Shown in pieces: positions 1-64,000 of a stretch of 64,000 nt of DNA. The notes beneath the pieces were generated by a model that was not told where the DNA came from, searched no databases, and saw only the letters and a list, made by a program, of their open reading frames with translations. Where the stretch lies: contig NZ_FOQH01000003.1 of the NCBI RefSeq assembly GCF_900113695.1, positions 124,001 through 188,000 of the forward strand. Direction: 5' to 3'. The translations under genes and the position numbers were made by a program. The DNA comes from Albimonas pacifica. Lineage in GTDB: Bacteria > Pseudomonadota > Alphaproteobacteria > Rhodobacterales > Rhodobacteraceae. How positions within the stretch are numbered: the first letter of the stretch is position 1; each line of letters opens with the position of its first letter.

Positions 1-331
1 AGCCGCCCTCGTTCGTTCCGTGCGCCTTGCCGGCGCCTGTCCGAGTCGCGCCTGTCGGCGCTTGGATCGCTTCATTCGTGCGATCTCTTCACAAAAGACG
101 GTAACATGCTGCGCGGCAAATTCAAATCCCCGAAGCCCGATTCGCGAAATCCGCGCGCCGGGCCGCCGTGCAGCCTGCGACTGTGCTGCGCCGCGGCAAT
201 TCCCTTGACGCGACGCAGCATGGGGCGGTATCCCCGGCTGTGCAGCAATATAGGGCTGCGCGCAGACCGCCACCCGACGCCCCCGAGTCGGCCCGGCGGA
301 CCAGAGACCCGAGCCCTCGAGGAGCCGCCCC
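1..331 (+). promoter_or_regulatory. phasin upstream region with TGC-rich PhaR-like motifs
   Basis: No credible coding sequence. The stretch carries repeated TGC-rich words: TGCTGCGCGGCA at 107-118, TGCAGCCTGC at 169-178, TGCTGCGCCGCGGCA at 184-198, and TGCAGC (241-246) followed by CTGCGCGCAG (256-265), the last a perfect palindrome. PhaR repressors of polyhydroxyalkanoate metabolism in Paracoccus and Rhodobacter bind TGC-rich sites ahead of phasin genes, so an operator role is likely by analogy. No -35/-10 pair can be assigned. The phasin ribosome-binding site GAGGAG lies at 319-324. Confidence 0.45.
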
Positions 332-763
332 ATGAACGCGATGTCCGACACCACCGCCCAGTTCGAGACCTTCGCCGCCGAGGCCCAGGCCAAGATGACC
401 GAATCGATGGAGAAGATGGCGAAGTCCTTCGAGGACGCCGCCGCCTTCAACCAGGCCAGCCTGGACGCCTTCATGAAGTCCGCCAACATCGCCATGAAGT
501 CGGCCGAGGAGATCAGCGCCGAGTCGATGGCCTTCTCCAAGAAGTCGATGGAGGAAGGCGTCGCCGCGACGAAGGATTTCGCCGCCTCCAAGTCGGTGAT
601 GGAGTTGATGGAGAAGCAGTCCGACTTCGCCAAGACCTTCTTCGACGGCTTCATGAAGCAGGCGACCAAGATGAACGAGATGGCCATGGCCGCCTCGAAG
701 GACGCGATGGAGCCGCTGGCCGCCCGCGTCTCGGCCGCCGCCGAGCTGGTGAAGCCGGCCTGA
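332..763 (+). CDS. phaP: phasin family protein
   Basis: Small (143 aa) amphipathic, Met/Lys/Glu/Ala-rich, almost entirely helical protein with no Cys or Trp and no signal peptide. Phasins coat polyhydroxyalkanoate granules in the cytoplasm and control their size. The repeated EKMAKSFEDA- and MKSAEEISAES-like helices and the length fit the Phasin_2 family. The ATG at 332 is preceded by GAGGAG with 7-nt spacing; an in-frame ATG at 341 is the only close alternative. The gene is monocistronic, closed by a strong terminator at 856-880, with TGC-rich candidate PhaR sites upstream. The PHA synthase is not in the window. The symbol is by family only. Confidence 0.85.
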   Translation: MNAMSDTTAQFETFAAEAQAKMTESMEKMAKSFEDAAAFNQASLDAFMKSANIAMKSAEEISAESMAFSKKSMEEGVAATKDFAASKSVMELMEKQSDFAKTFFDGFMKQATKMNEMAMAASKDAMEPLAARVSAAAELVKPA

Positions 764-855
764 TCGCGCGCGGCCCCCGCGCCCGAGGGGCGCGTCGGGG
801 CCCGCCATCCCGCTGCGTGCGCGGCCTTTTCGGCCCGACGCCTCGGATCGTGACG

Positions 856-880
856 AAAAGGGGGCCTCGGCCCCCTTTTT
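856..880 (+). terminator. intrinsic terminator after phasin
   Basis: An 11-bp stem, 856-866 (AAAAGGGGGCC) pairing with 869-879, tiny loop, ending in a five-T run at 876-880. Textbook Rho-independent terminator between the phasin and clpS. Confidence 0.85.
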
Positions 881-897
881 CATTTCTGCACGAGTCA

Positions 898-903
898 TAT
901 AAT
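898..903 (+). promoter_or_regulatory. perfect TATAAT -10 box just ahead of clpS
   Basis: TATAAT at 898-903 matches the -10 consensus exactly. The matching -35 position (about 875-880) falls in the T-run of the preceding terminator and is poor. Initiation would be near 909-911, right at the first ATG of clpS (912), leaving no leader for that start. Confidence 0.4.
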
Positions 904-911
904 ATCCAGCC

Positions 912-1403
912 ATGCGCACAGCGACGACGATGGGCTTGGCCGTGGACCACGACCGCGAAGCGAACCGGGACGACCTGACGGACGGCGCGCCGCCGACCCT
1001 GGCGGACGCCGCCGGCCGGACCTCTCCGCGCGCCGTTCCGGCGCGCGCCCTGCCCCCCGTCCGCGCGGGTCGACCCCGCGCGGCCGGCCCGAGCCGACCC
1101 TCGGACGATCCGGACGGCGTGCTGGCGGTCAAGCCGCGCACCCGCCCGCAGAAGCCATCGATGTACAAGGTCCTCCTGCTCAACGACGACTACACCCCCA
1201 TGGAGTTCGTCGTGCACGTGCTGGAGCGGTTCTTCGGCATCACCCACGAGCAGGCGGTCGAGATCATGCTGACCGTGCATCGCCGCGGCGTGGCGGTGGT
1301 GGGCGTGTTCTCCTTCGAGGTGGCCGAGACCAAGGTCACCCAGGTGATGGACTACGCCCAGCAGCACCAGCACCCCCTGCAGTGCACGATGGAAAAGGAA
1401 TGA
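912..1403 (+). CDS. clpS: ATP-dependent Clp protease adaptor ClpS
   Basis: Adaptor that delivers N-degron substrates to ClpA-ClpP in the cytoplasm. The C-terminal 85 residues are a full ClpS core: [17 protein letters not shown] (the Asn-Asp-Asp binding pocket), a [10 protein letters not shown] segment and a [14 protein letters not shown] end. At 163 aa it exceeds the usual 100-120 because of about 75 N-terminal residues rich in Ala, Pro and Arg. Other in-frame starts are ATG 930 and GTG 1119; the last gives a core-sized protein but lacks a good ribosome-binding site. A perfect -10 box at 898-903 suggests transcription starts about at the first ATG. clpA follows after 443 bp, the usual clpS-clpA order. 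Identity is secure, start is not. Confidence 0.9.
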
Positions 1404-1846
1404 CGGGGGGAGAAGGAATGACGGGGCGGCGCGCGTGACGGGCGGCGCCGCCGCGACCTGACGCCGCTCCCCCCGACGCCCGCCGCGGCTCTCCCGCCCG
1501 GCCGCGCGCGCCTCTTGCGCCGCGCGCCCTCCATTCCCAGATACGCCGTTCTTCCAAGCCAGTCGGCCGGATCCGACACGGCGCGGGACGTTCCGCCCTT
1601 GAACCTCTCCCGCACCGCCGCGCCCAACGCGGCGCCTGCGCAATGAGCGTGTCCTGCCTGCCGCATGGGCGCCTTATCGCAGCGCGACCGCAAAAAAATG
1701 TGCGCGCGCTAACCCGCCCTTGATCCGATGCTGACAAAGCCGAAGTTTAGTGGTGCACTCAGGCCATGCCCGGGGCTGGAACCTCGGGCGGGCCGGATCG
1801 CAGCCGCGCCCAGCCGGGTGCGGGTCCAGGCGGAAAGGTGACGCGC
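1404..1846. other. clpS-clpA intergenic region, non-coding
   Basis: Nothing protein-like. It starts with a duplicated 14-bp word, AAGGAATGACGGGG at 1395-1408 and 1413-1426, which repeats the last codons and stop of clpS with an 18-bp period. A TTGATC at 1720-1725 might be a -35 element for clpA, but I find no good -10 partner. The clpA ribosome-binding site AAAGGTG is at 1834-1840. Confidence 0.5.
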
Positions 1847-4177
<2,331 letters not shown>

Positions 4178-4202
4178 GGCGCAGGCAGGACCGGATGCAC
4201 GA

Positions 4203-4233
4203 AACGCCCGGCGGGTCCCCCGCCGGGCGTTCT
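4203..4233 (+). terminator. terminator after clpA
   Basis: A perfect 13-bp stem, 4203-4215 with 4219-4231, and a 3-nt loop (TCC), then TTCT. It sits between convergent genes and can serve clpA; on the other strand it lies downstream of the 4316-5029 gene. Confidence 0.75.
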
Positions 4234-4315
4234 ACGTGGCGACCGCCGGCTCCGACCCGGAGGCGCGCTGTCCGGGAGGGTTCCGGCGGCGCGTCCCCCT
4301 CCTGATCCGGCCCGC

Positions 4316-5029
4316 TCAGTCCGGCGCGCAGCGCCAGGAAAGCTCGGCCAGAAGGGTCCGCGCCGCCTCGCCCTCGCCGGGGCCGACGATCAGGTTGAAG
4401 CGGTCGGTCGAGCCGTCGACCGAGACGCCCTCGACGCCCGAGCAGTAGACGACGCGCTGGGTCGGAACGTCGTCGACGCCGGCAGGGAACAATTCCCGCC
4501 AGCGCCGCTGGAGCCGCTGCAACCGCTCGGGCAAATCGGCCTTGTTCGGCGTGGCGGCGATGATCGCGGCGGCTTCCGGGTCCCAGCGGCGCTCGACCGC
4601 GCGGGCGCGCTTCTCGACCTCGGGGCGGTAGGGAACGATCACCTGGTCGGCGTCGCCGCGCTGGACGATCCGGGCGCCGACAGCGCCGGGGACCAGCCAG
4701 CCCGCATCGATGCGCAACGCGCTGGTCAGGACCCCGTGCTCGCCGTCGTCGCACCGCTCCGGCATCGGGTTCTGGCCCCGGACCAGCCGGCAGGCGTCGA
4801 GCGCGACCGTGCCGGCCGGCGCCCATTGCTGCACCGAGGCTTCGAGGCGCCGCGCGATCTCCTCGGTCGACAGCTCCGCCGCCTCCCGCACCTCCGGCGA
4901 GGCGAGGGCGCGCCGCTGCGCGACCCCCTCGCCGTCGCGGTCCAGCACCGCCGCCGCGGCCAGGATCGCGCCGAGCGCGACCGCCCCCGCAAGCGCCTGA
5001 CGACGCGTGGGCCGGGGCAGGTTCCTCAC
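4316..5029 (-). CDS. hypothetical membrane-anchored protein coupled to phhB
   Basis: Not recognised. 237 aa with an N-terminal basic stretch (PRPTRRQ) and one hydrophobic segment at about residues 12-29, so probably anchored in the inner membrane or exported. The rest is soluble, mixed in character, with three Cys (CRLVRG, RCDDGE, VVYCSG) and a fourth near the C-terminus (WRCAPD). The GTG start overlaps the phhB stop by 4 nt (GTGA), so translation is probably coupled. It is the last gene of a three-gene minus-strand unit. No motif links it to pterin chemistry; function unknown. Confidence 0.7.
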
Positions 5030-5319
5030 GCCATCTCGTCGATCGCCTGGGCCATCTTCACGTCGCGCTCGCTCAGGCCGCCGACGTCATGGCTGGTCAG
5101 GGTGACCTCGACGGTCTTGTAGACGTTCGACCACTCGGGGTGGTGGTCCATCTTCTCGGCGAGCAGGGCCACCCGGGTCATCCAGCCGAAGGCTTCTGAG
5201 AAGTCCTTGAACTTGAAGGTCTTGTGCAGGGCGTCGCGGCCCTCGACGACGGACCATCCGCCGTCCTGGAGGGTGGCGAGGGTGGTTTCGCGGGTGTCCG
5301 GGTCCAGCTTCGCGGGCAT
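5026..5319 (-). CDS. phhB: 4a-hydroxytetrahydrobiopterin dehydratase
   Basis: Pterin-4a-carbinolamine dehydratase (97 aa, normal length) that dehydrates the 4a-hydroxypterin left by aromatic amino acid hydroxylases. The hallmark [13 protein letters not shown] lies at residues 55-67 (His59, His60, Pro61), with the third active-site His at 77 in LTSHDVG. The ATG shares one base with the stop of the upstream acyltransferase gene, and its own stop overlaps the next gene. No aromatic amino acid hydroxylase is in the window. Such stand-alone dehydratases occur in many alphaproteobacteria, some linked to molybdopterin or folate metabolism. Confidence 0.93.
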
Positions 5320-6524
5320 CAGTCGTGCTCCTCGATCTCTCGGGTCAGGTCGGACTTGCGGAAGGGCGAGCGCTCGGACAGCCAGGCGATCTCATCGCCG
5401 ACCGCCTCGCGCTCCGCTTCCAGGTATTCCGCCACGGCGCGGCGGAAGCTCGGCTCGCCGATCCAGTGCAGCGAGTGGGTCTTCACCGGCAGGTAGCCGC
5501 GGGCGAGCTTGTGCTCGCCCTGGGCGCCGGCCTCCACCGTCTCCAGCCCCCGGGCGATGGCGAAGTCGATGGCGCGGTAGTAGCACAGTTCGAAATGCAG
5601 GCAGGGGTGATGCTCGGTGCACCCCCAGTAGCGCCCGAACAGGGACCGCCGGCCGATGAAGTTCAGCGCCCCCGCCACCGGCCGCCCGTCGCGCTCGGCC
5701 AGCACCAGCAGCACGTCGTCGCGCAGGCTCTCCTGCACCCGGTTGAAGAAGTCCCGGGTCAGGTAAGGCGAGCCCCACTTGCGGCTGCCGGTGTCCTGGT
5801 AGAAGCGCCAGAAGGCGTCCCAGTGCTCGGGCCGCAGGTCGTCGCCGGTCAGGGCGCGGATCTCGAGACCGGAGGCCGCGGCCTCGCGCCGCTCGCGCCG
5901 GATGTTCTTGCGCTTGCGGGAGCTGAGGTCGCCGAGGAACGCCTCGAAGTCGGCGTAGCCGCGGTTCTTCCAGTGGAACTGCTCGCCGGTGCGCTGAAGG
6001 AGGCCGATCTCGGCCCCCATCTCCCACTCCTCCTCGGTGCAGAAGGTCACGTGGAGGGAGGAGAGCCCGTTGCCCGCCGCGAGCTGCACCGCGCCCTGCA
6101 CCAGCGCCGAGACCACGGCCGCCGTGCTCTCCCCGGGCGCCGTCAGGAACCGCCGCCCGGTGGCGGGGGTGAAGGGCACCGCGCCCTGGAGCTTGGGGTA
6201 GTACTCGCCCCCGGCCCGCTCGTAGGCATGGGCCCAGGAGTGGTCGAAGACGTATTCGCCCTGGCTGTGGCCCTTGGCGTAGAGGGGCATGACCCCGATC
6301 ACCCGGCCGCCGAGCCGCGCCGCCAGGTGCCGCGGCGCCCAGCCGGAGCCGCGCCCGACCGAGCGGCTGTCCTCCAGCGCCTTGAGGAAACGGTGGGTCA
6401 GAAACGGGTTCTCGGGCGCGAGGCCGGGCGCGCCCTCGGGGTCGGCGCAGCGGTCCCAGTCCTGCGCGTCGATCTCGTCGATCGAGGTCAGGGCGGTGAT
6501 CTCGACGACGTCGGATCCGTCCAT
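5319..6524 (-). CDS. FemAB/GNAT-like acyltransferase (peptidogalycan biosynthesis family)
   Basis: 401 aa cytoplasmic protein of the COG3146/DUF482 family, which has a double GNAT-like fold related to FemAB aminoacyltransferases. Typical segments are [13 protein letters not shown] near the N-terminus, [14 protein letters not shown], the basic [15 protein letters not shown] helix, and [23 protein letters not shown] followed by [15 protein letters not shown] near the C-terminus. The true substrate of this family is not established. The ATG is preceded by GGGAGG with 7-nt spacing. First gene of the unit with phhB (1-nt overlap) and the 237-aa unknown. Confidence 0.85.
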
Positions 6525-6613
6525 GGGGCGCCTCCCGCGGTTTGGCCTGCCCTAGAGGATGGGAAGCGGGGCGGGCCGGTCAATGGGCCGGGCGGCGCGG
6601 TCCGGGGTCGCGG

Positions 6614-6634
6614 GCCCGCAGGCGCCCTGCGGGC
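6614..6634 (-). terminator. hairpin between glycerophosphodiesterase and acyltransferase genes
   Basis: A perfect 9-bp GC stem, 6614-6622 with 6626-6634, loop CGC, 32 nt after the stop of the 6666-7433 gene. No U-tract, so termination is only probable. The right half is part of a 23-bp word (6620-6642) that recurs exactly at 46002-46024. Confidence 0.45.
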
Positions 6635-6665
6635 GGGCCTGGCCGCGTCGCGCCCGGGGCGGTGC

Positions 6666-7433
6666 TCACGGGCGGTAGCCCTCGAAGGTGACGTTGTCGA
6701 CGTGGGGGCGGGCGGCGGCGTCCTCCTGCGGGCTGCGGGTGGTCCAGCACAGCACCGGCAGACCGGCCGCGCGCAGGGCCCGGGTGCGCCCGGTCGGAAG
6801 ATCCCGCCAGCGGTAGGAGCAGAAGCTGCAGCCCGAGGTCTCGAAGCTCGCCATCGCGCTCAGGTCGGCGCGCGCCGCGGGGGCGAGCCCCTCGCCGTCC
6901 GGGTCGCGGTCCCAGTCCATCGAGACGAGGCCCCGGGGGATCGCGGAGGCGTGGTCGTGGAACCAGGCGACGGCGCGGGGATCGAAGCTCATCACCGCCA
7001 CGGGGCCGCCGCCGGCGGCGAGATGCCCCTCGATCAGCTCGGCCGCGCGGGCCTCCAGGGGGCCGACGCCGACGGCGTCGTGCTGGCGCTTGATCTCCAC
7101 CAGCAGGGGGGCGCGGCCTGCCGCCTCCAGCGCCTGGGCGAAGCTGGGGATGCGGGCCTCGGGCGCGGCGCCGGTCAGCGCCAGCGTCCCCAGCTCGGCC
7201 GCCCTGCGCGCCCGCACCGGCCCGGAGGCGGCGGTCAGCCGGTCGAGCTCGTCGTCATGGAAGCACATCGCCTCGCCGTCGGCGGAGATCTGCAGGTCGA
7301 TCTCGCAGCCGTAACCGGCCGCGGCGGCGGCGCGGATGGCGGGCAGGGAGTTCTCGATCACCCCCGCGGCGCGGTCGTGCAGGCCGCGGTGGGCGATGGC
7401 GCGGTCGAGGAAACCGGCGGGGAGGGAGGGCAT
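6666..7433 (-). CDS. glycerophosphodiester phosphodiesterase family protein
   Basis: Hydrolyses glycerophosphodiesters to glycerol-3-phosphate and an alcohol. 255 aa with no signal peptide, so the cytoplasmic UgpQ-like type. Seen: AHRGLHD (His15), GCEIDLQ with the metal ligands Glu44 and Asp46, and CFHDDELDRLT (His59). Later blocks LLVEIK, AVMSFDPRAVAWFH and LPVLCWTTRS are usual for the family. The ATG has only a weak ribosome-binding site. Separated from the upstream RidA gene by a 155-bp spacer with a very long perfect inverted repeat. Confidence 0.88.
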   Translation of the reverse strand: MPSLPAGFLDRAIAHRGLHDRAAGVIENSLPAIRAAAAAGYGCEIDLQISADGEAMCFHDDELDRLTAASGPVRARRAAELGTLALTGAAPEARIPSFAQALEAAGRAPLLVEIKRQHDAVGVGPLEARAAELIEGHLAAGGGPVAVMSFDPRAVAWFHDHASAIPRGLVSMDWDRDPDGEGLAPAARADLSAMASFETSGCSFCSYRWRDLPTGRTRALRAAGLPVLCWTTRSPQEDAAARPHVDNVTFEGYRP

Positions 7434-7464
7434 GGCAACGGTCCGTCACGGGCGGAAAGGGAGA

Positions 7465-7536
7465 CAGGCGTCGCGCCGCCCCCCGCCGCCGCGGGGTGGG
7501 CGGGCGGGGCGGCGGCGGGGGGCGGCGCGACGCCTG
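7465..7536. repeat. 28-bp perfect inverted repeat with G-quadruplex motif in the loop
   Basis: Arms 7465-7492 and 7509-7536 are exact reverse complements (28 of 28). The 16-nt loop with the first right-arm base reads GGGGTGGGCGGGCGGGG (7493-7509): four G-runs separated by single bases, a canonical G-quadruplex motif on the plus strand. The same 17-mer occurs in the loop of the repeat at 58678-58737, and a similar C-rich one at 29202-29217. It lies between the RidA and phosphodiesterase genes. Confidence 0.8.
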
Positions 7537-7588
7537 CGGCAGGCGCCGTCCCCCGCATATCCCGGCGCGACGACAGCCGCGCGACAGC

Positions 7589-8053
7589 TCAGGCGATCTC
7601 GAAGATCGCCTCGATCTCGACGGCCACGCCGAAGGGCAGGTTGGCCACGCCGAAGGCCGAGCGTGCGTGCACGCCGGCCTCGCCGAAGACCTCGCCCAGC
7701 AGCTCGGAGCAGCCGTTCACCACCTTGGGGTGGTCGGGGAAGTCGGGGGTGGAGTTCACCAGGCCCATCAGCTTGACCACCCGCACCACGCGGTCGAGGT
7801 CGCCGTCGCAGGCGGCCTTGGCCTGGGCGATCAGCGACAGGGCGCAGAGCTTCGCGGCCTCGTAGCCGCCGGCCACGTCCATGTCCGCGCCGAGCTTGCC
7901 CTTCACCAGCCCGTCGGGGCCCTGGCTGACCTGGCCGGAGACGAACACCAGGTTCCCGGTCTTCACGAAGGGCGTGTAGGCCGCGGCGGGAACGGGCGGG
8001 TTGGGCAGGGTGATGCCGAGCTCGGCCAGGCGGGCGTCGATCTTGCCGGTCAT
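7589..8053 (-). CDS. RidA family protein
   Basis: 154 aa, the long YjgF/RidA subfamily. RidA proteins hydrolyse reactive enamine/imine intermediates from PLP enzymes; this longer subfamily often lacks a proven activity. Seen: TGNLVFVSGQVSQGPDG, DVAGGYEAAKLCALSLIAQAK and a VVNGCSELLGEVFGEAGVHARSA block. In canonical RidA an Arg in the C-terminal part binds the substrate carboxylate; here the Arg in HARSA is the likely counterpart. The ATG at 8053 has AAAGGA upstream; the earlier in-frame start (8101) overlaps hlyD and is rejected. It lies 44 nt behind the HlyD gene. Confidence 0.88.
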   Translation of the reverse strand: MTGKIDARLAELGITLPNPPVPAAAYTPFVKTGNLVFVSGQVSQGPDGLVKGKLGADMDVAGGYEAAKLCALSLIAQAKAACDGDLDRVVRVVKLMGLVNSTPDFPDHPKVVNGCSELLGEVFGEAGVHARSAFGVANLPFGVAVEIEAIFEIA

Positions 8054-8097
8054 GGGGGTCCTTTCGGGGGTTGGGCCCGGGGAGAACCCCCGGACGC

Positions 8098-10047
8098 TCA
8101 TTCCTCGCGCATCGAGTGGGCGAAGTAATCCATGAAGGGCTTCACCAGGTAGTTCAACGGCGAGCGGTCGTAGGTGCGGATGAACGCCTCGACCGGCATG
8201 CCGGGCACCAGGGTCTTGCCCTCCAGCTTGCTCTCCTCGCCCTCGTTCAGCGCCAGCTCGATCGGGAAATAATGGACGCCGGTCCGCTCGTCCACGATCG
8301 CGTCGGCCGAGACCTTGACCACATGGCCGTCGATCTCGGGCGTGGTGCGCGAGGCGAAGGCCGAGAAGCGCAGCGTCGCCTCCTGGCCGGGGAACACCTC
8401 GTCGACGTGCTGGGGCTCGATCCTCGCGTTGAACACGAAGTCGGCGTCCGAGGGCACGATGTACATGATCGGCTCGGCCGGCGTCAGCACCGCCTGCTGG
8501 GCGAAGACCTTGGAGTTGAAGACCGTCCCGGCGATCGGGGCGCGCACCTCCATGCGGGCGAGGCGCTCCTGCAGGCTGGCCAGCTGCTCGCGCACCTGGT
8601 TCTCCTGGTACTGGATGTCGCGCATCTGGGTGATCGCCTCCTCCCGCCGCTGGGAGCGGGCCTGCGAGATCTGGATCTCGATCTCGGTGGCGCGGCCCTC
8701 GGATTCGGCGACCGAGGCGATCAGCTCGCCGATCTGGCCCTCCAGCCGGGCCTGCTCGCGCTGCAGCGCCAGCAGGCGGTTGAGCTGCGCGAGACCCTGG
8801 TCGAACAGCTTCTGCTGGCCCTCCAGCTCCTGGCGGATCAGCTCGTCCTGGCGGCGGAGGGCTGCGATCTGCGCCTCGGCCCCCTCGACTTGGCGGTCGA
8901 TCTGGCCGCGGCGCTCGCCGAGCTGCTGGACCTGTTCGTCGAGGCTGTTGAGGCGTGCGTCGAACAGCGAGGTCTGGCCCTCGACCATCCGCTGCACGTC
9001 GTCGTCGGTCTGCGCCTTGGCCAGCAGGCGCTCGTCGAAGCGGATCTCCTCCCAGCCGTACTGCTCCGCCTCCAGCCGGTTGCGGCGGGCGACGAGCTCC
9101 CAGTACTGGTCCTCGAGGATGATCGCCTCGGAGCGGGGCAGGGTGTCGTCGAAGCGCAGCAGCACGTCGCCGGCCTCCACATGGTCGCCGTCGCGCACCA
9201 TGATCTCGCCGACCACGCCGCCATCGGGGTGCTGGACCACCTGCTCGCGCGTCTCCACGTCGACCTCGCCCATGGCGATGATCGCGCCGGCGATGTTGGC
9301 GAAGGCCGCCCAGGCGCCGAAGCCGCCGACCAGCAGCAGCACGCCGACGAAGCCGATGATCAGCGCCTTGCGCGCCGAGTAGCGCTGCGAGGCCTCGTCC
9401 GGGCCCAGCGGGGCGGCGGGGCCGCCCGCCGAGGGTCGGGCCGGCACGCCGCCGCCGCCGCCGCCGGGGGCGGGCGCCGGGACGTCGGCGCGGGGCTTTG
9501 CGGGCGCGGCCGGGTCCTTCGCCTCCTCCCGTTTCGCGGGGGGGCGGGAGGGCATGGCCATCGCGGGCGCCGGGGCGCGCTTGCGCGCCAGCACCGCCTC
9601 GCGCGCCGCCGCCGCGGCGGCGGAGGCCGCGTCGGGCGCGGGCGCGGCCTGCGGCTCCGGCGGGGCCGCAGGGGCGGGATCGCGCGCGGTCCCGGCGGCC
9701 TGCGGCGAGGCCGGTCGCTCCTGCGCGGCGCGGGCGGCGGCGAGCCGGGCGCGGGCCGCCGCCAGGGCCGCCGGATCCGCCGCAGGGCCGGCCTCGGTCG
9801 GGGTCGCGGCGGGGGTCTGCGAAGGCTCGGGCGAAGGCTCGGGCGAAGGCGCGGGGCCTGCCGCCGGGGCCTGCGGCTCGGGCGCGTCGGCGGTCTCGGC
9901 GTCGTCGGCCTCGTCGCGGCGGTGGCTCCAGGAGGGGGGCTCGGCGCTCTCGGCGAAGACGTTGAAGGCGTGGCGCCCGGTGTCCCCGGCGCCGCCCTTG
10001 GCCTCGCCCGGGCCGGTCCGCCGCTCGTCGCCCTGCATCTCGGTCAT
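8098..10047 (-). CDS. HlyD family type I secretion membrane fusion protein
   Basis: Periplasmic adaptor of a type I secretion system, linking the inner-membrane ABC exporter to an outer-membrane TolC-type channel. 649 aa against about 430-480 usual. Residues 1-222 form a low-complexity Ala/Pro/Glu tail on the cytoplasmic side, with PSPEPSPEPS repeats (12-bp DNA repeats near 9830-9860) and a six-Gly run; one membrane segment at about 226-250; then lipoyl halves around GEIMVRDGDHVEAGDVLLRFDD and VRAPIAGTVFN, a long Gln/Glu/Arg-rich coiled coil between them, and a PGMPVEAFIRT end. The ATG lies 7 nt after the ABC gene's stop, with GGAGAG upstream. No TolC or secreted substrate gene is nearby. Confidence 0.93.
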   Translation of the reverse strand: MTEMQGDERRTGPGEAKGGAGDTGRHAFNVFAESAEPPSWSHRRDEADDAETADAPEPQAPAAGPAPSPEPSPEPSQTPAATPTEAGPAADPAALAAARARLAAARAAQERPASPQAAGTARDPAPAAPPEPQAAPAPDAASAAAAAAREAVLARKRAPAPAMAMPSRPPAKREEAKDPAAPAKPRADVPAPAPGGGGGGVPARPSAGGPAAPLGPDEASQRYSARKALIIGFVGVLLLVGGFGAWAAFANIAGAIIAMGEVDVETREQVVQHPDGGVVGEIMVRDGDHVEAGDVLLRFDDTLPRSEAIILEDQYWELVARRNRLEAEQYGWEEIRFDERLLAKAQTDDDVQRMVEGQTSLFDARLNSLDEQVQQLGERRGQIDRQVEGAEAQIAALRRQDELIRQELEGQQKLFDQGLAQLNRLLALQREQARLEGQIGELIASVAESEGRATEIEIQISQARSQRREEAITQMRDIQYQENQVREQLASLQERLARMEVRAPIAGTVFNSKVFAQQAVLTPAEPIMYIVPSDADFVFNARIEPQHVDEVFPGQEATLRFSAFASRTTPEIDGHVVKVSADAIVDERTGVHYFPIELALNEGEESKLEGKTLVPGMPVEAFIRTYDRSPLNYLVKPFMDYFAHSMREE

Positions 10048-10054
10048 GCTCGCG

Positions 10055-11836
10055 TCACTCTCCGGCCGGGGTCACGACCTGGGGGTAGTTGCGCACATGC
10101 TGGCGCAGCACCTCGTCCTTGGGCCCGAAGGCCTTCCGCACCCCGTCCTCCATCATCAGGATCAGGTCGCAATGCTGGATGGCGGCGGGGCGGTGGGCCA
10201 TGATGATCACCGCGCGGCCCCGCGCCTTGATGTCCTGGATCGCGTGGTTGAGCGCGTCCGACCCGGACGCGTCGAGGTTCGAGTTCGGCTCGTCCAGCAC
10301 CACCACCGCCGGGTCGCCGTAAAGCGCGCGCGCGAGCCCGATGCGCTGGCGCTGCCCGCCCGAGAGCTTCCCGCCCCCGGCCGCCACCTGGTAGTCGTAG
10401 CCGCCCGGCAGGCCGAGGATCATCTCATGGGCGCCGGCGCGCTTGGCGGCCTCGACCACCATCGCGGAGTCCGGCTTGCCGGTCAGGCGGGCGATGTTCT
10501 CGGCCACCGAGCCGTCGAAGAGCGCGATCTCCTGGGGCAGATAGCCGATGTGGCGGCCCAGGTCCTCGTCGCCGTATTGCTCCAGCGCCGCGCCGTCGAG
10601 GCGCACGTTGCCCGCGGCCGGCTTCCAGATCCCGGTGATCGCCTTGGCCAGCGTCGACTTGCCCGACGCCGACGGCCCGATCACGCCCATCGCCTGCCCC
10701 GGCTCCATCCGGAAGGAGACCATGCGGATCGCGGCCGTCTGCTCGCCCGGGGCGACGACGGTGACCTGCTGCGCCTCGAGGATCGAGCGGGGGGCGGGGA
10801 GCCTGGTGCGCTCCTCCGGCGCCGGGGTCTTCTCGAGCAGTTCGCTCAGCGACTTCCAGCCCTGCATGGCGCGCTGCACCAGCGCCCACTGGCCGATGGC
10901 CTGCTCGATGGGCGCCAGCGCGCGGCCCATCAGGATCGAGCCCGCGATCATCGAGCCGGGGCTCAGCTCCCCCTGGATCGCGAGCCAGGCGCCGGCGCCC
11001 AGCATCAGCGACTGCAGGAAGAAGCGAAGGGTCTTGGAGGCGGTCGAGAAGCCGCCGGTGCGGTCGGAGGCCTGGATCGTCGTCTCGAGGCTGCGCCCGC
11101 GAAGCAGCTGCCAGCGCTCGAGCACCGAGCGGCGCATCCCCAGGCCCTGCACCGTCTCCCCCTGGGAGCGCACGGCCTCGGTGAACCCTTCCGACTGGGC
11201 GGAGGCGACGTTGGCGTCGAGCTGGAGCTTCTTGGAGAACACCTGGTTGAGCCAGGTCAGGCAGACCAGCAGCAGGCCGCCGGCGATGGCGATGCAGCCC
11301 AGGATCCAGTGGAAGGTGAAGATCGCGGCCAGGAACACCGGCGTCCACGGCATGTCGAAGACCGCGAAGGGCGCGGGGCCGGACATCAGCCGCTGGATCG
11401 ACTCGAGGTCGCGCAGGCCGGTGGCGGGGCGGGCGCGTTCGACGGGGGAGACGGCGCGGCGCAGGATCGCCTCGAACACGCGGCTGTCGAGCCGGGCCTG
11501 GAAGCGCGCGCCGGCGCGCGCCAGCACCCGGCCGCGGGCGTAGTCGAGCACGCCCATCATCAGGAACAGGAAGGCCATGATGACCGTCAGCGCCAGCAGC
11601 GTCGCCTCGGACCGCGAGCTGAGCACCCGGTCGTAGACCTGCAGCATGAAGATCGGCCCGGTCAGCATCAGCAGGTTCACGAAGAAGCTGAACACCGCCA
11701 CGGACACGAACAGGGACCGGCCCTCGCGCAGGACCGAGCGCAGTTCGTCCCGTCCACTCTCCGTCTTGCCTCGCAACCTGAACCCCCGGATCCCGGATCC
11801 TGCCGAGCTTATGCGCCCGCAGCGGTTAAGTTCCAA
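10055..11836 (-). CDS. type I secretion system permease/ATPase
   Basis: Inner-membrane ABC exporter of the PrtD/RsaD/PrsD type. 593 aa: a membrane domain of about six segments from residue 40 to 320 without an N-terminal C39 peptidase domain, then the nucleotide-binding domain with Walker A GPSASGKST (about 387), signature LSGGQRQR, Walker B VVVLDEPNSNLDA and the H-loop MAHRP. The first start is TTG; a second TTG about 22 codons in is also possible, since family homology begins near ELRSVLREGRS. It heads the unit with hlyD. The substrate, usually an RTX-repeat protein, is not encoded in the window. Confidence 0.92.
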   Translation of the reverse strand: MELNRCGRISSAGSGIRGFRLRGKTESGRDELRSVLREGRSLFVSVAVFSFFVNLLMLTGPIFMLQVYDRVLSSRSEATLLALTVIMAFLFLMMGVLDYARGRVLARAGARFQARLDSRVFEAILRRAVSPVERARPATGLRDLESIQRLMSGPAPFAVFDMPWTPVFLAAIFTFHWILGCIAIAGGLLLVCLTWLNQVFSKKLQLDANVASAQSEGFTEAVRSQGETVQGLGMRRSVLERWQLLRGRSLETTIQASDRTGGFSTASKTLRFFLQSLMLGAGAWLAIQGELSPGSMIAGSILMGRALAPIEQAIGQWALVQRAMQGWKSLSELLEKTPAPEERTRLPAPRSILEAQQVTVVAPGEQTAAIRMVSFRMEPGQAMGVIGPSASGKSTLAKAITGIWKPAAGNVRLDGAALEQYGDEDLGRHIGYLPQEIALFDGSVAENIARLTGKPDSAMVVEAAKRAGAHEMILGLPGGYDYQVAAGGGKLSGGQRQRIGLARALYGDPAVVVLDEPNSNLDASGSDALNHAIQDIKARGRAVIIMAHRPAAIQHCDLILMMEDGVRKAFGPKDEVLRQHVRNYPQVVTPAGE

Positions 11837-12099
11837 TCATCGAGCCGCAGGTTCATCCGCGACGGACCCGTCTCTTACGCCCCGCATCCCCATGGCGCCA
11901 GCGGACAGATACGCCCGCCCCTGGCGAATTGAAGCCTTTTTTCCGTGGCGTGGAAGGTTCTTGTCGCGCAGGAGCCACAAGCCGGCCCCGCCTGAAAGCG
12001 GCGCTTGACGAAAACGGCGCCGCGATTGCGCCCCGCCGCTCGCTGCACTAATCCCGTAGGCGCCGTGACGCGCCGCATCATTAAGAATCGAGAGACGTC

Positions 12100-12891
12100 T
12101 TGACCGAATCCCCCTCCAGGGCCTCCGCGTCCGTTTCCGCCTCCGGCCGCGCGTCGCGCCGCGGCCCGTTCCGCTCGATCCTGATGCTGGCCGCCGCCGT
12201 GGCGCTGGCGGGCTGCGCCTCGGGCGAACCGGTGGAGCCGGGCGGGATCGCCGATCCCTACGAATCGACGAACCGCGACATCCACGAATTCAACAAGGGC
12301 CTCGACACCATCCTGCTGCGCCCGGCGAGCCGTCTCTACGACATCGCCATGCCGGGGCTGGGCGACCTGCTGCTGACCAACGCGGTCAACTTCCTGCGCA
12401 TGCCGATGAACTTCATCAACCACGCCGCGCAGGGAGAGTTCGAGCAGGCCGGCGCCGACGTGCTGCGCACCGGCATCAACCTGGTGATGGGCCTCGGCGT
12501 GCTCGACCCCGCCACCGAGTTCGGCCTCCCGCAGGTGGAGACCGACATCGGCGAGACGCTCTACGTCTGGGGCGTGGGCGAGGGCCCGTATGTCGAGATC
12601 CCGGTGTTCGGCCCGGCCTCGGCCCGCGACGGCTTCGGCCGGGTGGCCGAGATCGTGCTCGATCCGTTCGGCTTCTTCACCGGCTACGAGGGGCTGCAGC
12701 TCGGCCGCCGGGCGCTGGCGGTGGGCAACCTCGCCCGGATCCGGGCCGAGAACACCAACGTGATCGACCAGACGCTCTATGAGAGCGAAGACTCTTACGT
12801 CACCACGCGGGCGGGCTATATCCAGTACCGCCGCCGCCAGCTGGCGGGCGGGGCGACGGAAGAGTCGCTGACCGACGTGTTCGCCGACTGA
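12100..12891 (+). CDS. mlaA: MlaA/VacJ family lipoprotein
   Basis: Outer-membrane lipoprotein of the Mla system, which removes mislocalised phospholipid from the outer leaflet. 263 aa: signal peptide with lipobox LAGC (Cys39), then the family core DPYESTNRDIHEFNKGLDTILLRPASRLY, VNFLRMPMNFINHAAQG, TEFGLPQVETDIGETLYVWGVGEGPYVEIPVFGPASARDGFG and YSESED-like end (YESEDSYV). Starts with TTG after GAGAGACG. The n-region of the signal is long and Ser/Arg-rich. mlaC follows 84 nt downstream; the mlaFED genes are not in the window. Confidence 0.93.
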   Translation: MTESPSRASASVSASGRASRRGPFRSILMLAAAVALAGCASGEPVEPGGIADPYESTNRDIHEFNKGLDTILLRPASRLYDIAMPGLGDLLLTNAVNFLRMPMNFINHAAQGEFEQAGADVLRTGINLVMGLGVLDPATEFGLPQVETDIGETLYVWGVGEGPYVEIPVFGPASARDGFGRVAEIVLDPFGFFTGYEGLQLGRRALAVGNLARIRAENTNVIDQTLYESEDSYVTTRAGYIQYRRRQLAGGATEESLTDVFAD

Positions 12892-12975
12892 GGCGGCACG
12901 GACCGAAACGCCCACGCGCCCGTCGAGCCCTTGGGGGAGGGGACGGGCGCGCCCAACCGCAAACGGGGTGATGCG

Positions 12976-13602
12976 ATGACCATGAACCGACGCGACCTTC
13001 TGAAATTCTCGCTGGCCGGCGCGCTGAGCGCCGCGGTCGGCCTGTCCCTGCCCTCCGCCGCCCGGGCGGTCGAGGTCTCCGCCGCCCGCTCCTTCGTCGA
13101 GAAGGTGGTGGGCGAGGTGACCCAGCTCCTGAACTCGGGCAAGAGCGCCGAGGCCCAGCGGCTGGAGTTCTCCGAGATCTTCCGGCGCAACGCCGCGGTG
13201 CCCGAGATCACCCGCTTCGTGATGGGCCAGGCCTGGCGCGACATGAACGACTCCCAGAAGACCAAGGCCCAGGACGCGCTGGTCAGCTATGTCGGCCGGG
13301 TCTACGCGGGCCTGCTCAACGACTACCAGGGCCAGACCCTCGAGGTGGTCGGCGCCCAGGACTTCGGCGCCAAGGGCGTGCTGGTGACCTCGGTCGCCAA
13401 GGGCGCCAGCGTCGAGGACTCGAAGGTCGAGTGGCAGGTCTCCGACCGCGGCGGCCCGGTGCAGGTGGTCGACGTGGTGGCCGAGGGCGTCTCGCTGCTC
13501 CAGACCCAGCGCCAGGAGTTCGGGGCGATGATCGACAAGCGCAACGGCGACGTGGACCGCTTCCTCGACGACCTCGCCGCCGGGAAGATCGCCGAGGGCT
13601 GA
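12976..13602 (+). CDS. mlaC: MlaC/Ttg2D family phospholipid-binding protein
   Basis: Periplasmic carrier that moves phospholipid between MlaA and the inner-membrane MlaFEDB complex. 208 aa: an export signal, then ARSFVEKVVGEVTQLLNSGK, FSEIFRRNAAVPEITRFVMGQAWR and VEWQVSDRGGPVQVVDVVAEGVSLLQTQRQEFGAMI, the MlaC fold. The signal peptide begins MNRRDLLKFSLAGAL, a close match to the twin-arginine motif, so Tat export is likely. ATG 12976 has GGGGTG upstream; ATG 12982 is also possible. Directly behind mlaA; a terminator follows at 13643-13668. Confidence 0.9.
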   Translation: MTMNRRDLLKFSLAGALSAAVGLSLPSAARAVEVSAARSFVEKVVGEVTQLLNSGKSAEAQRLEFSEIFRRNAAVPEITRFVMGQAWRDMNDSQKTKAQDALVSYVGRVYAGLLNDYQGQTLEVVGAQDFGAKGVLVTSVAKGASVEDSKVEWQVSDRGGPVQVVDVVAEGVSLLQTQRQEFGAMIDKRNGDVDRFLDDLAAGKIAEG

Positions 13603-13642
13603 GGCCTCCGGTCCCGACCCCCTCGATCCCGATCCATCGCAG

Positions 13643-13668
13643 CGGCGCGCCGGTCCCCCGGCGCGCCG
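13643..13668. terminator. bidirectional terminator between mlaC and esterase
   Basis: A perfect 11-bp stem (13643-13653 with 13658-13668), loop TCCC, between two convergent genes; a short TT follows on the plus strand. Confidence 0.65.
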
Positions 13669-13676
13669 TTCGCGTT

Positions 13677-14648
13677 TCAGCTCAGCTTCGGCCGCTCCCC
13701 CGCGCCCAGCGCGCGCAGGCTCTCCACGATCCGGTCGAAGGCGAGGCCGGCCTGGCGCGAGGCGTGGCGGGCGCGCAGAAAGCCATGGGTCAGCCCCGGT
13801 TCCTCGACCGAGAAGGCCCGCCCTCCCACGGCCAGGATCCGGTCGCGATAGGCCTTGCCGTCGTCGGCCAGCGGATCGCATTGCGCGTTGATGCACACCG
13901 TCATCGGCAGGCCGGAGACATCCGGGTCCCGCAGCGGCCAGGCCCGCGGGTCGTCGTCGGGCACGAGGCTCATGTCCCGCTGGGAGGCGTAGAAGGCCCG
14001 GTCGGCGCGCGACAGCAGCGGCGCGTCGGCGTGCAGGACGAAGCTGCCCCGCGTCGGGTCCCCGCCCAGCGAGGGATAGATCAGCACCTGCCCGACCGGC
14101 GCCCCCTCCCGCCCGCGAGAGGCATGGACGACGGCGGCCGCGAGCGTGCCGCCCGCGCTGTCGCCCGAGATCACGAGGGGCCGCCCGCCGGCCGCGGCCA
14201 CCGCCCATTCCCAGGCGGCGAAGGCGTCGTCGAAGAAGGCGGGGTGCTGGAACTCGGGCGCCATGCGGTAGTCGACCGAGACCGTCTCGTAGCCCGTGCG
14301 GTGGGCCATCTCGGCGCAGATGTCGTCATGGCTGTCGAGCCCGCCGACCACGAAGCCCCCGCCGTGCAGGTAGAGGATGAAGGCCGACCCGGGCCCCGAG
14401 GCCGGCACGTAGCGGCGCAGCGGGATCGGGCCGCGCGGACCCTCGCAGCTCAGGTCCTCGACCTGAACGCCCTCGGGGCGGCCGTTGTGCCAGTAGCGGC
14501 AGTTGGCGTCGTAGGCGGCGCGGCGGGAGGCGGCGGTCGGCTCCCCCTCCACGCGCGAATTGCGCCGGCTGGTCTCGACGAAGGCGCGGGTGTCGGCCTC
14601 CAGGATCCAGTCGTAGTCGGGGGTCGCGAGGGGCGCGGGTCCGTCCAT
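13677..14648 (-). CDS. alpha/beta hydrolase (HSL/esterase family IV)
   Basis: 323-aa cytoplasmic carboxylesterase of the hormone-sensitive-lipase family. Oxyanion-hole HGGGF at about residues 95-99, nucleophile elbow GDSAG (Ser about 164), catalytic Asp in CDPLADDG and His in LTHGF. The substrate cannot be read from sequence. The start is the ATG with GGAGGAG upstream; an ATG five codons earlier is less well placed. Convergent with mlaC, divergent from the deacetylase gene (170-bp spacer). Confidence 0.88.
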   Translation of the reverse strand: MDGPAPLATPDYDWILEADTRAFVETSRRNSRVEGEPTAASRRAAYDANCRYWHNGRPEGVQVEDLSCEGPRGPIPLRRYVPASGPGSAFILYLHGGGFVVGGLDSHDDICAEMAHRTGYETVSVDYRMAPEFQHPAFFDDAFAAWEWAVAAAGGRPLVISGDSAGGTLAAAVVHASRGREGAPVGQVLIYPSLGGDPTRGSFVLHADAPLLSRADRAFYASQRDMSLVPDDDPRAWPLRDPDVSGLPMTVCINAQCDPLADDGKAYRDRILAVGGRAFSVEEPGLTHGFLRARHASRQAGLAFDRIVESLRALGAGERPKLS

Positions 14649-14818
14649 GGTCGTCTCCTCCATCTGCCGGCGATCCGGTCTGTTGCGCCCAGCATCCTCC
14701 CGACCGGCCGGTCAGGCAAGCATGGCCGGCGCCCCGCCCGCGACGCGAGGTTCCGCTTTCCGTCGCGCCCCTTGCGGGTCTAGGGTCCCCCCGCAAGACC
14801 CAGGAGGCCCGAGTCCCC

Positions 14819-15868
14819 ATGCAGTGCGTGTTCGACGCCCGCCAGACCGCCCACGATCCCCAGACCTTCCTCGTCGCAGGCCGCCTGCGCCCCAGCCCCG
14901 AGCAGCCCCGACGGGCCGAGGTGCTGCTGAACGGCGCGCGGGAGGCCGGGCTCGAGGTCGTCGCCCCCGCCGATTACGGGCGCGGCCCGCTGGCGGCGGT
15001 GCACACGTCCGAGTATCTCGCCTTCCTCGAGACCATCCACGCCCGCTGGTCGGCGCTGCCCGACGCCAACGCCGAGGTGGTCCCGAACATCCACCCCGAC
15101 CGGCGCGCGGCGTCCTACCCGACCTCGCCCGTGGGCCAGGCGGGCTGGCACCTGCAGGACACCGCCTGCCCCGTCGGGGCCTCGACCTGGCACGCGGCCT
15201 ACTGGTCGGCCCAGACCGCCCTGACCGGCGCCGAGCTGGTGCTGGAGGGCGAGCGCTCGGCCTACGCGCTGAGCCGCCCGCCGGGGCATCACGCGCTGGC
15301 GGATGCGGCGGGGGGGTTCTGCTTCCTCGCCAACGCCTCGATCGCGGCGCAGCGGCTGCGGGACGCGGGGCGGCGGGTGGCGATCCTCGACGTCGACGTG
15401 CACCATGGCAACGGCACCCAGGCGATCTTCTACGACCGGGGCGACGTGCTGACCGTCTCGATCCACTGCGATCCGTCCGTCTACTACCCGTTCTTCTGGG
15501 GCCACGCGCAGGAGCGCGGGATCGGCCAGGGGGAGGGCGCGAACTTCAACCTGCCGCTGGCCCGCGGCACCTCGGACGACGGCTTCCTCGAGGCGCTGGG
15601 CGCGGCGCTCGCCCGCATCCGCAGCTTCGGGACCGACGCGCTGGTGATCGCGCTGGGCCTCGACGCCTACGAGGGCGATCCGCTGGCGGGGCTGGGCGTG
15701 ACCACGCCCGGATTCGCGCGCATCGGCGAGGCCATCGGGCGCTTCGGCCTGCCGACCCTGCTGGTGCAGGAGGGCGGATACCTGTCGGAGGAGCTCGGCC
15801 AGAACCTGACCAGCTTCCTCGGCGGCTTCGCCAACGGCCAGGCCGAGGCGGGGCGGGTGCACGTCTGA
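14819..15868 (+). CDS. histone deacetylase family protein (acetylpolyamine amidohydrolase-like)
   Basis: 349 aa zinc hydrolase of the arginase/deacetylase fold. Seen: RPPGHHAL (His157, His158), DVDVHHGNGTQ with zinc ligands Asp193 and His195, a third ligand Asp in GLDAYEGDPL, and QEGGYLSEELG. Length, the MQCVFDARQTAHDP start and ligand spacing match acetylpolyamine amidohydrolases (AphA type), which release acetate from acetylated polyamines, better than acetoin-utilisation AcuC. The specific acyl substrate is inference. Followed by a universal stress protein gene 96 nt on. Confidence 0.9.
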   Translation: MQCVFDARQTAHDPQTFLVAGRLRPSPEQPRRAEVLLNGAREAGLEVVAPADYGRGPLAAVHTSEYLAFLETIHARWSALPDANAEVVPNIHPDRRAASYPTSPVGQAGWHLQDTACPVGASTWHAAYWSAQTALTGAELVLEGERSAYALSRPPGHHALADAAGGFCFLANASIAAQRLRDAGRRVAILDVDVHHGNGTQAIFYDRGDVLTVSIHCDPSVYYPFFWGHAQERGIGQGEGANFNLPLARGTSDDGFLEALGAALARIRSFGTDALVIALGLDAYEGDPLAGLGVTTPGFARIGEAIGRFGLPTLLVQEGGYLSEELGQNLTSFLGGFANGQAEAGRVHV

Positions 15869-15964
15869 GGCGCAGACGCCGCGCCGTCTTGATCCAGCGC
15901 AAGGCGGCGGGCGGTCGAACCGGCTAACAATTCGTCGAAACAACGATCCGGGGAGAAGGATCAG

Positions 15965-16807
15965 ATGTCCATCAAGACCATCACCGTTTTCGTCGACGGG
16001 GGCCCGGCCTCCGACGCGCGGCTGGCCGCGGCCTGCGAGATGGCGCTCAAGCATGACGCCCATGTGGTCGCCGTGGCTTTCGCGCGCCAGTTCGACATGG
16101 GCGTCTACGCCATGCCCGGCGCCGAAATGGCCATGGACCTCAGCGCCATCGACACCGCCCGCGCCGAGGCCAAGGAGCTTGCCAAGCACGCCGAGGCGAA
16201 GATGCAGGCGGCCGGCGTCTCGGCCGACGCGCGCTGGGCCTCGTCCATCGCCGCCGGCCTGGAGGAGACGGCGGCCCGCGCCGCGCGTCACTCCGACATC
16301 GCCGTGGTCGGCCCCGCCGGCGGCGACGGTCCGGCGGGCGAGGCCGCCGAGGCCGCCTTCGAGGGCGCGCTCTTCGGCTCCGGCCGCCCGGTGCTGATGC
16401 TGCCCGAGGGCTGGTCGAAGCCGATCGGCACGAAGATCATGCTGTGCTGGGACGGCAGCCATGTCGCCGCCCGCGCCCTGCAGGACGCGATGCCCTTCAT
16501 CAAGGCCGCCGGCGCCGTGACCATCGCCATCGTCGACCCCGAGCCCGGCGTCGACGGCACCGGCGAGGAGCCGGGCGCCGACATCGCCACCGTCATCGCC
16601 CGCCACGGCGTGAAGGTGGAGGTCAAGACCATGGCCCGCGCCGGCGCCTCGGTCGCCGAGCGCCTGATGGCGACCGCCGAGGAGATGGGCGCCGACCTGA
16701 TGGTGATGGGCGGCTACGGCCACTCGCGCCTGCGGGAGGCGATCTTCTCCGGCGTCAGCCGCTCGGTGCTGGAAGCGCCGACGGCGCCGGTCCTCGTCTC
16801 GCACTGA
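15965..16807 (+). CDS. universal stress protein, tandem UspA domains
   Basis: 280 aa with two UspA halves. The first (residues 1-140) starts TITVFVDGGPASDARL; the second (about 155-280) has IMLCWDGSH and ends with MGGYGHSRLREAIFSGVSRSVLEAPTAPVLVSH, containing the G-x2-G-x9-G(S/T)-type nucleotide-binding loop. The first half lacks that loop. ATG is preceded by GGGGAGAAGGA. Closed by a strong terminator at 16841-16869. Confidence 0.9.
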   Translation: MSIKTITVFVDGGPASDARLAAACEMALKHDAHVVAVAFARQFDMGVYAMPGAEMAMDLSAIDTARAEAKELAKHAEAKMQAAGVSADARWASSIAAGLEETAARAARHSDIAVVGPAGGDGPAGEAAEAAFEGALFGSGRPVLMLPEGWSKPIGTKIMLCWDGSHVAARALQDAMPFIKAAGAVTIAIVDPEPGVDGTGEEPGADIATVIARHGVKVEVKTMARAGASVAERLMATAEEMGADLMVMGGYGHSRLREAIFSGVSRSVLEAPTAPVLVSH

Positions 16808-16840
16808 GGCCCGCGACGGCCCTCCGGGGCCCCGGATCCG

Positions 16841-16869
16841 CGGCCCGCGCCCCCCGGCGCGGGCCGTTT
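16841..16869 (+). terminator. terminator after universal stress protein
   Basis: An 11-bp perfect GC stem (16841-16851 with 16856-16866), loop CCCC, followed by TTTCC. Confidence 0.75.
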
Positions 16870-17052
16870 CCGTCCGCGCGGTCGCCGGGGCGGGACGCGA
16901 CGGGCTTGCGGCGGGGCAGGGCGGTGCGGGCCGGCCGCGACAGGATGCGCCGCCGCAAAAGGGGGCGCCCTTCGTTCATCTGCTTGCGGGGTCGCCGGGC
17001 TGCGTGCCTAATGCCTCCGCTGTCGGCAGAACCACCGCGAAAGGGGCCCCCG

Positions 17053-18063
17053 ATGATCCGATTCCGCACGCTCGCCTTCGTCGCCGCGACCCTCGTCGCC
17101 GCCGGCGCCGCCCAGGCGCAGACGAAGATCGCCTTCGCCAACGACTGGAAGTGGGAGGGCCCCGCGGCCCCGTTCCTGCTGGCGCTCGACAAGGGCTATT
17201 TCGAGGAGGCCGGCCTCGACGTCACCATGGACACCGGCAAGGGCTCGCTCGACGCGATCCCGCGCGTGGCGGCGGGCACCTACCAGATGGGCGCCGCCGA
17301 CATCAACACGCTGATCAAGTTCCGCGACCAGAACCCCGACCTGGACGTGAAGGCGATCTTCATGATCTACAACCAGCCGCCCTTCGCGGTGGTCGGCCGC
17401 AAGAGCCTCGGCATCGAGACCCCCAAGGACCTCGAGGGCAAGATTCTCGGCGCCCCGGCCCCCGACGGCGCCTACGCCCAGTGGAAGGCCTTCACCAAGG
17501 CCAACGGCATCGACGCCTCGAAGGTCACCATCGAGAACGTGGGCTTCCCGGTGCGCGAGCCGATGCTGGCGCAGGGCAAGGTCGACGCGATCACCGGCTT
17601 CAGCTTCTCGTCCTACATCAACCTCAAGGCCAACGGCGTGCCGGAGGACGACATCACCGTCCTGCTGATGACCGAGAACGGCCTCGACCTCTACGGCAAC
17701 GTGGTGCTTGTGAACCCCGCCTTCGCCGAGGAGAACCCCGAGGCGGTGAAGGCGTTCCTCGCCGCCCTGGTGAAGGGCTTCAAGGAGACCGTCGCCGACC
17801 CCGCCGCCGCGGTGAAATACGTGACCGCCCACAACGACGTGGCCCGCGAGGAGGTGGAGCTGGAGCGGCTCGAGATGGCCATCGCCGACAACATCCTCAC
17901 CGACGAGGTGAAGGCCAACGGCTTCGGCGCCGTGGACATGGAGCGTCTGACCAAATCCATGGACCAGATCGCCGACACCTACGACTTCCAGTCGCGCCCG
18001 ACGGCCGAGGCGATCTTCGACCCGTCCTTCCTGCCCCCCGCCGAGGAGCGGATGCCCGACTGA
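17053..18063 (+). CDS. ABC transporter substrate-binding protein, NMT1/THI5-like
   Basis: 336-aa periplasmic binding protein with a Sec signal peptide (MIRFRTLAFVAATLVAAGAA, cleavage at about AQAQ-T). SsuA/THI5-like fold: DWKWEGPAAPFLLALDKGYFEEAGLDV, MGAADINTLIKFRDQNPDL and LEGKILGAPAPDGAYAQWKAF. This family binds nitrate, sulfonates, taurine, pyrimidines or riboflavin; the ligand cannot be named here. ATG has AAGGGG upstream; an open frame running back to 16444 is not coding. First gene of a binding protein-ATPase-permease operon. Confidence 0.92.
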   Translation: MIRFRTLAFVAATLVAAGAAQAQTKIAFANDWKWEGPAAPFLLALDKGYFEEAGLDVTMDTGKGSLDAIPRVAAGTYQMGAADINTLIKFRDQNPDLDVKAIFMIYNQPPFAVVGRKSLGIETPKDLEGKILGAPAPDGAYAQWKAFTKANGIDASKVTIENVGFPVREPMLAQGKVDAITGFSFSSYINLKANGVPEDDITVLLMTENGLDLYGNVVLVNPAFAEENPEAVKAFLAALVKGFKETVADPAAAVKYVTAHNDVAREEVELERLEMAIADNILTDEVKANGFGAVDMERLTKSMDQIADTYDFQSRPTAEAIFDPSFLPPAEERMPD

Positions 18064-18085
18064 TCCGGCGCGCAGGACCCCGACG

Positions 18086-18874
18086 ATGAGCTTCGTCGAG
18101 ATCGCCGACGTCGCCCTGCGCTACGCCCCCCAGGGCGGGGCGGAGGGGACGCTCGCCGTGGACGGCCTCTCCCTCTCGGTGGAGAAGGGGGAGTTCGTCG
18201 CCGTCGTCGGGCCCTCGGGCTGCGGCAAGTCCACGTTGATGAAGCTCGCCACCGGGCTGAACTTCCCGACCCGCGGGTCGGTCTCGGTGGCGGGCAGGCC
18301 GGTGAAGGGGCCGGTGTCGATCGCCGGCATGGCCTTCCAGAACCCGGTGATGCTGCCCTGGCGGCTGACCCGCGACAACGTCCTGCTGCCGCTGGAGGTG
18401 GTGCAGCCGCACCGCCGCCAGATGCGCGCCCGCAAGGCGGAATACCAGGCCAAGGCCGACGCGCTGCTGGCTTCGGTGGGCCTCGAGGGCGCGGGCGAAA
18501 AATATCCCTGGCAGCTCTCGGGCGGCATGCAGCAGCGCGCCTCCCTCTGCCGCGCCCTGATCCACGAGCCCGAGCTGGTGATGCTCGACGAGCCCTTCGG
18601 CGCGCTCGACGCCTTCACCCGCGAGGAGCTGTGGTGCGTGATGCGCGACCTGCACGCGCAGAAGAACTTCACCACGATCCTCGTGACCCACGACCTGCGC
18701 GAGGCGGTGTTCCTCGCCGACCGGATCTTCGTCCTCTCGGCCCGCCCCGGCCGGGTGATCAAGGTCCGCGACGTGGACCTGCCGCGCCCCCGCCCGCTGG
18801 AGGTCACGTATGAAAAGCAGTTCACCGACATCGTGCACGAGTTGCGCGGCCTGATCGCGGAGGCCCGCCAGTGA
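18086..18874 (+). CDS. ABC transporter ATP-binding protein (SsuB/TauB-like)
   Basis: 262-aa ATPase of the importer encoded around it. Walker A GPSGCGKST (about residues 46-54), Q-loop FQNPVMLPWR, signature LSGGMQQR, Walker B LVMLDEPFGALDA and H-loop VTHDLREAVFLADRI. The C-terminus ends shortly after, without a regulatory domain. 22 nt behind the binding-protein gene; its stop overlaps the permease start by 4 nt. Confidence 0.94.
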   Translation: MSFVEIADVALRYAPQGGAEGTLAVDGLSLSVEKGEFVAVVGPSGCGKSTLMKLATGLNFPTRGSVSVAGRPVKGPVSIAGMAFQNPVMLPWRLTRDNVLLPLEVVQPHRRQMRARKAEYQAKADALLASVGLEGAGEKYPWQLSGGMQQRASLCRALIHEPELVMLDEPFGALDAFTREELWCVMRDLHAQKNFTTILVTHDLREAVFLADRIFVLSARPGRVIKVRDVDLPRPRPLEVTYEKQFTDIVHELRGLIAEARQ

Positions 18875-19674
18875 GCGACGCCGGCGAAGAGGCGGTCGTC
18901 GCCGCCTACAAGTCCGACCCCTGGGTGCGCCTCGCCCCCTGGGTCTGCACCATCGGCCTGTTCGTGGTCTGGGAGATCGCGGTCCGGGTCCTGGGCGTGC
19001 CCTATTACATCCTCCCCGCGCCGAGCTCGGTCGCCTATGCGGCGTATGAATTCGCGGGCGGGCTGGCCGAGAACTCCCTGCAGACGCTGTGGACGACCGT
19101 GGCGGGATTCCTGCTCGCCATCGTCTTCGGCCTGGCGCTCGGCCTCTTCATCGGCTGGGACCGGCGGATCTACGCCGGCCTCTACCCGCTGATGATCGGC
19201 TTCAACTCGATCCCCAAGGTGGCCGTCGTTCCGATCCTGGTGCTGTGGGTCGGCACCGGCTGGCTGCCGGCGGTGCTGACCGCCTTCCTGATCTCCTTCT
19301 TCCCGATCGTGGTGAACGTGGCCACCGGCCTCGCCACCATCGAGCCGGAGATGGAGGACGTGCTGCGCGCGCTCGGCGCCAAGAAGCTCGACATCATGAC
19401 CAAGGTCGGGATCCCGCGGTCGCTGCCCTATTTCTTCGGCTCGCTGAAGGTGGCGATCACGCTGGCCTTCATCGGCTCGGTGATGTCCGAGACGGTGGCG
19501 GCCAACGCCGGCGTCGGTCACATGATGCTGACCGCGCAGGCGAATTTCGAGGTGCCGCTGGTCTTCGCCTGCCTCATCGCGCTCGCCATCGAGGGGATCG
19601 TGATGTACGCCGTCATGGCCTGGCTGGAGAAGCGGATGACCGGCTGGGCGCATCGCTCGGGCTTCAACCGCTGA
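18871..19674 (+). CDS. ABC transporter permease (SsuC/TauC-like)
   Basis: 267 aa with about six membrane segments (first IGLFVVWEIAVRVLGV) and the EAA-type loop RALGAKKLDIMTKVGIPRSLPYFFGSLKVAITLAFIG that contacts the ATPase. The GTG start overlaps the ATPase stop (GTGA). Completes the importer; no metabolic gene in the operon reveals the cargo. Confidence 0.93.
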   Translation: MSDAGEEAVVAAYKSDPWVRLAPWVCTIGLFVVWEIAVRVLGVPYYILPAPSSVAYAAYEFAGGLAENSLQTLWTTVAGFLLAIVFGLALGLFIGWDRRIYAGLYPLMIGFNSIPKVAVVPILVLWVGTGWLPAVLTAFLISFFPIVVNVATGLATIEPEMEDVLRALGAKKLDIMTKVGIPRSLPYFFGSLKVAITLAFIGSVMSETVAANAGVGHMMLTAQANFEVPLVFACLIALAIEGIVMYAVMAWLEKRMTGWAHRSGFNR

Positions 19675-19754
19675 GCGCGGCCGCCTGACTTGCCCCCGGG
19701 CGCGGTCGCGAGTAGCTTCCGCGCTCCCCTTCCGCCCCGACTCGGAAAGCCGAC

Positions 19755-20027
19755 ATGCTCGACGACGACGACAACGATTTCTCGACCACCACCGTCTCGG
19801 CCGGCCAGCTTCGCGCCATCGTCGAGCGCATCGAGCGCCTGGAGGAGGAGAAGAAGGAGGTCTCGGAGCAGATCAAGGAGGTCTATGCCGAGGCCAAGGG
19901 CAACGGCTTCGACGCCAAGACCCTCCGCAAGATAGTGGCCCTGCGCAAGAAGAAGCCCGAGGAGCGCTCCGAGGAGGAGGCGATGCTCGAGCTCTACATG
20001 AACGCGCTGGGGATGCTGCCGGGCTGA
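19755..20027 (+). CDS. gapR: GapR family DNA-binding protein (DUF2312)
   Basis: 90-aa nucleoid-associated protein typical of alphaproteobacteria; in Caulobacter GapR binds overtwisted AT-rich DNA ahead of forks and RNA polymerase. The whole family pattern is present: [58 protein letters not shown] and a C-terminal [11 protein letters not shown]. The first half is a charged coiled coil. Weak ribosome-binding site (GGAAAG). Followed by a strong terminator at 20078-20107. Confidence 0.93.
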
Positions 20028-20077
20028 GGCCCGGACCGGACCCCGACGACCGGCGCCCCCGGGCGCCTCGCCAGAGC

Positions 20078-20107
20078 GGGCGCGCGGCATGCGCGCCCTT
20101 TCTCTTT
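20078..20107 (+). terminator. terminator after gapR
   Basis: An 8-bp stem, 20078-20085 (GGGCGCGC) with 20091-20098, loop GGCAT, followed by TTTCTCTTT. A smaller GGCGCC hairpin lies just before it at 20052-20067. Confidence 0.8.
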
Positions 20108-20145
20108 CCCGCGCAGCCTCCCGCGAAATCTGAGGACCTCTTCCC

Positions 20146-20769
20146 ATGACCCGCACCCGCGGCCTGATCATCGGCGCCATCGCCATGACGGCGACCGTCG
20201 TCGCCTCCAACATTCTCGTGCAGCACCTGCTGGGCGATTGGCTGACCTGGGGGGCGCTGAGCTATCCGGTCGCCTTCCTGGTCACCGACCTGACCAACCG
20301 CGCGCTGGGCGCGAAGGCCGCCCGCCAGGTGGTGCTGGCGGGCTTCGCCGCCGGCGTCGTCTGCTCGCTGGTCGCGGCGGGATTCGGGGCCACCACGCTG
20401 CGCATCGCCGCCGGATCGGGGCTGGCCTTCCTGGTGGCGCAGATGCTTGACGTCGGCGTCTTCGACCGCCTGCGGGGCGAGAGCTGGTGGCGTGCGCCGC
20501 TGGTCTCCTCGCTGGTCGGCTCGGCGGCGGACACGGCGATCTTCTTCTCGGTGGCCTTCGCGACCGTGTTCACGCCGCTGGTCCCCTGGGACGACGTCTC
20601 CTGGGCGAACGAGATGGTCCCGGTGCTGGGCGTGGGCCGCGAGGCGCCGCTGTGGGTCAGCCTGGCGCTCGCCGACTTCGCGGTGAAGATGGCGCTGGCC
20701 CTGCTGGCGCTGGTCCCGTTCCGCGCGGCGGTGGCGCTGATGGGCCCCTCCACGGCGCGGGACGCCTGA
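20146..20769 (+). CDS. queuosine precursor transporter (VUT/YhhQ family)
   Basis: 207-aa inner-membrane protein of about six segments that imports preQ0/preQ1-type precursors for tRNA queuosine synthesis. Family marks: ATVVASNILVQHLL, SYPVAFLVTDLTNRALGAKAARQVV and FLVAQMLDVGVFDRLRGESWWRAPLVSSLVGSAADTAIFFSVAF. No preQ1 riboswitch is obvious in the 118 bp upstream. Alone between two terminators unless it is cotranscribed with the 18-codon gene 110 nt downstream. Confidence 0.9.
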   Translation: MTRTRGLIIGAIAMTATVVASNILVQHLLGDWLTWGALSYPVAFLVTDLTNRALGAKAARQVVLAGFAAGVVCSLVAAGFGATTLRIAAGSGLAFLVAQMLDVGVFDRLRGESWWRAPLVSSLVGSAADTAIFFSVAFATVFTPLVPWDDVSWANEMVPVLGVGREAPLWVSLALADFAVKMALALLALVPFRAAVALMGPSTARDA

Positions 20770-20864
20770 CCGCGGGGCGGCTCACGATCGGCGTGATCCT
20801 CCGAATTTTTCTCTGGACCGTCGAGGCATGCGGCGGCATGCTCGTGTTCGAGTTCAACTGCAGG

Positions 20865-20879
20865 AAAGGAGGTGATCCA
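20865..20879 (+). promoter_or_regulatory. 15-nt ribosome-binding site complementary to the 16S rRNA tail
   Basis: AAAGGAGGTGATCCA pairs without a break to the conserved TGGATCACCTCCTTT 3' end of 16S rRNA (known sequence). Most genes here show only 4-7 complementary bases. Confidence 0.8.
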
Positions 20880-20936
20880 ATGTCGAGTGATACGTTGGAG
20901 CTGAAGGTCGGGTTCACGTTCGAGGTGATCGCCTAA
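20880..20936 (+). CDS. candidate 18-codon small protein with extreme Shine-Dalgarno
   Basis: Not recognised. ATG-18 codons-TAA encodes MSSDTLELKVGFTFEVIA, acidic with a hydrophobic C-terminus. The case for translation is the site AAAGGAGGTGATCCA at 20865-20879, with GGAGG 7 nt from the ATG. It is complementary to almost the whole 3' tail of alphaproteobacterial 16S rRNA and is the longest such match I see in the window. An in-frame ATG at 20838 would give 32 aa, but lacks a site. After the stop, CCTCCTTTTCC (20944-20954) can pair with GGAAAGGAGG of the ribosome-binding site, and a strong terminator ends the unit at 21045. Could be a leader peptide, a small protein or a precursor peptide; or the RNA itself may be the product. 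Confidence 0.5.
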   Translation: MSSDTLELKVGFTFEVIA

Positions 20937-20943
20937 GGGGCAG

Positions 20944-20954
20944 CCTCCTTTTCC
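20944..20954 (+). promoter_or_regulatory. CU-rich tract complementary to the upstream ribosome-binding site
   Basis: CCTCCTTTTCC starts 7 nt after the stop of the 18-codon frame. Its reverse complement GGAAAAGGAGG differs from 20863-20872 (GGAAAGGAGG) by one extra A. It could sequester the site in cis, or act as an anti-Shine-Dalgarno motif in trans. Inference from sequence only. Confidence 0.45.
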
Positions 20955-21010
20955 GACGCTTCGGGCGCGAGGGGTTCAGTCCCTGCCCGCCTGAGGCTCC
21001 ACGGCTCACG

Positions 21011-21045
21011 GGACCGCGGCGCAAGCCGCGGTCCTTCCGTTTTTT
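21011..21045 (+). terminator. very strong terminator with GCAA tetraloop
   Basis: A perfect 10-bp stem, 21011-21020 (GGACCGCGGC) with 21025-21034, GNRA-type GCAA loop, then TTCCGTTTTTT. Closes the transcript with the 18-codon frame and separates it from arfB. Confidence 0.9.
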
Positions 21046-21197
21046 CGGGGGCGCCCCTGCCGCCATCGGGCCGGCCTGGCGCCCCCGCCCCCCGCTTTTC
21101 GGGCGCCGTTCGCGCCCCCGCCCTTGAAGGATCGCGCGCGGGGTGCATCCTGCACGGCGACCCCGCCCCGAGCCCTGCCCCCCAGCCCTGCGGACCC

Positions 21198-21623
21198 ATG
21201 CTGCGCATCACCGACGCCGTCTCCATCGCCGACTGGGAGCTGACCGAGCAGTTCACCCGCGCCTCCGGGCCCGGCGGGCAGAACGTCAACAAGGTCTCCT
21301 CGGCCGTCGAGCTGCGCTTCGAGGCGGAGCGCTCGCCCCACCTGCCCGCAGACGCCAAGGCGCGGCTGCGTCGCCTCGCCGGGCGGCGCTGGACCGCGGA
21401 CGGGGCGGTGATCATCCGCGCCGAGACCCACCGCTCCCAGGCGCGCAACCGCGAGGAGGCGCGCGAGCGGCTGGCGGAGCTGATCGAGAAGGCCCTGCAC
21501 CGGCCCAAGCGGCGGGTGGCGACCAAGCCCACCCTGGGCTCGAAACGCAGACGCCTCGCCGCGAAGACGCGGCGAGGCGAGGTCAAGGCGCTCAGGCAGG
21601 CGCCGGGGTCCGATGAGAGCTAG
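21198..21623 (+). CDS. arfB: alternative ribosome-rescue factor ArfB (YaeJ)
   Basis: 141-aa peptidyl-tRNA hydrolase that frees ribosomes stalled on non-stop mRNA. The GGQ loop is GPGGQNVNKVSS at residues 24-35; the C-terminal tail (from about 100) is very basic (RPKRRVATKPTLGSKRRR), as needed to enter the empty mRNA channel. Release factors are excluded by size. A perfect 12-bp hairpin, 21552-21563 with 21568-21579, lies within codons 119-127. TTGAAG at 21124-21129 may be a -35 element. Convergent with the DJ-1/PfpI gene, 19 nt apart. Confidence 0.92.
   Translation: MLRITDAVSIADWELTEQFTRASGPGGQNVNKVSSAVELRFEAERSPHLPADAKARLRRLAGRRWTADGAVIIRAETHRSQARNREEARERLAELIEKALHRPKRRVATKPTLGSKRRRLAAKTRRGEVKALRQAPGSDES
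21552..21579 (+). other. 12-bp perfect hairpin inside the arfB 3' coding region
   Basis: CGCCTCGCCGCG pairs with CGCGGCGAGGCG across an AAGA loop. It begins 44 nt before the stop codon region and encodes part of the basic tail. No U-tract follows, so RNA cleavage or polymerase pausing is more likely than simple termination. Confidence 0.7.
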
Positions 21624-21642
21624 GGGCGCGGCCCCCTCGCCC

Positions 21643-22203
21643 TCAGGCGGCGCGGGCGTGGTGCTTCCCTTCCAGCACCTCCTCGGCGATCTTATTGACG
21701 AAGGCGTCGAGGTCCTCGGGCTTGCGCGAGGTGACGATGCCCTCGTCGCAGATCACCGCCTCGTCCTCCCAACGCGCGCCGGCGTTGATCATGTCGGTGC
21801 GGATCGAGCCGAAGGACGTGGCGCGGCGGCCGCGCACGATGCCCGCCTCGATCAGCAGCCACGGCCCGTGGCAGATCGCGGCGATGGGCTTCTTGGCGTC
21901 GTGGAAGGCCTTCACGAAATCCACCGCGCCGCGGTTGGCGCGCAGCAGGTCGGGGTTGATCTGGCCGCCGGGGAGCACGAGGGCGTGGAACGCGTCGTGG
22001 TTCACATCCTCGAGCCGGCGGTCGACCTCGGCGCTCTCGCCCCAGTCGGCGCCCTTCCAGCCGCGGATCGGGCCGGCGTCGGGGGAGACGACGTGGACCT
22101 CGGCGCCCATCTCGCGCAGGCGGTCGCGGGGGACCAGAAGCTCGGACTGCTCGAAGCCGTGGGTGGCGAGGATGGCGATGCGCTTGCCGGTGAGGTCGGC
22201 CAT
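21643..22203 (-). CDS. type 1 glutamine amidotransferase-like, DJ-1/PfpI family
   Basis: 186 aa, the PfpI/YhbO class (protease or deglycase claims exist for relatives). Nucleophile elbow AAICHGPWLLIEAG with Cys-His, upstream acidic residue in THGFEQSELLVPRDRLR, and the GRRATSFGSIRTDMINAGARWEDEAVI block typical of the class. Excellent AAAGGAGG site before the ATG at 22203. No partner genes; substrate unknown. Confidence 0.9.
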   Translation of the reverse strand: MADLTGKRIAILATHGFEQSELLVPRDRLREMGAEVHVVSPDAGPIRGWKGADWGESAEVDRRLEDVNHDAFHALVLPGGQINPDLLRANRGAVDFVKAFHDAKKPIAAICHGPWLLIEAGIVRGRRATSFGSIRTDMINAGARWEDEAVICDEGIVTSRKPEDLDAFVNKIAEEVLEGKHHARAA

Positions 22204-22328
22204 GAGAGCCTCCTTTGGTTTCAATCGGTTCGGGTCTTGAGGTGCGCAGGATCCGCAGGGTTTCAAGCGATGTCGGCAAATCGCCCGGAAACCGTCACGA
22301 TGCCTCCGCCGCGCGGGAGGGCGGCCCG

Positions 22329-22961
22329 ATGAGCGAAGCGAGACCCGGTCCCGACTGGGACGCCAGATACGCCGCCGCGCAGGGCGGTCTGTTCGGGGAG
22401 GCGCCCAACGCCTGGCTCGCCATGTGCCTCGCCCGGCCCGGGGTCGCCCCGCGCACGGCCCTGTGCCTGGCGGACGGGGACGGGCGCAACGGGACCTGGC
22501 TGGCCGCCCGCGGGCTGGCGGTGACGGCCATGGACCTCTCCGCCGAGGCGACCCGCCGGGCCGAGGCCCGCGACCGCGCCGCGGGCGTGGCGGCCGAGCG
22601 CCTCGCCGCCGACCTCTTCGACTGGTCCCCCGGCCCGCGCCGCTGGGACCTCGCGGCGCTGATCTGCCTGCAGGGGCCCCCCGCGCTGCGTCGCCGGGGG
22701 CTGGAGACCGCCGCCGCGGCGCTCGACCCCGGCGGATGGCTCGTGCTGGAAGGCTTCGGGCAGGGCCCCGCCGACGGCCCCGTTTCCGGCCCCGGCCCCC
22801 GGGCGCAGGCGCTGCGCTGGGGCGCGGACGAGAGCCTCGGCTGGCTGGAGGGCGCCGGCCTCGAGCTGCACGAGGCGCTGGAGGGCACGGTGCGGCTCGA
22901 CGAGGGGCCGCTGCACCAGGGCCTCGCCCGCATGACAAGGCTGTTGCTGCGCCGGCCCTGA
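22329..22961 (+). CDS. class I SAM-dependent methyltransferase
   Basis: 210-aa soluble protein of the small methyltransferase class near TehB/thiopurine methyltransferases. It begins WDARYAAAQGGLFGEAPNAWLA; motif I is degenerate (ALCLADGDGRNGTWLAARG, residues about 45-63), followed by VTAMDLSAEATRRA (ribose-binding Asp) and AALICLQGPPALR. The start follows GGGAGGG. A 41-bp repeat starts 10 nt after the stop. Substrate unknown. Confidence 0.82.
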   Translation: MSEARPGPDWDARYAAAQGGLFGEAPNAWLAMCLARPGVAPRTALCLADGDGRNGTWLAARGLAVTAMDLSAEATRRAEARDRAAGVAAERLAADLFDWSPGPRRWDLAALICLQGPPALRRRGLETAAAALDPGGWLVLEGFGQGPADGPVSGPGPRAQALRWGADESLGWLEGAGLELHEALEGTVRLDEGPLHQGLARMTRLLLRRP

Positions 22962-23408
22962 GGCCGGGGGCGGGGGGGCGTCCTCGGGGGCGTCGAGCCC
23001 CCTCGGCCGCCGTCGGCTGCGCCTCCGTGCGCCCCGGGCGGGCGGCGGCGCGCGGGCCGCCGCGCGCTCCTGCCGCGGGACAGGGGGCGCCGTCCGGGTT
23101 AATGGTCTGGACAAGTGCTGCATTGCAGCGTAGGTCCTCGCGCCCGTCCCGAGGGGCCCCGGCCGAAGCGCCGGCGACGCCGTCCCCGCGGACGCGGCGC
23201 CCGTCCCGCCGCCCCCGCGCGGCCCGCACCCCCGGCCGCCGCGCGTGGCCCAGCCTCTCCGCCGCCGCGCGCGGCCCGGCTTTCCCGCCGCGCCCGCGCG
23301 GTCCGCACGCCCCGCCGCCCGGCGGGGCCCCGATCGTCCCGCCGCGGCCGCGGCCCTCTCCTGCGCCGTCGCGCGCGTCCGCCCCGCTCCTGCTCCGCCA
23401 AGGCCCGC
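22962..23408. other. non-coding GC-rich spacer before the AbrB-family gene
   Basis: Holds the 41-bp repeat at 22971-23011. The remainder is extremely GC-rich; an open frame in phase with the next gene (from 23115) is Arg/Pro-only low complexity with no ribosome-binding site and is not accepted as coding. A less GC-rich patch around 23099-23133 could hold a promoter, but I cannot define one. Confidence 0.5.
22971..23011 (+). repeat. 41-bp dispersed repeat, copy 1
   Basis: Identical over 41 bp to 57551-57591. Its centre is a hairpin GGGGGC-GTCGA-GCCCCC. Both copies lie just 3' of a plus-strand gene (10 nt and 50 nt after the stops) in the same orientation. Neither has a T-run. Confidence 0.85.
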
Positions 23409-24518
23409 ATGCCCGTCTTCAAGCCCGATCCCGTCCAGGAGGACGCCGTCCCCTCCGCCGCGCCCTCGCCGCTCGCGCTCGCCGGGCGCTGGGCGGCGAT
23501 GGCGGCGCTGTCGGCGGCGCTGGCGGGGGGGCTGGACGCGGTCGGCCTGCCGGCGGCGTTCCTGCTGGGGCCGATGCTGGCGGCCGCGGCCATGGCGCTG
23601 AGCGGCCGCGCGGTGCCCCTGCCGCGGGCGGCGCATTTCGCGGCGCTGGGCGTGGTCGGCTGCATGGTCGGCGAGGCGACGCCCCCCACGGTCCTGGGCG
23701 ACATCCTCGACCACTGGGTCGTGTTCCTGGTGGGCGTGGGCTCGGTCGTCGGGCTCGCCGGCGGGCTGGGCTGGCTGCTCGCCCGCGCCCAGGTGCTGCC
23801 GGGGACCACCGCGGTCTGGGGCGCCTGGCCGGGAGCGGCCTCGGCGATGGTGATCCTGTCGGACGCCCACGGGGCCGACATGCGGCTGGTGGCGGTGATG
23901 CAATACCTGCGCGTGGGCCTGGTCGCGGCCAGCGCCGCCCTGATCGCCCGCTTCTGGGTGGGCGTGCCCGAGGGCGGCGAGGCGGCGGCGGTCGAGTGGT
24001 TCCCGGCCCTCGACCTCCTGGGCCTCGGCGTCACCGCGGCGGTGGTGGCGGCGAGCCTCGCGATCGGGCGGATCGTGCGCATGCCCTCGGCGCTGTTTCT
24101 TGCGCCGATGGCGATCGCGATCGGGCTGAACGCCACGGACCTGCCGACGCCGGCGCTGCCGCACTGGCTGCTGGTCGGCGCCTACGCGGTGGCGGGCTGG
24201 GGGATCGGGCTGCGCTTCACCCGGCCGATCCTGGCCCATGCAGCCCGCGCCCTGCCGCAGCTCTTCGTCGGCATCATGGCGCTGATCGCGCTCTGCTTCG
24301 GGCTGGGGGCCGCGCTGGCGGCGGCGACGGGCGAGGACCTGCTGACCGCGGTGCTGGCGACCAGCCCCGGAGGCATGGACTCGGTCGCGATCATCGCCGC
24401 CTCCTCCGACGTGGACATGCCCTTCGTCATGGCCATGCAGACCGCGCGGTTCCTGGCGGTGCTGTTCCTGGGCCCGTGGCTCGCCCGGCTGATCGCCTCC
24501 TGGGTGCCGCGAGCTTGA
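23409..24518 (+). CDS. AbrB family (COG3180) membrane protein
   Basis: 369 aa, about ten membrane segments in two repeated halves, each opening with a short motif: GLPAAFLLGPMLAAAAMAL and MPSALFLAPMAIAIGLNATDLP. PGTTAVWGAWPGAASAMVILS and TSPGGMDSVAIIAASSDVDMPFVMAMQTARFLAV are diagnostic for this family, named for the putative ammonia monooxygenase/AidB regulator, with no proven transport substrate. The start is the last ATG before homology begins; no clear ribosome-binding site. Ends 7 nt before the convergent acetamidase gene. Confidence 0.87.
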   Translation: MPVFKPDPVQEDAVPSAAPSPLALAGRWAAMAALSAALAGGLDAVGLPAAFLLGPMLAAAAMALSGRAVPLPRAAHFAALGVVGCMVGEATPPTVLGDILDHWVVFLVGVGSVVGLAGGLGWLLARAQVLPGTTAVWGAWPGAASAMVILSDAHGADMRLVAVMQYLRVGLVAASAALIARFWVGVPEGGEAAAVEWFPALDLLGLGVTAAVVAASLAIGRIVRMPSALFLAPMAIAIGLNATDLPTPALPHWLLVGAYAVAGWGIGLRFTRPILAHAARALPQLFVGIMALIALCFGLGAALAAATGEDLLTAVLATSPGGMDSVAIIAASSDVDMPFVMAMQTARFLAVLFLGPWLARLIASWVPRA

Positions 24519-24525
24519 GGCGCGC

Positions 24526-25476
24526 CTAGCCCTTCATCACGCCCGTCAGCGCCGAGCGGGGCAGCACCACGTGGCAGCCCTGCTCCTGGTTGACCATCTG
24601 GGTCACGCGCACGTCGGCGGCGAGGCTGCACAGCATGTAGGCCTCGGTCCGGGTCAGGGTGGTCAGCCGCTCGATCCAGTCGAGCATCCGGCGCAGCGCC
24701 GCGCGGGCGGCCTGGTCGAGCGAGTAGTGCGTGCCGAAGGCGATCAGCTCGTCCGCGGTCTCGGCATGGGGGAAGTCGAAGGGCAGGTCGCGGCGCAGGT
24801 GGATCTCGAACTCGCCCTGCAGCGCGGTCTCGATGGCGGTGACGCAGACCTCGCCGTCGCCCTGCCGGCCGTGGCCGTCGCCGACCGAAAAGAGGCCCCC
24901 CTCCGCCCAGACCGGCAGGAACAGGGTGGACCCGGCGCGCAGCTCCTTGCAGTCGATGTTGCCGCCGTGGGCGCGGGGCTGGATGGTCGAGATCGCCCCC
25001 CAGGCCGGCGGCGGCGCCACGCCCATCACCCCGAAGAACAGGTCCAGCGGCAGCTCGGTCCCCCAGGGCAGGGTCGCGGTCCCGGCGGCCTCGTCGAGGC
25101 GCGAGAAGATGAAGCCCGGGTCGGTCTCGTTGATCAGCGCGCCGACCAGCGGGCGCACCAGCGTGTAGCCCCAGTCCTGGCGCAGGCCGATGCGGCGGAT
25201 GCGGATCTCGAGCACGTCGCCGGGCTGGGCGCCGCGCACGGCGACGGGGCCGGTCAGGATATGCGGGCCGATGGGGTTGCGCGGCGCGCGCTCGTGGATC
25301 TCGTGCAGTTCGGGGGGGATGTGGAAGCCCTCGCCGGGCAGCGAGCCGGGCACGCCCGAGACCGAGTCGATGGTCACCACGTCGCCGCTGTCGATGGTCA
25401 GCGCCGGGGCCATGCCCGCCTGGAACCAGCCCCAGTGGGCCGTCTCCGCGCTCGCTTTCAGGTGATGCTCCGCCAT
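24526..25476 (-). CDS. acetamidase/formamidase family protein
   Basis: 316 aa. FmdA/AmdA-type amidases release ammonia from formamide or acetamide. Seen: GPVAVRGAQPGDVLEIRI, a metal-binding PRAHGGNIDCKELRAGSTLFLPVWAEGGLFSVGDGHGRQGDGEVCVTAIET block (His, Asp, Cys), and a VRVTQMVNQEQGCHVVLPRS end. It is shorter than classic FmdA (about 400 aa), as in the proteobacterial acetamidase-like branch; substrate uncertain. hemN lies upstream across a 318-bp spacer, so a separate promoter is likely. Confidence 0.88.
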   Translation of the reverse strand: MAEHHLKASAETAHWGWFQAGMAPALTIDSGDVVTIDSVSGVPGSLPGEGFHIPPELHEIHERAPRNPIGPHILTGPVAVRGAQPGDVLEIRIRRIGLRQDWGYTLVRPLVGALINETDPGFIFSRLDEAAGTATLPWGTELPLDLFFGVMGVAPPPAWGAISTIQPRAHGGNIDCKELRAGSTLFLPVWAEGGLFSVGDGHGRQGDGEVCVTAIETALQGEFEIHLRRDLPFDFPHAETADELIAFGTHYSLDQAARAALRRMLDWIERLTTLTRTEAYMLCSLAADVRVTQMVNQEQGCHVVLPRSALTGVMKG

Positions 25477-25794
25477 CTTCGCCGCCTCCGCTGCTGGTCC
25501 GGGCCATTGAGCGGAGGCGGCCCCTGCGGCGCAAGGGGCGAGCGGCGCCCGCGACGATCCGCGGGCGGGGGGGCCGGCGGCCTCCGTTCCCCCAGCCTGC
25601 GCCGGACGCCGGCGGCGGAGCCGAGGCCCCGGATCAAATCCGGGGCGCCCGCGGGGCGAGCGGTCCGCCCGGAAGTCCGCAGGTCCGCAGACGGGGCCCG
25701 CGCGCCTTCGGGGCCAGGGGATCGCCCGGGGGGCGCAGGCGCTCCGCCGTCGGGACGGGGACGGGCGGGGCGCGCCCGGACGGCGCGAGGCCGG
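25477..25794. other. spacer between hemN and the amidase gene, with REP-like palindrome
   Basis: Non-coding. Contains the 24-bp palindromic element at 25623-25646 and a small direct repeat TCCGCAGG-TCCGCAG near 25676-25690. No promoter recognised for the amidase gene. Confidence 0.5.
25623..25646 (+). repeat. REP-like 24-bp palindrome, copy 1
   Basis: Begins GAGGCCCCGGATC and ends CCGGGGC, arms of 7-9 bp around a short A-rich loop. Same family as 49651-49674 and 53824-53847, where the purine/pyrimidine changes keep the stem pairing. Confidence 0.7.
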
Positions 25795-27144
25795 TCAGAC
25801 GGCGAGGGAGTGGCGGGCCTCGGAACGGGCGAGCCGGGCGTCGAAGGCCGCGGCGGCGACGCGCACCAGCGGACGGCCGCGGGGGGTCATGCGGACCTGC
25901 GGACCCTCGATCTCGACCATGCCGTCGGCGCGCAGCTCGGCGAGACGCCCCAGCGCCTCGTCGGCCCAGCCCTCGGGCGCGTCATGGCGGCGGGCGGCCT
26001 CGGCGAGGTCCACGGCGAAGTCGCACATCAGCCGCTCGATCGCCCAGGCGCGCAGGCGGTCGTCGGCGTCGGTCGCGAGGCCGCGCGCCACCGGCAGGCG
26101 GCCGGCGGCGACCTCGCGCGCCCAGGCGCCGGTCTCGGAGACGGACTGGGCGAAGCCGAAGGGCGTGCGGGTGATCGCGGTGGCGCCCAGCCCCAGCAGC
26201 GTCTCGGCGGTGTCGGTGGTGTAGCCCTGGAAGTTGCGCCGCAGCCGCCCCTCCCGCGCCGCGACGGCCATGGGATCGTCGGGCAGGGCGAAATGGTCGA
26301 GGCCGATGCGCTGGTAGCCCAGGGCCTCCAGCGTCTCGGCGGCGGATTCGGCCTGGTCGGCGCGCTCGCCGGGGCCGGGCAGCGCCTCCTCCGGCATCAT
26401 CCGCTGGTTCTTGGCCATCCACGGCACGTGGGCGTAGCCGAAGAGGGCGATGCGCTGCGGGCCCATCTCGGTCGCCCGGATCACGGTGCGGCGCAGGCTG
26501 TCGACGGTCTGGAAGGGCAGGCCGTAGATCAGGTCGAAGCTGACCTCCTCGACGCCGGCGGCGCGCATCGCCTGGGTCGCGGCCTCGACCATCTCGGTGG
26601 GCTGCACGCGGTTGATCACCTGCTGCACCCGGGGGTCGAATTCCTGCACCCCGAAGGAGGCGCGGGTGAAGCCGAGGGCGCCGAGCCGCGCCGACATCTC
26701 CGGCGTCAGGGTGCGGGGATCGACCTCGATCGCGAGCTCCGAGCCCTCGCGCAGCTCGAACCGCTCGCGCACCGCGTCCATCACCCGGGCGAGGTCGTCG
26801 GGGGAGAGCGAGGTCGGCGTCCCCCCGCCCCAGGCGAGATGCGAGACCGCCATCCGCCCCGGCAGCGCCTGCGCGGTCAGCTCGAGATGGGCGAGCAGGC
26901 TCTCGACATAGTCCGCCACAGGCTCGTAGCGGCGGGCGAGCTTCATGTTGCAGCCGCAGTACCAGCACATCTTCCGGCAGAACGGCACGTGCAGGTAGAG
27001 CGAGACCGCCGCCGCCGGGTCCAGCGCCTGCAGCCAGCCCTGAAGCTCGGCCGCCTCGAAGTCCGGCCGGAAGTGCGGCGCGGTCGGGTAGGAGGTGTAA
27101 CGCGGCGCGGCGCGGCGGGCGTAGCGGGCGATGACCGGGTCCAT
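25795..27144 (-). CDS. hemN: oxygen-independent coproporphyrinogen III oxidase
   Basis: Radical-SAM enzyme making protoporphyrinogen IX under low oxygen in the cytoplasm. 449 aa, normal for HemN. The cluster motif is FCRKMCWYCGC (Cys56, 60, 63 and the fourth Cys65 specific to HemN), with YTSYPTAPHF upstream and WGGGTPTSLSPDD, DLIYGLPFQT, GYAHVPWMAKNQRMM and YQRIGLDHFALP further on. ATG has GAGGA 7 nt upstream. An FNR-type box at 27205-27218, 61-74 nt before the start, points to anaerobic control. Confidence 0.95.
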   Translation of the reverse strand: MDPVIARYARRAAPRYTSYPTAPHFRPDFEAAELQGWLQALDPAAAVSLYLHVPFCRKMCWYCGCNMKLARRYEPVADYVESLLAHLELTAQALPGRMAVSHLAWGGGTPTSLSPDDLARVMDAVRERFELREGSELAIEVDPRTLTPEMSARLGALGFTRASFGVQEFDPRVQQVINRVQPTEMVEAATQAMRAAGVEEVSFDLIYGLPFQTVDSLRRTVIRATEMGPQRIALFGYAHVPWMAKNQRMMPEEALPGPGERADQAESAAETLEALGYQRIGLDHFALPDDPMAVAAREGRLRRNFQGYTTDTAETLLGLGATAITRTPFGFAQSVSETGAWAREVAAGRLPVARGLATDADDRLRAWAIERLMCDFAVDLAEAARRHDAPEGWADEALGRLAELRADGMVEIEGPQVRMTPRGRPLVRVAAAAFDARLARSEARHSLAV

Positions 27145-27204
27145 GGCGGGTTCCTCGCGGCTGGAGCTCGGGGGACCGATTAGCCCTGCAACCGTTGCGA
27201 TGTG

Positions 27205-27218
27205 ATGACCTGGATCAA
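27205..27218 (-). promoter_or_regulatory. FNR/FnrL-type box upstream of hemN
   Basis: Plus strand ATGAC-CTGG-ATCAA, against TTGAY-N4-ATCAA: nine of ten half-site positions match. Position upstream of hemN, a classic FnrL target in Rhodobacter, supports function. Confidence 0.6.
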
Positions 27219-27400
27219 CCGGAGGCGCCGGTCGCCCGGGTTTTTTCGCAAGCCGCCCGCAGGGCGCCCGCCGGAGCCGCCGCCGGCGGAGCGTCCCGGC
27301 CGGGGCGGAAGATCCGCCTCCGGCCTGTTCGGGGCCCGAGTCTTGGTGAGACTTCTTAAGAAAACCTTGCGCGACCGCCCGCCGCGACAAGCTTTCCAAA

Positions 27401-27436
27401 GCGTCGCCCGCGTCGCCCGCGTCGCCCGCGTCGCCC
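27401..27436 (+). repeat. 9-bp tandem repeat, four exact copies
   Basis: GCGTCGCCC repeated four times without change, in the non-coding hemN upstream region. Confidence 0.9.
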
Positions 27437-27494
27437 GGGACGTCGTCGCGCCCGCGCCGCCGGGATGGGGCCGGCCCGTCGCGGAGGGGAAGAC

Positions 27495-27598
27495 CCGCTC
27501 CGTCCTCCCGCAGGGAGGCGCCGCTTCGTCCTCCCGCAGGGAGGCGCCCTTCCGCCGTCCCGCAGAGCGGCGCCGCTCCGCCGTCCCGCAGGCACGAA
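27495..27598. repeat. four 26-bp imperfect tandem repeats
   Basis: Copies at 27495-27520, 27521-27546, 27547-27572 and 27573-27598. Copies 1 and 2 differ at one base and hold the hairpin CCTCCC-GCA-GGGAGG; copy 3 has CGCCG and CGGCG in place of the stem bases, so pairing is kept by changes on both sides; copy 4 has lost the right arm. Confidence 0.8.
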
Positions 27599-27619
27599 GC
27601 GCCGCCCGAAGGGCGGCGC
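27599..27619 (-). terminator. GC hairpin after aldehyde dehydrogenase
   Basis: A perfect 9-bp stem, 27599-27607 with 27611-27619, loop GAA, 12 nt past the stop of the minus-strand dehydrogenase gene. No U-tract. Confidence 0.5.
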
Positions 27620-27630
27620 CCGCTTCGGCG

Positions 27631-29106
27631 TCAGCCGTGCTTGACCACCAGCGTGCGCAGGGTGGTGAACTCGCGCAGGCCCTCGAAGCCCTTCTCGCGG
27701 CCGTGGCCGGACTTGCCCATGCCGCCGAAGGGCAGCTCGATGCCGCCGCCGGCGCCGTAGGCGTTCACGAAGACCTGGCCCGCGCGGATCTTCCGCGCCA
27801 CCCGCAGCGCCCGCGCGCCGTCCTTCGACCACACCCCCGCCACCAGCCCGTAGTCGGTGCCGTTGGCCATCGCCACCGCGTCCGCCTCGTCGCGGAAGGT
27901 CAACAGGGCGAGCACCGGGCCGAACACCTCCTCGCGCGCCAGCGCATGGTCGCGGGGCGTGGGGGCGAAGAGGCGGGGGCGCACGTAGAAGCCGCCCGCG
28001 GGCGCGTCCGCGGAGATCTCGCCGGAGGCGGCCAGCGTCACCCCGTCGGCCTCGGCCCGCTCGACGAAGCCGTCGACCCGGGCGCGCTGGCGGGCGGAGA
28101 TCACGGGGCCGAGGTCCATGTCCGCCTCGGGCGGACCGGCGCGCAGCGCGCGGAAGCCGGCGGCGAGACGCTCGCCCAGCTCGTCGGCCAGGCTCTCGTG
28201 CACCAGCGCGCGCGAGCCGGCCGAGCAGGTCTGCCCGCAGTTCTGGATGATCGCGTTCAGGATCACCGGGGTCACCGTGTCCAGATCCGCGTCCTCGAAC
28301 AGGATCTGGGGCGACTTGCCGCCCAGCTCCAGCGTGCAGCCGGCGTGATGGGCGGCGGCCGCGATCTGCACCTGCGCGCCGGTCTCGGGCGAGCCGGTGA
28401 AGGAGACGAAGTCGATGCCCGGATGCGCCGCCAGAGCCGCGCCGGCGGTGCGGCCGAGGCCCGGGACCACGTTCAGCACGCCCTCGGGCAGGCCGGCCTC
28501 GGCCAGCATCTGGGCCATGCGCAGGAGGCTCAGGCAGGCGTCCTCGGCGGGCTTCAGCACGCAGGCGTTGCCGGCGGCGAGGCTGCCCCCGACCGAGCGG
28601 CCGAACATCTGCGCGGGGTAGTTCCACGGGATGATGTGGCCGGTGACGCCGAAGGGCACCCGCTCGGCCACCGCCAGCACGCCCTCGATGGTCGGGATCG
28701 CCTCGCCGTGGAGCTTGTCGGCGGCGCCGGCGTAGAACTCGAAATAGCGCGCGCAGGCGGCGATGTCGGCGCGGGCCTGGCGGATCGGCTTGCCGGCGTC
28801 CTGGGATTCCAGCAGGGCCAGCGCCTCGGCCTGGTCCTCGACCATGCGCGAGAAGCGCATCAGGATCCGGCCGCGCTCGTAGGCGCTCATCCGCCCCCAG
28901 GGACCTTCCTCGAAGGCGCGCCGGGCGGAGCGCACGGCCCGGTCCACGTCCTCGGCCCCGCCCGCGGCGATCCGGCCCAGCACGCGGCCGTCGCCCGGGG
29001 CGAAGGTCTCCAGCGTCTCGCCGGCGAGCGAGGGGACCCAGGCGTTGTCGAGGAACACCCCGTCCGAGACCGGGCGCACGGCGGAAAGCGGGGACTGCAC
29101 GTTCAT
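27631..29106 (-). CDS. NAD(P)-dependent aldehyde dehydrogenase
   Basis: 491-aa member of the ALDH superfamily that oxidises aldehydes to acids. General base Glu260 in LELGGKSPQ, nucleophile Cys294 in NCGQTCSAGSR, cofactor-site IIPWNYPAQM and FTGSPETG, and a C-terminal PFGGMGKSGHGREKG. Closest in style to betaine-/4-(gamma-glutamylamino)butanal-type dehydrogenases; the aldehyde is unknown. ATG with GGATCC-type weak site. The aldo/keto reductase gene lies upstream on the same strand across a 206-bp spacer with a 25-bp inverted repeat. Confidence 0.93.
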   Translation of the reverse strand: MNVQSPLSAVRPVSDGVFLDNAWVPSLAGETLETFAPGDGRVLGRIAAGGAEDVDRAVRSARRAFEEGPWGRMSAYERGRILMRFSRMVEDQAEALALLESQDAGKPIRQARADIAACARYFEFYAGAADKLHGEAIPTIEGVLAVAERVPFGVTGHIIPWNYPAQMFGRSVGGSLAAGNACVLKPAEDACLSLLRMAQMLAEAGLPEGVLNVVPGLGRTAGAALAAHPGIDFVSFTGSPETGAQVQIAAAAHHAGCTLELGGKSPQILFEDADLDTVTPVILNAIIQNCGQTCSAGSRALVHESLADELGERLAAGFRALRAGPPEADMDLGPVISARQRARVDGFVERAEADGVTLAASGEISADAPAGGFYVRPRLFAPTPRDHALAREEVFGPVLALLTFRDEADAVAMANGTDYGLVAGVWSKDGARALRVARKIRAGQVFVNAYGAGGGIELPFGGMGKSGHGREKGFEGLREFTTLRTLVVKHG

Positions 29107-29167
29107 GGGATCCTCCCGAGGGTCGCGATTTGGCGCGCGAGACTACTCCCGCGGCCCGGCCGGCTCC

Positions 29168-29252
29168 AGAGCCGCCGCGCGCCCCCGCCCGGCCGGAGGC
29201 TCCCCACCCGCCCGCCCTCGCCCCCGACCGGGCGGGGGCGCGCGGCGGCTCT
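29168..29252. repeat. 25-bp perfect inverted repeat with G-quadruplex motif in the loop
   Basis: Arms 29168-29192 and 29228-29252 match over 25 of 25 bases. The 35-nt loop holds CCCCACCCGCCCGCCC at 29202-29217, a G-quadruplex motif on the minus strand, which is the transcript strand of both flanking genes. It may terminate the reductase gene. Confidence 0.8.
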
Positions 29253-29312
29253 TCCCGGGCGGGGACAGGGGCCGGGGGACGGGCGACCTCGGCCGGGGCT
29301 TCGGGGCGGCGC

Positions 29313-30263
29313 TCAGGCCCCGGCCGCGTCCAGCAGCGCCATCTGCCCGGCGTCGAGGGTCATCGAGGCGGCCCTCGCGAAACTCTCCACCTGGGCGACG
29401 GAGGTGGCGGAGGCGATCGGCGCGGTCACGCCCTCGGTCGCGATCAGCCAGGCGAGCGCCACCTCGGCGGGCTTCGCGCCCTGGGCGGCCGAGACCTCGT
29501 CGAGCGCGGCCAGCACCTTCATGCCCCTGGCGTCGAAGTACTTCTCGAGCCGCGCCCCGCGGGGCCGCCCGGCGGCGTCGGCGGCGGAGCGGTACTTGCC
29601 CGACAGGAACCCCGAGGCCAGCGAGAAGTAGGTGACCACCCCCACGTCCGCCTCGGCGCACAGCGCCTTCAGCTCGGCGTCGAAGGCGCCGCGGTCGTAG
29701 AGGTTCAGTTCGTTCTGCAGCGCCCCGTAGGCCGGCAGCCCCGCCGCCTTCGAGGCCGCCAGCGCCGCCCCCAGCAGCCCGGCGTCGTAGTTCGAGGCGC
29801 CGATCGCGGCGATCTTGCCCGCTTCCAGCAGCTTGGCGTAGGCGCCCAGCGTCTCCTCGTGGCTCACGGTCGGGTCGGGCCAGTGCGAGAAATAGAGGTC
29901 GATGCGGTCGGTCTGCAGCCGCGAGAGCGAATCCTCGACCGCCTGCGCGATCCAGGCCGCCGAGAGGTCCCGCTTGCCCTGGCCCATGTCGGAGCCGACC
30001 TTGGTGAAGATCGTCACCCGCTCGCGCATCCCCGGACGGGCGGCGAGCCAGCGGCCGATCACCGTCTCCGACTCGCCGCCCCGGTTGCCGGGGAACCAGC
30101 GCGAATAGACGTCGGCGGTGTCGATGGCGTCGAAGCCGTGGTCGACGAAGGCGTCGAGGACCCGGAAGCTCTCGGCCTCGTCGATGGTCCAGCCGAAGAC
30201 GTTGCCGCCGAAGACCACCGGGGCGATGGAAAGGCCGGTGGCGCCGAGCCTGCGTTCGAGCAT
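29313..30263 (-). CDS. aldo/keto reductase
   Basis: 316-aa NADPH-dependent carbonyl reductase. TIM-barrel marks: FGGNVFGWTIDEAES, FVDHGFDAIDTADVYSRW (Asp and Tyr of the tetrad), TKVGSDMG (Lys), a DLYFSHWPDPTVSHEETLGAY segment carrying the His, and a C-terminal cofactor loop APIASATSVAQVESF. AKR11/YajO-like branch; physiological substrate unknown. Divergent from the first SRPBCC gene (255-bp spacer without a clear promoter). Confidence 0.92.
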   Translation of the reverse strand: MLERRLGATGLSIAPVVFGGNVFGWTIDEAESFRVLDAFVDHGFDAIDTADVYSRWFPGNRGGESETVIGRWLAARPGMRERVTIFTKVGSDMGQGKRDLSAAWIAQAVEDSLSRLQTDRIDLYFSHWPDPTVSHEETLGAYAKLLEAGKIAAIGASNYDAGLLGAALAASKAAGLPAYGALQNELNLYDRGAFDAELKALCAEADVGVVTYFSLASGFLSGKYRSAADAAGRPRGARLEKYFDARGMKVLAALDEVSAAQGAKPAEVALAWLIATEGVTAPIASATSVAQVESFARAASMTLDAGQMALLDAAGA

Positions 30264-30518
30264 GGGGATCTCTCCTGATGCCCGCCCCGACCGCCGGCGG
30301 CCCCGGCGCGCGGGGGGCGCGCGGCGGGGCGACGGGCGCTCCGGGGCGGAGGGGGGGGCCGCGCGCCGGGACGCCGGCGGCGGGGGATGTCGCGAGGGGG
30401 ATCATGGGCCGGGGGCGGGCGCAAATCCAGTCTCCGCCGAAACCGTCGTCGCCGCGCTTGCCCCCCGGCCCCCGCCGGCATACCTCGTGGGGCCGACAAC
30501 CCCAGGGGAGGCAAGGCC

Positions 30519-30950
30519 ATGGAGCATCACCACAAGACCGACCGGGTGGAGCGCTGGCTCGACCTTCCCGTGCCCGCCGCCGAGGTCTGGGCGCTGATCG
30601 GCGACTTCTTCCGCCTCGACCTCTGGCACCCGGGCGTCGAGAGCTCGGAGAAGGTGGAGCTGGAGGGCGAGCTCTACCGTCACGTCCGCGCCAAGGGCGG
30701 CGCAACCTTCCTCGAGAAGCTGGAGGAGCAGGGCGACCGCCTGCAGCGCTACTCGATCGCCGAGAGCGGGCTGCCGGTGGAGAACTACCTCGCCACCCTG
30801 ACCTGCTTCGACCGCGAGGAGCCGGGCGCCACGGGCTGCCGCGTCTACTGGTCGGCGAGCTTCGATTCCGAGAGCCCCAAGGCCGACGAGATCATCGCCG
30901 GGATCTTCGAATCCGGCCTGCGCGGCCTGCGCGAGCGCTTCGGCGGCTGA
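30519..30950 (+). CDS. SRPBCC family protein (first of tandem pair)
   Basis: 143-aa START-like (Bet v1 fold) ligand-binding protein: VERWLDLPVPAAEVWALIGDFFRLDLWHPGVESSE opening, GATFLEKLEEQGDRLQRYSIAESGLPVENYLATLTC core, long C-terminal helix. Similar plant-cyclase-like proteins bind hydrophobic ligands or act as polyketide cyclases; ligand unknown. Good GGGAGG site. The next gene is a clear paralogue. Confidence 0.87.
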   Translation: MEHHHKTDRVERWLDLPVPAAEVWALIGDFFRLDLWHPGVESSEKVELEGELYRHVRAKGGATFLEKLEEQGDRLQRYSIAESGLPVENYLATLTCFDREEPGATGCRVYWSASFDSESPKADEIIAGIFESGLRGLRERFGG

Positions 30951-31053
30951 CCCCGCGCGGGCGCGCAGATCCCGACCCGGGCGGCGGCGGCCCTGCGCCT
31001 GCGCCGCCCGCGCAGCTTCGGCGAATGCATCTAAAAACCCGCATTCGTAAAGG

Positions 31054-31082
31054 TTGCACGACTCTCCGGCACGCCCTACTCC
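31054..31082 (+). promoter_or_regulatory. possible promoter of the second SRPBCC gene
   Basis: TTGCAC (31054-31059), 17-bp spacer, TACTCC (31077-31082). It lies in a locally AT-richer patch and puts a start near 31089, 25 nt before the ATG. The -10 is weak. Confidence 0.3.
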
Positions 31083-31113
31083 CCGGGCCGACCTTGGCCT
31101 GGTGTCCGGACAA

Positions 31114-31599
31114 ATGACCATCGAACCCGAAGACGAGCGTGCGGAGCGTGAAGAGCGTGTCGAGCGGTGGGCGGATCTGCCCGTTCCGCCGGACGAGGCG
31201 TGGCCGCGGATCGGCGGCTTTCTCAGCATCGTGGACTGGCATCCGGCCCTGACCTCGGGCGAGACGCTCGAGATCGACGGCCGCCTTCACCGTTGCGTGC
31301 TGACGACCTACGGCGCTCCGATCCTGGAGCGGCTGGAGGAGGAGGGCGAGCGCCTGCTGCGCGTCTCGGTGGTGGAGAGCCTGCTCCCCCTCGACGCTCA
31401 CGAGGCGACGCTGCGCTGCATCGCCCGCCCGGCGGGCTGCCGGGTCTTCTGGACGGCGACCTTCCGCTCGCCCAGCCCGCGGGCCTTCGAGATCATCGAC
31501 AACATCCACCGCATCGGCCTCGCCGCCCTCGCCGCGCGCTACGGCGGCACGGAGGGCGACGCCGCCGCCTGCGCCTCGACCTACGCCCGCGCGTCCTAG
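31114..31599 (+). CDS. SRPBCC family protein (second of tandem pair)
   Basis: 161 aa, paralogous to the preceding gene over its whole fold (VERWADLPVPPDEAWPRIGGFLSIVDWHPAL against VERWLDLPVPAAEVWALIGDFFRLDLWHPGV; ARPAGCRVFWTATFRS against EPGATGCRVYWSASFDS), with a short acidic N-terminal and a 15-residue C-terminal extension. ATG 31114 follows the natural homology start; no strong ribosome-binding site. Separated from its twin by 163 bp, perhaps with its own promoter. Confidence 0.83.
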   Translation: MTIEPEDERAEREERVERWADLPVPPDEAWPRIGGFLSIVDWHPALTSGETLEIDGRLHRCVLTTYGAPILERLEEEGERLLRVSVVESLLPLDAHEATLRCIARPAGCRVFWTATFRSPSPRAFEIIDNIHRIGLAALAARYGGTEGDAAACASTYARAS

Positions 31600-32241
31600 C
31601 CGACGGCGCGGGCGAGGGGGCCCGCTGGGCAAGCCCAGCCTGTCGCCGCCCCGGTCGTCCCGGGGCGCACGCCCGAACGACCGGGCGCAAGCCGGCCGCC
31701 GAGGGGCGTTCGCCTGGCTGGCCTGGCGCCGGCGGAGGCGCACCCGGGCGCCCGTCCGACTGGCCGGGGGCGGCTGGTCAAAAGGCGCCCGCTCGTTCGG
31801 CCAGGCGCCCGCTGCAGCCGCCCGGGGCGTTCCTCCCGCCTGCCATTCGCCGGCGCCGCGCGTTCCGGAAGCGCTCGCTCGTCCGGCCAGAGCCGAGCTT
31901 CGGCCGTCCGAGGCGCTCGCTCCTTGCGCCGGGCGCCGACCCGGCCCGCCCCGAAGCGCTCGGCCCGTCGTCATCCCCCGGTCGCTCCCGGGCCCCGGGG
32001 CCACGGGGCCGACGTCGGCCGTGCGCCGCGGTCGGGACGCCGGGGGTCGCGCGACAGCCGACGCGGCGCCTCGTTCGGGCGGCAGGGCGCGCTCGCGCCG
32101 GGGGCAGGGCGCTCGGGCGGAGACGCGGCGCACCGGCGACGGAGGGGCGTCTCGCGTCGGGGCGGGGCGCTCGTGACAGGGCCTGAAATGCAGAACGGCG
32201 GCCCCGGGGGGCCGCCGTCCGATCGTCGTCTCGAGGGTCGC
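31600..32241. other. 642-bp non-coding spacer of degenerate GC-rich words
   Basis: No gene recognised on either strand; open frames are Arg/Pro/Ala only. The word GGCGCTCG and variants (GCCCGCTCGTTCGGCC, GCGCTCGCTCGTCCGGCC) recur irregularly. A 21-bp stretch at 31926-31946 is identical to 49563-49583 in another spacer. The ftsH terminator lies at the right end. Confidence 0.5.
32195..32218 (-). terminator. terminator after ftsH
   Basis: A perfect 9-bp stem, 32195-32203 (ACGGCGGCC) with 32210-32218, 23 nt past the ftsH stop; on the minus strand it is followed by TTCTGCATTTC. Confidence 0.65.
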
Positions 32242-34161
32242 TCAGCCCTGGGGCTGGGGGGACATTCCGCCGTCCTCCCCCGGGCGGCGCTTGCCGGCCT
32301 TGGGGATCGAGGCGATGCCCGGGCCCTCGCCCGGCGTCGGCGCCGGCGGCTCGTCGGAAGAACGGTCCAGGGTCTCGCCCCGGATCACCTTGCCGATCTC
32401 CTCGCCGGTCAGGGTCTCGTACTCCAGCAGGCCCTGGGCCAGACGCTCGAGGTCCTCGGCCCGCTCGGTCAGGATCCGCTTGGCGGTCTCGTAGCCCTCG
32501 TCCACCAGGCGGCGGACCTCGGCGTCGATCACCCGCTGCGTCTCGGGCGAGGCCGAGGACGGGCCCTGGCCGGCCCCCAGGAAGCTCTGCTGCTCGTTGG
32601 CGTAGTCGATGTTGCCCAGCTTCTCGGACATGCCGAACTGGGTCACCATCGCGCGGGCGATCCGGGTCACCTGCTGGATGTCCGACGAGGCGCCCGAGGT
32701 CACCTTGTCCGGGCCGAAGATCAGCTCCTCGGCCACCTTGCCGCCCATCGCCATGGCGATCTTCGAGCGGTACTTGCGGTAGCTGACCGAGAGGTGGTCG
32801 CGCTCCGGCAGGCTCAGCACCAGGCCCAGCGCGCGGCCGCGCGGGATGATCGTCGCCTTGTGGATCGGGTCGTGCTCGGGGACGTTGAGGCCGACGATGG
32901 CGTGGCCGGCCTCGTGGTAGGCGGTCAGCTTCTTCTCGTCCTCGGTCATCACCATCGAGCGACGCTCGGCGCCCATCATCACCTTGTCCTTGGCCGACTC
33001 GAAGTCGTCCATGGTCACCAGGCGCTTGCCGAGGCGCGCGGCGGTGAGGGCGGCCTCGTTGACGAGGTTCGCGAGGTCCGCGCCCGAGAAGCCGGGGGTG
33101 CCGCGGGCGATGACCTTCAGGTCCACGTTCGGCGCCAGCGGCACCTTGCGGGCATGGACGTGCAGGATCTTCTCGCGGCCGGCCACGTCGGGGTTGGGCA
33201 CCACGACCTGGCGGTCGAAGCGGCCGGGACGCAGCAGGGCGGGGTCGAGCACGTCGGGACGGTTGGTGGCGGCGACCAGGATCACGCCCTCGTTCGCCTC
33301 GAACCCGTCCATCTCGACCAGCAGCTGGTTCAGGGTCTGCTCGCGCTCGTCGTTGCCGCCGCCGTAGCCGGCGCCGCGGTGGCGGCCGACCGCGTCGATC
33401 TCGTCGATGAACACGATGCAGGGGGCGTTCTTCTTCGCCTGCTCGAACATGTCGCGCACGCGGCTGGCGCCGACGCCCACGAACATCTCGACGAAGTCGG
33501 AGCCCGAGATGGTGAAGAACGGCACGCCCGCCTCGCCCGCGATGGCGCGCGCCAGCAGCGTTTTACCCGTGCCCGGAGGACCCACCAGCAGCGCGCCCTT
33601 GGGGATCTTGCCGCCGAGGCGGGAGTATTTCTGCGGGTCCTTCAGGAACTCGACGATCTCCTCGAGCTCCTCCTTCGCCTCGTCGATGCCGGCGACGTCG
33701 TCGAAGGTGACTTTCCCGGCCCGCTCCGTCAGCAGCTTGGCCTTGGACTTTCCAAATCCCATGGCGCCGCCGCGGGCGCCGCCCTGCATGCGGTTGAGGA
33801 AGAAGATCCAGACGCCGATCAGGATCAGCATCGGCAGCCAGAAGCCCAGCGTCGACAGCAGGCCCGAGGACTGCTGCGGCTCGACCCGGATCTCGACGCC
33901 GTGCTGGCGCAGGTCGGGGATCACGTCCGCGCCGCCCGGCTGGATGGTCTGGAACTCGCCGCCGGAGCCGAGCCGACCCGAGATCCGCTCCCCGTCGATG
34001 ACGACGGAGGACACCTCGTTGCTCTCCACCCTCTGGAGGAAGTCCGAGAAGGTGATGCGCTGGCCCTGGTTGCTGCCGCCGCCTTCCTGGAACACGCTGA
34101 AAAGCGCGACCAGAAGCAGGATCACGACGGCCCAGAAGGCCAGGTTCTTGGCGTTGCCCAA
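32242..34161 (-). CDS. ftsH: ATP-dependent zinc metalloprotease FtsH
   Basis: Membrane-bound AAA+ protease for damaged membrane proteins and regulatory substrates. 639 aa: first membrane segment at residues 5-23, periplasmic domain, second segment around [20 protein letters not shown] domain with Walker A GPPGTGKT (about 197), FIDEID and the arginine-finger region RPGRFDRQ, then the zinc site [11 protein letters not shown] (about 415) and the third ligand Asp further on. The C-terminal tail is Pro/Gly-rich. tilS lies 137 bp upstream on the same strand, the standard alphaproteobacterial order. Confidence 0.97.
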
Positions 34162-34298
34162 GGCTGATCTCCGATTCGGTGCGCGGGGACTGACCCCTCA
34201 CATAGGTATCACACGGCGGCGGTCAACGCGCGCGGACGCGCGCCGACGGACGCCTCGATTGGCTGGGCGGCGCCGCCGGGTCGCATGACCTTGGGCGT

Positions 34299-35867
34299 CT
34301 ACCGCAGAATCCTTTCCAAAAGAAGGTCGCGCAAGGTCGCCTGCGCAAGGGGCGCGACGCCTTGACCGGGATCAATCCGCCAGTCCGCCAGCGGCGCCGC
34401 GGCCAGCCGTCCGCCGATCCGCAGCGCCGGCGTCCCGGCGCGGGCGTGCCGCGGGGCGCGGCTCCAGGCCGCGGAGGGCGTCCAGGCGCCCGAACGCGCC
34501 TCGGCCGAGAGCAGCGCGAGCCCGGTGGCGCCCAGCGGCCCGATCACCGTCCGCTCGGCGGCCCGGCGGTAGGCGGGGCCCTCCCCCTCCAGCCGCCAGC
34601 GGCCGTCCCAGGGGGCGGCGAGGGGCGAGGCGGGGGCGGGCAGGGCCGCGGGCTCGCGGTGCAGGACGACGTCGGCGGCGCCCGCCTCGGGCCCCTCGGC
34701 GAGGATCACGCAGCCGCCCAGCGTGCGCGGGGGCAGCGGGCCGGGGGCGAGGATCGCGGCCTCCACCTCCGCCAGCGCCCGGGCGCGCGGCGCGTGGGCG
34801 GCGCCGGCCAGCGCGCGGAACAGCTCCGCCAGCACCCGGCGGCGCAGGGCGCGCGGCGCCTCGGCGAGGGCGGCGCGGGGCAGGCGCAGCTCGCCCGCGC
34901 CGCCGACCGCGAGCCGCCCGCGCAGGAAGCCGGCGGCGAGCTCGCGCAGCGCGTCGCTGTCCTCGGCGAGGCGCGCGGCGGTGGCGGCGACCCCCTCGGC
35001 GGTGACGCCGACCGGGCGCAGGGCGGCGAGCGCGCGGCGGGCCTTCACCCGGTCGCGGGTCGGGTCCTCGTTCGAGGGGTCCTCGATCCAGTCCTGCCCG
35101 GCGTCGCGCAGGATCGCGCGCAGATCTTCGCGCCCCAGCGCGAGGGCGGGGCGCAGCCAGCGGGCGCCGGCGCGCTCGGAGACCTCGCGCATCGAGGAGA
35201 GGCCGTCGAGGCCGGAGCCGCGGGCGATCCGCATCAGCAGCGTCTCGGCCTGGTCGTCGCGGGTGTGGGCGAGAGCCACCGCCGGCAGGCCACGGTCGGC
35301 GGCCCAGCCGGCGATCAGCCCGGCGCGGGCGTCGCGGGCGGCCTCGGCGAGGTTGCCCGTGGCGGGCCGATCCTGCCACCGCAGCGTGGCGTGGGGGACG
35401 CCGAGCCGGGCGCAGAGGGCGGCGGTCCAGGCGGCCTCGACCCCCGCCTCGGCGCGCAGGCCGTGGTCGACGGTGACGGCTTCGAGCCGCAGGGGCCGCT
35501 CGCGCGCGAGCTCCACGGCCGCCAGCAGCAGGGCGAGGCTGTCGCCGCCGCCGGAGACGGCGAGGCCCAGGGCCTCGGGCGCCAGCGCGTCCAGCCGCGC
35601 GCGCAGGGCGGCGCGGGCGGCGGCGGCGAGCTCGGCGTCGCCGGGCTGGGCGGGATGGGAGACGAGATCGACGGGGCGCGGCGCCTCGGGCGCCGGGTCC
35701 GGCTCAGGGGCCGGGATCGCGGCCGCGGCGCCGGGGGCAAGGCCGGGGGCGTCGGGCTCCCCGGCGGAGGGCCCGGGCGCGTCGGGAGAGGCGGGCGGCG
35801 GGGCGGCGTCGGCGACGCCCTCCCGCCGCCCGGCGCAGGCCGGGCGCGAGGTCCCGGCCCCGCTCAC
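34299..35867 (-). CDS. tilS: tRNA(Ile)-lysidine synthetase TilS
   Basis: Modifies C34 of tRNA-Ile(CAU) to lysidine so that it reads AUA. The PP-loop SGGGDSLALLLAA starts at residue 105, with VDHGLRAEA, LAHTRDDQAETLLMRIARGSGLDGLSSM and WIEDPSNEDPTRDRVKAR following, all TilS signatures. 522 aa; the PP-loop usually sits near residue 25-30, so the first 75 residues are a Pro/Ala-rich extension of doubtful function. GTG start, 4 nt after the cpoB stop, consistent with translational coupling. Confidence 0.93.
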   Translation of the reverse strand: MSGAGTSRPACAGRREGVADAAPPPASPDAPGPSAGEPDAPGLAPGAAAAIPAPEPDPAPEAPRPVDLVSHPAQPGDAELAAAARAALRARLDALAPEALGLAVSGGGDSLALLLAAVELARERPLRLEAVTVDHGLRAEAGVEAAWTAALCARLGVPHATLRWQDRPATGNLAEAARDARAGLIAGWAADRGLPAVALAHTRDDQAETLLMRIARGSGLDGLSSMREVSERAGARWLRPALALGREDLRAILRDAGQDWIEDPSNEDPTRDRVKARRALAALRPVGVTAEGVAATAARLAEDSDALRELAAGFLRGRLAVGGAGELRLPRAALAEAPRALRRRVLAELFRALAGAAHAPRARALAEVEAAILAPGPLPPRTLGGCVILAEGPEAGAADVVLHREPAALPAPASPLAAPWDGRWRLEGEGPAYRRAAERTVIGPLGATGLALLSAEARSGAWTPSAAWSRAPRHARAGTPALRIGGRLAAAPLADWRIDPGQGVAPLAQATLRDLLLERILR

Positions 35868-35871
35868 CGGA

Positions 35872-36684
35872 TCACTGGCAGCCGAGGCGGCCGCGCTCGG
35901 CCTCGGCCATCGCGACGGCCGGGGCGCCGGGATAGCGCGTGCCGACCTCGGCCAGCGTCAGGCAGGCCTCGTTGACCTGGTTCAGCCGCCCCAGCGCCAC
36001 GCCGAGATAGGCGAGGCTGTCGGGCGCGCTCCTGGCCGAGGGATAGGCGGTGATGTTGGTCAGGAAGGTCTGCGCGGCCTCGCGGCTCTGGCCCATCTCC
36101 AGCTGGGCGCGGCCCAGGTGGTGCTCGGCCTCGGGCGTCAGCGGGCCGTCGGGATACTGGGACAGGAACTGCAGCAGCCGGGCGCGTGCGCCCTGCCAGT
36201 CGCCCGTGGCGATCGCCTGCTTGGCCTCGTCCAGCGCCACCTGCTCGGACACCGCCACCGCGCCGCCGCCCGAGGACGAGGGCCGCGGCCCCGCCTGGCC
36301 CAGCGGCTGCGGGTCGCCGACCAGCGAGGGGTCGCCGTCCTCGAGCGTGGTCATCCGCCAGTCGAGGTCGTTGATCCGCTGGCCGCCGTCGCGGGCGATC
36401 TGCTCGATCTTGTGCTCGAGCTGCTGGATGCGGCCGTTGAGCCGGCGCACCTCCTCCTCGAGCGACTGGATCTGCGCCGCCGCGGCTCCGCCCGACTGGG
36501 CGAGCGCGGGAGAGGGAGCGAGGGCGCAGAGCGCCCCCGCCAGCATCAGGCCGCCCAGGGTCAGGCCCTTCAGCGGCGAAAGGTCGAGGCGGGCGGCGGC
36601 CGCGAGGCCCCGCTCCGCCTGGCCCGGATCGGCGCGCCGCGGCCGGCGCGCCCCCCGGGCGCCGTCACGCAGGCGCCCGGTCAT
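35872..36684 (-). CDS. cpoB: tol-pal system protein CpoB/YbgF
   Basis: Periplasmic protein linking Tol-Pal constriction with peptidoglycan synthesis. 270 aa from the ATG sharing a base with the pal stop: unusually long basic n-region, hydrophobic signal around residues 41-58 ending ALA-QSGG, a coiled coil (QIQSLEEEVRRLNGRIQQLEHKIEQIARDGGQR), a Ser/Gly linker and C-terminal TPR repeats (ALDEAKQAIATGDWQGARARLLQFLSQYPDG, APDSLAYLGVALGRLNQ). An upstream in-frame start would overlap pal by 72 nt and is rejected. Confidence 0.9.
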   Translation of the reverse strand: MTGRLRDGARGARRPRRADPGQAERGLAAAARLDLSPLKGLTLGGLMLAGALCALAPSPALAQSGGAAAAQIQSLEEEVRRLNGRIQQLEHKIEQIARDGGQRINDLDWRMTTLEDGDPSLVGDPQPLGQAGPRPSSSGGGAVAVSEQVALDEAKQAIATGDWQGARARLLQFLSQYPDGPLTPEAEHHLGRAQLEMGQSREAAQTFLTNITAYPSARSAPDSLAYLGVALGRLNQVNEACLTLAEVGTRYPGAPAVAMAEAERGRLGCQ

Positions 36685-37184
36685 CAGCTGATCGGCCCGC
36701 CGGCGATGACGGTCACGGAGCGGCGGTTCTGCGACCAGCAGCTCTCGTTCGAGCACAGGGCGTCGGGACGCTCCTTGCCGTAGGTGACCATGCGCAGGCG
36801 CGAGGCGTCGATGCCCTCGCCGATCAGGAACGACCGGGCGGCGGCGGCGCGGCGGGCGCCCAGCGCGAGGTTGTACTCGCGGGTGCCGCGCTCGTCCGCG
36901 TGGCCTTCGATCGAGGCGGTGCGGGCCGGGTTCTGGCGCAGCCAGTCGGCCTGGGCGCGCAGCGTCGCCTGGGCGGCGGCGTCCAGCAGCGAGCTGTCGG
37001 TGGCGAAGAACACGCGGTCGCCGATCGACTGGTTGAAATACTCGACCGACGACGGGTCGAGCTGGCCGGCGCCGTAGCCGGAGGCGTTGGGATCGACGCC
37101 CGTCGAGTTCTCGTCGACGTCGGTGGAGCAGGCCGCGAGGCCCGCGACGAGCAGGAGGGCGGCGAGGGGTTTGAGCACGGTCAT
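36684..37184 (-). CDS. pal: peptidoglycan-associated lipoprotein Pal
   Basis: Outer-membrane lipoprotein that binds peptidoglycan and TolB. 166 aa: lipobox LAAC with Cys19, a short linker, and the OmpA-like domain VFFATDSSLLDAAAQATLRAQADWLRQNP, SIEGHADERGTREYNLALGARRA (peptidoglycan-binding Asp/Arg) and MVTYGKERPDALCSNESCWSQNRRSV. 99 bp behind tolB; cpoB start overlaps by one base. Confidence 0.96.
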   Translation of the reverse strand: MTVLKPLAALLLVAGLAACSTDVDENSTGVDPNASGYGAGQLDPSSVEYFNQSIGDRVFFATDSSLLDAAAQATLRAQADWLRQNPARTASIEGHADERGTREYNLALGARRAAAARSFLIGEGIDASRLRMVTYGKERPDALCSNESCWSQNRRSVTVIAGGPIS

Positions 37185-37283
37185 CTCAGGTCCTTGGCTC
37201 AGGCCTGGCGGACGTTCCGCCAGGCGATGGGGGGTGGCTCCGGCGGTTCTCCCGCCGTCTTGTTGCGTCCGGACGCGCCGCTC

Positions 37284-38630
37284 TCAGGGGAGCAGCGGCG
37301 ACCAGGACGGATCGGAGGCCGCGCCCGGCGTCGGGGCCCGGCGCAGGTTGCGCCCGTTGGCGTCGACGCGCCAGATCTGCGGCGCGCCGTTGGCGCCGGG
37401 GCTCTCGCGGAAGAACATCAGCACCCGGCCGTTGGGCGACCAGGTGGGACCCTCGTCGAGGAAAGAGGCGGTCAGAAGGCGCTCGTTCGACCCGTCGGTG
37501 CGCATCACGCCCACATGGAAGCGCCCGCCCAGCTGCTTGGTGAACGCGATCAGATCCCCGCGCGGCGACCACACCGGCGTGCCGTAGGCGCCCTCCCCGA
37601 AGGAGATCCGGCGCGGCGCCCCGCCCGAGGCCGACATCACGTAGAGCTGCGGATTGCCGCCGGCGTCGGACTCGAACACGATCTGGGAGCCGTCGGGCGA
37701 ATAGTCGGGCGAGGTCTCGATCGCCGGGCCCGAGGTCAGCCGGCTGATCTGACGGGAGGAGAGCGACATCGAATAGATGTCGGTGTTCGCCCCGTCCGTC
37801 AGCGACATCAGCACCGAGCCCCCGTCGGGCGAGAACTTCGGCGAGAAGGACATCGAGGGGAACGAGCCCAGCACCTCGGAGCCGCCGCCGCGCAGGTCCT
37901 GGTAGACCACCTTCGGCGCGCCGGTCCCCCAGGAGATGTAGACCAGGCTGTCGCCGGCCGGCGAGAACTGGGGCGAGAGCACCAGCGCGCCGCCGTCGGT
38001 GATGTAGCGCAGGTTGGCGCCGTCCTGGTCCATGACCGCGATCCGCTTCTGGCGCGCGTTCTTGGGGCCGGATTCGGCGACGAAGGCGACGCGGCTGTCG
38101 AAGTAGCCGGGCTCGCCGGTCAGGGCCAGGTGGATGGCGTCGGCGATCTTGTGGCCGATGCGGCGCGCGTCGCCGGGCGCGGCGCGCAGGCCCAGCCCGT
38201 CGCCCAGCGGCTTCGCGCCGAACACGTCCCAGAGCTGGAAGCGCACCTGCAGGCGGCCGTCCTCGGTCAGCGCCGCCTCGGAGACGCCCAGCGCCTCGGC
38301 GTTGATCACCCGCCAGTTCTCGAAGTCGGGGCGCGCGTCGACCGAGCCGGCGCCGGCGAGGTAGGCCGACTGGTCGATGACCCGGAACAGGCCCGAGCCC
38401 GCCAGGTCGTCGACGACCACCTGCCGGATCTCCTGCGCATAGGTCGAGGAGCCGCCGTCGGCGGCGAAGGCGGGAATCGCGATCGGCATCGGCTCGATCA
38501 CGCCCTCGGTGATCTCGATGCGCAGGGGCTCCTGCGCGGCGCCGGGCGCGGGCGCGAGGGCGGCGCCGGCCGCGACGAGGGCGGCGAACGAGACGGCCAT
38601 CAGGGACCTCAGCGGGCGTCGGGCGATCAT
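37284..38630 (-). CDS. tolB: Tol-Pal system protein TolB
   Basis: Periplasmic beta-propeller that shuttles between TolA and Pal. 448 aa: Sec signal peptide cleaved near APGAAQ-E, N-terminal domain with [18 protein letters not shown], then WD40-like blades rich in [22 protein letters not shown] and [17 protein letters not shown] repeats. ATG at 38630 with AAAGGGT upstream; an upstream in-frame start is rejected. 47 bp behind tolA. Confidence 0.95.
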
Positions 38631-38677
38631 CGGGCTACCCTTTCTGCGTTTCTCGTTGGTCGGGCGGGGAAGGCGGA

Positions 38678-40033
38678 TCACATCTGCACTCCCTGTCCCG
38701 GATTGAACTTGAACTCGATGGTCTTCCAGCGGCCGTAGGATTCGCGCGGCAGCTGGAAGCCCTCGGTGGCGGCGCGGGCGGCGGCGATCTCGGCCACCTG
38801 GATCGCCACCCGCCAGCGCGCGTCGGGCACGCCGTTGGGCTGCACCACCTTCGGCTTGCCGACCATCTTGCCCGACTGGTCGAGCTGAACCTGGATCACC
38901 ACCACCAGCTCCTCGTAGTTGGGCAGGTTGGTCACGCGGTCCATGCGCCAGTACTTCTGCACGCCCAGCCGGACGCCGTTCACCTGGCCCGAGGTCAGGC
39001 GCGGCCCCTCCGGCGCGTTGGTCGTGGCGCCGGTCGAGCCGGAATTGGCCGCGGCCGTCTGGGTCGACGGCTGCTGCGCGGGCTTCGGGTCCGGCTTGGC
39101 GGCGGGCTTGGGATCGGGCTTCGCCGCCGCCGGCTTGGGATCGGGCGTCGGCTCGGGCTTGGCGGCCGGGGCCGGCTGCGGGTCGGCCGCGGCGGTCTGG
39201 GTCTCGGGCTCGGGCGCGCGGGTGCGCTCGGGCGCCTCGGGGCGGCCGCGCGGCGGGGCCGAGGCGACGGGGGCGAGCGTGTCCTGCTCCGAGGTCTCGT
39301 CGGCCTCGGTCACGATCTGGGTGGTCGCCTCGCGCGGCGCGGCCGCGGGCTGCTCGGGCGGCGGCGGGGTCTGGGCCTGCTGCTCCGAGGGCCGGGTCGC
39401 GGGCGTGGGCTTGTCCGCCTCGGCGATGGTCTCCTTGGGCGGCGCGGGCGTCGGCGCCACGCGGTCGAGGTCGCGCGGCGGCGCCGCGTCCGGCGTCGCC
39501 GGCGCGTCGCGCTGGGGGGCGTCCAGCCGCTCGGGCCCCGCGGGCAGCGGGGGCGAGGAGGCGGTCACGCCCCTCGGCGGCGCCACGGGGGCGTCGTTCG
39601 CGCTCGGCGCTTCGGGCCGGGAGGCGGGGGCCGCGGTCTGGGCGGGCGCGGTCTCCTGCCGCTCCGGCGGCCGGGTGGGGGCGGGCGCGCTCTCGTTGCG
39701 CTGCGCCTCGGAGCGGTCGGGCGGCGCGTCGGAGGCGGGGGCCTCGGGCGCGGGCCGGTCCTCGCCCGGGCGCGGCGGCACCAGCGAGGCGACCTCGCCC
39801 CGCGGGCCCTTGGGCGCCTGGGAGACCATGGCGTCGAATTCCGACGAGGTGATCAGGTCGACGTCGGCGATGCGCACCGCCTGCGCCTCATCGCCCGAGA
39901 ACAGCGGGCCGCCGAAGATCGCCACCAGCACGACCGCCACGTGGGCGCCGGCCGAGACCATCAGGCCCCGCTTCTCCTCGGGTTCCGGACCCTCCGGACG
40001 CGCCGGGGGCCGCAGGGCGCGGCGCGGGCTCAT
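38678..40033 (-). CDS. tolA: cell envelope integrity protein TolA
   Basis: Energised by TolQR, spans the periplasm to TolB-Pal. 451 aa: short basic N-terminus, one membrane segment ([21 protein letters not shown], about 25-45), a very long Pro/Ala/Glu-rich domain II instead of a helical Lys/Ala one, with [15 protein letters not shown] repeats near 330, and a C-terminal TonB/TolA-like domain ([32 protein letters not shown]). The ATG overlaps the tolR stop by 4 nt. Confidence 0.9.
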
Positions 40034-40521
40034 TCGCTGGGCGTCCCCGGCGCGGGCTGGGCCTGGGAAGCGTTCTGGGGCTGGGGCGCGGAATCGGTGA
40101 CCAGCGCGATCGACGAGAAGCCCCCCGCGTTCAGCGCGCCCATAACCTGCATGATCGCGCCGTAGCTCAGCGACTGGTCGGCGCGCAGGAACACCTGGTC
40201 GTCGCGCCGCTCGGAGGCGATCGCGGTCAGGCGCTCGATCAGGTTCTCGGGCGGGACCTCGGCGTTCATCACGTAGACCTTGCCGTCCGGCGCGAGCTGG
40301 ACGGTCAGCGGCTCCTCCTGCTGGTGGGGCAGGGGGTCGGCGGCGGTCTGCGGCAGCTCCAGCGGGACCCCGGTGGTCAGCATCGGGGCGGCGACCATGA
40401 AGATGATCAGCAGCACCAGCATCACGTCGACCATCGGCGTGACGTTGATTTCGCCCATCGGCTGGTTGCGGCCCCTGCGGGTCCCGCGCGCGCCGCTGCG
40501 GCGCTGGACGGTGGCGACCAT
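40030..40521 (-). CDS. tolR: Tol-Pal system protein TolR
   Basis: ExbD/TolR component of the proton channel. 163 aa: cytoplasmic basic start, membrane segment INVTPMVDVMLVLLIIFMVAAPML with the proton-carrying Asp (PMVDVML), periplasmic domain with VFLRADQSLSYGAIMQVMGALNAGG. Gln/Pro-rich C-terminal tail. 3 nt after tolQ, 4-nt overlap with tolA. Confidence 0.95.
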   Translation of the reverse strand: MVATVQRRSGARGTRRGRNQPMGEINVTPMVDVMLVLLIIFMVAAPMLTTGVPLELPQTAADPLPHQQEEPLTVQLAPDGKVYVMNAEVPPENLIERLTAIASERRDDQVFLRADQSLSYGAIMQVMGALNAGGFSSIALVTDSAPQPQNASQAQPAPGTPSE

Positions 40522-40524
40522 GGC

Positions 40525-41241
40525 TCAGCTCTCCCGCTTCTGCATCTGCCGGTCGAGGATCGCGCCGAACTCGTCCGAGAAGGCCTCCATGCGGCCGACC
40601 AGGCGGTCCGCGTCCCCGGACAGCTTGTTGTAGAAGATCACCGCGGGAATCGCGGTCACGAGGCCGAGCGCGGTCGCGACCAGCGCCTCGGCGATGCCCG
40701 GCGCCACCACCGCGAGGTTGGTGTTCTGGCTCATCGCGATGGCCTCGAAGCTGTTCTTGATGCCCCAGACGGTGCCGAAGAGGCCCACGAAGGGCGTCAC
40801 CGACCCGACCGTGGCCAGGGTCGACAGCCGCGCGCCCAGCGCCTCGGCCTCGCGGGAGATGGCGACGTTCATGACGCGGTTGATGCGCGCCTCCGCGCCC
40901 GCGATCAGCTTGCCGCCGGTGGCGTGCGACTTGCGCCACTCGTTCATGCCGGCGGTGAAGATCCGCTCCAGCGCCGAGCGCGGCCGGTCGCCCAGCCGCT
41001 CGTGCAGCTCGTCCAGCGGCTGGCCGGACCAGAAGGCGTTCTCGAACTGGGTCGCCTCGGTCCGCGCCCTGCGGAACCGCAGGTATTTCGAGATCGCGAC
41101 CGCCCAGGACCAGATCGAGGCCAGGACCAGCATCACCATCACGATCTGGACCGTCAGGGTCGCGCGCAGGAACAACGCCTGCAGGGAAAAATCAAGCTCA
41201 TGCGCCGCGGCGATCGCGTCGGCCGCCTGCTCGGGATTCAT
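40525..41241 (-). CDS. tolQ: Tol-Pal system protein TolQ
   Basis: Inner-membrane channel protein with three membrane segments. 238 aa: TLTVQIVMVMLVLASIWSWAVAI, VGSVTPFVGLFGTVWGIKNSF and VAPGIAEALVATALGLVTAIPAVIFYN, the latter two with the conserved Thr/Pro/Gly contacts to TolR. The ATG at 41241 starts the usual family N-terminus; an open extension upstream is Arg-rich and not coding. First gene of tolQRAB-pal-cpoB-tilS; a promoter lies at 41344-41372. Confidence 0.95.
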   Translation of the reverse strand: MNPEQAADAIAAAHELDFSLQALFLRATLTVQIVMVMLVLASIWSWAVAISKYLRFRRARTEATQFENAFWSGQPLDELHERLGDRPRSALERIFTAGMNEWRKSHATGGKLIAGAEARINRVMNVAISREAEALGARLSTLATVGSVTPFVGLFGTVWGIKNSFEAIAMSQNTNLAVVAPGIAEALVATALGLVTAIPAVIFYNKLSGDADRLVGRMEAFSDEFGAILDRQMQKRES

Positions 41242-41661
41242 GCCTCGTCTCCGCCTCTGCCCTTTGCGGCCGACCCGTCTGCCGGGGTCTTGGTCCGCTC
41301 GCGCCCGCCTCCGCCGCCCACCCCGGGCGGGTCTCTCGCGCGCAGTATAAAGCAAGCGCGAGCGGTGAAACAGCAGCGCGGCGGCATTATGGCGGATCGG
41401 CGCCCTGCGGCGGCGGAGCGCGGGCGATTTCGGGGGAGCGGCCTCCCTCGCTGCGGCGCTTTCGGGGGATCGCGAGGCGCAGGGCGACGCGCCGGCGGCG
41501 CCGAGCGGCAGGGACGCGGCGTCGCCCCCGGCGCCCGGGCGCCGCGTCGACCCGCCCGCCCGGGGCCCGGTCCCGCCCGCGGCGCGGGGCGGACCGCCGC
41601 GCCCGGGGCGAGGGCTGCCCGGCGCGGCCGTCGCGCCGCCGCCCTGGCTGCCCGCCCGGGG
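41242..41661. other. 420-bp spacer between ybgC and tolQ
   Basis: Non-coding and GC-rich. The right-hand part (41340-41400) is locally AT-richer and holds the tolQ promoter. Two short TTTCGGGGG words (near 41429 and 41460) repeat with about 31-bp spacing. Confidence 0.5.
41344..41372 (-). promoter_or_regulatory. probable tolQ operon promoter
   Basis: On the minus strand TGTTTC (41372-41367), 17-bp spacer, TATACT (41349-41344). The -10 matches five of six; the -35 is weak. Start would be near 41336, leaving a 95-nt leader. Confidence 0.45.
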
Positions 41662-42063
41662 TCAGCCGGCCAGGCGCTCCATCGCCGCGCGGGCCTCCGG
41701 CGGCAGACGCACGGGCCGGCCGTCGAGCGTCATGCAGGCCACCGAGACCCGGGCCCGGTTCAGCGTCAGCCCGTCGCGGCGGATCTCCTGTCCCATCACG
41801 GCGGAGGCGCCCTTCAGCGTCTCGACCCGGGTGACGACCTCCAGCAGGTCCTCGAAACGGGCGGGCGCCACGTAGTCCACCTCGATCCGGCGCACCACGA
41901 AGACCACGCCGGCGGCCTTCAGCGCGCTCTGGTCCACGCCCAGCTCCCGCAGCGCGTCGGAGCGGCCGCGTTCGTAGTAGCGCAGGTAGTTGGCGTAGAA
42001 GACCACGCCGGCGAGGTCGGTGTCCTCGTAATAGACGCGCACGGTCAGGCGGTGCTCGGTCAT
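41662..42063 (-). CDS. ybgC: tol-pal-associated acyl-CoA thioesterase
   Basis: 133-aa hot-dog thioesterase of the YbgC/4HBT family: [37 protein letters not shown] with the catalytic Asp in [13 protein letters not shown]. Overlaps ruvB by 4 nt (ATGA) and belongs to the ruv unit; separated from tolQ by 420 bp. Confidence 0.95.
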
Positions 42064-43115
42064 CGGTCCTCGAAGAGGTCGGGGCCGGGGCGCGGCGACT
42101 CGGGCGGGCTGGGCGCCGCGAGGCCGAGGTGGGTCCAGGCCTTCGCCGCCAGCATCCGGCCGCGCGGGGTGCGCTGGATCAGGCCGGACTGGAGGAGGAA
42201 GGGCTCGATCACCTCCTCCAGCGCGTCGCGGGCCTCGGAGAGGGCGGCGGAGATCGTCTCGATGCCCACCGGGCCGCCGCCGTAGTGCTCGGCCAGCAGG
42301 CGCAGGTAGCGCCGGTCGCCGCCGTCGAGGCCGAGGTCGTCGACGCCGAGCCGCGTCAGCGCCCGGTCGGCGATGGCCTGAGTGACCGTGCCGTCGCCCT
42401 CGACCACGGCGAAGTCCACCACCCGGCGCAGCAGGCGGCCGGCGATGCGCGGCGTGCCGCGGGCGCGGCGCGCGATCTCCTGCGCGCCCTCGGGGGTGGC
42501 GGGGGCGTTCAGCAGGCGCGCGGCGCGGTCGACGATCTTCACCAGGTCGGCGACGGAGTAGAACTCCAGGCGCACCGGGATGCCGAACCGGTCGCGCAGC
42601 GGCGTGGTCAGCAGGCCGAGGCGGGTGGTGGCGCCGACCAGGGTGAACGGGGGCAGGTCGATGCGGACCGTGCGCGCGGCCGGGCCCTCGCCGATGACGA
42701 GGTCGAGGGCGTAGTCCTCCATGGCGGGATAGAGGATCTCCTCGACCACCGGGGACATGCGGTGGATCTCGTCGATGAAGAGCACGTCGCGGGCGTCGAG
42801 GTTGGTGAGGATCGCCGCCAGGTCCCCGGCTTTCGCCAGCACCGGACCCGAGGTCATGCGGAAGTTCACGCCCAGCTCGCGGGCGACGATCTGGGCGAGC
42901 GTGGTTTTTCCCAGTCCGGGGGGGCCGTGAAACAGGGTGTGGTCCATCGCCTCGCCGCGCCTGCGGGCGGATTCCACGAAGACGCGCAGGTTGGCGCGGG
43001 CCTCGGGCTGGCCGACGAAATCGTCCAGCGCCTGCGGGCGCAGGGCGCGGTCGGCCTCGTCGCCGGGCAGGGGCTCGCGGTCGGTCAGGCGGCCGGAGGG
43101 GGGGGCGTCGGCCAT
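42060..43115 (-). CDS. ruvB: Holliday junction DNA helicase RuvB
   Basis: AAA+ motor of the RuvABC branch-migration machine. 351 aa: [29 protein letters not shown], Walker A GPPGLGKT at 64-71, Walker B DEIH at 115-118, sensor [19 protein letters not shown] and the C-terminal winged helix ([38 protein letters not shown]). 8 nt behind ruvA. Confidence 0.97.
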
Positions 43116-43123
43116 CTAGCGGC

Positions 43124-43825
43124 TCACTTCGGGGCCAGGGCGCGCAGGGCGGCGCGGATCAGGGCGGCGGAGGTCGGCGGCGTCTCGCCGTCGGCGGCGG
43201 CCTCCGCCACGGCGACGGCGGCCTGGGACTCGGGGTAGCCCAGGTTGACCAGCGCCGAAAGGGCGTCGGCCTGGGCGGCGGCGGCCGAGGCCGCGCCGTC
43301 GTCCGGCCTCGCCCGGGGCTTCGCGGCGCGTTTCGGGGCGGTCGCGGCCTCGGTCGTCTCGTCGACGACGGCGGAGAGGGTGGGCGCCGCGGCCCGCGCC
43401 CCGCGGCCGCCGAGCGCCATGACGGTGGGGGCCTTGTCGCGCAGCTCCAGCACGATGCGCTGGGCGAGCTTGGGGCCGACGCCAGGCGCCTTGCGCACGG
43501 CGGCCGTGTCGCCGGTGACGATGGCCCGGCCCGTGCCCTCGGGCCCCAGCAGCCCGACGATGGCGAGCGCGCTGCGCGGGCCCACCCCCTGCACAGAGGT
43601 CAGCAGGCGGTGCCATTCCTTCTCGGCCAGGGTCGGGAAGCCGAACAGCTGCAGCAGATCCTCGCGCACCACCAGCTCGGTATAGAGGGCGCAGGGCTCC
43701 CCGGGCTGGGGGAGGGCGGCCAGCGTGCGGGGCGAGGCGTAGATCACGTAGCCCACGCCCGCCGCCTCGATCAGCGCGTGATCCTCGGCGATGTAATCGA
43801 GCCGGCCGGAGACCTTGCCGATCAT
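43124..43825 (-). CDS. ruvA: Holliday junction DNA helicase subunit RuvA
   Basis: DNA-binding tetramer of the RuvAB complex. 233 aa: OB-fold [31 protein letters not shown], two helix-hairpin-helix motifs ([20 protein letters not shown] and [19 protein letters not shown]), an Ala-rich linker longer than usual, and a C-terminal domain III ([22 protein letters not shown]) that binds RuvB. Start overlaps ruvC by 4 nt. Confidence 0.96.
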
Positions 43826-44334
43826 CGAGAGGCCCCGGCGGCGGCGAGCGCCGCCTCCAGCTTGCCGCCGGCGCGGGCGTGGAAGGCGTGGCAGAGCGCG
43901 ATCGCCAGCGCATCCGTCGCGTCGGGGCCGGCGAGCTTCGCGCCGGGGAGCTGCAGGCGCACCATGTGCTCGACCTGGGCCTTGGCGGCGTGGCCGACGC
44001 CGACCACGGCCTTCTTCACCGCGTTGGGCGCGTATTCGGCGACCGCGAGCCCCGCACGCGCCGGCACCAGCAGGGCCACCGCGCGGGCCTGGCCGAGCTT
44101 CAGCGTCCCCGCGGCGTCCTTGTTGACGAAGGTGTGCTCGACGGCGGCCATCTCGGGCGCCTGGGCCTCGACCACCTCGGTCAGCTGCTCGAACAGCGAC
44201 AGCAGCCGCGTGGCGAGATCCGTCCCCCGCGATTCGCAGACCCCGTTGGCCACGTGCCGGACCCGGCTGCCCGAGGTCTCGATGACCCCCCAGCCGGTCC
44301 GTCTGAGGCCGGGATCGACCCCGATCACCCGCAT
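43822..44334 (-). CDS. ruvC: crossover junction endodeoxyribonuclease RuvC
   Basis: Resolves Holliday junctions. 170 aa, usual length. Acidic catalytic residues are in [13 protein letters not shown] (Asp7), VEHTFVNKD (Glu) and [16 protein letters not shown] (two Asp). The ATG 44334 gives the normal N-terminus MRVIGVDPG; an open extension of 52 codons upstream is rejected. First gene of ruvCAB-ybgC. Confidence 0.96.
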
Positions 44335-44547
44335 GCGTCCCGCCTTCTTCCGCTCGATTTTGGGAAAGCTAGCACGAAGCGCGAACATCCGGCCAGAGCC
44401 GCGCGCGGAATCCGCCGGGATTCCGCCATGTTTGCGATCTGCAACCGACATCGGATGGTCTGAATCCGACGTGACGTCGGGGATTGGCAAGGTTCTGAAA
44501 ACCTACAGTTTTTCGTTATGCGCGCCGTGCAAGGCGCCCATGCGTTT

Positions 44548-44559
44548 TGCAACGTTGCA
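44548..44559. promoter_or_regulatory. 12-bp palindrome, candidate operator
   Basis: TGCAACGTTGCA is a perfect palindrome overlapping the -35 element of the DUF1127 promoter, where a bound regulator would block RNA polymerase. The regulator is unknown; LacI-type proteins use similar TTGCAA half sites. Confidence 0.45.
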
Positions 44560-44582
44560 CAAGAATTCGGCGCCCTCTAGAT
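44555..44582 (+). promoter_or_regulatory. probable promoter of the DUF1127 gene
   Basis: TTGCAC (44555-44560), 16-bp spacer, CTAGAT (44577-44582). The CTANNT -10 resembles alphaproteobacterial RpoH-type promoters, which drive DUF1127 genes in Rhodobacter (established for relatives). Start near 44589, about 59 nt of leader. Confidence 0.45.
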
Positions 44583-44647
44583 GCGCCCTCACGGGACGAC
44601 GCCGCGTCCCGCCACCCGGACAGTTCGCCGGCCCGAAGGAGACCGCC

Positions 44648-44866
44648 ATGACCCAGATCAACGTGAACGCCCCTGCGCTGCCCCGCGGCGCCCTCGCCAT
44701 CCACTCCGCCATCAACGCCATCGAGTCGCTGATCGCCGAGATCGCCCTGTGGAACGCGCGCCGAAACACGGCCCGCGCGCTCGCCCGCCTCTCGGACCGT
44801 CAGCTCGCCGACATCGGCCTGCTGGGCGCCGACCTGGAAGAAGTCGCGGCGCGCCTGCGCCGCTGA
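44648..44866 (+). CDS. DUF1127 (YjiS-like) small protein
   Basis: 72-aa basic protein ending in the DUF1127 motif NTARALARLSDRQLADIGLLGADLEEVAARL. Such Arg-rich proteins are abundant in alphaproteobacteria; some bind RNA, affect phosphate or carbon metabolism, or are co-transcribed with stress sRNAs. Good GAAGGAGA site. Monocistronic, with palindrome-overlapped promoter upstream and terminator downstream. Confidence 0.9.
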   Translation: MTQINVNAPALPRGALAIHSAINAIESLIAEIALWNARRNTARALARLSDRQLADIGLLGADLEEVAARLRR

Positions 44867-44894
44867 TCGACCCACCCCTTCGGGTACGGCGGAG

Positions 44895-44926
44895 CGCCGT
44901 CCTCGCGAAAGCGAGGGCGGCGTTTT
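44895..44926 (+). terminator. terminator after the DUF1127 gene
   Basis: Stem CGCCGTCCTCGC (44895-44906) with 44911-44922, one T-G wobble, GAAA tetraloop, then TTTT. Confidence 0.85.
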
Positions 44927-45039
44927 CCATTTCGGGGCGGAGGGTCGGGAACGCGGTCCCGGGCGGACCCCGCTGGGCGGCCCTTCGGCGCGGCCCCGGG
45001 CGGTCGGCCGGATCTCGGAAGCCTCGGCCGGCGCAGCGC

Positions 45040-45909
45040 TCAGCGGCGGCGCAGCACCAGGGTGGTCCAGCCCTCGAGCCTGATCACGCGATGGCGCGCG
45101 AAGCCGTTGGCGAGGAACGCCTGCTCGACGCCGGGCGCCTGGCGGTCCAGCAGGCCCGAGAGCACCGCGAAGCCGCCGGACGCCGTGGCCCTGGCGATCG
45201 AGGGCGACAGGCGCTTCAGGGGCCGGGCGAGGATGTTGGCGAAGACCAGGCCGTAGGGGCCCGCGTCGCGGATCAGCGGCGCCTGCAGCCCGTCGGCCTG
45301 GCCGATACGCATCCAGGGGCCGAGCCCGTTGGCGCGCGCGTTCGCCTTCGCCGTGCGCACCGCCACCGGGTCGATGTCGGTCGCGACCGCCAGCCGGCGG
45401 AAGGCCGCCGCCGCGGCCATCGCCAGCACGCCCGTCCCGCAGCCCACGTCGAGGGTGCGGTCGAAGACCCAGCCCTCGCGCACCAGCCCCTCCAGCGCCA
45501 GCAGGCAGCCCCGCGTGGTGCCGTGGTGGCCGGTGCCGAAGGCCATGGCGGCCTCGATCTCGAGCCCGGTGCGGTTGAGCGGGATCGTCTCGGCGTCGTG
45601 GGAGCCGAAGACGATGAAGCGGCCGGCGTGGACCGGGGTCAGCTCGCGCCGCACCTGGGCGACCCAGTCGCGGTCCTCGAGCCGGGAGACTGCGAAGGGC
45701 CGGGCGCTGTGGGCGGCGGCCAGCAGGTCGAGCGCGACGGGGTCGGGCTTCTGGTCGTAGTAGGCGCCGACTTCCCACAGGCCCGAGCCGTCCTCGACCT
45801 CCAACACCGCGAGGGCGAGGGGGGAAAGGGGCAGGTTCTCGACCGCGTCGCCGAGCGTATAGGCCTCGGCCTCGCCGGGGAGGGTGGTCAGCGCGGTCCA
45901 GGTGGTCAT
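45040..45909 (-). CDS. prmA: ribosomal protein L11 methyltransferase
   Basis: 289 aa. Substrate-binding N-domain, then [47 protein letters not shown] (PrmA hallmark) and SAM motif [17 protein letters not shown], followed by [15 protein letters not shown] (post-I/NILA motif). GGAG 10 nt before the ATG. msrA lies upstream on the same strand, separated by 391 bp with a large palindrome. Confidence 0.93.
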
Positions 45910-46300
45910 GGGCGAGGGCTCCGGGGGCCGTGTGGGCGAAGGGGGGCGCGCGGCGGGCTTTGGCCGGTGGCGGGCGCGAGGTCAAGAGGCGGAGGGGGAG
46001 GAGGCGCCCTGCGGGCGGGCCTGGAATGCGCGCGCTTCGCGCGCGGCGGGCGGGCGCCCCCAGGAGCCGCTTCCGAACTCACCCAAGAACAGGCCCGCGC
46101 CTGTCCTCCGGATCCGTCCGTCGCTGAAGATGCCTGAGCGACTCGGCCGATGGGGTCAAGGACAAGCCCCGCTGGCGCGGGGTCGCTTCGCGATCCTTGA
46201 CCCCATCGGCCGAGTCGCTCTGATCGGCATCAGCGACGGACGGCTCCGGAGAACAGGCGCTCCCGGCGGGCTGTGGGGCCGGGGGCGCCCGGGGCGGGCG
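45910..46300. other. prmA-msrA spacer with large palindromic element
   Basis: Non-coding. Holds the 23-bp word shared with 6620-6642 (at 46002-46024), a GCGCGC-TTC-GCGCGC hairpin near 46028-46042 and the 164-bp palindrome at 46097-46260. Confidence 0.6.
46097..46260. repeat. 164-bp imperfect palindromic element
   Basis: Left arm 46097-46162, right arm 46194-46260. Inner 27 bp (46136-46162 against 46194-46220) pair perfectly; the outer 30 bp pair with two mismatches; between them is an unpaired 9/10-nt block. The 31-nt centre folds into two small hairpins (CCCCGC-TGGC-GCGGGG and TCGC-TTC-GCGA). No target-site duplication or second copy seen. It starts 40 nt after the msrA stop. Confidence 0.85.
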
Positions 46301-46948
<648 letters not shown>

Positions 46949-47142
46949 GGGGGCGGTCTCCTCCGGGGTTTGCGGCAATATAGTCCGTGCGCCGCCGCGA
47001 TTCAGCCCCGATGTGGCCTCCCCGCGCCGCGCCCGCGCTCACGAGAGCGTGCGGCCCTCCCACCGGGGCCCGGCGCCGCAGGGCGGAACGCAACGCGAAC
47101 ACCCTCTTTCGCCCGGCGCCCCTTCGCGCTAGTCTCTCCTGC

Positions 47143-49557
47143 ATGAGCGGCGGTGAGCATTTCGGCGGCGAGTACGACGGCGACGGGTTCGACGACGAGT
47201 TCGAATCCTTCGAGACCGCGGCCTCGCTGAGCCTGTCGGCGCGCGCCATGGCGGCGCGCCCGACCCCCTATCTCGACGGTCTGAACCCGCCCCAGCGCGA
47301 GGCGGTGGAGACGCTGGACGGCCCCGTTCTGGTGCTGGCCGGCGCCGGCACCGGCAAGACCCGGGCGCTGACCGCGCGGATCGCGCATATCCTCTCGCTG
47401 GGCCGGGCGCGGCCGTGGGAGATCCTGGCGGTCACCTTCACCAACAAGGCCGCACGCGAGATGAAGCATCGCGTGGCCGACATCCTCAACCAGCCGACCG
47501 ACGGGATGCCCTGGCTGGGCACGTTCCACGCGCTGTGCGCCAAGATGCTGCGCCGGCATGCGGAGCTGGTGGAGCTGAAGTCGAACTTCACGATCCTCGA
47601 CACCGACGACCAGCTGCGGCTGATCAAGCAGATCCTGCAGGCCGAGGGCATCGACGAGAAACGCTGGCCGCCGCGCCTGATGGCCTCGCTGATCGACGGG
47701 TGGAAGAACCGCGGCTGGCGGCCCGAACAGCTGCCGGCGGCCGAGCACGCCGCCTTCAACCGCCGCGGCGGCGAGGTCTACGCGATCTATCAGGCCCGCC
47801 TGCGCACGCTGAACGCCTGCGATTTCGGCGACCTGCTGATGCACATGATCACCATCTTCCAGAAGCACGAGGACGTGCTGGAAGGCTGGCGCCGGCGCTT
47901 CCGCTACATCCTGGTGGACGAGTATCAGGACACCAACGTCTCGCAGTACCTGTGGCTGCGGCTGCTGGCGGGGGGCGCGAAGAACATCTGCTGCGTGGGC
48001 GACGACGACCAGTCGATCTACGGCTGGCGCGGGGCCGAGGTCGGCAACATCCTGCGATTCGAGAAGGATTTCCCCGGCGCCAAGGTGATCCGGCTGGAGC
48101 AGAACTATCGCTCGACGCCGCATATCCTGGCCGCCGCCTCGGGCGTGATCCACGCCAACGAGAGCCGGCTGGGCAAGACCCTGTGGACCGAGGCGAACGG
48201 CGGAGAGAAAGTCCGCCTGATCGGCCACTGGGACGGGGACGAGGAAGCCCGCTGGATCGGCGAGGAGATCGAGGCCTTCCACACCGGGACCCGCGGCCAC
48301 GACCGCCTGTCGCTGGACGACGTCGCGATCCTGGTGCGCGCCGGCTTCCAGATGCGCGCCTTCGAGGACCGGTTCCTGACCATCGGCATGCCCTACCGCG
48401 TGATCGGCGGCCCCCGCTTCTACGAGCGGCGGGAGATCCGGGATGCGATGGCCTATTTCCGCCTCGCCGTCTCCCCCGACGACGGGCTGGCCTTCGAGCG
48501 GATCGTGAACGTCCCCAAGCGGGGCTTGGGCGACAAGGCCCAGCAGCAGATCCAGCTCGCCGCCCGCGACGCCAGCGTGACGCTGATCGAGGGCGCGAAG
48601 CTGGTGCTGGAGGCCGGAACGCTGGCCGCCCGCGCCCGCAACGCGCTGCGCGAGCTGCTGGACGGCATCGGCCGCTGGCACGGGCAGGTGCTCGCCGGCG
48701 CCAGCCACACCGAGCTCGCCGAGGTGATGCTGGACGAGAGCGGCTACACCGAGATGTGGAAGGCCGACCCCTCGCCTGATTCGCCGGGCCGGTTGGAGAA
48801 CCTCAAGGAGCTGGTGAAGGCCGTCGGCGAGTTCGAGAACCTGCAGGGGTTCCTCGAGCACGTCTCCCTGGTGATGGACAACGAGACCGAGGACGGCGGC
48901 GAGAAGGTCTCGATCATGACGCTCCACGCCGCCAAGGGGCTGGAGTTCCCGGCGGTGTTCCTGCCGGGGTGGGAGGATGGGCTGTTCCCCTCGCAGCGGA
49001 GCATGGACGAGAGCGGGCTGAAGGGGCTGGAGGAGGAGCGGCGCCTCGCCTACGTCGGCCTCACCCGGGCGCGCGAGCACCTGACCGTCTCCTTCGCCGC
49101 CAACCGGCAGATGTACGGCCGCTGGCAGAACGCGCTGCCGTCCCGCTTCATCGACGAGCTGCCGGAGGCCCATGTCGAGGTGCTGACCCCGCCCGGCCTC
49201 TACGGCCACGGCGGCGCACGGGCCGGGGCGCCGACGGACATCCCGGGCGTGATGAAGGGCTCGCAGCTCGAGGACCGGGCGGCGCGGGCGGACGCCTACA
49301 ACTCGCCCGGCTGGCGGCGGATGCAGGCGCGCACCGCCTCCCGCCCGATGAGCCAGCCGCGGGAGAGCGCCAACCTGGTGATCGACGCCGAGGCGATCCC
49401 GGCCTTCGAGCTGGGGACCCGGGTCTTCCACCAGAAGTTCGGCTACGGCGCCGTCACCGAGATCGAGGGCGACAAGCTGGGCATCGAATTCGAGAAAGCC
49501 GGCTTCAAGCGCGTGGTTGCGAAGTTCGTCGCCGCCGCGGACGACGTGCCCTTCTGA
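47143..49557 (+). CDS. uvrD: UvrD/PcrA-type ATP-dependent DNA helicase
   Basis: SF1A 3'-5' helicase for excision repair and clearing RecA or stalled polymerase. 804 aa: Q motif [11 protein letters not shown], Walker A AGAGTGKT (66-73), [16 protein letters not shown], Walker [53 protein letters not shown] and YVGLTRARE. The C-terminus has the PcrA/UvrD Tudor-like domain ([30 protein letters not shown]) that contacts RNA polymerase. The ATG lacks a clear ribosome-binding site; the N-terminal 40 residues are acidic. Confidence 0.93.
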
Positions 49558-49562
49558 CCTCC

Positions 49563-49583
49563 GCGCCGGGCGCCGACCCGGCC
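49563..49583 (+). repeat. 21-bp word shared with another spacer
   Basis: Starts GCGCCGGGCGCC and ends GACCCGGCC; identical to 31926-31946. Both lie in the degenerate GC-rich spacers. Confidence 0.6.
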
Positions 49584-49650
49584 GGGCGGCGCGCCCCCCG
49601 CAAAAGGCGCGCCCCTGACGTGGGGCGCTCGTTCCGCCCGGGGCGCGCGC

Positions 49651-49674
49651 GCCCCGGGCCTGACCCGGGGCCTC
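49651..49674 (-). repeat. REP-like 24-bp palindrome, copy 2
   Basis: Inverse orientation: GCCCCGGGCC to CCCGGGGCCTC. Between convergent helicase and glycosyltransferase genes, so it may serve as a bidirectional hairpin. Confidence 0.7.
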
Positions 49675-49707
49675 GCGCGGCCGGCCGCGGGCGCAGGGTC
49701 GCGCCGC

Positions 49708-51456
49708 TCAGTCTCCCTCCGCCCCCGCCCAGATCGCCGGCCCGTGGTCGCTCAGCACGCCTGCGGCGATGGCCGCGTCCACGCGCGCGTCGGGGACGAG
49801 GTAGAGCATCGGCAGGCGCATCCCCTCCCCGAAGGGCAGGGTCAGGCTGCGGGCGCGGCGCAGGGCGGCCAGCGCCTCGGGCGAGGGCGAGGGCCCGGTC
49901 GCCAGCGCCCAGTTGGCGCGGTGCGGGGCCGAGGCGGCCTCGGCCTCGGGCAGCGGCTCGGGCGAGCCGATCATCAGCGCCACGCCGCGGTCCAGCAGGT
50001 GGTCGAGCGTGGCCAGCCGGCGGTGGCCGACGCGGTCCAGCTCGACCCCGTGGCGCGCGGTCCAGGGGTCGGTCAGGCCCAGCATGTCCACCGTCGGCAG
50101 GCCGGAGGCGTAGGGGATCGCTCCCGCCGCGGTCACCGCGATCACCGGGCCGTCGAAGCCCTGGGGGAAGGCCCGGGCCAGCGCCTCGCCCATGCCGATC
50201 CAGTTCCAGCCGTCGCGGGCGATGTGCGCCTCCAGCTCCCAGGTGCTCTCGATCCAGCGGTGGTCGCGGAAGCCCACGGCCTGCAGCGTGGAATGCCCCA
50301 GCAGCCCCAGCGCCAGCGCCGCCAGCGCGCCCCGCCGCGCGGCGGGCGACAGGGCGGCGGTCGCCAGCGCGAAGACCCGCGCCCCCAGCACCGCCAGCGG
50401 CGGCAGGCCGGGGACGAGGAAGCGGAACTCCATGAAGTCGCCCCCCACCGCGACCACGTAGGCGGCCCAGGCCAGCACGCCCGCCAGCAGCGCGGCATGG
50501 AAGGGGGAGCGCAGGAGGCTCCGCGCGAAGACCAGCGCCCCGAGGCCCACGATCGCGAGGCCCGAGTTGACCAGGAACTGCGCGACGTAGATCGCGCCCG
50601 CCTCCATCTGCATGCGCAGCCCGGCCGCCTGCTTGGCGGCGAAGGTGTTGGGGATCGCCGTGCCGAAGTGGAGCAGCGACCAGGCGAGATACCCCGCCAG
50701 CAGCGCCGCTCCCGGCCCGGCCAGCGCCGCCAGCGCCGCGCCGCGCCGCGGGCTGCGCCAGGCGGCGAGCGCGGCGGCGCCGGCGAAGACCGCGACGAAG
50801 ACCGCCGAATCGAGCCGCACCCACCCCGCGGCCCCCAGCGCCAGCGACAGCGCCGCGAAGGCTCCGGGCCCCGCCCCCGGCCGCAGGCACCGCGCCAGCG
50901 CCAGCATCGAGACCGCGACCGCCGCCGCCTGCATCGAGGTCTCGAGCCCCCCGGTCGCATAGCGCAGGACGCTCCAGCACCCCGCGAGGAGCAGGGGCGC
51001 GGCCAGCCGCGCCGCCGGCTCCGTCTCCTGCGTCGCGCCCAGCCGGGCGACGGCGAGCAGGCAGACCAGCGCGAACAGGATCCCCAGCGCCATGGCGGCG
51101 GCCTCGGGCGCGCCGCCCAGCGCGACGGCGGCGGCGATCAGGTAGGTCCAGGCGGGGTTGGTGAAGCCGAACACGGCCTCGCCCGGCTGCCAGACCGGGC
51201 CCAGCCCGCGGGCGATGTTGGCGGCGTAGCGGAAGGAGATGTAGGCGTCGTCCTGGAGGAAGCGCGCCGCCCAGGCGGCCGGCGCGAAGGCCGCCGCCAG
51301 CGCCAGCGAGGCCGCCGGGAACCCGCCGACGCGGGCGGCCAGCCACCGGGGCTGCGCCCCGTCGCCTGACGGGGAGGGGCCGGCCGGGGAGGGGCCGGAC
51401 GGGGAGAGGCCGGCCGGGGAGGGGCCCGGCGCCGCGCCCTCGGCGTCGCCGCTCAC
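49708..51456 (-). CDS. membrane glycosyltransferase-like protein, ZomB/AftB-related
   Basis: 582 aa with about ten membrane segments and a soluble C-terminal part. The first loop RFLQDDAYISFRYAANIARGLGPVWQPGEAVFGFTNPAWTYLIA has the Asp-Asp pair of GT-C enzymes and resembles ZomB and mycobacterial AftB arabinofuranosyltransferases; later PTVDMLGLTDPWTARHG and the His-rich end also fit. Donor and acceptor are unknown. GTG start; the first 35 residues are a Ser/Pro/Gly tract from four 15-bp DNA repeats. Alone, convergent with uvrD. Confidence 0.75.
   Translation of the reverse strand: MSGDAEGAAPGPSPAGLSPSGPSPAGPSPSGDGAQPRWLAARVGGFPAASLALAAAFAPAAWAARFLQDDAYISFRYAANIARGLGPVWQPGEAVFGFTNPAWTYLIAAAVALGGAPEAAAMALGILFALVCLLAVARLGATQETEPAARLAAPLLLAGCWSVLRYATGGLETSMQAAAVAVSMLALARCLRPGAGPGAFAALSLALGAAGWVRLDSAVFVAVFAGAAALAAWRSPRRGAALAALAGPGAALLAGYLAWSLLHFGTAIPNTFAAKQAAGLRMQMEAGAIYVAQFLVNSGLAIVGLGALVFARSLLRSPFHAALLAGVLAWAAYVVAVGGDFMEFRFLVPGLPPLAVLGARVFALATAALSPAARRGALAALALGLLGHSTLQAVGFRDHRWIESTWELEAHIARDGWNWIGMGEALARAFPQGFDGPVIAVTAAGAIPYASGLPTVDMLGLTDPWTARHGVELDRVGHRRLATLDHLLDRGVALMIGSPEPLPEAEAASAPHRANWALATGPSPSPEALAALRRARSLTLPFGEGMRLPMLYLVPDARVDAAIAAGVLSDHGPAIWAGAEGD
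51371..51430 (-). repeat. four 15-bp tandem repeats in the 5' end of the ZomB-like gene
   Basis: Copies 51371-51385, 51386-51400, 51401-51415 and 51416-51430, starting GGGGAG, with one to three differences. They encode the SPSGPSPAG-type tract and keep the frame. Confidence 0.85.
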
Positions 51457-51682
51457 CGGGCGCTTCTCGCGCGTGTCGGACGCATCGGTCTCCCCCCTCG
51501 TTGCCCTCGCCCGAGCCTAGCCCGCGCCGCCGCCGGGCGCCAACCGCCCCGCGCCCCGCGCCCCGGGCCTGCGCGTCGGTGGTCGGGCCCGGCGGCGGCG
51601 CCGGAGGGGGCGGCGCCCGGGAAGCCGGCCGGGGCGCGTCGCGCCCGGCCTGCCTTCGCCCGCCAGGGGCCGCGAACGAGAA

Positions 51683-51706
51683 CGCCCCGGGCGATGGCCC
51701 GGGGCG
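51683..51706 (-). terminator. terminator after carbonic anhydrase
   Basis: A 10-bp perfect stem, 51683-51692 with 51697-51706, loop GATG; on the minus strand followed by TTCTCGTTCG. 40 nt after the gene's stop. Confidence 0.6.
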
Positions 51707-51745
51707 CGCGCGCGCGCGTGCGTGAGGTCCGTCGTGCGAAGGCGC

Positions 51746-52354
51746 TCAGCGCTTCTTCGCGTCCTCCGGGGTGATCGTGCAGCGCATGTCGCGCAGCAGG
51801 CCGTCCTTCAGCCCGTAGCACAGGCCGTGGAGGTTGATGTCCAGGCCGCGCTTCCACGCCTCGCGCATGATCGGCGTGTCGGCGAGCTTGCGCACCCCCT
51901 CCAGCACGTTCAGCTCGCACAGGCGGTCGATCTTCTGCTCGTGGGTCTCGATGCGGCCGAGTTCCTCGGCGTTGATCTGGGCGAGCCGGCGCACCGGCTC
52001 CAGCCAGTGGTCGACCAGCGCGCCGGTGGGATCCTCGAGCGAGGCGCGCACGCCGCCGCAGCCGTAGTGGCCGGTGATCATGATCTCCTTCACGCCGAGC
52101 CCGAAGATCGCGAACTCCAGCACCGAGAGCATGTTCATGTCGGCCGAGTGGATCACGTTGGCCACGTTGCGGTGGACGAAGACCTCCCCCGGATCGAGGC
52201 CGGCCACCTGGTTCGCCGGCACCCGGCTGTCGGAGCAGCCGATCCAGAAATATTCGGGCGTCTGCTGCGCGGCCAGTCGCGGGAAGAAGTCGGGGGAGGC
52301 GGTGCGGATCCGCTCGGACCAGGCTTTGTTGCGCTTGAAGATTTCGTCGATCAT
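51746..52354 (-). CDS. beta-class carbonic anhydrase
   Basis: Interconverts CO2 and bicarbonate. 202 aa: zinc ligands Cys40 (IGCSDSR, with Asp42 and Arg44), His96 and Cys99 (TGHYGCGGVRAS); FVHRNVANVI and VLEFAIFGLGVKEIMI are typical. ATG 52354 after GGAGA; an upstream in-frame extension is not coding. Divergent from the CoA-transferase gene across 221 bp. Confidence 0.96.
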   Translation of the reverse strand: MIDEIFKRNKAWSERIRTASPDFFPRLAAQQTPEYFWIGCSDSRVPANQVAGLDPGEVFVHRNVANVIHSADMNMLSVLEFAIFGLGVKEIMITGHYGCGGVRASLEDPTGALVDHWLEPVRRLAQINAEELGRIETHEQKIDRLCELNVLEGVRKLADTPIMREAWKRGLDINLHGLCYGLKDGLLRDMRCTITPEDAKKR

Positions 52355-52575
52355 CAGGGTCTCCGCTCGGGGGGCGAGAAAGGGCGGGATGGCCGACCGC
52401 CTCCCCGGCCGCGTCGACCGCGGGTTAGTTAGTATGATGGCGGCGCTGCGGCAATATCCTTGCGCGGAGATATGGGCCGGCCGTCTGTCGCCGCCCTTGC
52501 CTTCCGCGTCCCGCCGGGGCGACATGCGCCGCCGGACGCCCGAAGCCGGCGCCGAGAATGGGAGGATCGCCGGTC

Positions 52576-53790
52576 ATGCTGAGGCTTCTGGACGGAAAGC
52601 GCGTGGTCGAGATGGGCCACATCCTGCTCGCGCCCTACGCGACGCAGATGCTGGGCGACTTCGGCGCGGACGTGATCAAGGTGGAATCGCTCGACGGCGA
52701 CACCTATCGCGGGCTGGGCCAGCCGCGCGTCCCCGGGGGGATGACGGCGCAGTGGATGGCCAACAACCGCAACAAGCGCTCGATCGCGCTGAACCTCAAG
52801 GACGCTGACGCGCGCGCGGCGCTGATGAAGCTGGTCGGCGGTGCGGACGCCTTCGTGCACAACATGCGCCCCGCCGCCGTCGAGCGGCTGGGCTTCGGCT
52901 ACGAGGCGCTGGCGAAGCTGAACCCCCGCCTGGTCTACGCGCAGGCCGTCGGCTTCGGCTCGTCCGGGCCCTACGCCGGCCGGCCGGCGGTGGACGACGT
53001 GATCCAGGGCTGGTCGGGCTTCGCCGACCTGATGGGCCTGCACGGCGAGGGGCCCGAGATGGCGCCCGTGGCCGTGTGCGACGTGATCACCGCGCTGATC
53101 CTGGGCCAGACCGTGCTGGCGGGGATGCTGAAGGCCGCCGAGACCGGGAAGGGCTGCTTCCTCGAGACGGCGATGTTCGAGGCGATGGCCACCGTCGGCC
53201 TGAACCAGCACCTCAACGGCCACGCCTTCCAGCCGCCGAACGCGGGGCTGATCTACGCCCGCACCGGCTCGCCCCACCGCCGGCCGGTGGCGACGCGGGA
53301 CGGCTGGATCATCCACGCCGTCTACAACTTCCGACACTGGACCGATTTCCTGGGCGCCGTGGGGCGCGAGGACGTCCTGGCCGGCCCGATGATGGCCGAC
53401 CGCTACGCGGCCGCGGCCAACGTCGGCGAGCTCTACCGCCTGCTGGCGGAGGAGATCCTGCCCACCCGCTCCACCGCCGAGTGGCTGGCGCTGTTCGCCG
53501 AGCTCGACATCCCCGCCGCCCCCTGCACCGAGCTGGCGGCGCTGGAGAGCGACCCGCACCTGGCGCAGGTGGGCCTGTTCCGCGACTACGAGCACCCCTC
53601 CCAGGGTCTCTGCCGCGAGACCCGGGCCCCGGTCGAGAGCCGCGACGTCGAGACCGCCCCCGACCGTCACCCGCCCGAGCTGGGCGAGCACAGCGAGGAG
53701 ATCCTGCGCGAGGCCGGCGTCTCGGCCGCCGAGATCGCGGACCTGGTCGCCCGGGGCGCGCTGCGCGGCTTCGAGCCCGAGGCGGCCTGA
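52576..53790 (+). CDS. CaiB/BaiF family CoA-transferase
   Basis: 404-aa class III CoA-transferase. LDGKRVVEMGHILLAPYATQMLGDFGADVIKVES opening, NKRSIALNLK, FVHNMRPAAVERLGFGYE, catalytic Asp in RPAVDDVIQGWSGF (about 140) and ATMF-like ETAMFEAMATV. The acyl group cannot be identified. The ATG 52576 has GGGAGGA 11 nt upstream; the ATG at 52558 lacks a site. A REP-like element lies just 3'. Confidence 0.92.
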   Translation: MLRLLDGKRVVEMGHILLAPYATQMLGDFGADVIKVESLDGDTYRGLGQPRVPGGMTAQWMANNRNKRSIALNLKDADARAALMKLVGGADAFVHNMRPAAVERLGFGYEALAKLNPRLVYAQAVGFGSSGPYAGRPAVDDVIQGWSGFADLMGLHGEGPEMAPVAVCDVITALILGQTVLAGMLKAAETGKGCFLETAMFEAMATVGLNQHLNGHAFQPPNAGLIYARTGSPHRRPVATRDGWIIHAVYNFRHWTDFLGAVGREDVLAGPMMADRYAAAANVGELYRLLAEEILPTRSTAEWLALFAELDIPAAPCTELAALESDPHLAQVGLFRDYEHPSQGLCRETRAPVESRDVETAPDRHPPELGEHSEEILREAGVSAAEIADLVARGALRGFEPEAA

Positions 53791-53823
53791 GCCTTCGGGT
53801 CGCGGCGCCCGCCGCACGGGCGC

Positions 53824-53847
53824 GCCCCGGGCCCGACCCGGGGCCTC
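53824..53847 (-). repeat. REP-like 24-bp palindrome, copy 3
   Basis: GCCCCGGGCC to CCCGGGGCCTC, one loop base different from copy 2. Between the convergent CoA-transferase and acyltransferase genes. Confidence 0.7.
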
Positions 53848-53853
53848 TCGCCC

Positions 53854-54858
53854 TCAGGCCCCCAGCGCCGGCCCGAGCCGCGTGCGCCGGAGCAGGGGCG
53901 CCAGCAGCAGCGGCCCCGCGATCCCCGCCGCGACGCCCAGCGCCACATGCAGCGCCGGGTCCTCGATCCCCGCGCGCAGCAGCGCGATGCGCGTGGCGCT
54001 CGAGAACACGGTGTGGGCGAGGTAGATGAACAGCGACGCGCGCCCCAGGCTCGCCGCCCAGCGCGAGCGGCCGAGCGCGCTCCCCCGGATCGCCAGCAGC
54101 AGCCCCACGGCGGCGGCGAGGGCGAGAAGGAAATGGGCCCGCTCCTCCTCCGCCCGCGGCTCCAGCCCGGCGTCGAGGAGGCACAGCGCGAAGACCGCCA
54201 GCCCCGCCCAGCCGATCCAGGGCCGCCAGCGCCCCGCCAGCAGCGGCAGGCCGAGCGCCGCGCCGGCGGCGAAGAAGGGCGCGTGGCTCAGCGTCGGCTC
54301 GAACAGCTTCACCAGCCCCTGGGGCACGAGGTGCAGCGCCATCGCCGCCGGCCCCGCAGCCGCCATGACCGCCAGCATCGCCCAGCCGACGAGCCGGTGC
54401 ACGGCGAAGCCCGCGAAGGCCACGGCCTGGATCAGGAACAGCGCCCACAGGAACCACAGGTGCTCGTAGGGGGGCAGGGGCCAGCGCAGCAGGTCCCCGA
54501 CCCCCGCGGCGGTGTTCGCCGCCGGGCCCGCCAGCACCCGCAGCCCCAGGAACAGGTAGGTCCACACGGCCATCGGCAGCAGCAGCCGCACGAGCCGCGA
54601 GCGGGCGAACCCGCCCACCGTCGCCTTCGCCGCCGAGGCGGGGAAGGTCATCCCCGCCAGCACGAAGAACAGCGGCATGTGGAACAGGTAGATCATCGAA
54701 TCCACGGCCGCGAACAGCCCCGGATCCAGCGGCACGCGCGAGACTTCGAGCCCCCGCAGCGCATGGCCCAGCACCACCAGCACGATCCCCACGCCCCGGG
54801 CTGCGTCGAGCCATCCGGCCCGCGCCCCGTCTGCCAGCGGATCGGCGGCTCTGGTCAT
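53854..54858 (-). CDS. membrane acyltransferase (Acyl_transf_3 family)
   Basis: 334-aa protein with about ten membrane segments. WLDAARGVGIVLVVLGHALRGL is the N-terminal family block with the catalytic His (GHAL), followed by MIYLFHMPLFFVLAGMTF. OafA/OpgC-type enzymes O-acylate sugars of envelope polymers; the acceptor is unknown here. ATG preceded by GGGGGGAG. Divergent from the MaoC gene (189 bp). Confidence 0.88.
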   Translation of the reverse strand: MTRAADPLADGARAGWLDAARGVGIVLVVLGHALRGLEVSRVPLDPGLFAAVDSMIYLFHMPLFFVLAGMTFPASAAKATVGGFARSRLVRLLLPMAVWTYLFLGLRVLAGPAANTAAGVGDLLRWPLPPYEHLWFLWALFLIQAVAFAGFAVHRLVGWAMLAVMAAAGPAAMALHLVPQGLVKLFEPTLSHAPFFAAGAALGLPLLAGRWRPWIGWAGLAVFALCLLDAGLEPRAEEERAHFLLALAAAVGLLLAIRGSALGRSRWAASLGRASLFIYLAHTVFSSATRIALLRAGIEDPALHVALGVAAGIAGPLLLAPLLRRTRLGPALGA

Positions 54859-55047
54859 CGCTCCCCCCGGGGCCTCGCGCCCGCGCCGGGCGGTTTTCGT
54901 GCAATCGCGAGGCGATGTCGATGCCGCCCGCGACCGCCACGCGAGGGAAGACGACCTGCCAAGTCTCCCTTATCATGCGCGCCGCGGCCGCGACCGGTCG
55001 CGCAAGCCGCGCGACCGTCATGACGCGGCCCGACCAGGAGGACCCCG

Positions 55048-55905
55048 GTGGCCATCGACTACGACAAGCTGATGAAGCTCGACATTCCCGCCGTCGAGCA
55101 GACCTACACGGAGCGCGACACGATGCTCTACGCCCTCGGGCTGGGGCTCGGCTCCGACCCGATGGACCTCGACGAGCTCGGCTTCGTCTACGAGGAGGGG
55201 CTGGCCGCCCTGCCGATGATGGCCAACGTGCTGGGGGCGAAGGGCTCCTGGGTGCGCGACATGGACACGGGGGTGAACTACCTCAAGGTCGTGCATGGCG
55301 AGCAGGCGCTGACGCTGCACGCGCCCCTGCCGGCCGCCGCCACCGTGGTCGGCAAGACCCGGGTGGCCGAGATCGTCGACAAGGGAGAGGGCCGCGGCGC
55401 CCTGCTGGTGGGCGAGCGCGAGATCACCGACAAGGCGACCGGCACGCTGCTGGCGACGGTTCGCCAGACCATCTTCGCGCGCGACGACGGCGGCTTCGGC
55501 GGCCCGGGCGAGGCCAGCCGCAAGCCTGCGAAGATGCCCGAGCGGGCGCCGGACCTGACGATCGCCCGCACGACCCGGCCGGAGCAGGCGCTGATCTACC
55601 GGCTCTCGGGCGACTACAACCCCCTGCACGCCGACCCGCGGGTGGCGGAGAAGGCCGGCTTCCCGCGCCCGATCCTGCACGGGCTCTGCACCTTCGGGAT
55701 CGGCGGCTTCGCGGTGCTGAAGGGCGCCTGCGGGCTGGATGCGGCGAAGCTCAAGCGGCTCGACGCCCGCTTCACCTCGCCCGTGTTCCCCGGCGAGACG
55801 CTGGAGACGGACCTGTGGCTCGACGGCTCGGAAGTGTTCTTCCGGGTGCGCATCCCGGCGCGGGAGAAGGTGGCGCTCGACAACGGCTACGCCGTGGTGG
55901 GCTGA
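55048..55905 (+). CDS. MaoC family enoyl-CoA hydratase (double hot-dog)
   Basis: 285 aa with an N-terminal degenerate and C-terminal active hot-dog domain, as in hydratase 2 of peroxisomal MFE-2. Active site YRLSGDYNPLHADPRVAEKAGFPRPILHGLCTFGIGGFAVL (Asp and His of hydratase 2). Hydrates 2-enoyl-CoA to (3R)-hydroxyacyl-CoA. GTG start with CAGGAGGA. First gene of a trio with a DUF35 protein and a thiolase-like protein. Confidence 0.92.
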   Translation: MAIDYDKLMKLDIPAVEQTYTERDTMLYALGLGLGSDPMDLDELGFVYEEGLAALPMMANVLGAKGSWVRDMDTGVNYLKVVHGEQALTLHAPLPAAATVVGKTRVAEIVDKGEGRGALLVGEREITDKATGTLLATVRQTIFARDDGGFGGPGEASRKPAKMPERAPDLTIARTTRPEQALIYRLSGDYNPLHADPRVAEKAGFPRPILHGLCTFGIGGFAVLKGACGLDAAKLKRLDARFTSPVFPGETLETDLWLDGSEVFFRVRIPAREKVALDNGYAVVG

Positions 55906-55968
55906 GCGTCCGCGCGGGGGGCTGCGGCCCCTCGCGCCCCAGAACCATAAGAATCCAAGGAGGAACCC

Positions 55969-56337
55969 ATGTCTCAGGAGATCCGGCCCGAGGCCGACTT
56001 CCAGGCGCACCTGGCGGAGGGTCGCTTCATGATCCTGCGCGCCAGGGGCTCCGGCCGCTGCTTCTGGCCGCCGCGGGTGGCCGAGCCGCGCACCGGCGAC
56101 ACCGACCTCGAGTGGGTCGAGGCGTCGGGCGAGGGCGTGGTCTACTCGACCACCGTCATGCGCCCGCGCCCGCCGGCCGCCCCCTACAACGTCGCCCTGA
56201 TCGACCTCGCCGAAGGCGCCCGCATGATGTCGCGGGTCGAGGGGCCGGCCCCCGAGGAGGTGAGCATCGGCATGAAGGTGCGCGCGCGCATCGCAGCTGG
56301 CGAGGACGGCCCGCTGGTCGTCTTCGACCCGGCGTGA
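55969..56337 (+). CDS. DUF35 OB-fold protein lacking zinc-ribbon cysteines
   Basis: 122-aa acyl-CoA-binding partner of thiolase-fold enzymes. The OB domain (LEWVEASGEGVVYSTTVMRPRPPAAPYNVALIDLAEGARMMSRVEG, ending VRARIAAGEDGPLVVFDPA) is typical. The preceding ribbon reads LRARGSGRCFWPPRVAEPRTGDTD: the four Cys normally found there are gone (the one Cys is at another position). AAGGAGGAA site. 63 nt behind MaoC, 11 nt before the thiolase-like gene. Confidence 0.9.
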   Translation: MSQEIRPEADFQAHLAEGRFMILRARGSGRCFWPPRVAEPRTGDTDLEWVEASGEGVVYSTTVMRPRPPAAPYNVALIDLAEGARMMSRVEGPAPEEVSIGMKVRARIAAGEDGPLVVFDPA

Positions 56338-56348
56338 GGGAGAACGAC

Positions 56349-57500
56349 ATGACCGGATTTCCCCGCGGCCGCACCGCCATCGTCTCCGCCGTCACGCACG
56401 GCATGGGCGAGACCCCCGGCTTCCACGAGACCGACCTCGCCGCCGCCGCCGCCGTGAAGGCGCTGAAGAAGGTCGGGCTGACGCCGGCCGACGTCGACGG
56501 GCTGTGGATCGCCCAGCCCACCGACATGCTGGCCGGGCTGAGCTTCGCCCAATACCTCGGGATCCATCCCAGGATCACCGGCAACAACCGGGTCGGCGGG
56601 TCCTCGTTCCTGACCCACATGCACGAGGCGGCGCTGGCGCTGGACGCGGGGCTGATCGACGTGGCGCTGATCGCCTACGGCTCGAACCAGCGCAGCTCGA
56701 CCGGCAAGCTGGTCTCCACGGCGCGGCCGGACCCGTGGGACGGGCCCTACAAGCCGGTGCTGCCGGTGGCGGCCTACGCCTTCGCCGCGGCCCGGCACAT
56801 GCACCAGTACGGCACGACCCCTGAGCAGCTCGCCGAGGTCGCCGTGGCCGCCCGCGGCTGGGCGAAGCTGAACCCGGACGCGTTCATGCGCGGCGACCTG
56901 ACGGTAGACGACGTGCTGTCCGCGCGCCGGGTGGCGGACCCGCTGGGCGTGCGCGACTGCTGCCTGGTGACCGACGGGGCGGCGGCGATCGTGATGACGC
57001 GCGCCGACCGGGCGAAGGACCTGACCGAGGTTCCGGCGCATGTGCTGGGGATCGCGGCGGCCACCACGCACATGCAGGTGAGCTCGATGGCCGACCTGAC
57101 GGTCTCGGCCGCGGCCGAATCCGGCCCGCGGGCGATGGCTCAGGCGGGGGTGAAACCCTCGGACTTCGACGTGGTGGAGCTCTACGACGCCTTCTCGATC
57201 AACACCTTGCTGTTCCTCGAGGATCTGGGGTTCTGCAAGAAGGGCGAGGGCGGGGCCTTCGTCTCCGGCGGGCGGATCGCGCCCGGGGGCGAGTTGCCGG
57301 TGAACACCAACGGCGGCGGCCTGAGCTGCGTGCATCCCGGCATGTACGGCCTCTTCACCGTCGTCGAGGCGGTGGAGCAGATCACGGGCGCGGCCGGCGA
57401 GCGGCAGGTGGAGGGCGCGAAGCTGGCGCTCTCCCACGCCAACGGCGGCTTCCTGTCGAGCCAGGTGACGGCCGTCCTCGGCGCGCCCGAGACGGTGTGA
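56349..57500 (+). CDS. thiolase-superfamily protein without the nucleophilic Cys (Ltp2/SCPx-like)
   Basis: 383 aa of the lipid-transfer (SCP-x) thiolase branch. The nucleophile region reads NNRVGGSSFLTHMHEA: no Cys where thiolases have one. Other marks are ELYDAFSINTLLFLEDLG (Tyr279) and NTNGGGLSCVHPGMYGL (His and Tyr333). With the adjacent DUF35 and MaoC genes this resembles the hydratase/retro-aldolase sets of steroid side-chain degradation (Ltp2 with ChsH2-DUF35), where Ltp2 is a cysteine-less aldolase. Annotating it as acetyl-CoA acetyltransferase would be unsafe. GAGGGAGA site. A 41-bp repeat follows. Confidence 0.85.
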   Translation: MTGFPRGRTAIVSAVTHGMGETPGFHETDLAAAAAVKALKKVGLTPADVDGLWIAQPTDMLAGLSFAQYLGIHPRITGNNRVGGSSFLTHMHEAALALDAGLIDVALIAYGSNQRSSTGKLVSTARPDPWDGPYKPVLPVAAYAFAAARHMHQYGTTPEQLAEVAVAARGWAKLNPDAFMRGDLTVDDVLSARRVADPLGVRDCCLVTDGAAAIVMTRADRAKDLTEVPAHVLGIAAATTHMQVSSMADLTVSAAAESGPRAMAQAGVKPSDFDVVELYDAFSINTLLFLEDLGFCKKGEGGAFVSGGRIAPGGELPVNTNGGGLSCVHPGMYGLFTVVEAVEQITGAAGERQVEGAKLALSHANGGFLSSQVTAVLGAPETV

Positions 57501-57550
57501 GGCGCGGGCCGGCCCGCGGTCTCCGCGGGCCGGCTTGGTCCTGCCGGCGT

Positions 57551-57591
57551 CGGGGGGGCGTCCTCGGGGGCGTCGAGCCCCCTCGGCCGCC
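57551..57591 (+). repeat. 41-bp dispersed repeat, copy 2
   Basis: Identical to 22971-23011, 50 nt after the thiolase-like gene's stop, between convergent genes. See copy 1. Confidence 0.85.
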
Positions 57592-57629
57592 CGCCGCCTT
57601 GCGGGGGCGCCCGGGGCGGGCGCCGGGCG

Positions 57630-58418
57630 CTACTCGTCGATCGAGGGCCCGACCTGCGCGTTCACGATGCCCCCGTCCACGGTCAGCGTGTTGCCCACGA
57701 TGTAGTCGCCCGAACGGGCGGCGAGGTAGAGCGCGGCGGCGCCGATGTCCTCCTCGTTGCCGATGCGCTTCGCGGGGATCCGGCGGGAGACGACGTCGGC
57801 ATGGTCGCGCGCGGCGGTGTTCATGTCAGAGGCGAAGGCGCCCGGCGCAATGGCGGTGACGTTGACGTGGTCCTCGACCAGCTTCGCCGCCACTCGGCGC
57901 GTGAGATAGATCAGCCCCGCCTTCGAGGCGTGGTAGGCGTAGGTGTCCCATGGGTTCAGGCGCTGGCCGTCGATGGAGGCGACGTTGATCACCTTCGCGG
58001 GGCGCTCCGCGCTCGCGTTCGCCTTCAGCATCCCGTGCAGCTTCTGCATCAGGAAGAAGGGCGCCTTGAGGTTCACGTCCATCGACTTGTCCCAGCCCTT
58101 CTCGGAATAGGACTCGAACGGCTCGCCCCAGGCGACGCCGGCGTTGTTCACGAGGATGTCGAGGGCGGGCTCGCGTTCGGAGAGCTCGGCGACCAGGCGC
58201 TCGATCCCCTCGATCGTGGAGACGTCGCCGGGCAGGGCCACGCAGTTGGGGCCGAGCGCTTCCGCGGTCTCCAGGCAGGCGGGGGCCTTGCGGGAGGTCA
58301 CGTAGACCCTGGCGCCGGCGGCGACGAAGGTCGCGGCGATGATCCGCCCGAGCCCCCGCGAGCCGCCGGTGACGAGGGCGGTGCGGCCCTCGAGCGAGAA
58401 GAGCGTTGCGAGATCCAT
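57630..58418 (-). CDS. SDR family oxidoreductase
   Basis: 262-aa classical short-chain dehydrogenase. NAD(P) loop TGGSRGLG (17-24), DILVNNAGVAWGEPF, Ser in NVASIDGQ, YHASKAG (Tyr/Lys pair) and AIAPGAFASDMNT, ending VGNTLTVDGGIVN. YVTSRK after the second strand suggests NADP. AAGGAGGA site. Convergent with the thiolase-like gene; a 401-bp spacer separates it from the molybdopterin gene, so an operon is doubtful. Confidence 0.93.
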   Translation of the reverse strand: MDLATLFSLEGRTALVTGGSRGLGRIIAATFVAAGARVYVTSRKAPACLETAEALGPNCVALPGDVSTIEGIERLVAELSEREPALDILVNNAGVAWGEPFESYSEKGWDKSMDVNLKAPFFLMQKLHGMLKANASAERPAKVINVASIDGQRLNPWDTYAYHASKAGLIYLTRRVAAKLVEDHVNVTAIAPGAFASDMNTAARDHADVVSRRIPAKRIGNEEDIGAAALYLAARSGDYIVGNTLTVDGGIVNAQVGPSIDE

Positions 58419-58819
58419 GGGGGTCCTCCTTGTCGGGTCCGGCGACGGCCGGTTTCTCTCGACCTGCCGGCCGGGTTGGGTCCGGTTGTTGGACGCGGGC
58501 GGAGGGAGGAACAGGGGTCGGCGGGACGGCTCTGCCGTCCGCTGCGCGGCCGGGACGCCCGCCCGCCGACCCCGTCGCGGCAGGACGGCGCGACCGCCCG
58601 CGCGGGGGCACGCCGGCGATGCGCCCAAGGCCCCGACGGTCCGCCCCGGACGGCGGGGGGATCGCGAAACGGCAGGTCCGGCGCCCGCCCCGGCGGAGCG
58701 GGGTGGGCGGGCGGGGCTTCGCCGGGGCGGGCGCCGGGCCGGGGCAGGGCGCGAGGCGCCTGGCCCGGGTGATCCCGCCAGGGCCGACCGCTCTCCGCGC
58801 CGCCCGCCCGGCGCTGGCC
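58419..58819. other. spacer between the molybdopterin and SDR genes
   Basis: Non-coding, 401 bp. Contains the 18-bp inverted repeat at 58678-58737 and, near 58440-58500, a less GC-rich patch suitable for the SDR promoter, though no clear boxes are seen. Confidence 0.5.
58678..58737. repeat. 18-bp perfect inverted repeat with G-quadruplex motif in the loop
   Basis: Arms 58678-58695 and 58720-58737, 18 of 18. The 24-nt loop contains GGGGTGGGCGGGCGGGG at 58700-58716, exactly the 17-mer of 7493-7509 (20 bp identical including flanks). Stems of the two elements differ. Confidence 0.8.
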
Positions 58820-61099
58820 TCAGGCGGCGGCGTCCTGCAGCGCCTGCCAGACCCGGTGGGGGGTGGCGGGCATGTCGAAGGCCTCCACCCCGCGCGAGGC
58901 CAGCGCGTCGAGGATCGCGTTCATCGCCGCGGGCAGGGCGCCGATGGTTCCGGCCTCGCCCACGCCCTTCGCCCCCAGCTCGTTGGTCGGCGAGGGGATC
59001 TCGAGGTTGTCGAGCGCGGTCGCCGCCGGCAGCAGATCCGCGCGCGGCATGAAATAATCCATGAAGGTCGCCGTCAGGAACTGCCCCTCGGCGTCGTAGA
59101 CGCAGCGCTCGCCGAAGACCTGGCCCAGCCCCTGCATCAGCCCGCCCCAGACCTGGCCTGCGACCAGCGTGCCGTTCACCACCACCCCGCAGTCGTCCAG
59201 CGCGGCATAGCGCTCGATCGTCGTGACCCCCGTCTCGGGGTCCACCTCCACCTCCGCCACATGCAGGCCGGAGGGGAAGTTGCGCGGGCTCGGCAGCTCG
59301 ACCGTGGTGTCCAGCACCCCGGGATGGGCGGCCGCGATCTCCAGCAGCCCCAGCGTGCGGTTGGAGGCGCGGGAGCGGAACTCGCCCTCGGCGTAGTCGA
59401 GGTCCGAGGGCTCGACCGCCAGCTCCTGCGCCGCGAGATCCCGCGCCTTGGCGACGATCTGCCGGGCGCATTCCACCAGCACCGAGCCCTGCGACATCAG
59501 CGTGCGCGAGCCGAAGGCGCCCGCGCCCTTGCGCGCCGGCCCGCCGTTGCGCTGGAGCGAGAGGCTGATCCGCGCCGGATCGATCTCGAGCCGCGAGCCG
59601 ACCAGCTCCGGGAACACCGTCTCGTGCCCCTGGCCGGAGGCGACGGCGAGCTCGTGGAGCAGGATCGTGCCGTCGGCCTCGAAGGTGATCGCGGCCTCGT
59701 CGGAGGGCAGCACCCCGCCCGAGGGCTCGACGAAGAGCGCGCAGCCGATGCCGCGCAGCCGGCCCTTCGCCTCGGCCGCGGCGCGGCGGTCGGCGAAGCC
59801 CTGCCAGTCGGACATCTTCAGCCCGTCCTCCAGCAGCCGGGGCAGGTCGCCGCTGTCGTAGGCGCTGGGCATCGGCGCGAAGGGCAGCGGGTAGGGATAG
59901 GCGTCGGGTCCGATCGCGTTCAGCCGGCGCAGGGCGAGGCGGTCGAGGCCCGTCTGCCGCGCCGCCTCGTCCACCAGCCGCTCGACCACATAGGCCATCT
60001 CGGGGCGCGCGGCGCCCCGATAGGCGGCGAGCTGGGTCTTGTTGGTCACGCACAGCCGCACGCGCCCGTCGATGGCCGGGATCCGGTAGGCCCCCGTCGC
60101 CATCACGCCCGCGTTCATCACCGAGGTCAGCGGCCCCGACGTCCCCGGGTGATGCCCCAGATCCGCGATCCAGTCGTGGCTGAGCGCCAGAAACCGCCCC
60201 TCGGCGTCCAGCGCCAGCTCCGCCTCCATCACGATGCCGCGGCCCTGGTAATCGGAGACCATGGTCTCCGAGCGCGTGGACAGCCACTTCACCGGCCGCC
60301 CCAGCTCGCGCGAGGCCAGCGCGATGGCGAGATACTCGGGATAGGCGTCGGCGCGCACGCCGAAGGCGCCGCCGACGTCCTCGGCAAAGACGCGCACCGC
60401 CTCGGGCGCGAGGCCGGTCGCATAGACCAGCGCGTCGCGCAGGCCCTGCATGCCCTGGCTGGGGGCGTGAAGCTCCAGCACGTCGCCGTCCCAGCTGGCG
60501 ACGGCGGCCTTGGGCTCCATCGGGTTGGGCACGAGCCGCTCCGAGGTCAGGGCGATGCGCACCCGGTGGGCGGCGGCGGCGAAACCCTCGGCCACCGCCT
60601 CCGGATCGCCGAAGCGATATTCGAAGGCCCGGTTGCCGGGGATCTTGTCGTGGAGCTGGGGGGCGCCCTCGGCCAGCGCGGCGACGGGGTCGACGACCGC
60701 CTCCAGCGGCTCGATCTCGAACTCGGCGAGCTCCAGCGCATCGCGGGCCTGCGCCTCGGTCTCGGCGATCACCACGGCCAGCGGCTCGCCGACGTAGCGC
60801 ACGCGGTCGTAGGCGAAGACGGCGGATTCGGGGGCGAGCAGCGGGCCGTCGTGGCCCGGGAAGGGCATCGGCGGGGCGGTGCGCCGCCAGCCGGCGGCGG
60901 CGACCTCGGCCTGGGTCAGCGCCAGGCGGACGCCCTCGGCCTCGCGCACCGCGTCGAGGTCGAGGGAGACGATCCGGCCGTGCGCGTGGTCCGAGCGCAG
61001 GAACACGGCCCGCAGCTGGCCGGGGAGCGAGACGTCGTCGGTGTAGCGCCCCCGGCCGGTGGTCAGCCGCGGATCCTCGCGTCGGCCCTGGTAGCTCAT
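58820..61099 (-). CDS. xanthine dehydrogenase family molybdopterin-binding subunit (CoxL-like, form II)
   Basis: 759-aa molybdenum hydroxylase large subunit. DPRLTTGRGRYTDDVSLPGQL opening, GGAFGVRADAYPEYLAIALASRELGRPVKW, an active-site loop AYRGAARPEMAYVVERLVDEAA (form II, not the AYRCSFR of true CO dehydrogenase) and catalytic Glu in GAKGVGEAGTIGALPAAMNAI. Such subunits act with a FAD and a 2Fe-2S subunit; neither is next to it. Substrate unknown. ATG with GAGAGG. Confidence 0.9.
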   Translation of the reverse strand: MSYQGRREDPRLTTGRGRYTDDVSLPGQLRAVFLRSDHAHGRIVSLDLDAVREAEGVRLALTQAEVAAAGWRRTAPPMPFPGHDGPLLAPESAVFAYDRVRYVGEPLAVVIAETEAQARDALELAEFEIEPLEAVVDPVAALAEGAPQLHDKIPGNRAFEYRFGDPEAVAEGFAAAAHRVRIALTSERLVPNPMEPKAAVASWDGDVLELHAPSQGMQGLRDALVYATGLAPEAVRVFAEDVGGAFGVRADAYPEYLAIALASRELGRPVKWLSTRSETMVSDYQGRGIVMEAELALDAEGRFLALSHDWIADLGHHPGTSGPLTSVMNAGVMATGAYRIPAIDGRVRLCVTNKTQLAAYRGAARPEMAYVVERLVDEAARQTGLDRLALRRLNAIGPDAYPYPLPFAPMPSAYDSGDLPRLLEDGLKMSDWQGFADRRAAAEAKGRLRGIGCALFVEPSGGVLPSDEAAITFEADGTILLHELAVASGQGHETVFPELVGSRLEIDPARISLSLQRNGGPARKGAGAFGSRTLMSQGSVLVECARQIVAKARDLAAQELAVEPSDLDYAEGEFRSRASNRTLGLLEIAAAHPGVLDTTVELPSPRNFPSGLHVAEVEVDPETGVTTIERYAALDDCGVVVNGTLVAGQVWGGLMQGLGQVFGERCVYDAEGQFLTATFMDYFMPRADLLPAATALDNLEIPSPTNELGAKGVGEAGTIGALPAAMNAILDALASRGVEAFDMPATPHRVWQALQDAAA

Positions 61100-61197
61100 C
61101 GTCCGCCTCTCCTCGTCACGGTTGGTCCGGACATATGAACCGGAACCGGGCGGCGAGGAAAGGCGCTCGTTGCGGCGGCGGACGCGGCGCCGCGGGC

Positions 61198-62109
61198 TCA
61201 GTCCCCGAGCAGCGCCTCAACCGCGGCGCGGCGGGGCAGCGGGGCGACGGCGCCCCAGCCCTCGACCGAGAGCGAGGCGGCGGCGGAGGCGAAGCGGGCC
61301 GAGGCCTGCGCGTCCCCCGTCTCCAGCCAGCGCGTGAGGAAGGCGCCGTCGAAGCAGTCGCCGGCGCCGGTGGCGTCGACCGCCTGCGCCTTGCGGGCGG
61401 GGATCGTGGCGCGCGCGTCCGGGGTCGCCACCATCACCCCCTCGGCCCCCAAGGTCAGCGCGACGACCCTGGCCCCGAGGTCGAGGTAGAAGTCGCAGAC
61501 CGCCTCCGCGCTGTCCTTGCCGGTCAGCTGCTTCGCGTCGTCGAAGCCGGGCAGGGCGATGTCCACCTTCGCCATGGCGGCGTGGATCACCTCGCGGGCC
61601 CGCTCCAGCGGCCACAGGCGCAGGCGCAGGTTGGGATCGTAGGAGACCGGGACGCCGGCGGCGCGGGCGGCCTCGATGGCGGCGAACCCGGCCTCGGCCG
61701 CGGTCTCGGAGATCGCCTGGGTGATGCCCGACAGGTGCAGGCAGCGGGCGGAGCGGATCGCCTCCAGCGGCAGGTCCGCGGGCGTCATCCGGGCGGCGGC
61801 GGAGCCGGCGCGGCGGTATTCGAATTCGTGCCCGTCGGGGCCGTGGCGCACGAAGTAGAGGCCGGTGGGCGCCTTGTCGTCCCGGGCGACGGCGGAGGCG
61901 TCGACGCCCTCGCGGGCCCACAGGGCGGTCAGGGCATCCCCAAAACTGTCGGCGCCCAGCCGGGTGGCGACGCCGGAGCGGGCGCCCAGCCGGGCGGCGG
62001 CGATGGCGACGTTGGAGACGTCGCCGCCGAACCCCTCCAGCCAGCGGCCGGGCTCGGTCTCGTTGAACTCGACGAGCGGCTCGCCGAGGCAGAGCAGGTC
62101 GAGTCCCAT
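61198..62109 (-). CDS. kdgK: 2-dehydro-3-deoxygluconokinase-like PfkB sugar kinase
   Basis: 303-aa PfkB kinase: substrate-binding FGGDVSNVAIAAARLG, DPNLRLRLW, and catalytic DATGAGDCFDGAF (Asp251 base, anion hole GAGD). YRRAGSAAARMTPADL favours KDG kinase, which fits the sugar-acid neighbours. It shares one base with the stop of the aldolase gene, so it is last in the coupled set. Confidence 0.85.
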   Translation of the reverse strand: MGLDLLCLGEPLVEFNETEPGRWLEGFGGDVSNVAIAAARLGARSGVATRLGADSFGDALTALWAREGVDASAVARDDKAPTGLYFVRHGPDGHEFEYRRAGSAAARMTPADLPLEAIRSARCLHLSGITQAISETAAEAGFAAIEAARAAGVPVSYDPNLRLRLWPLERAREVIHAAMAKVDIALPGFDDAKQLTGKDSAEAVCDFYLDLGARVVALTLGAEGVMVATPDARATIPARKAQAVDATGAGDCFDGAFLTRWLETGDAQASARFASAAASLSVEGWGAVAPLPRRAAVEALLGD

Positions 62110-62744
62110 CAGGCGGCCTCGCGCGCGGCGTGGACGGCGGCGACGAGCTGGGCGGCGACGACGCCGACCTCTGCGGCCGGGCGCCCGGGCTTGTAGAGGG
62201 CCGAGCCGATGCCCGCCCCGTCGGCACCGGCCGCCATGAACTCGGCCAGGTTGGCGGCGCCGACGCCCCCCGTCACCACGATGCGGGCCGAGGCGGGCAG
62301 GACGGCGCGGATCGCCTTGATGAACTTCGGCGTGATCGCGTCGCCGGGGAAGATCTTCAGGCAGTCGGCGCCGGCGTCGAGCGCGGCGAAGGCCTCGGAC
62401 GGCGTGAACACGCCGGGGCAGGAGACCATGCCGAGGCGCTTGGTGGCCCGCACCACCTCGGCGTTGAAGTTGGGGGAGACGACGATCCGCCCGCCCGCAT
62501 CCGCCGTGCGCTGCACCTGCTCGGGCGTCAGCACGGTGCCGGCGCCGATCAGGCAGGTCTCGCCATGGGCGTCGGCGAGCTGGCGGATGGTGTCGTAGGG
62601 CTCGGGCGAGTTCAGCGGGGCCTCGAGGATCGAGAAGCCGGCGTCCACCAGGGCCTTGCCGACGGGCAGGGCCTCGGGCGGGGTGATGCCGCGCAGGATG
62701 GCGAGCAGCGGCAGGCGGTCGAGGGCGGCGTCGAGCGTGGTCAT
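62109..62744 (-). CDS. dgoA: 2-dehydro-3-deoxy-6-phosphogalactonate aldolase
   Basis: 211-aa class I KDPG/KDPGal aldolase: LPLLAILRGITPPEALPVGKAL, Glu41 in ILEAPLNSPEPYDTI, IGAGTVL, SPNFN and the Schiff-base Lys130 in CLKIFPGDAI. The ILRGI and LNSPEP blocks match the DgoA branch rather than Eda. Makes pyruvate and glyceraldehyde-3-phosphate. Overlaps dgoK by 4 nt (ATGA). Confidence 0.92.
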   Translation of the reverse strand: MTTLDAALDRLPLLAILRGITPPEALPVGKALVDAGFSILEAPLNSPEPYDTIRQLADAHGETCLIGAGTVLTPEQVQRTADAGGRIVVSPNFNAEVVRATKRLGMVSCPGVFTPSEAFAALDAGADCLKIFPGDAITPKFIKAIRAVLPASARIVVTGGVGAANLAEFMAAGADGAGIGSALYKPGRPAAEVGVVAAQLVAAVHAAREAA

Positions 62745-63676
62745 GCGGTCTCTCCGGTCAGGCGGGCCGCGCGGGCGACGGCGTGGAGGCCGGCGGCGGC
62801 GATGTCGGGGGGCAGGGTCTGGGAGGCGAGGCCGAAGGCCGTCAGGGCGGTGGCATAGCGGGCGGCCAGCGCCGCGTTGGCGATCAGGCGGATCGGCGCG
62901 CTCTCGGGGGCGCCCTCCGGCGCGTTGGCCGCGATCTCGGCCCCGATCAGCAGCCCCGAGAGGAACGACCCGGTGCGGCCGGGCGCCAGCTCCGCGAAGA
63001 GCGCGCGGGCGCGGATCGAGAAGAAGGCGCCCAGCAGGTCGCCGGGGGTCTGCAAGCCGCGGGCGGCGGCGAGGCCCTCGGCGAAGCCCGCGGCGTCCTC
63101 GGCGGCGTCGGCCGGGGGCGAGAGCGTGTCGGCCAGGATCGTGTGGCGCGAGAGCGCCGCATAGAGCTCGCCGGTCATCGAGGTGCGGAAGCCGGCGATG
63201 CGGCCCTCCCTGACCTCGACCCACTTGGAATGGGTGCCGGGCAGGGCGACCGTGCCCGCGGTCAGGCCGGTGCCGACGACCTGGGTTTCCTCGCCGCGCA
63301 TCACGTCGGGGCCGGCTTCGGTGCGGGCGGAGACGCCGGGGACGATCCAGGCGGGGCGGCCGGTCAGGTCGGCGATGTCGGTGAGTTCGGCGGCGAGCTC
63401 CGGCAGGCCGACGCCCGCGGGGCCGGCCTCGGCGTAGGGCGCCTCGCGCCAGCCGGAGCGGGAGCCGATCATGCCGGACATCAGGACGGGCAGCGCCTCG
63501 GGCCAGCCGCCGACGGCCTCGGCGAAGGCGGCAGGAAAACCGCCTTCGGGGAGGGCGCGGATGCCGTGGGCGCTCTCGCGGCGCCCCAGCACGCGGCCGG
63601 CGGCGTCCAGCAGGTAGGCGCGGAGCGAGGAGGTGCCCCAGTCGAGGGCGATGAGGGTCGCGGGGGCGTCAGGCAT
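62741..63676 (-). CDS. dgoK: 2-dehydro-3-deoxygalactonokinase
   Basis: 311-aa kinase that phosphorylates 2-keto-3-deoxygalactonate. Family blocks: LIALDWGTSSLRAYLLD, VLMSGMIGSRSGWREAPY, RGEETQVVG, LPGTHSKWVEV and FLSGLLIGAEI. The pair dgoK-dgoA is the De Ley-Doudoroff D-galactonate route. A terminator separates it from the upstream dehydratase gene. Confidence 0.93.
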   Translation of the reverse strand: MPDAPATLIALDWGTSSLRAYLLDAAGRVLGRRESAHGIRALPEGGFPAAFAEAVGGWPEALPVLMSGMIGSRSGWREAPYAEAGPAGVGLPELAAELTDIADLTGRPAWIVPGVSARTEAGPDVMRGEETQVVGTGLTAGTVALPGTHSKWVEVREGRIAGFRTSMTGELYAALSRHTILADTLSPPADAAEDAAGFAEGLAAARGLQTPGDLLGAFFSIRARALFAELAPGRTGSFLSGLLIGAEIAANAPEGAPESAPIRLIANAALAARYATALTAFGLASQTLPPDIAAAGLHAVARAARLTGETA

Positions 63677-63704
63677 CGGGGTCGCTTCGCGCTCGGGTCG
63701 GTTG

Positions 63705-63744
63705 AAAAGGCGGCCTGGCCCCCGGTGTGGGACGGGGGCCAGGC
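63705..63744 (-). terminator. terminator after the dehydratase gene
   Basis: An 11-bp perfect stem, 63713-63723 with 63734-63744, 10-nt loop; on the minus strand it is followed by a TTTT run (63708-63705). It lies between the dehydratase stop and dgoK, so may lower expression of the downstream genes. Confidence 0.75.
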
Positions 63745-63806
63745 GGGGGCGATCCCGGAGTCGAGGCGGGACCGCCCGTCTGGGGAGGCGCGCGGGACGC
63801 GCGGCC

Positions 63807-64000
63807 TCAGTGGTTGTCGCGCGGCAGGCCCTTGGAGGCGATGCGCTGGTATTTGACCGCCGGCTTCAGGACCATGCCGTTCCCGAGCTGGTCGACGCAG
63901 CCGCGCTGGATCTCCTGCCAGGGCGTCTGGTGGTCGGGGTAGGCGTAGCCGCCCGCGGCCTCCAGCTGCGCCTTGCGCATCGCCCAGTCGGGCTCGGAGA
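63807..64000 (-). CDS. IlvD/Edd family sugar-acid dehydratase, C-terminal end (partial)
   Basis: Only the last 64 codons are inside the window; the 5' part lies beyond the right edge. The visible end (PDHQTPWQEIQRGCVDQLGNGMVLKPAVKYQRIASKGLPRDNH) is the C-terminus usual for aldonate dehydratases of the IlvD/Edd family acting on xylonate, arabonate or galactonate. With dgoK and dgoA it would supply 2-keto-3-deoxy sugar acids. Exact substrate open. Confidence 0.65.
   Translation of the reverse strand, partial: SEPDWAMRKAQLEAAGGYAYPDHQTPWQEIQRGCVDQLGNGMVLKPAVKYQRIASKGLPRDNH

Follow-up and report, generated by a model that had tools for sequence, protein, structure and literature searches.

Why would a reading frame of 18 codons be preceded by an almost unbroken complement of the 16S rRNA 3' tail? 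The question arises from a locus in the window, by which we mean the whole 64,000-nt stretch of the Albimonas pacifica genome that was analyzed (contig NZ_FOQH01000003.1, positions 124,001 to 188,000). A near-complete complement of this kind is odd given that 75.4% of protein genes in Caulobacter are reported to have no Shine-Dalgarno site (PMC4117421). The original prediction was of either a dedicated, highly expressed gene for a small peptide or a dual-function RNA in which the ribosome-binding site and a downstream anti-site form a switch. Judged by its sequence, the locus is instead a small RNA gene that stands alone and is distantly related to the Rfam family RF01867 (CC2171, a Caulobacter small RNA). 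We propose, and give it an even chance of being right, that this small structured RNA captures 30S ribosomal subunits and is opened by the translation of a peptide that is itself unimportant. The features on which this proposal draws are collected in Table 1; loci and genomes are referred to by L and G numbers, respectively.

Table 1. Features of the element and its immediate neighbors, in window coordinates.
Feature	Positions	Strand	Basis
Entire element, a diverged RF01867 (CC2171) relative; transcript predicted at about 190 nt	20856..21045	+	RF01867 match, fold z-score
Short 5' end, at which the transcript probably starts; relatives have a CAACAA-like sequence here	20856..20863	+	Base conservation in 161 loci
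Tract complementary to the 16S rRNA 3' tail, through the A of the start codon	20864..20880	+	Sequence, pairing energy, conservation
Reading frame of 18 codons; open in relatives, with a hardly conserved peptide	20880..20936	+	ORF list, pN/pS, frame-length test
P1 5' strand, within codons 3-8 (20887-20890, 20893-20895, 20897-20902)	20887..20902	+	Minimum-energy fold, family covariation
CCTCCTTTTCC, the lineage's cis anti-Shine-Dalgarno	20944..20954	+	10-nt complement to the tract
P1 3' strand, abutting the terminator (20995-21000, 21001-21003, 21006-21009)	20995..21009	+	Minimum-energy fold, covariation
Intrinsic terminator with GCAA loop and T-run	21010..21045	+	Terminator scan
Neighbor: arfB-like release factor with GGQ motif	21198..21623	+	ORF, neighbor survey
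Neighbor: VUT/queuosine-precursor-transporter-like gene, upstream	20146..20769	+	Named by eye

Direct reading bore out the anatomy that was first proposed. The 15-nt site AAAGGAGGTGATCCA at 20865-20879 matches the 16S tail, and G20864 lengthens the match; the tiny frame that follows, MSSDTLELKVGFTFEVIA, opens with ATG at 20880-20882 and closes with TAA at 20936, in agreement with the ORF list; CCTCCTTTTCC lies seven bases past the stop; and the terminator hairpin itself, whose GCAA loop is of the GNRA type, spans 21010-21035, with a T-run after it. The transcript probably starts near 20856, since conservation upstream of the tract begins about 10 nt before it in the 161 loci and the RF01867 match begins at 20856. 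No promoter for the element passed a simple scan of the window. Farther upstream, a second terminator-like hairpin, GGGCGCGCGGCATGCGCGCCC, is followed by a T-rich run (20078-20098), and a 90-aa ORF at 19755-20027 presumably resembles the nucleoid protein GapR (DUF2312).

The sequence GAAAGGAGGTGATCCA, directly 5' of the frame, is complementary to the 16S tail as far as the start codon. The predicted energy of the pairing, which runs from G20864 into the start codon, is -33.4 kcal/mol, compared to -12.0 kcal/mol for the strong ordinary site UAAGGAGGU, with letters that we take to be those of the 16S tail. A pattern search of the window's genome found no 16S tail, and two sequence matches in G000 were rejected as 16S rRNA on account of their coding-like sequence; of 17 genomes scanned by pattern, two yielded the 16S-like tail GGCTGGATCACCTCCTTTC. 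An A to G variant of the tract retains a G.U pair, and G154 carries both this variant and the 16S-like tail GGATCACC. A change in 16S rRNA accompanying the GTGGTCC variant was therefore not found, in a comparison that comprised one variant genome and in which 15 of the 17 genomes yielded no 16S-like tail by pattern.

The tract is unlikely to be a product of chance. The stricter pattern AAAGGAGGTGATCCRNTG has a single match in the genome of 6.0 Mb, compared to about 0.001 expected per genome at equal base frequencies, and the relaxed pattern AAAGGAGGTGRTCYRNTG, which combines the tract with the start codon, is present in 146 of 198 Rhodobacteraceae genomes at one copy each, compared to none of the 198 when the pattern is reversed. 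Across the class, AAAGGAGGTGATCCRNTG was found in 50 of 385 genomes, again at one copy each; the respective patterns had no match in the remaining 52 family genomes and 335 class genomes. A scan of named genomes returned at least 116 stretches, at least 100 of them alphaproteobacterial by title, and the matches listed include Sphingomonas, Novosphingobium, Bradyrhizobium, Methylobacterium, Mesorhizobium, Brevundimonas and Ruegeria. A set of 161 distinct loci was picked by exact tract, so that conservation of the tract itself is unreadable from them.

Outside the class, AAAGGAGGTGATCCRNTG was matched only in the seed itself among 229 genomes in the class to which a Nitrosomonadales seed belongs; among 199 genomes in the phylum of a Phycisphaerales seed it was matched in 5, counting the seed. 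The non-class matches have short frames and, by eye, mostly a terminator, and four loci (L102, L147, L148, L159) look by eye like chance or coding matches. Two Myxococcota-type loci, L121 and L146, have the same tract, and both their frames share YTAGEVV(R/H)F. The same tract is found with short frames in the Planctomycetota loci L071, L076, L205 and L206, several of which have a CGACGG-like motif 3' of the stop. It is possible that the Myxococcota-type and Planctomycetota loci represent separate families of the same design.

The original prediction did not recognize the peptide; at the RNA level, the locus has a remote match. The whole RF01867 model (positions 1-159) aligns to 20856-21035 with 33.3 bits and an E value of 1.5e-5 when the short stretch is searched; genome-wide the E value is 5.8e-5, and the locus is the sole match in its genome at E 0.01. 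The gathering score of RF01867 is 75 bits, and in a scan of the window no Rfam family reaches its own gathering score. By that cut-off the window locus is a non-member; its sequence, its structure and the arrangement of its parts mark it, on our reading, as a diverged relative: the 5' CAACAA block, GAAAGGAGGUGAUCC forming a 16S-complementary 5' tract directly before RUG, the outer long-range helix and the 3' terminator hairpin are all present. It differs from the family, apart from its score, in its cis anti-Shine-Dalgarno, its arfB neighbor and a frame that is 18 codons long throughout the window's group, as that group is defined here. Two of 20 loci from relatives, representing the same element, pass the gathering score (L039, 79.7 bits; L043, 76.3 bits).

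RF01867 was matched at E 0.01 or better in 69 of 289 class genomes, including two (G277, G326) that match through the terminator part only, and 9 genomes pass the gathering score. Ten of the 69 have two or three matches at this threshold, so the single copy per genome described above holds for the pattern. For example, G048 has two RF01867-like copies, one at C1:805104-805255 (L185; MSHC-type, 68.9 bits) and the other at C1:2921849-2922077 (34.6 bits). Among the 30 best RF01867 loci, AAAGGAGGTGRTC is kept in all 30, where loci on the opposite strand were read by eye and the model itself favors AAAGGAGGTGRTC. Of 14 control genomes, that of Caulobacter vibrioides passes, and Deinobacterium chartae, which lies outside the class, gives a weak match below the cut-off. 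At E 1, seven of nine tract-carrying non-class genomes match, weakly and partly through the tract alone, as do 6 of the 14 controls. In a Mesorhizobium screen RF01867 is named MH_s33; it has a table entry that we read as a 215-nt sequenced transcript and is not seen among the Northern blots in the available portion of that report (PMC5596092). Rfam 15 is described as having added one covarying pair to the family (PMC11701678). The portions of these two publications that name RF01867 mention neither the 16S match nor the frame, and a literature search on the letters of the tract and on small RNAs linked to the 16S tail found, in the excerpts it returned, no account of such an element.

The reading frame is kept open in relatives and the peptide is hardly kept. 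Frame tests excluded 12 of the 161 loci as outside the class by title (L071, L072, L076, L084, L086, L102, L121, L146, L147, L148, L159, L162) and L063 for too little flank. Of the 149 class loci, three are titled "Proteobacteria" alone; an 80% ungapped-identity cut left 131 representatives, among which relatives that differ by indels are counted separately because the cut is ungapped. All 131 frames have at least 14 codons, with a median of 22; 125 have at most 31 codons and 6 extend beyond 32. The other two frames behave differently: of the 126 representatives with a reachable stop in frame +1, 39% terminate before codon 13 and 32% past codon 32, and for the 120 with one in frame +2 the corresponding values are 48% and 26%. 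The ratio pN/pS from codon 6 onward was 0.79 in 34 Rhodobacteraceae-type frames, 1.31 in 23 Sphingomonas-type frames, 1.03 and 1.08 in groups of 9 and 7, and 1.23 in a fifth group of three equal-length frames, where the groups, like those in the anti-site and neighbor surveys, were formed by peptide shape and not by taxonomy (L022, from a Rhodobacteraceae genome, sits in the "sphingo" group). No excess of third-position changes was seen in the pN/pS test, and peptide length and sequence vary from clade to clade.

These values suggest that the peptide is hardly selected, with little or no purifying selection. A dedicated, highly expressed gene for this peptide is thus not supported, and we rejected peptide homology as the conserved unit because the peptide drifts. 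We take a frame that stays open around a hardly selected peptide as evidence that it is read, with openness and length counting rather than the product. Relatives across the class keep the tract and the open frame, and hardly the peptide, which suggests that what matters is the holding or reading of the RNA by a ribosome. In three loci (L028, L042, L142) the frame encodes 56-59 aa and begins like a signal peptide, as if it had turned into a secreted-protein gene.

The frame also takes part in a structure. The segment 20856-21042 folds with a z-score of -4.16 relative to shuffles, and in the minimum-energy fold 20887-20890, 20893-20895 and 20897-20902 pair with 21006-21009, 21001-21003 and 20995-21000, respectively. 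This helix, P1, is the outer helix of the RF01867 model, and codons 2-7 covary class-wide with the segment before the terminator. In 122 members with a called terminator at least 20 nt past the stop, which were used for the pairing tests, P1 strands pair with their own partners at -12.94 kcal/mol compared to -9.76 kcal/mol with the partners of others (z -12.5); one of the two controls, in which codons 8-14 were paired with the 3' segment, itself deviated (z -3.3; the other gave +0.6), so that part of this z-score reflects shared composition or kinship. A stricter test on 33 distinct 5' strands gave -12.41 kcal/mol for own and -9.96 kcal/mol for swapped partners, a difference reached in 0 of 20,000 permutations, with the own partner ranked first for just 3 of the 33. 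In single-sequence folds of the 122 members, pairing of codons 2-8 with the pre-terminator segment has a mean of 0.24 and a median of 0.11, with 0.62 in the window, and the tract is partly free (mean unpaired 0.40). In the folds of L006 and L012 the site pairs with the 3' anti-site instead. In some loci, such as L062, a post-stop GGGCAGCCCTT appears by eye able to form an antiterminator with a terminator arm.

As for the proposed switch between site and anti-site, its components are present and its pairing is not favored. At least 7 nt complementary to the tract occur between stop and terminator in all 31 Rhodobacteraceae-type representatives, and the anti-site reaches p < 0.1 in 81% of this type compared to 0-16% in other groups; with the tract reversed as a control, these values are 0% and 4-11%. 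The anti-site usually lies shortly 5' of the terminator and, in the window, L020 and L065, soon after the stop. The 10-nt complement in the window has p 0.11, and folding of the site against 20944-20954 gives a modeled pairing probability of 0.003 in the window ensemble; the best fold with this pair has the same energy as the best fold with the site free (-90.9 kcal/mol each), and the minimum is -95.5 kcal/mol. The idea of a dual-function RNA therefore stands in its class-conserved site, open frame and lineage-wide anti-site, and falls short in that class-wide covariation belongs to another structure, P1. A site/anti-site switch is plausible as a Rhodobacteraceae trait, one that the folding model does not favor in the window.

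A frequent neighbor of the element was seen in one group only. In 33 of 39 Rhodobacteraceae-type loci, an arfB-like gene lies downstream in the same orientation, no farther away than 2.5 kb (0.6 kb in 30 of them); it is downstream in none of 144 other loci, ten of which have less than 600 nt of flank and one of which has arfB upstream. The 39 are what remained of the 18-aa group of 40 after removal of the Planctomycetota locus L205, and one of them, L138, has 241 nt of flank. In about half of 30 loci inspected, arfB starts approximately 13-36 nt past the terminator, with start codons chosen by eye; in the window the distance is about 150 nt. Just 5' of several arfB ATGs (e.g., L066, L100, L019) a TANNNT box is seen by eye, with no clear Shine-Dalgarno site, which suggests that arfB has a leaderless promoter of its own. 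The VUT gene is found upstream in at least 23 of the 39 loci, so plain gene order may explain the arfB linkage as well. No common next gene was seen among 20 loci of other families. A DUF188-like gene was noted by eye beside L045, L048 and L083.

We propose the following mechanism. The 5' end of the RNA would be built for 30S capture, with about 16 nt pairing with the 16S tail and ending at the start codon. A loaded ribosome would read a frame of mostly 14-31 codons and exit at the stop, before the 3' module. Loading and reading would compete with P1, giving two forms, one closed and free of ribosomes, the other open and held by a ribosome, since a 30S subunit on the start codon would cover the 5' strand of P1 and make ribosome and helix mutually exclusive. 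In Rhodobacteraceae, the added cis copy of the anti-Shine-Dalgarno would compete with the real 16S tail and so tune the element. We infer that the element is transcribed and translated here and that its two forms differ in activity; the output of the open form would most likely be trans-acting or a readout of ribosome availability. Schrader et al. found Caulobacter noncoding RNAs (106 new and 27 earlier) to be untranslated by ribosome profiling, which counts against translation of the element, and CC2171 is unnamed in the available part of that paper (PMC4117421).

Other readings account for some of these observations. The RNA could be a decoy whose overly strong pairing traps free 30S subunits and lowers Shine-Dalgarno-dependent translation in some condition, with the frame as a safe exit. 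The predicted pairing energy, the one pattern copy retained per genome and the hardly selected peptide would all fit, and the large share of Caulobacter genes that do without a Shine-Dalgarno site makes a selective effect of a decoy conceivable; nevertheless, a decoy would require very high RNA abundance and would leave the covarying P1 helix unexplained, and we consider it rather unlikely. Slightly less likely still is that the 30S subunit serves as a cap, shielding the 5' end of a trans-acting small RNA from the 5'-3' nuclease RNase J. The position of the tract near the 5' end is in favor of this reading, as is the GAAAGGAGG core that the tract has in common with STAB-SD. In Bacillus thuringiensis, a 30S subunit on the STAB-SD site is reported to block RNase J1 (PMC4113751). 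In a search with an E 1e-20 cut, in which some genomes were incomplete metagenome assemblies, RNase J was matched in all three Alphaproteobacteria, G000 among them (364-391 bits for the three, below the curated 400), and in both element-carrying Myxococcota-type genomes. None of 12 genomes from the Nitrosomonadales seed's class, seed counted, gave a match. However, RNase J was matched in none of seven tract-carrying Planctomycetota, which weakens the cap as a general explanation, and was not matched in the Gemmatimonadetes and Krumholzibacteriia carriers; a start codon and kept frame also come after the tract here, unlike in STAB-SD.

Regulation of arfB, with the element as a leader or attenuator whose read-through is set by ribosome supply, would suit the Rhodobacteraceae-type loci, in which the gene often follows the terminator closely. 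As a general explanation it was rejected outside the Rhodobacteraceae, where the absence of arfB downstream of all 144 loci leaves no family-wide regulated downstream gene, and it is doubtful inside, in view of the TANNNT box, the VUT linkage and the gap in the window; we regard it as improbable. Least probable of all, and very much so, is a small-protein gene with the 18-residue peptide as its product: the frame is kept open, the ratio for the Rhodobacteraceae type is slightly below 1 and three loci have longer frames with a signal-like start, but the ratios of 1.03-1.31 in other groups, the lack of a third-position excess and the clade-variable length and sequence argue against it. Ribosome capture by a structured RNA, opened by translation, is the reading that we prefer over these four.

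Parallels to known systems are partial. Like STAB-SD of Bacillus cry3A, the element has a Shine-Dalgarno-like tract near the 5' end that is capable of binding 30S subunits (PMC4113751); STAB-SD, however, does not initiate translation and guards a long mRNA, whereas in the element, an RNA of about 190 nt, the tract precedes a start codon and frame. With leader-peptide attenuators such as Sinorhizobium rnTrpL it has in common a short frame and a terminator, with release of a small RNA, whereas rnTrpL is described as leaderless (PMC10117765) and the element has no common downstream gene and no codon signal that was seen in its peptide. Small RNAs with an anti-Shine-Dalgarno loop, such as Bartonella BbsR14, also have a sequence tied to pairing with the 16S tail (PMC7717549), but they carry the 16S-like strand, in contrast to the element, which carries the complement and, in Rhodobacteraceae, both.

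RF01867 has so far been a name without a function, and it is unusual for a frame to stay open while its peptide is hardly conserved. We speculate, as a tentative view that we hold with less assurance than the mechanism proposed for the window, that the family and its relatives constitute a class-wide ribosome-capture RNA, usually present once per genome, whose frame would be selected for openness and a set length and not for its peptide. Such an RNA may gauge or buffer the free 30S subunits of the cell, and would have analogues of the same design in Planctomycetota and Myxococcota.
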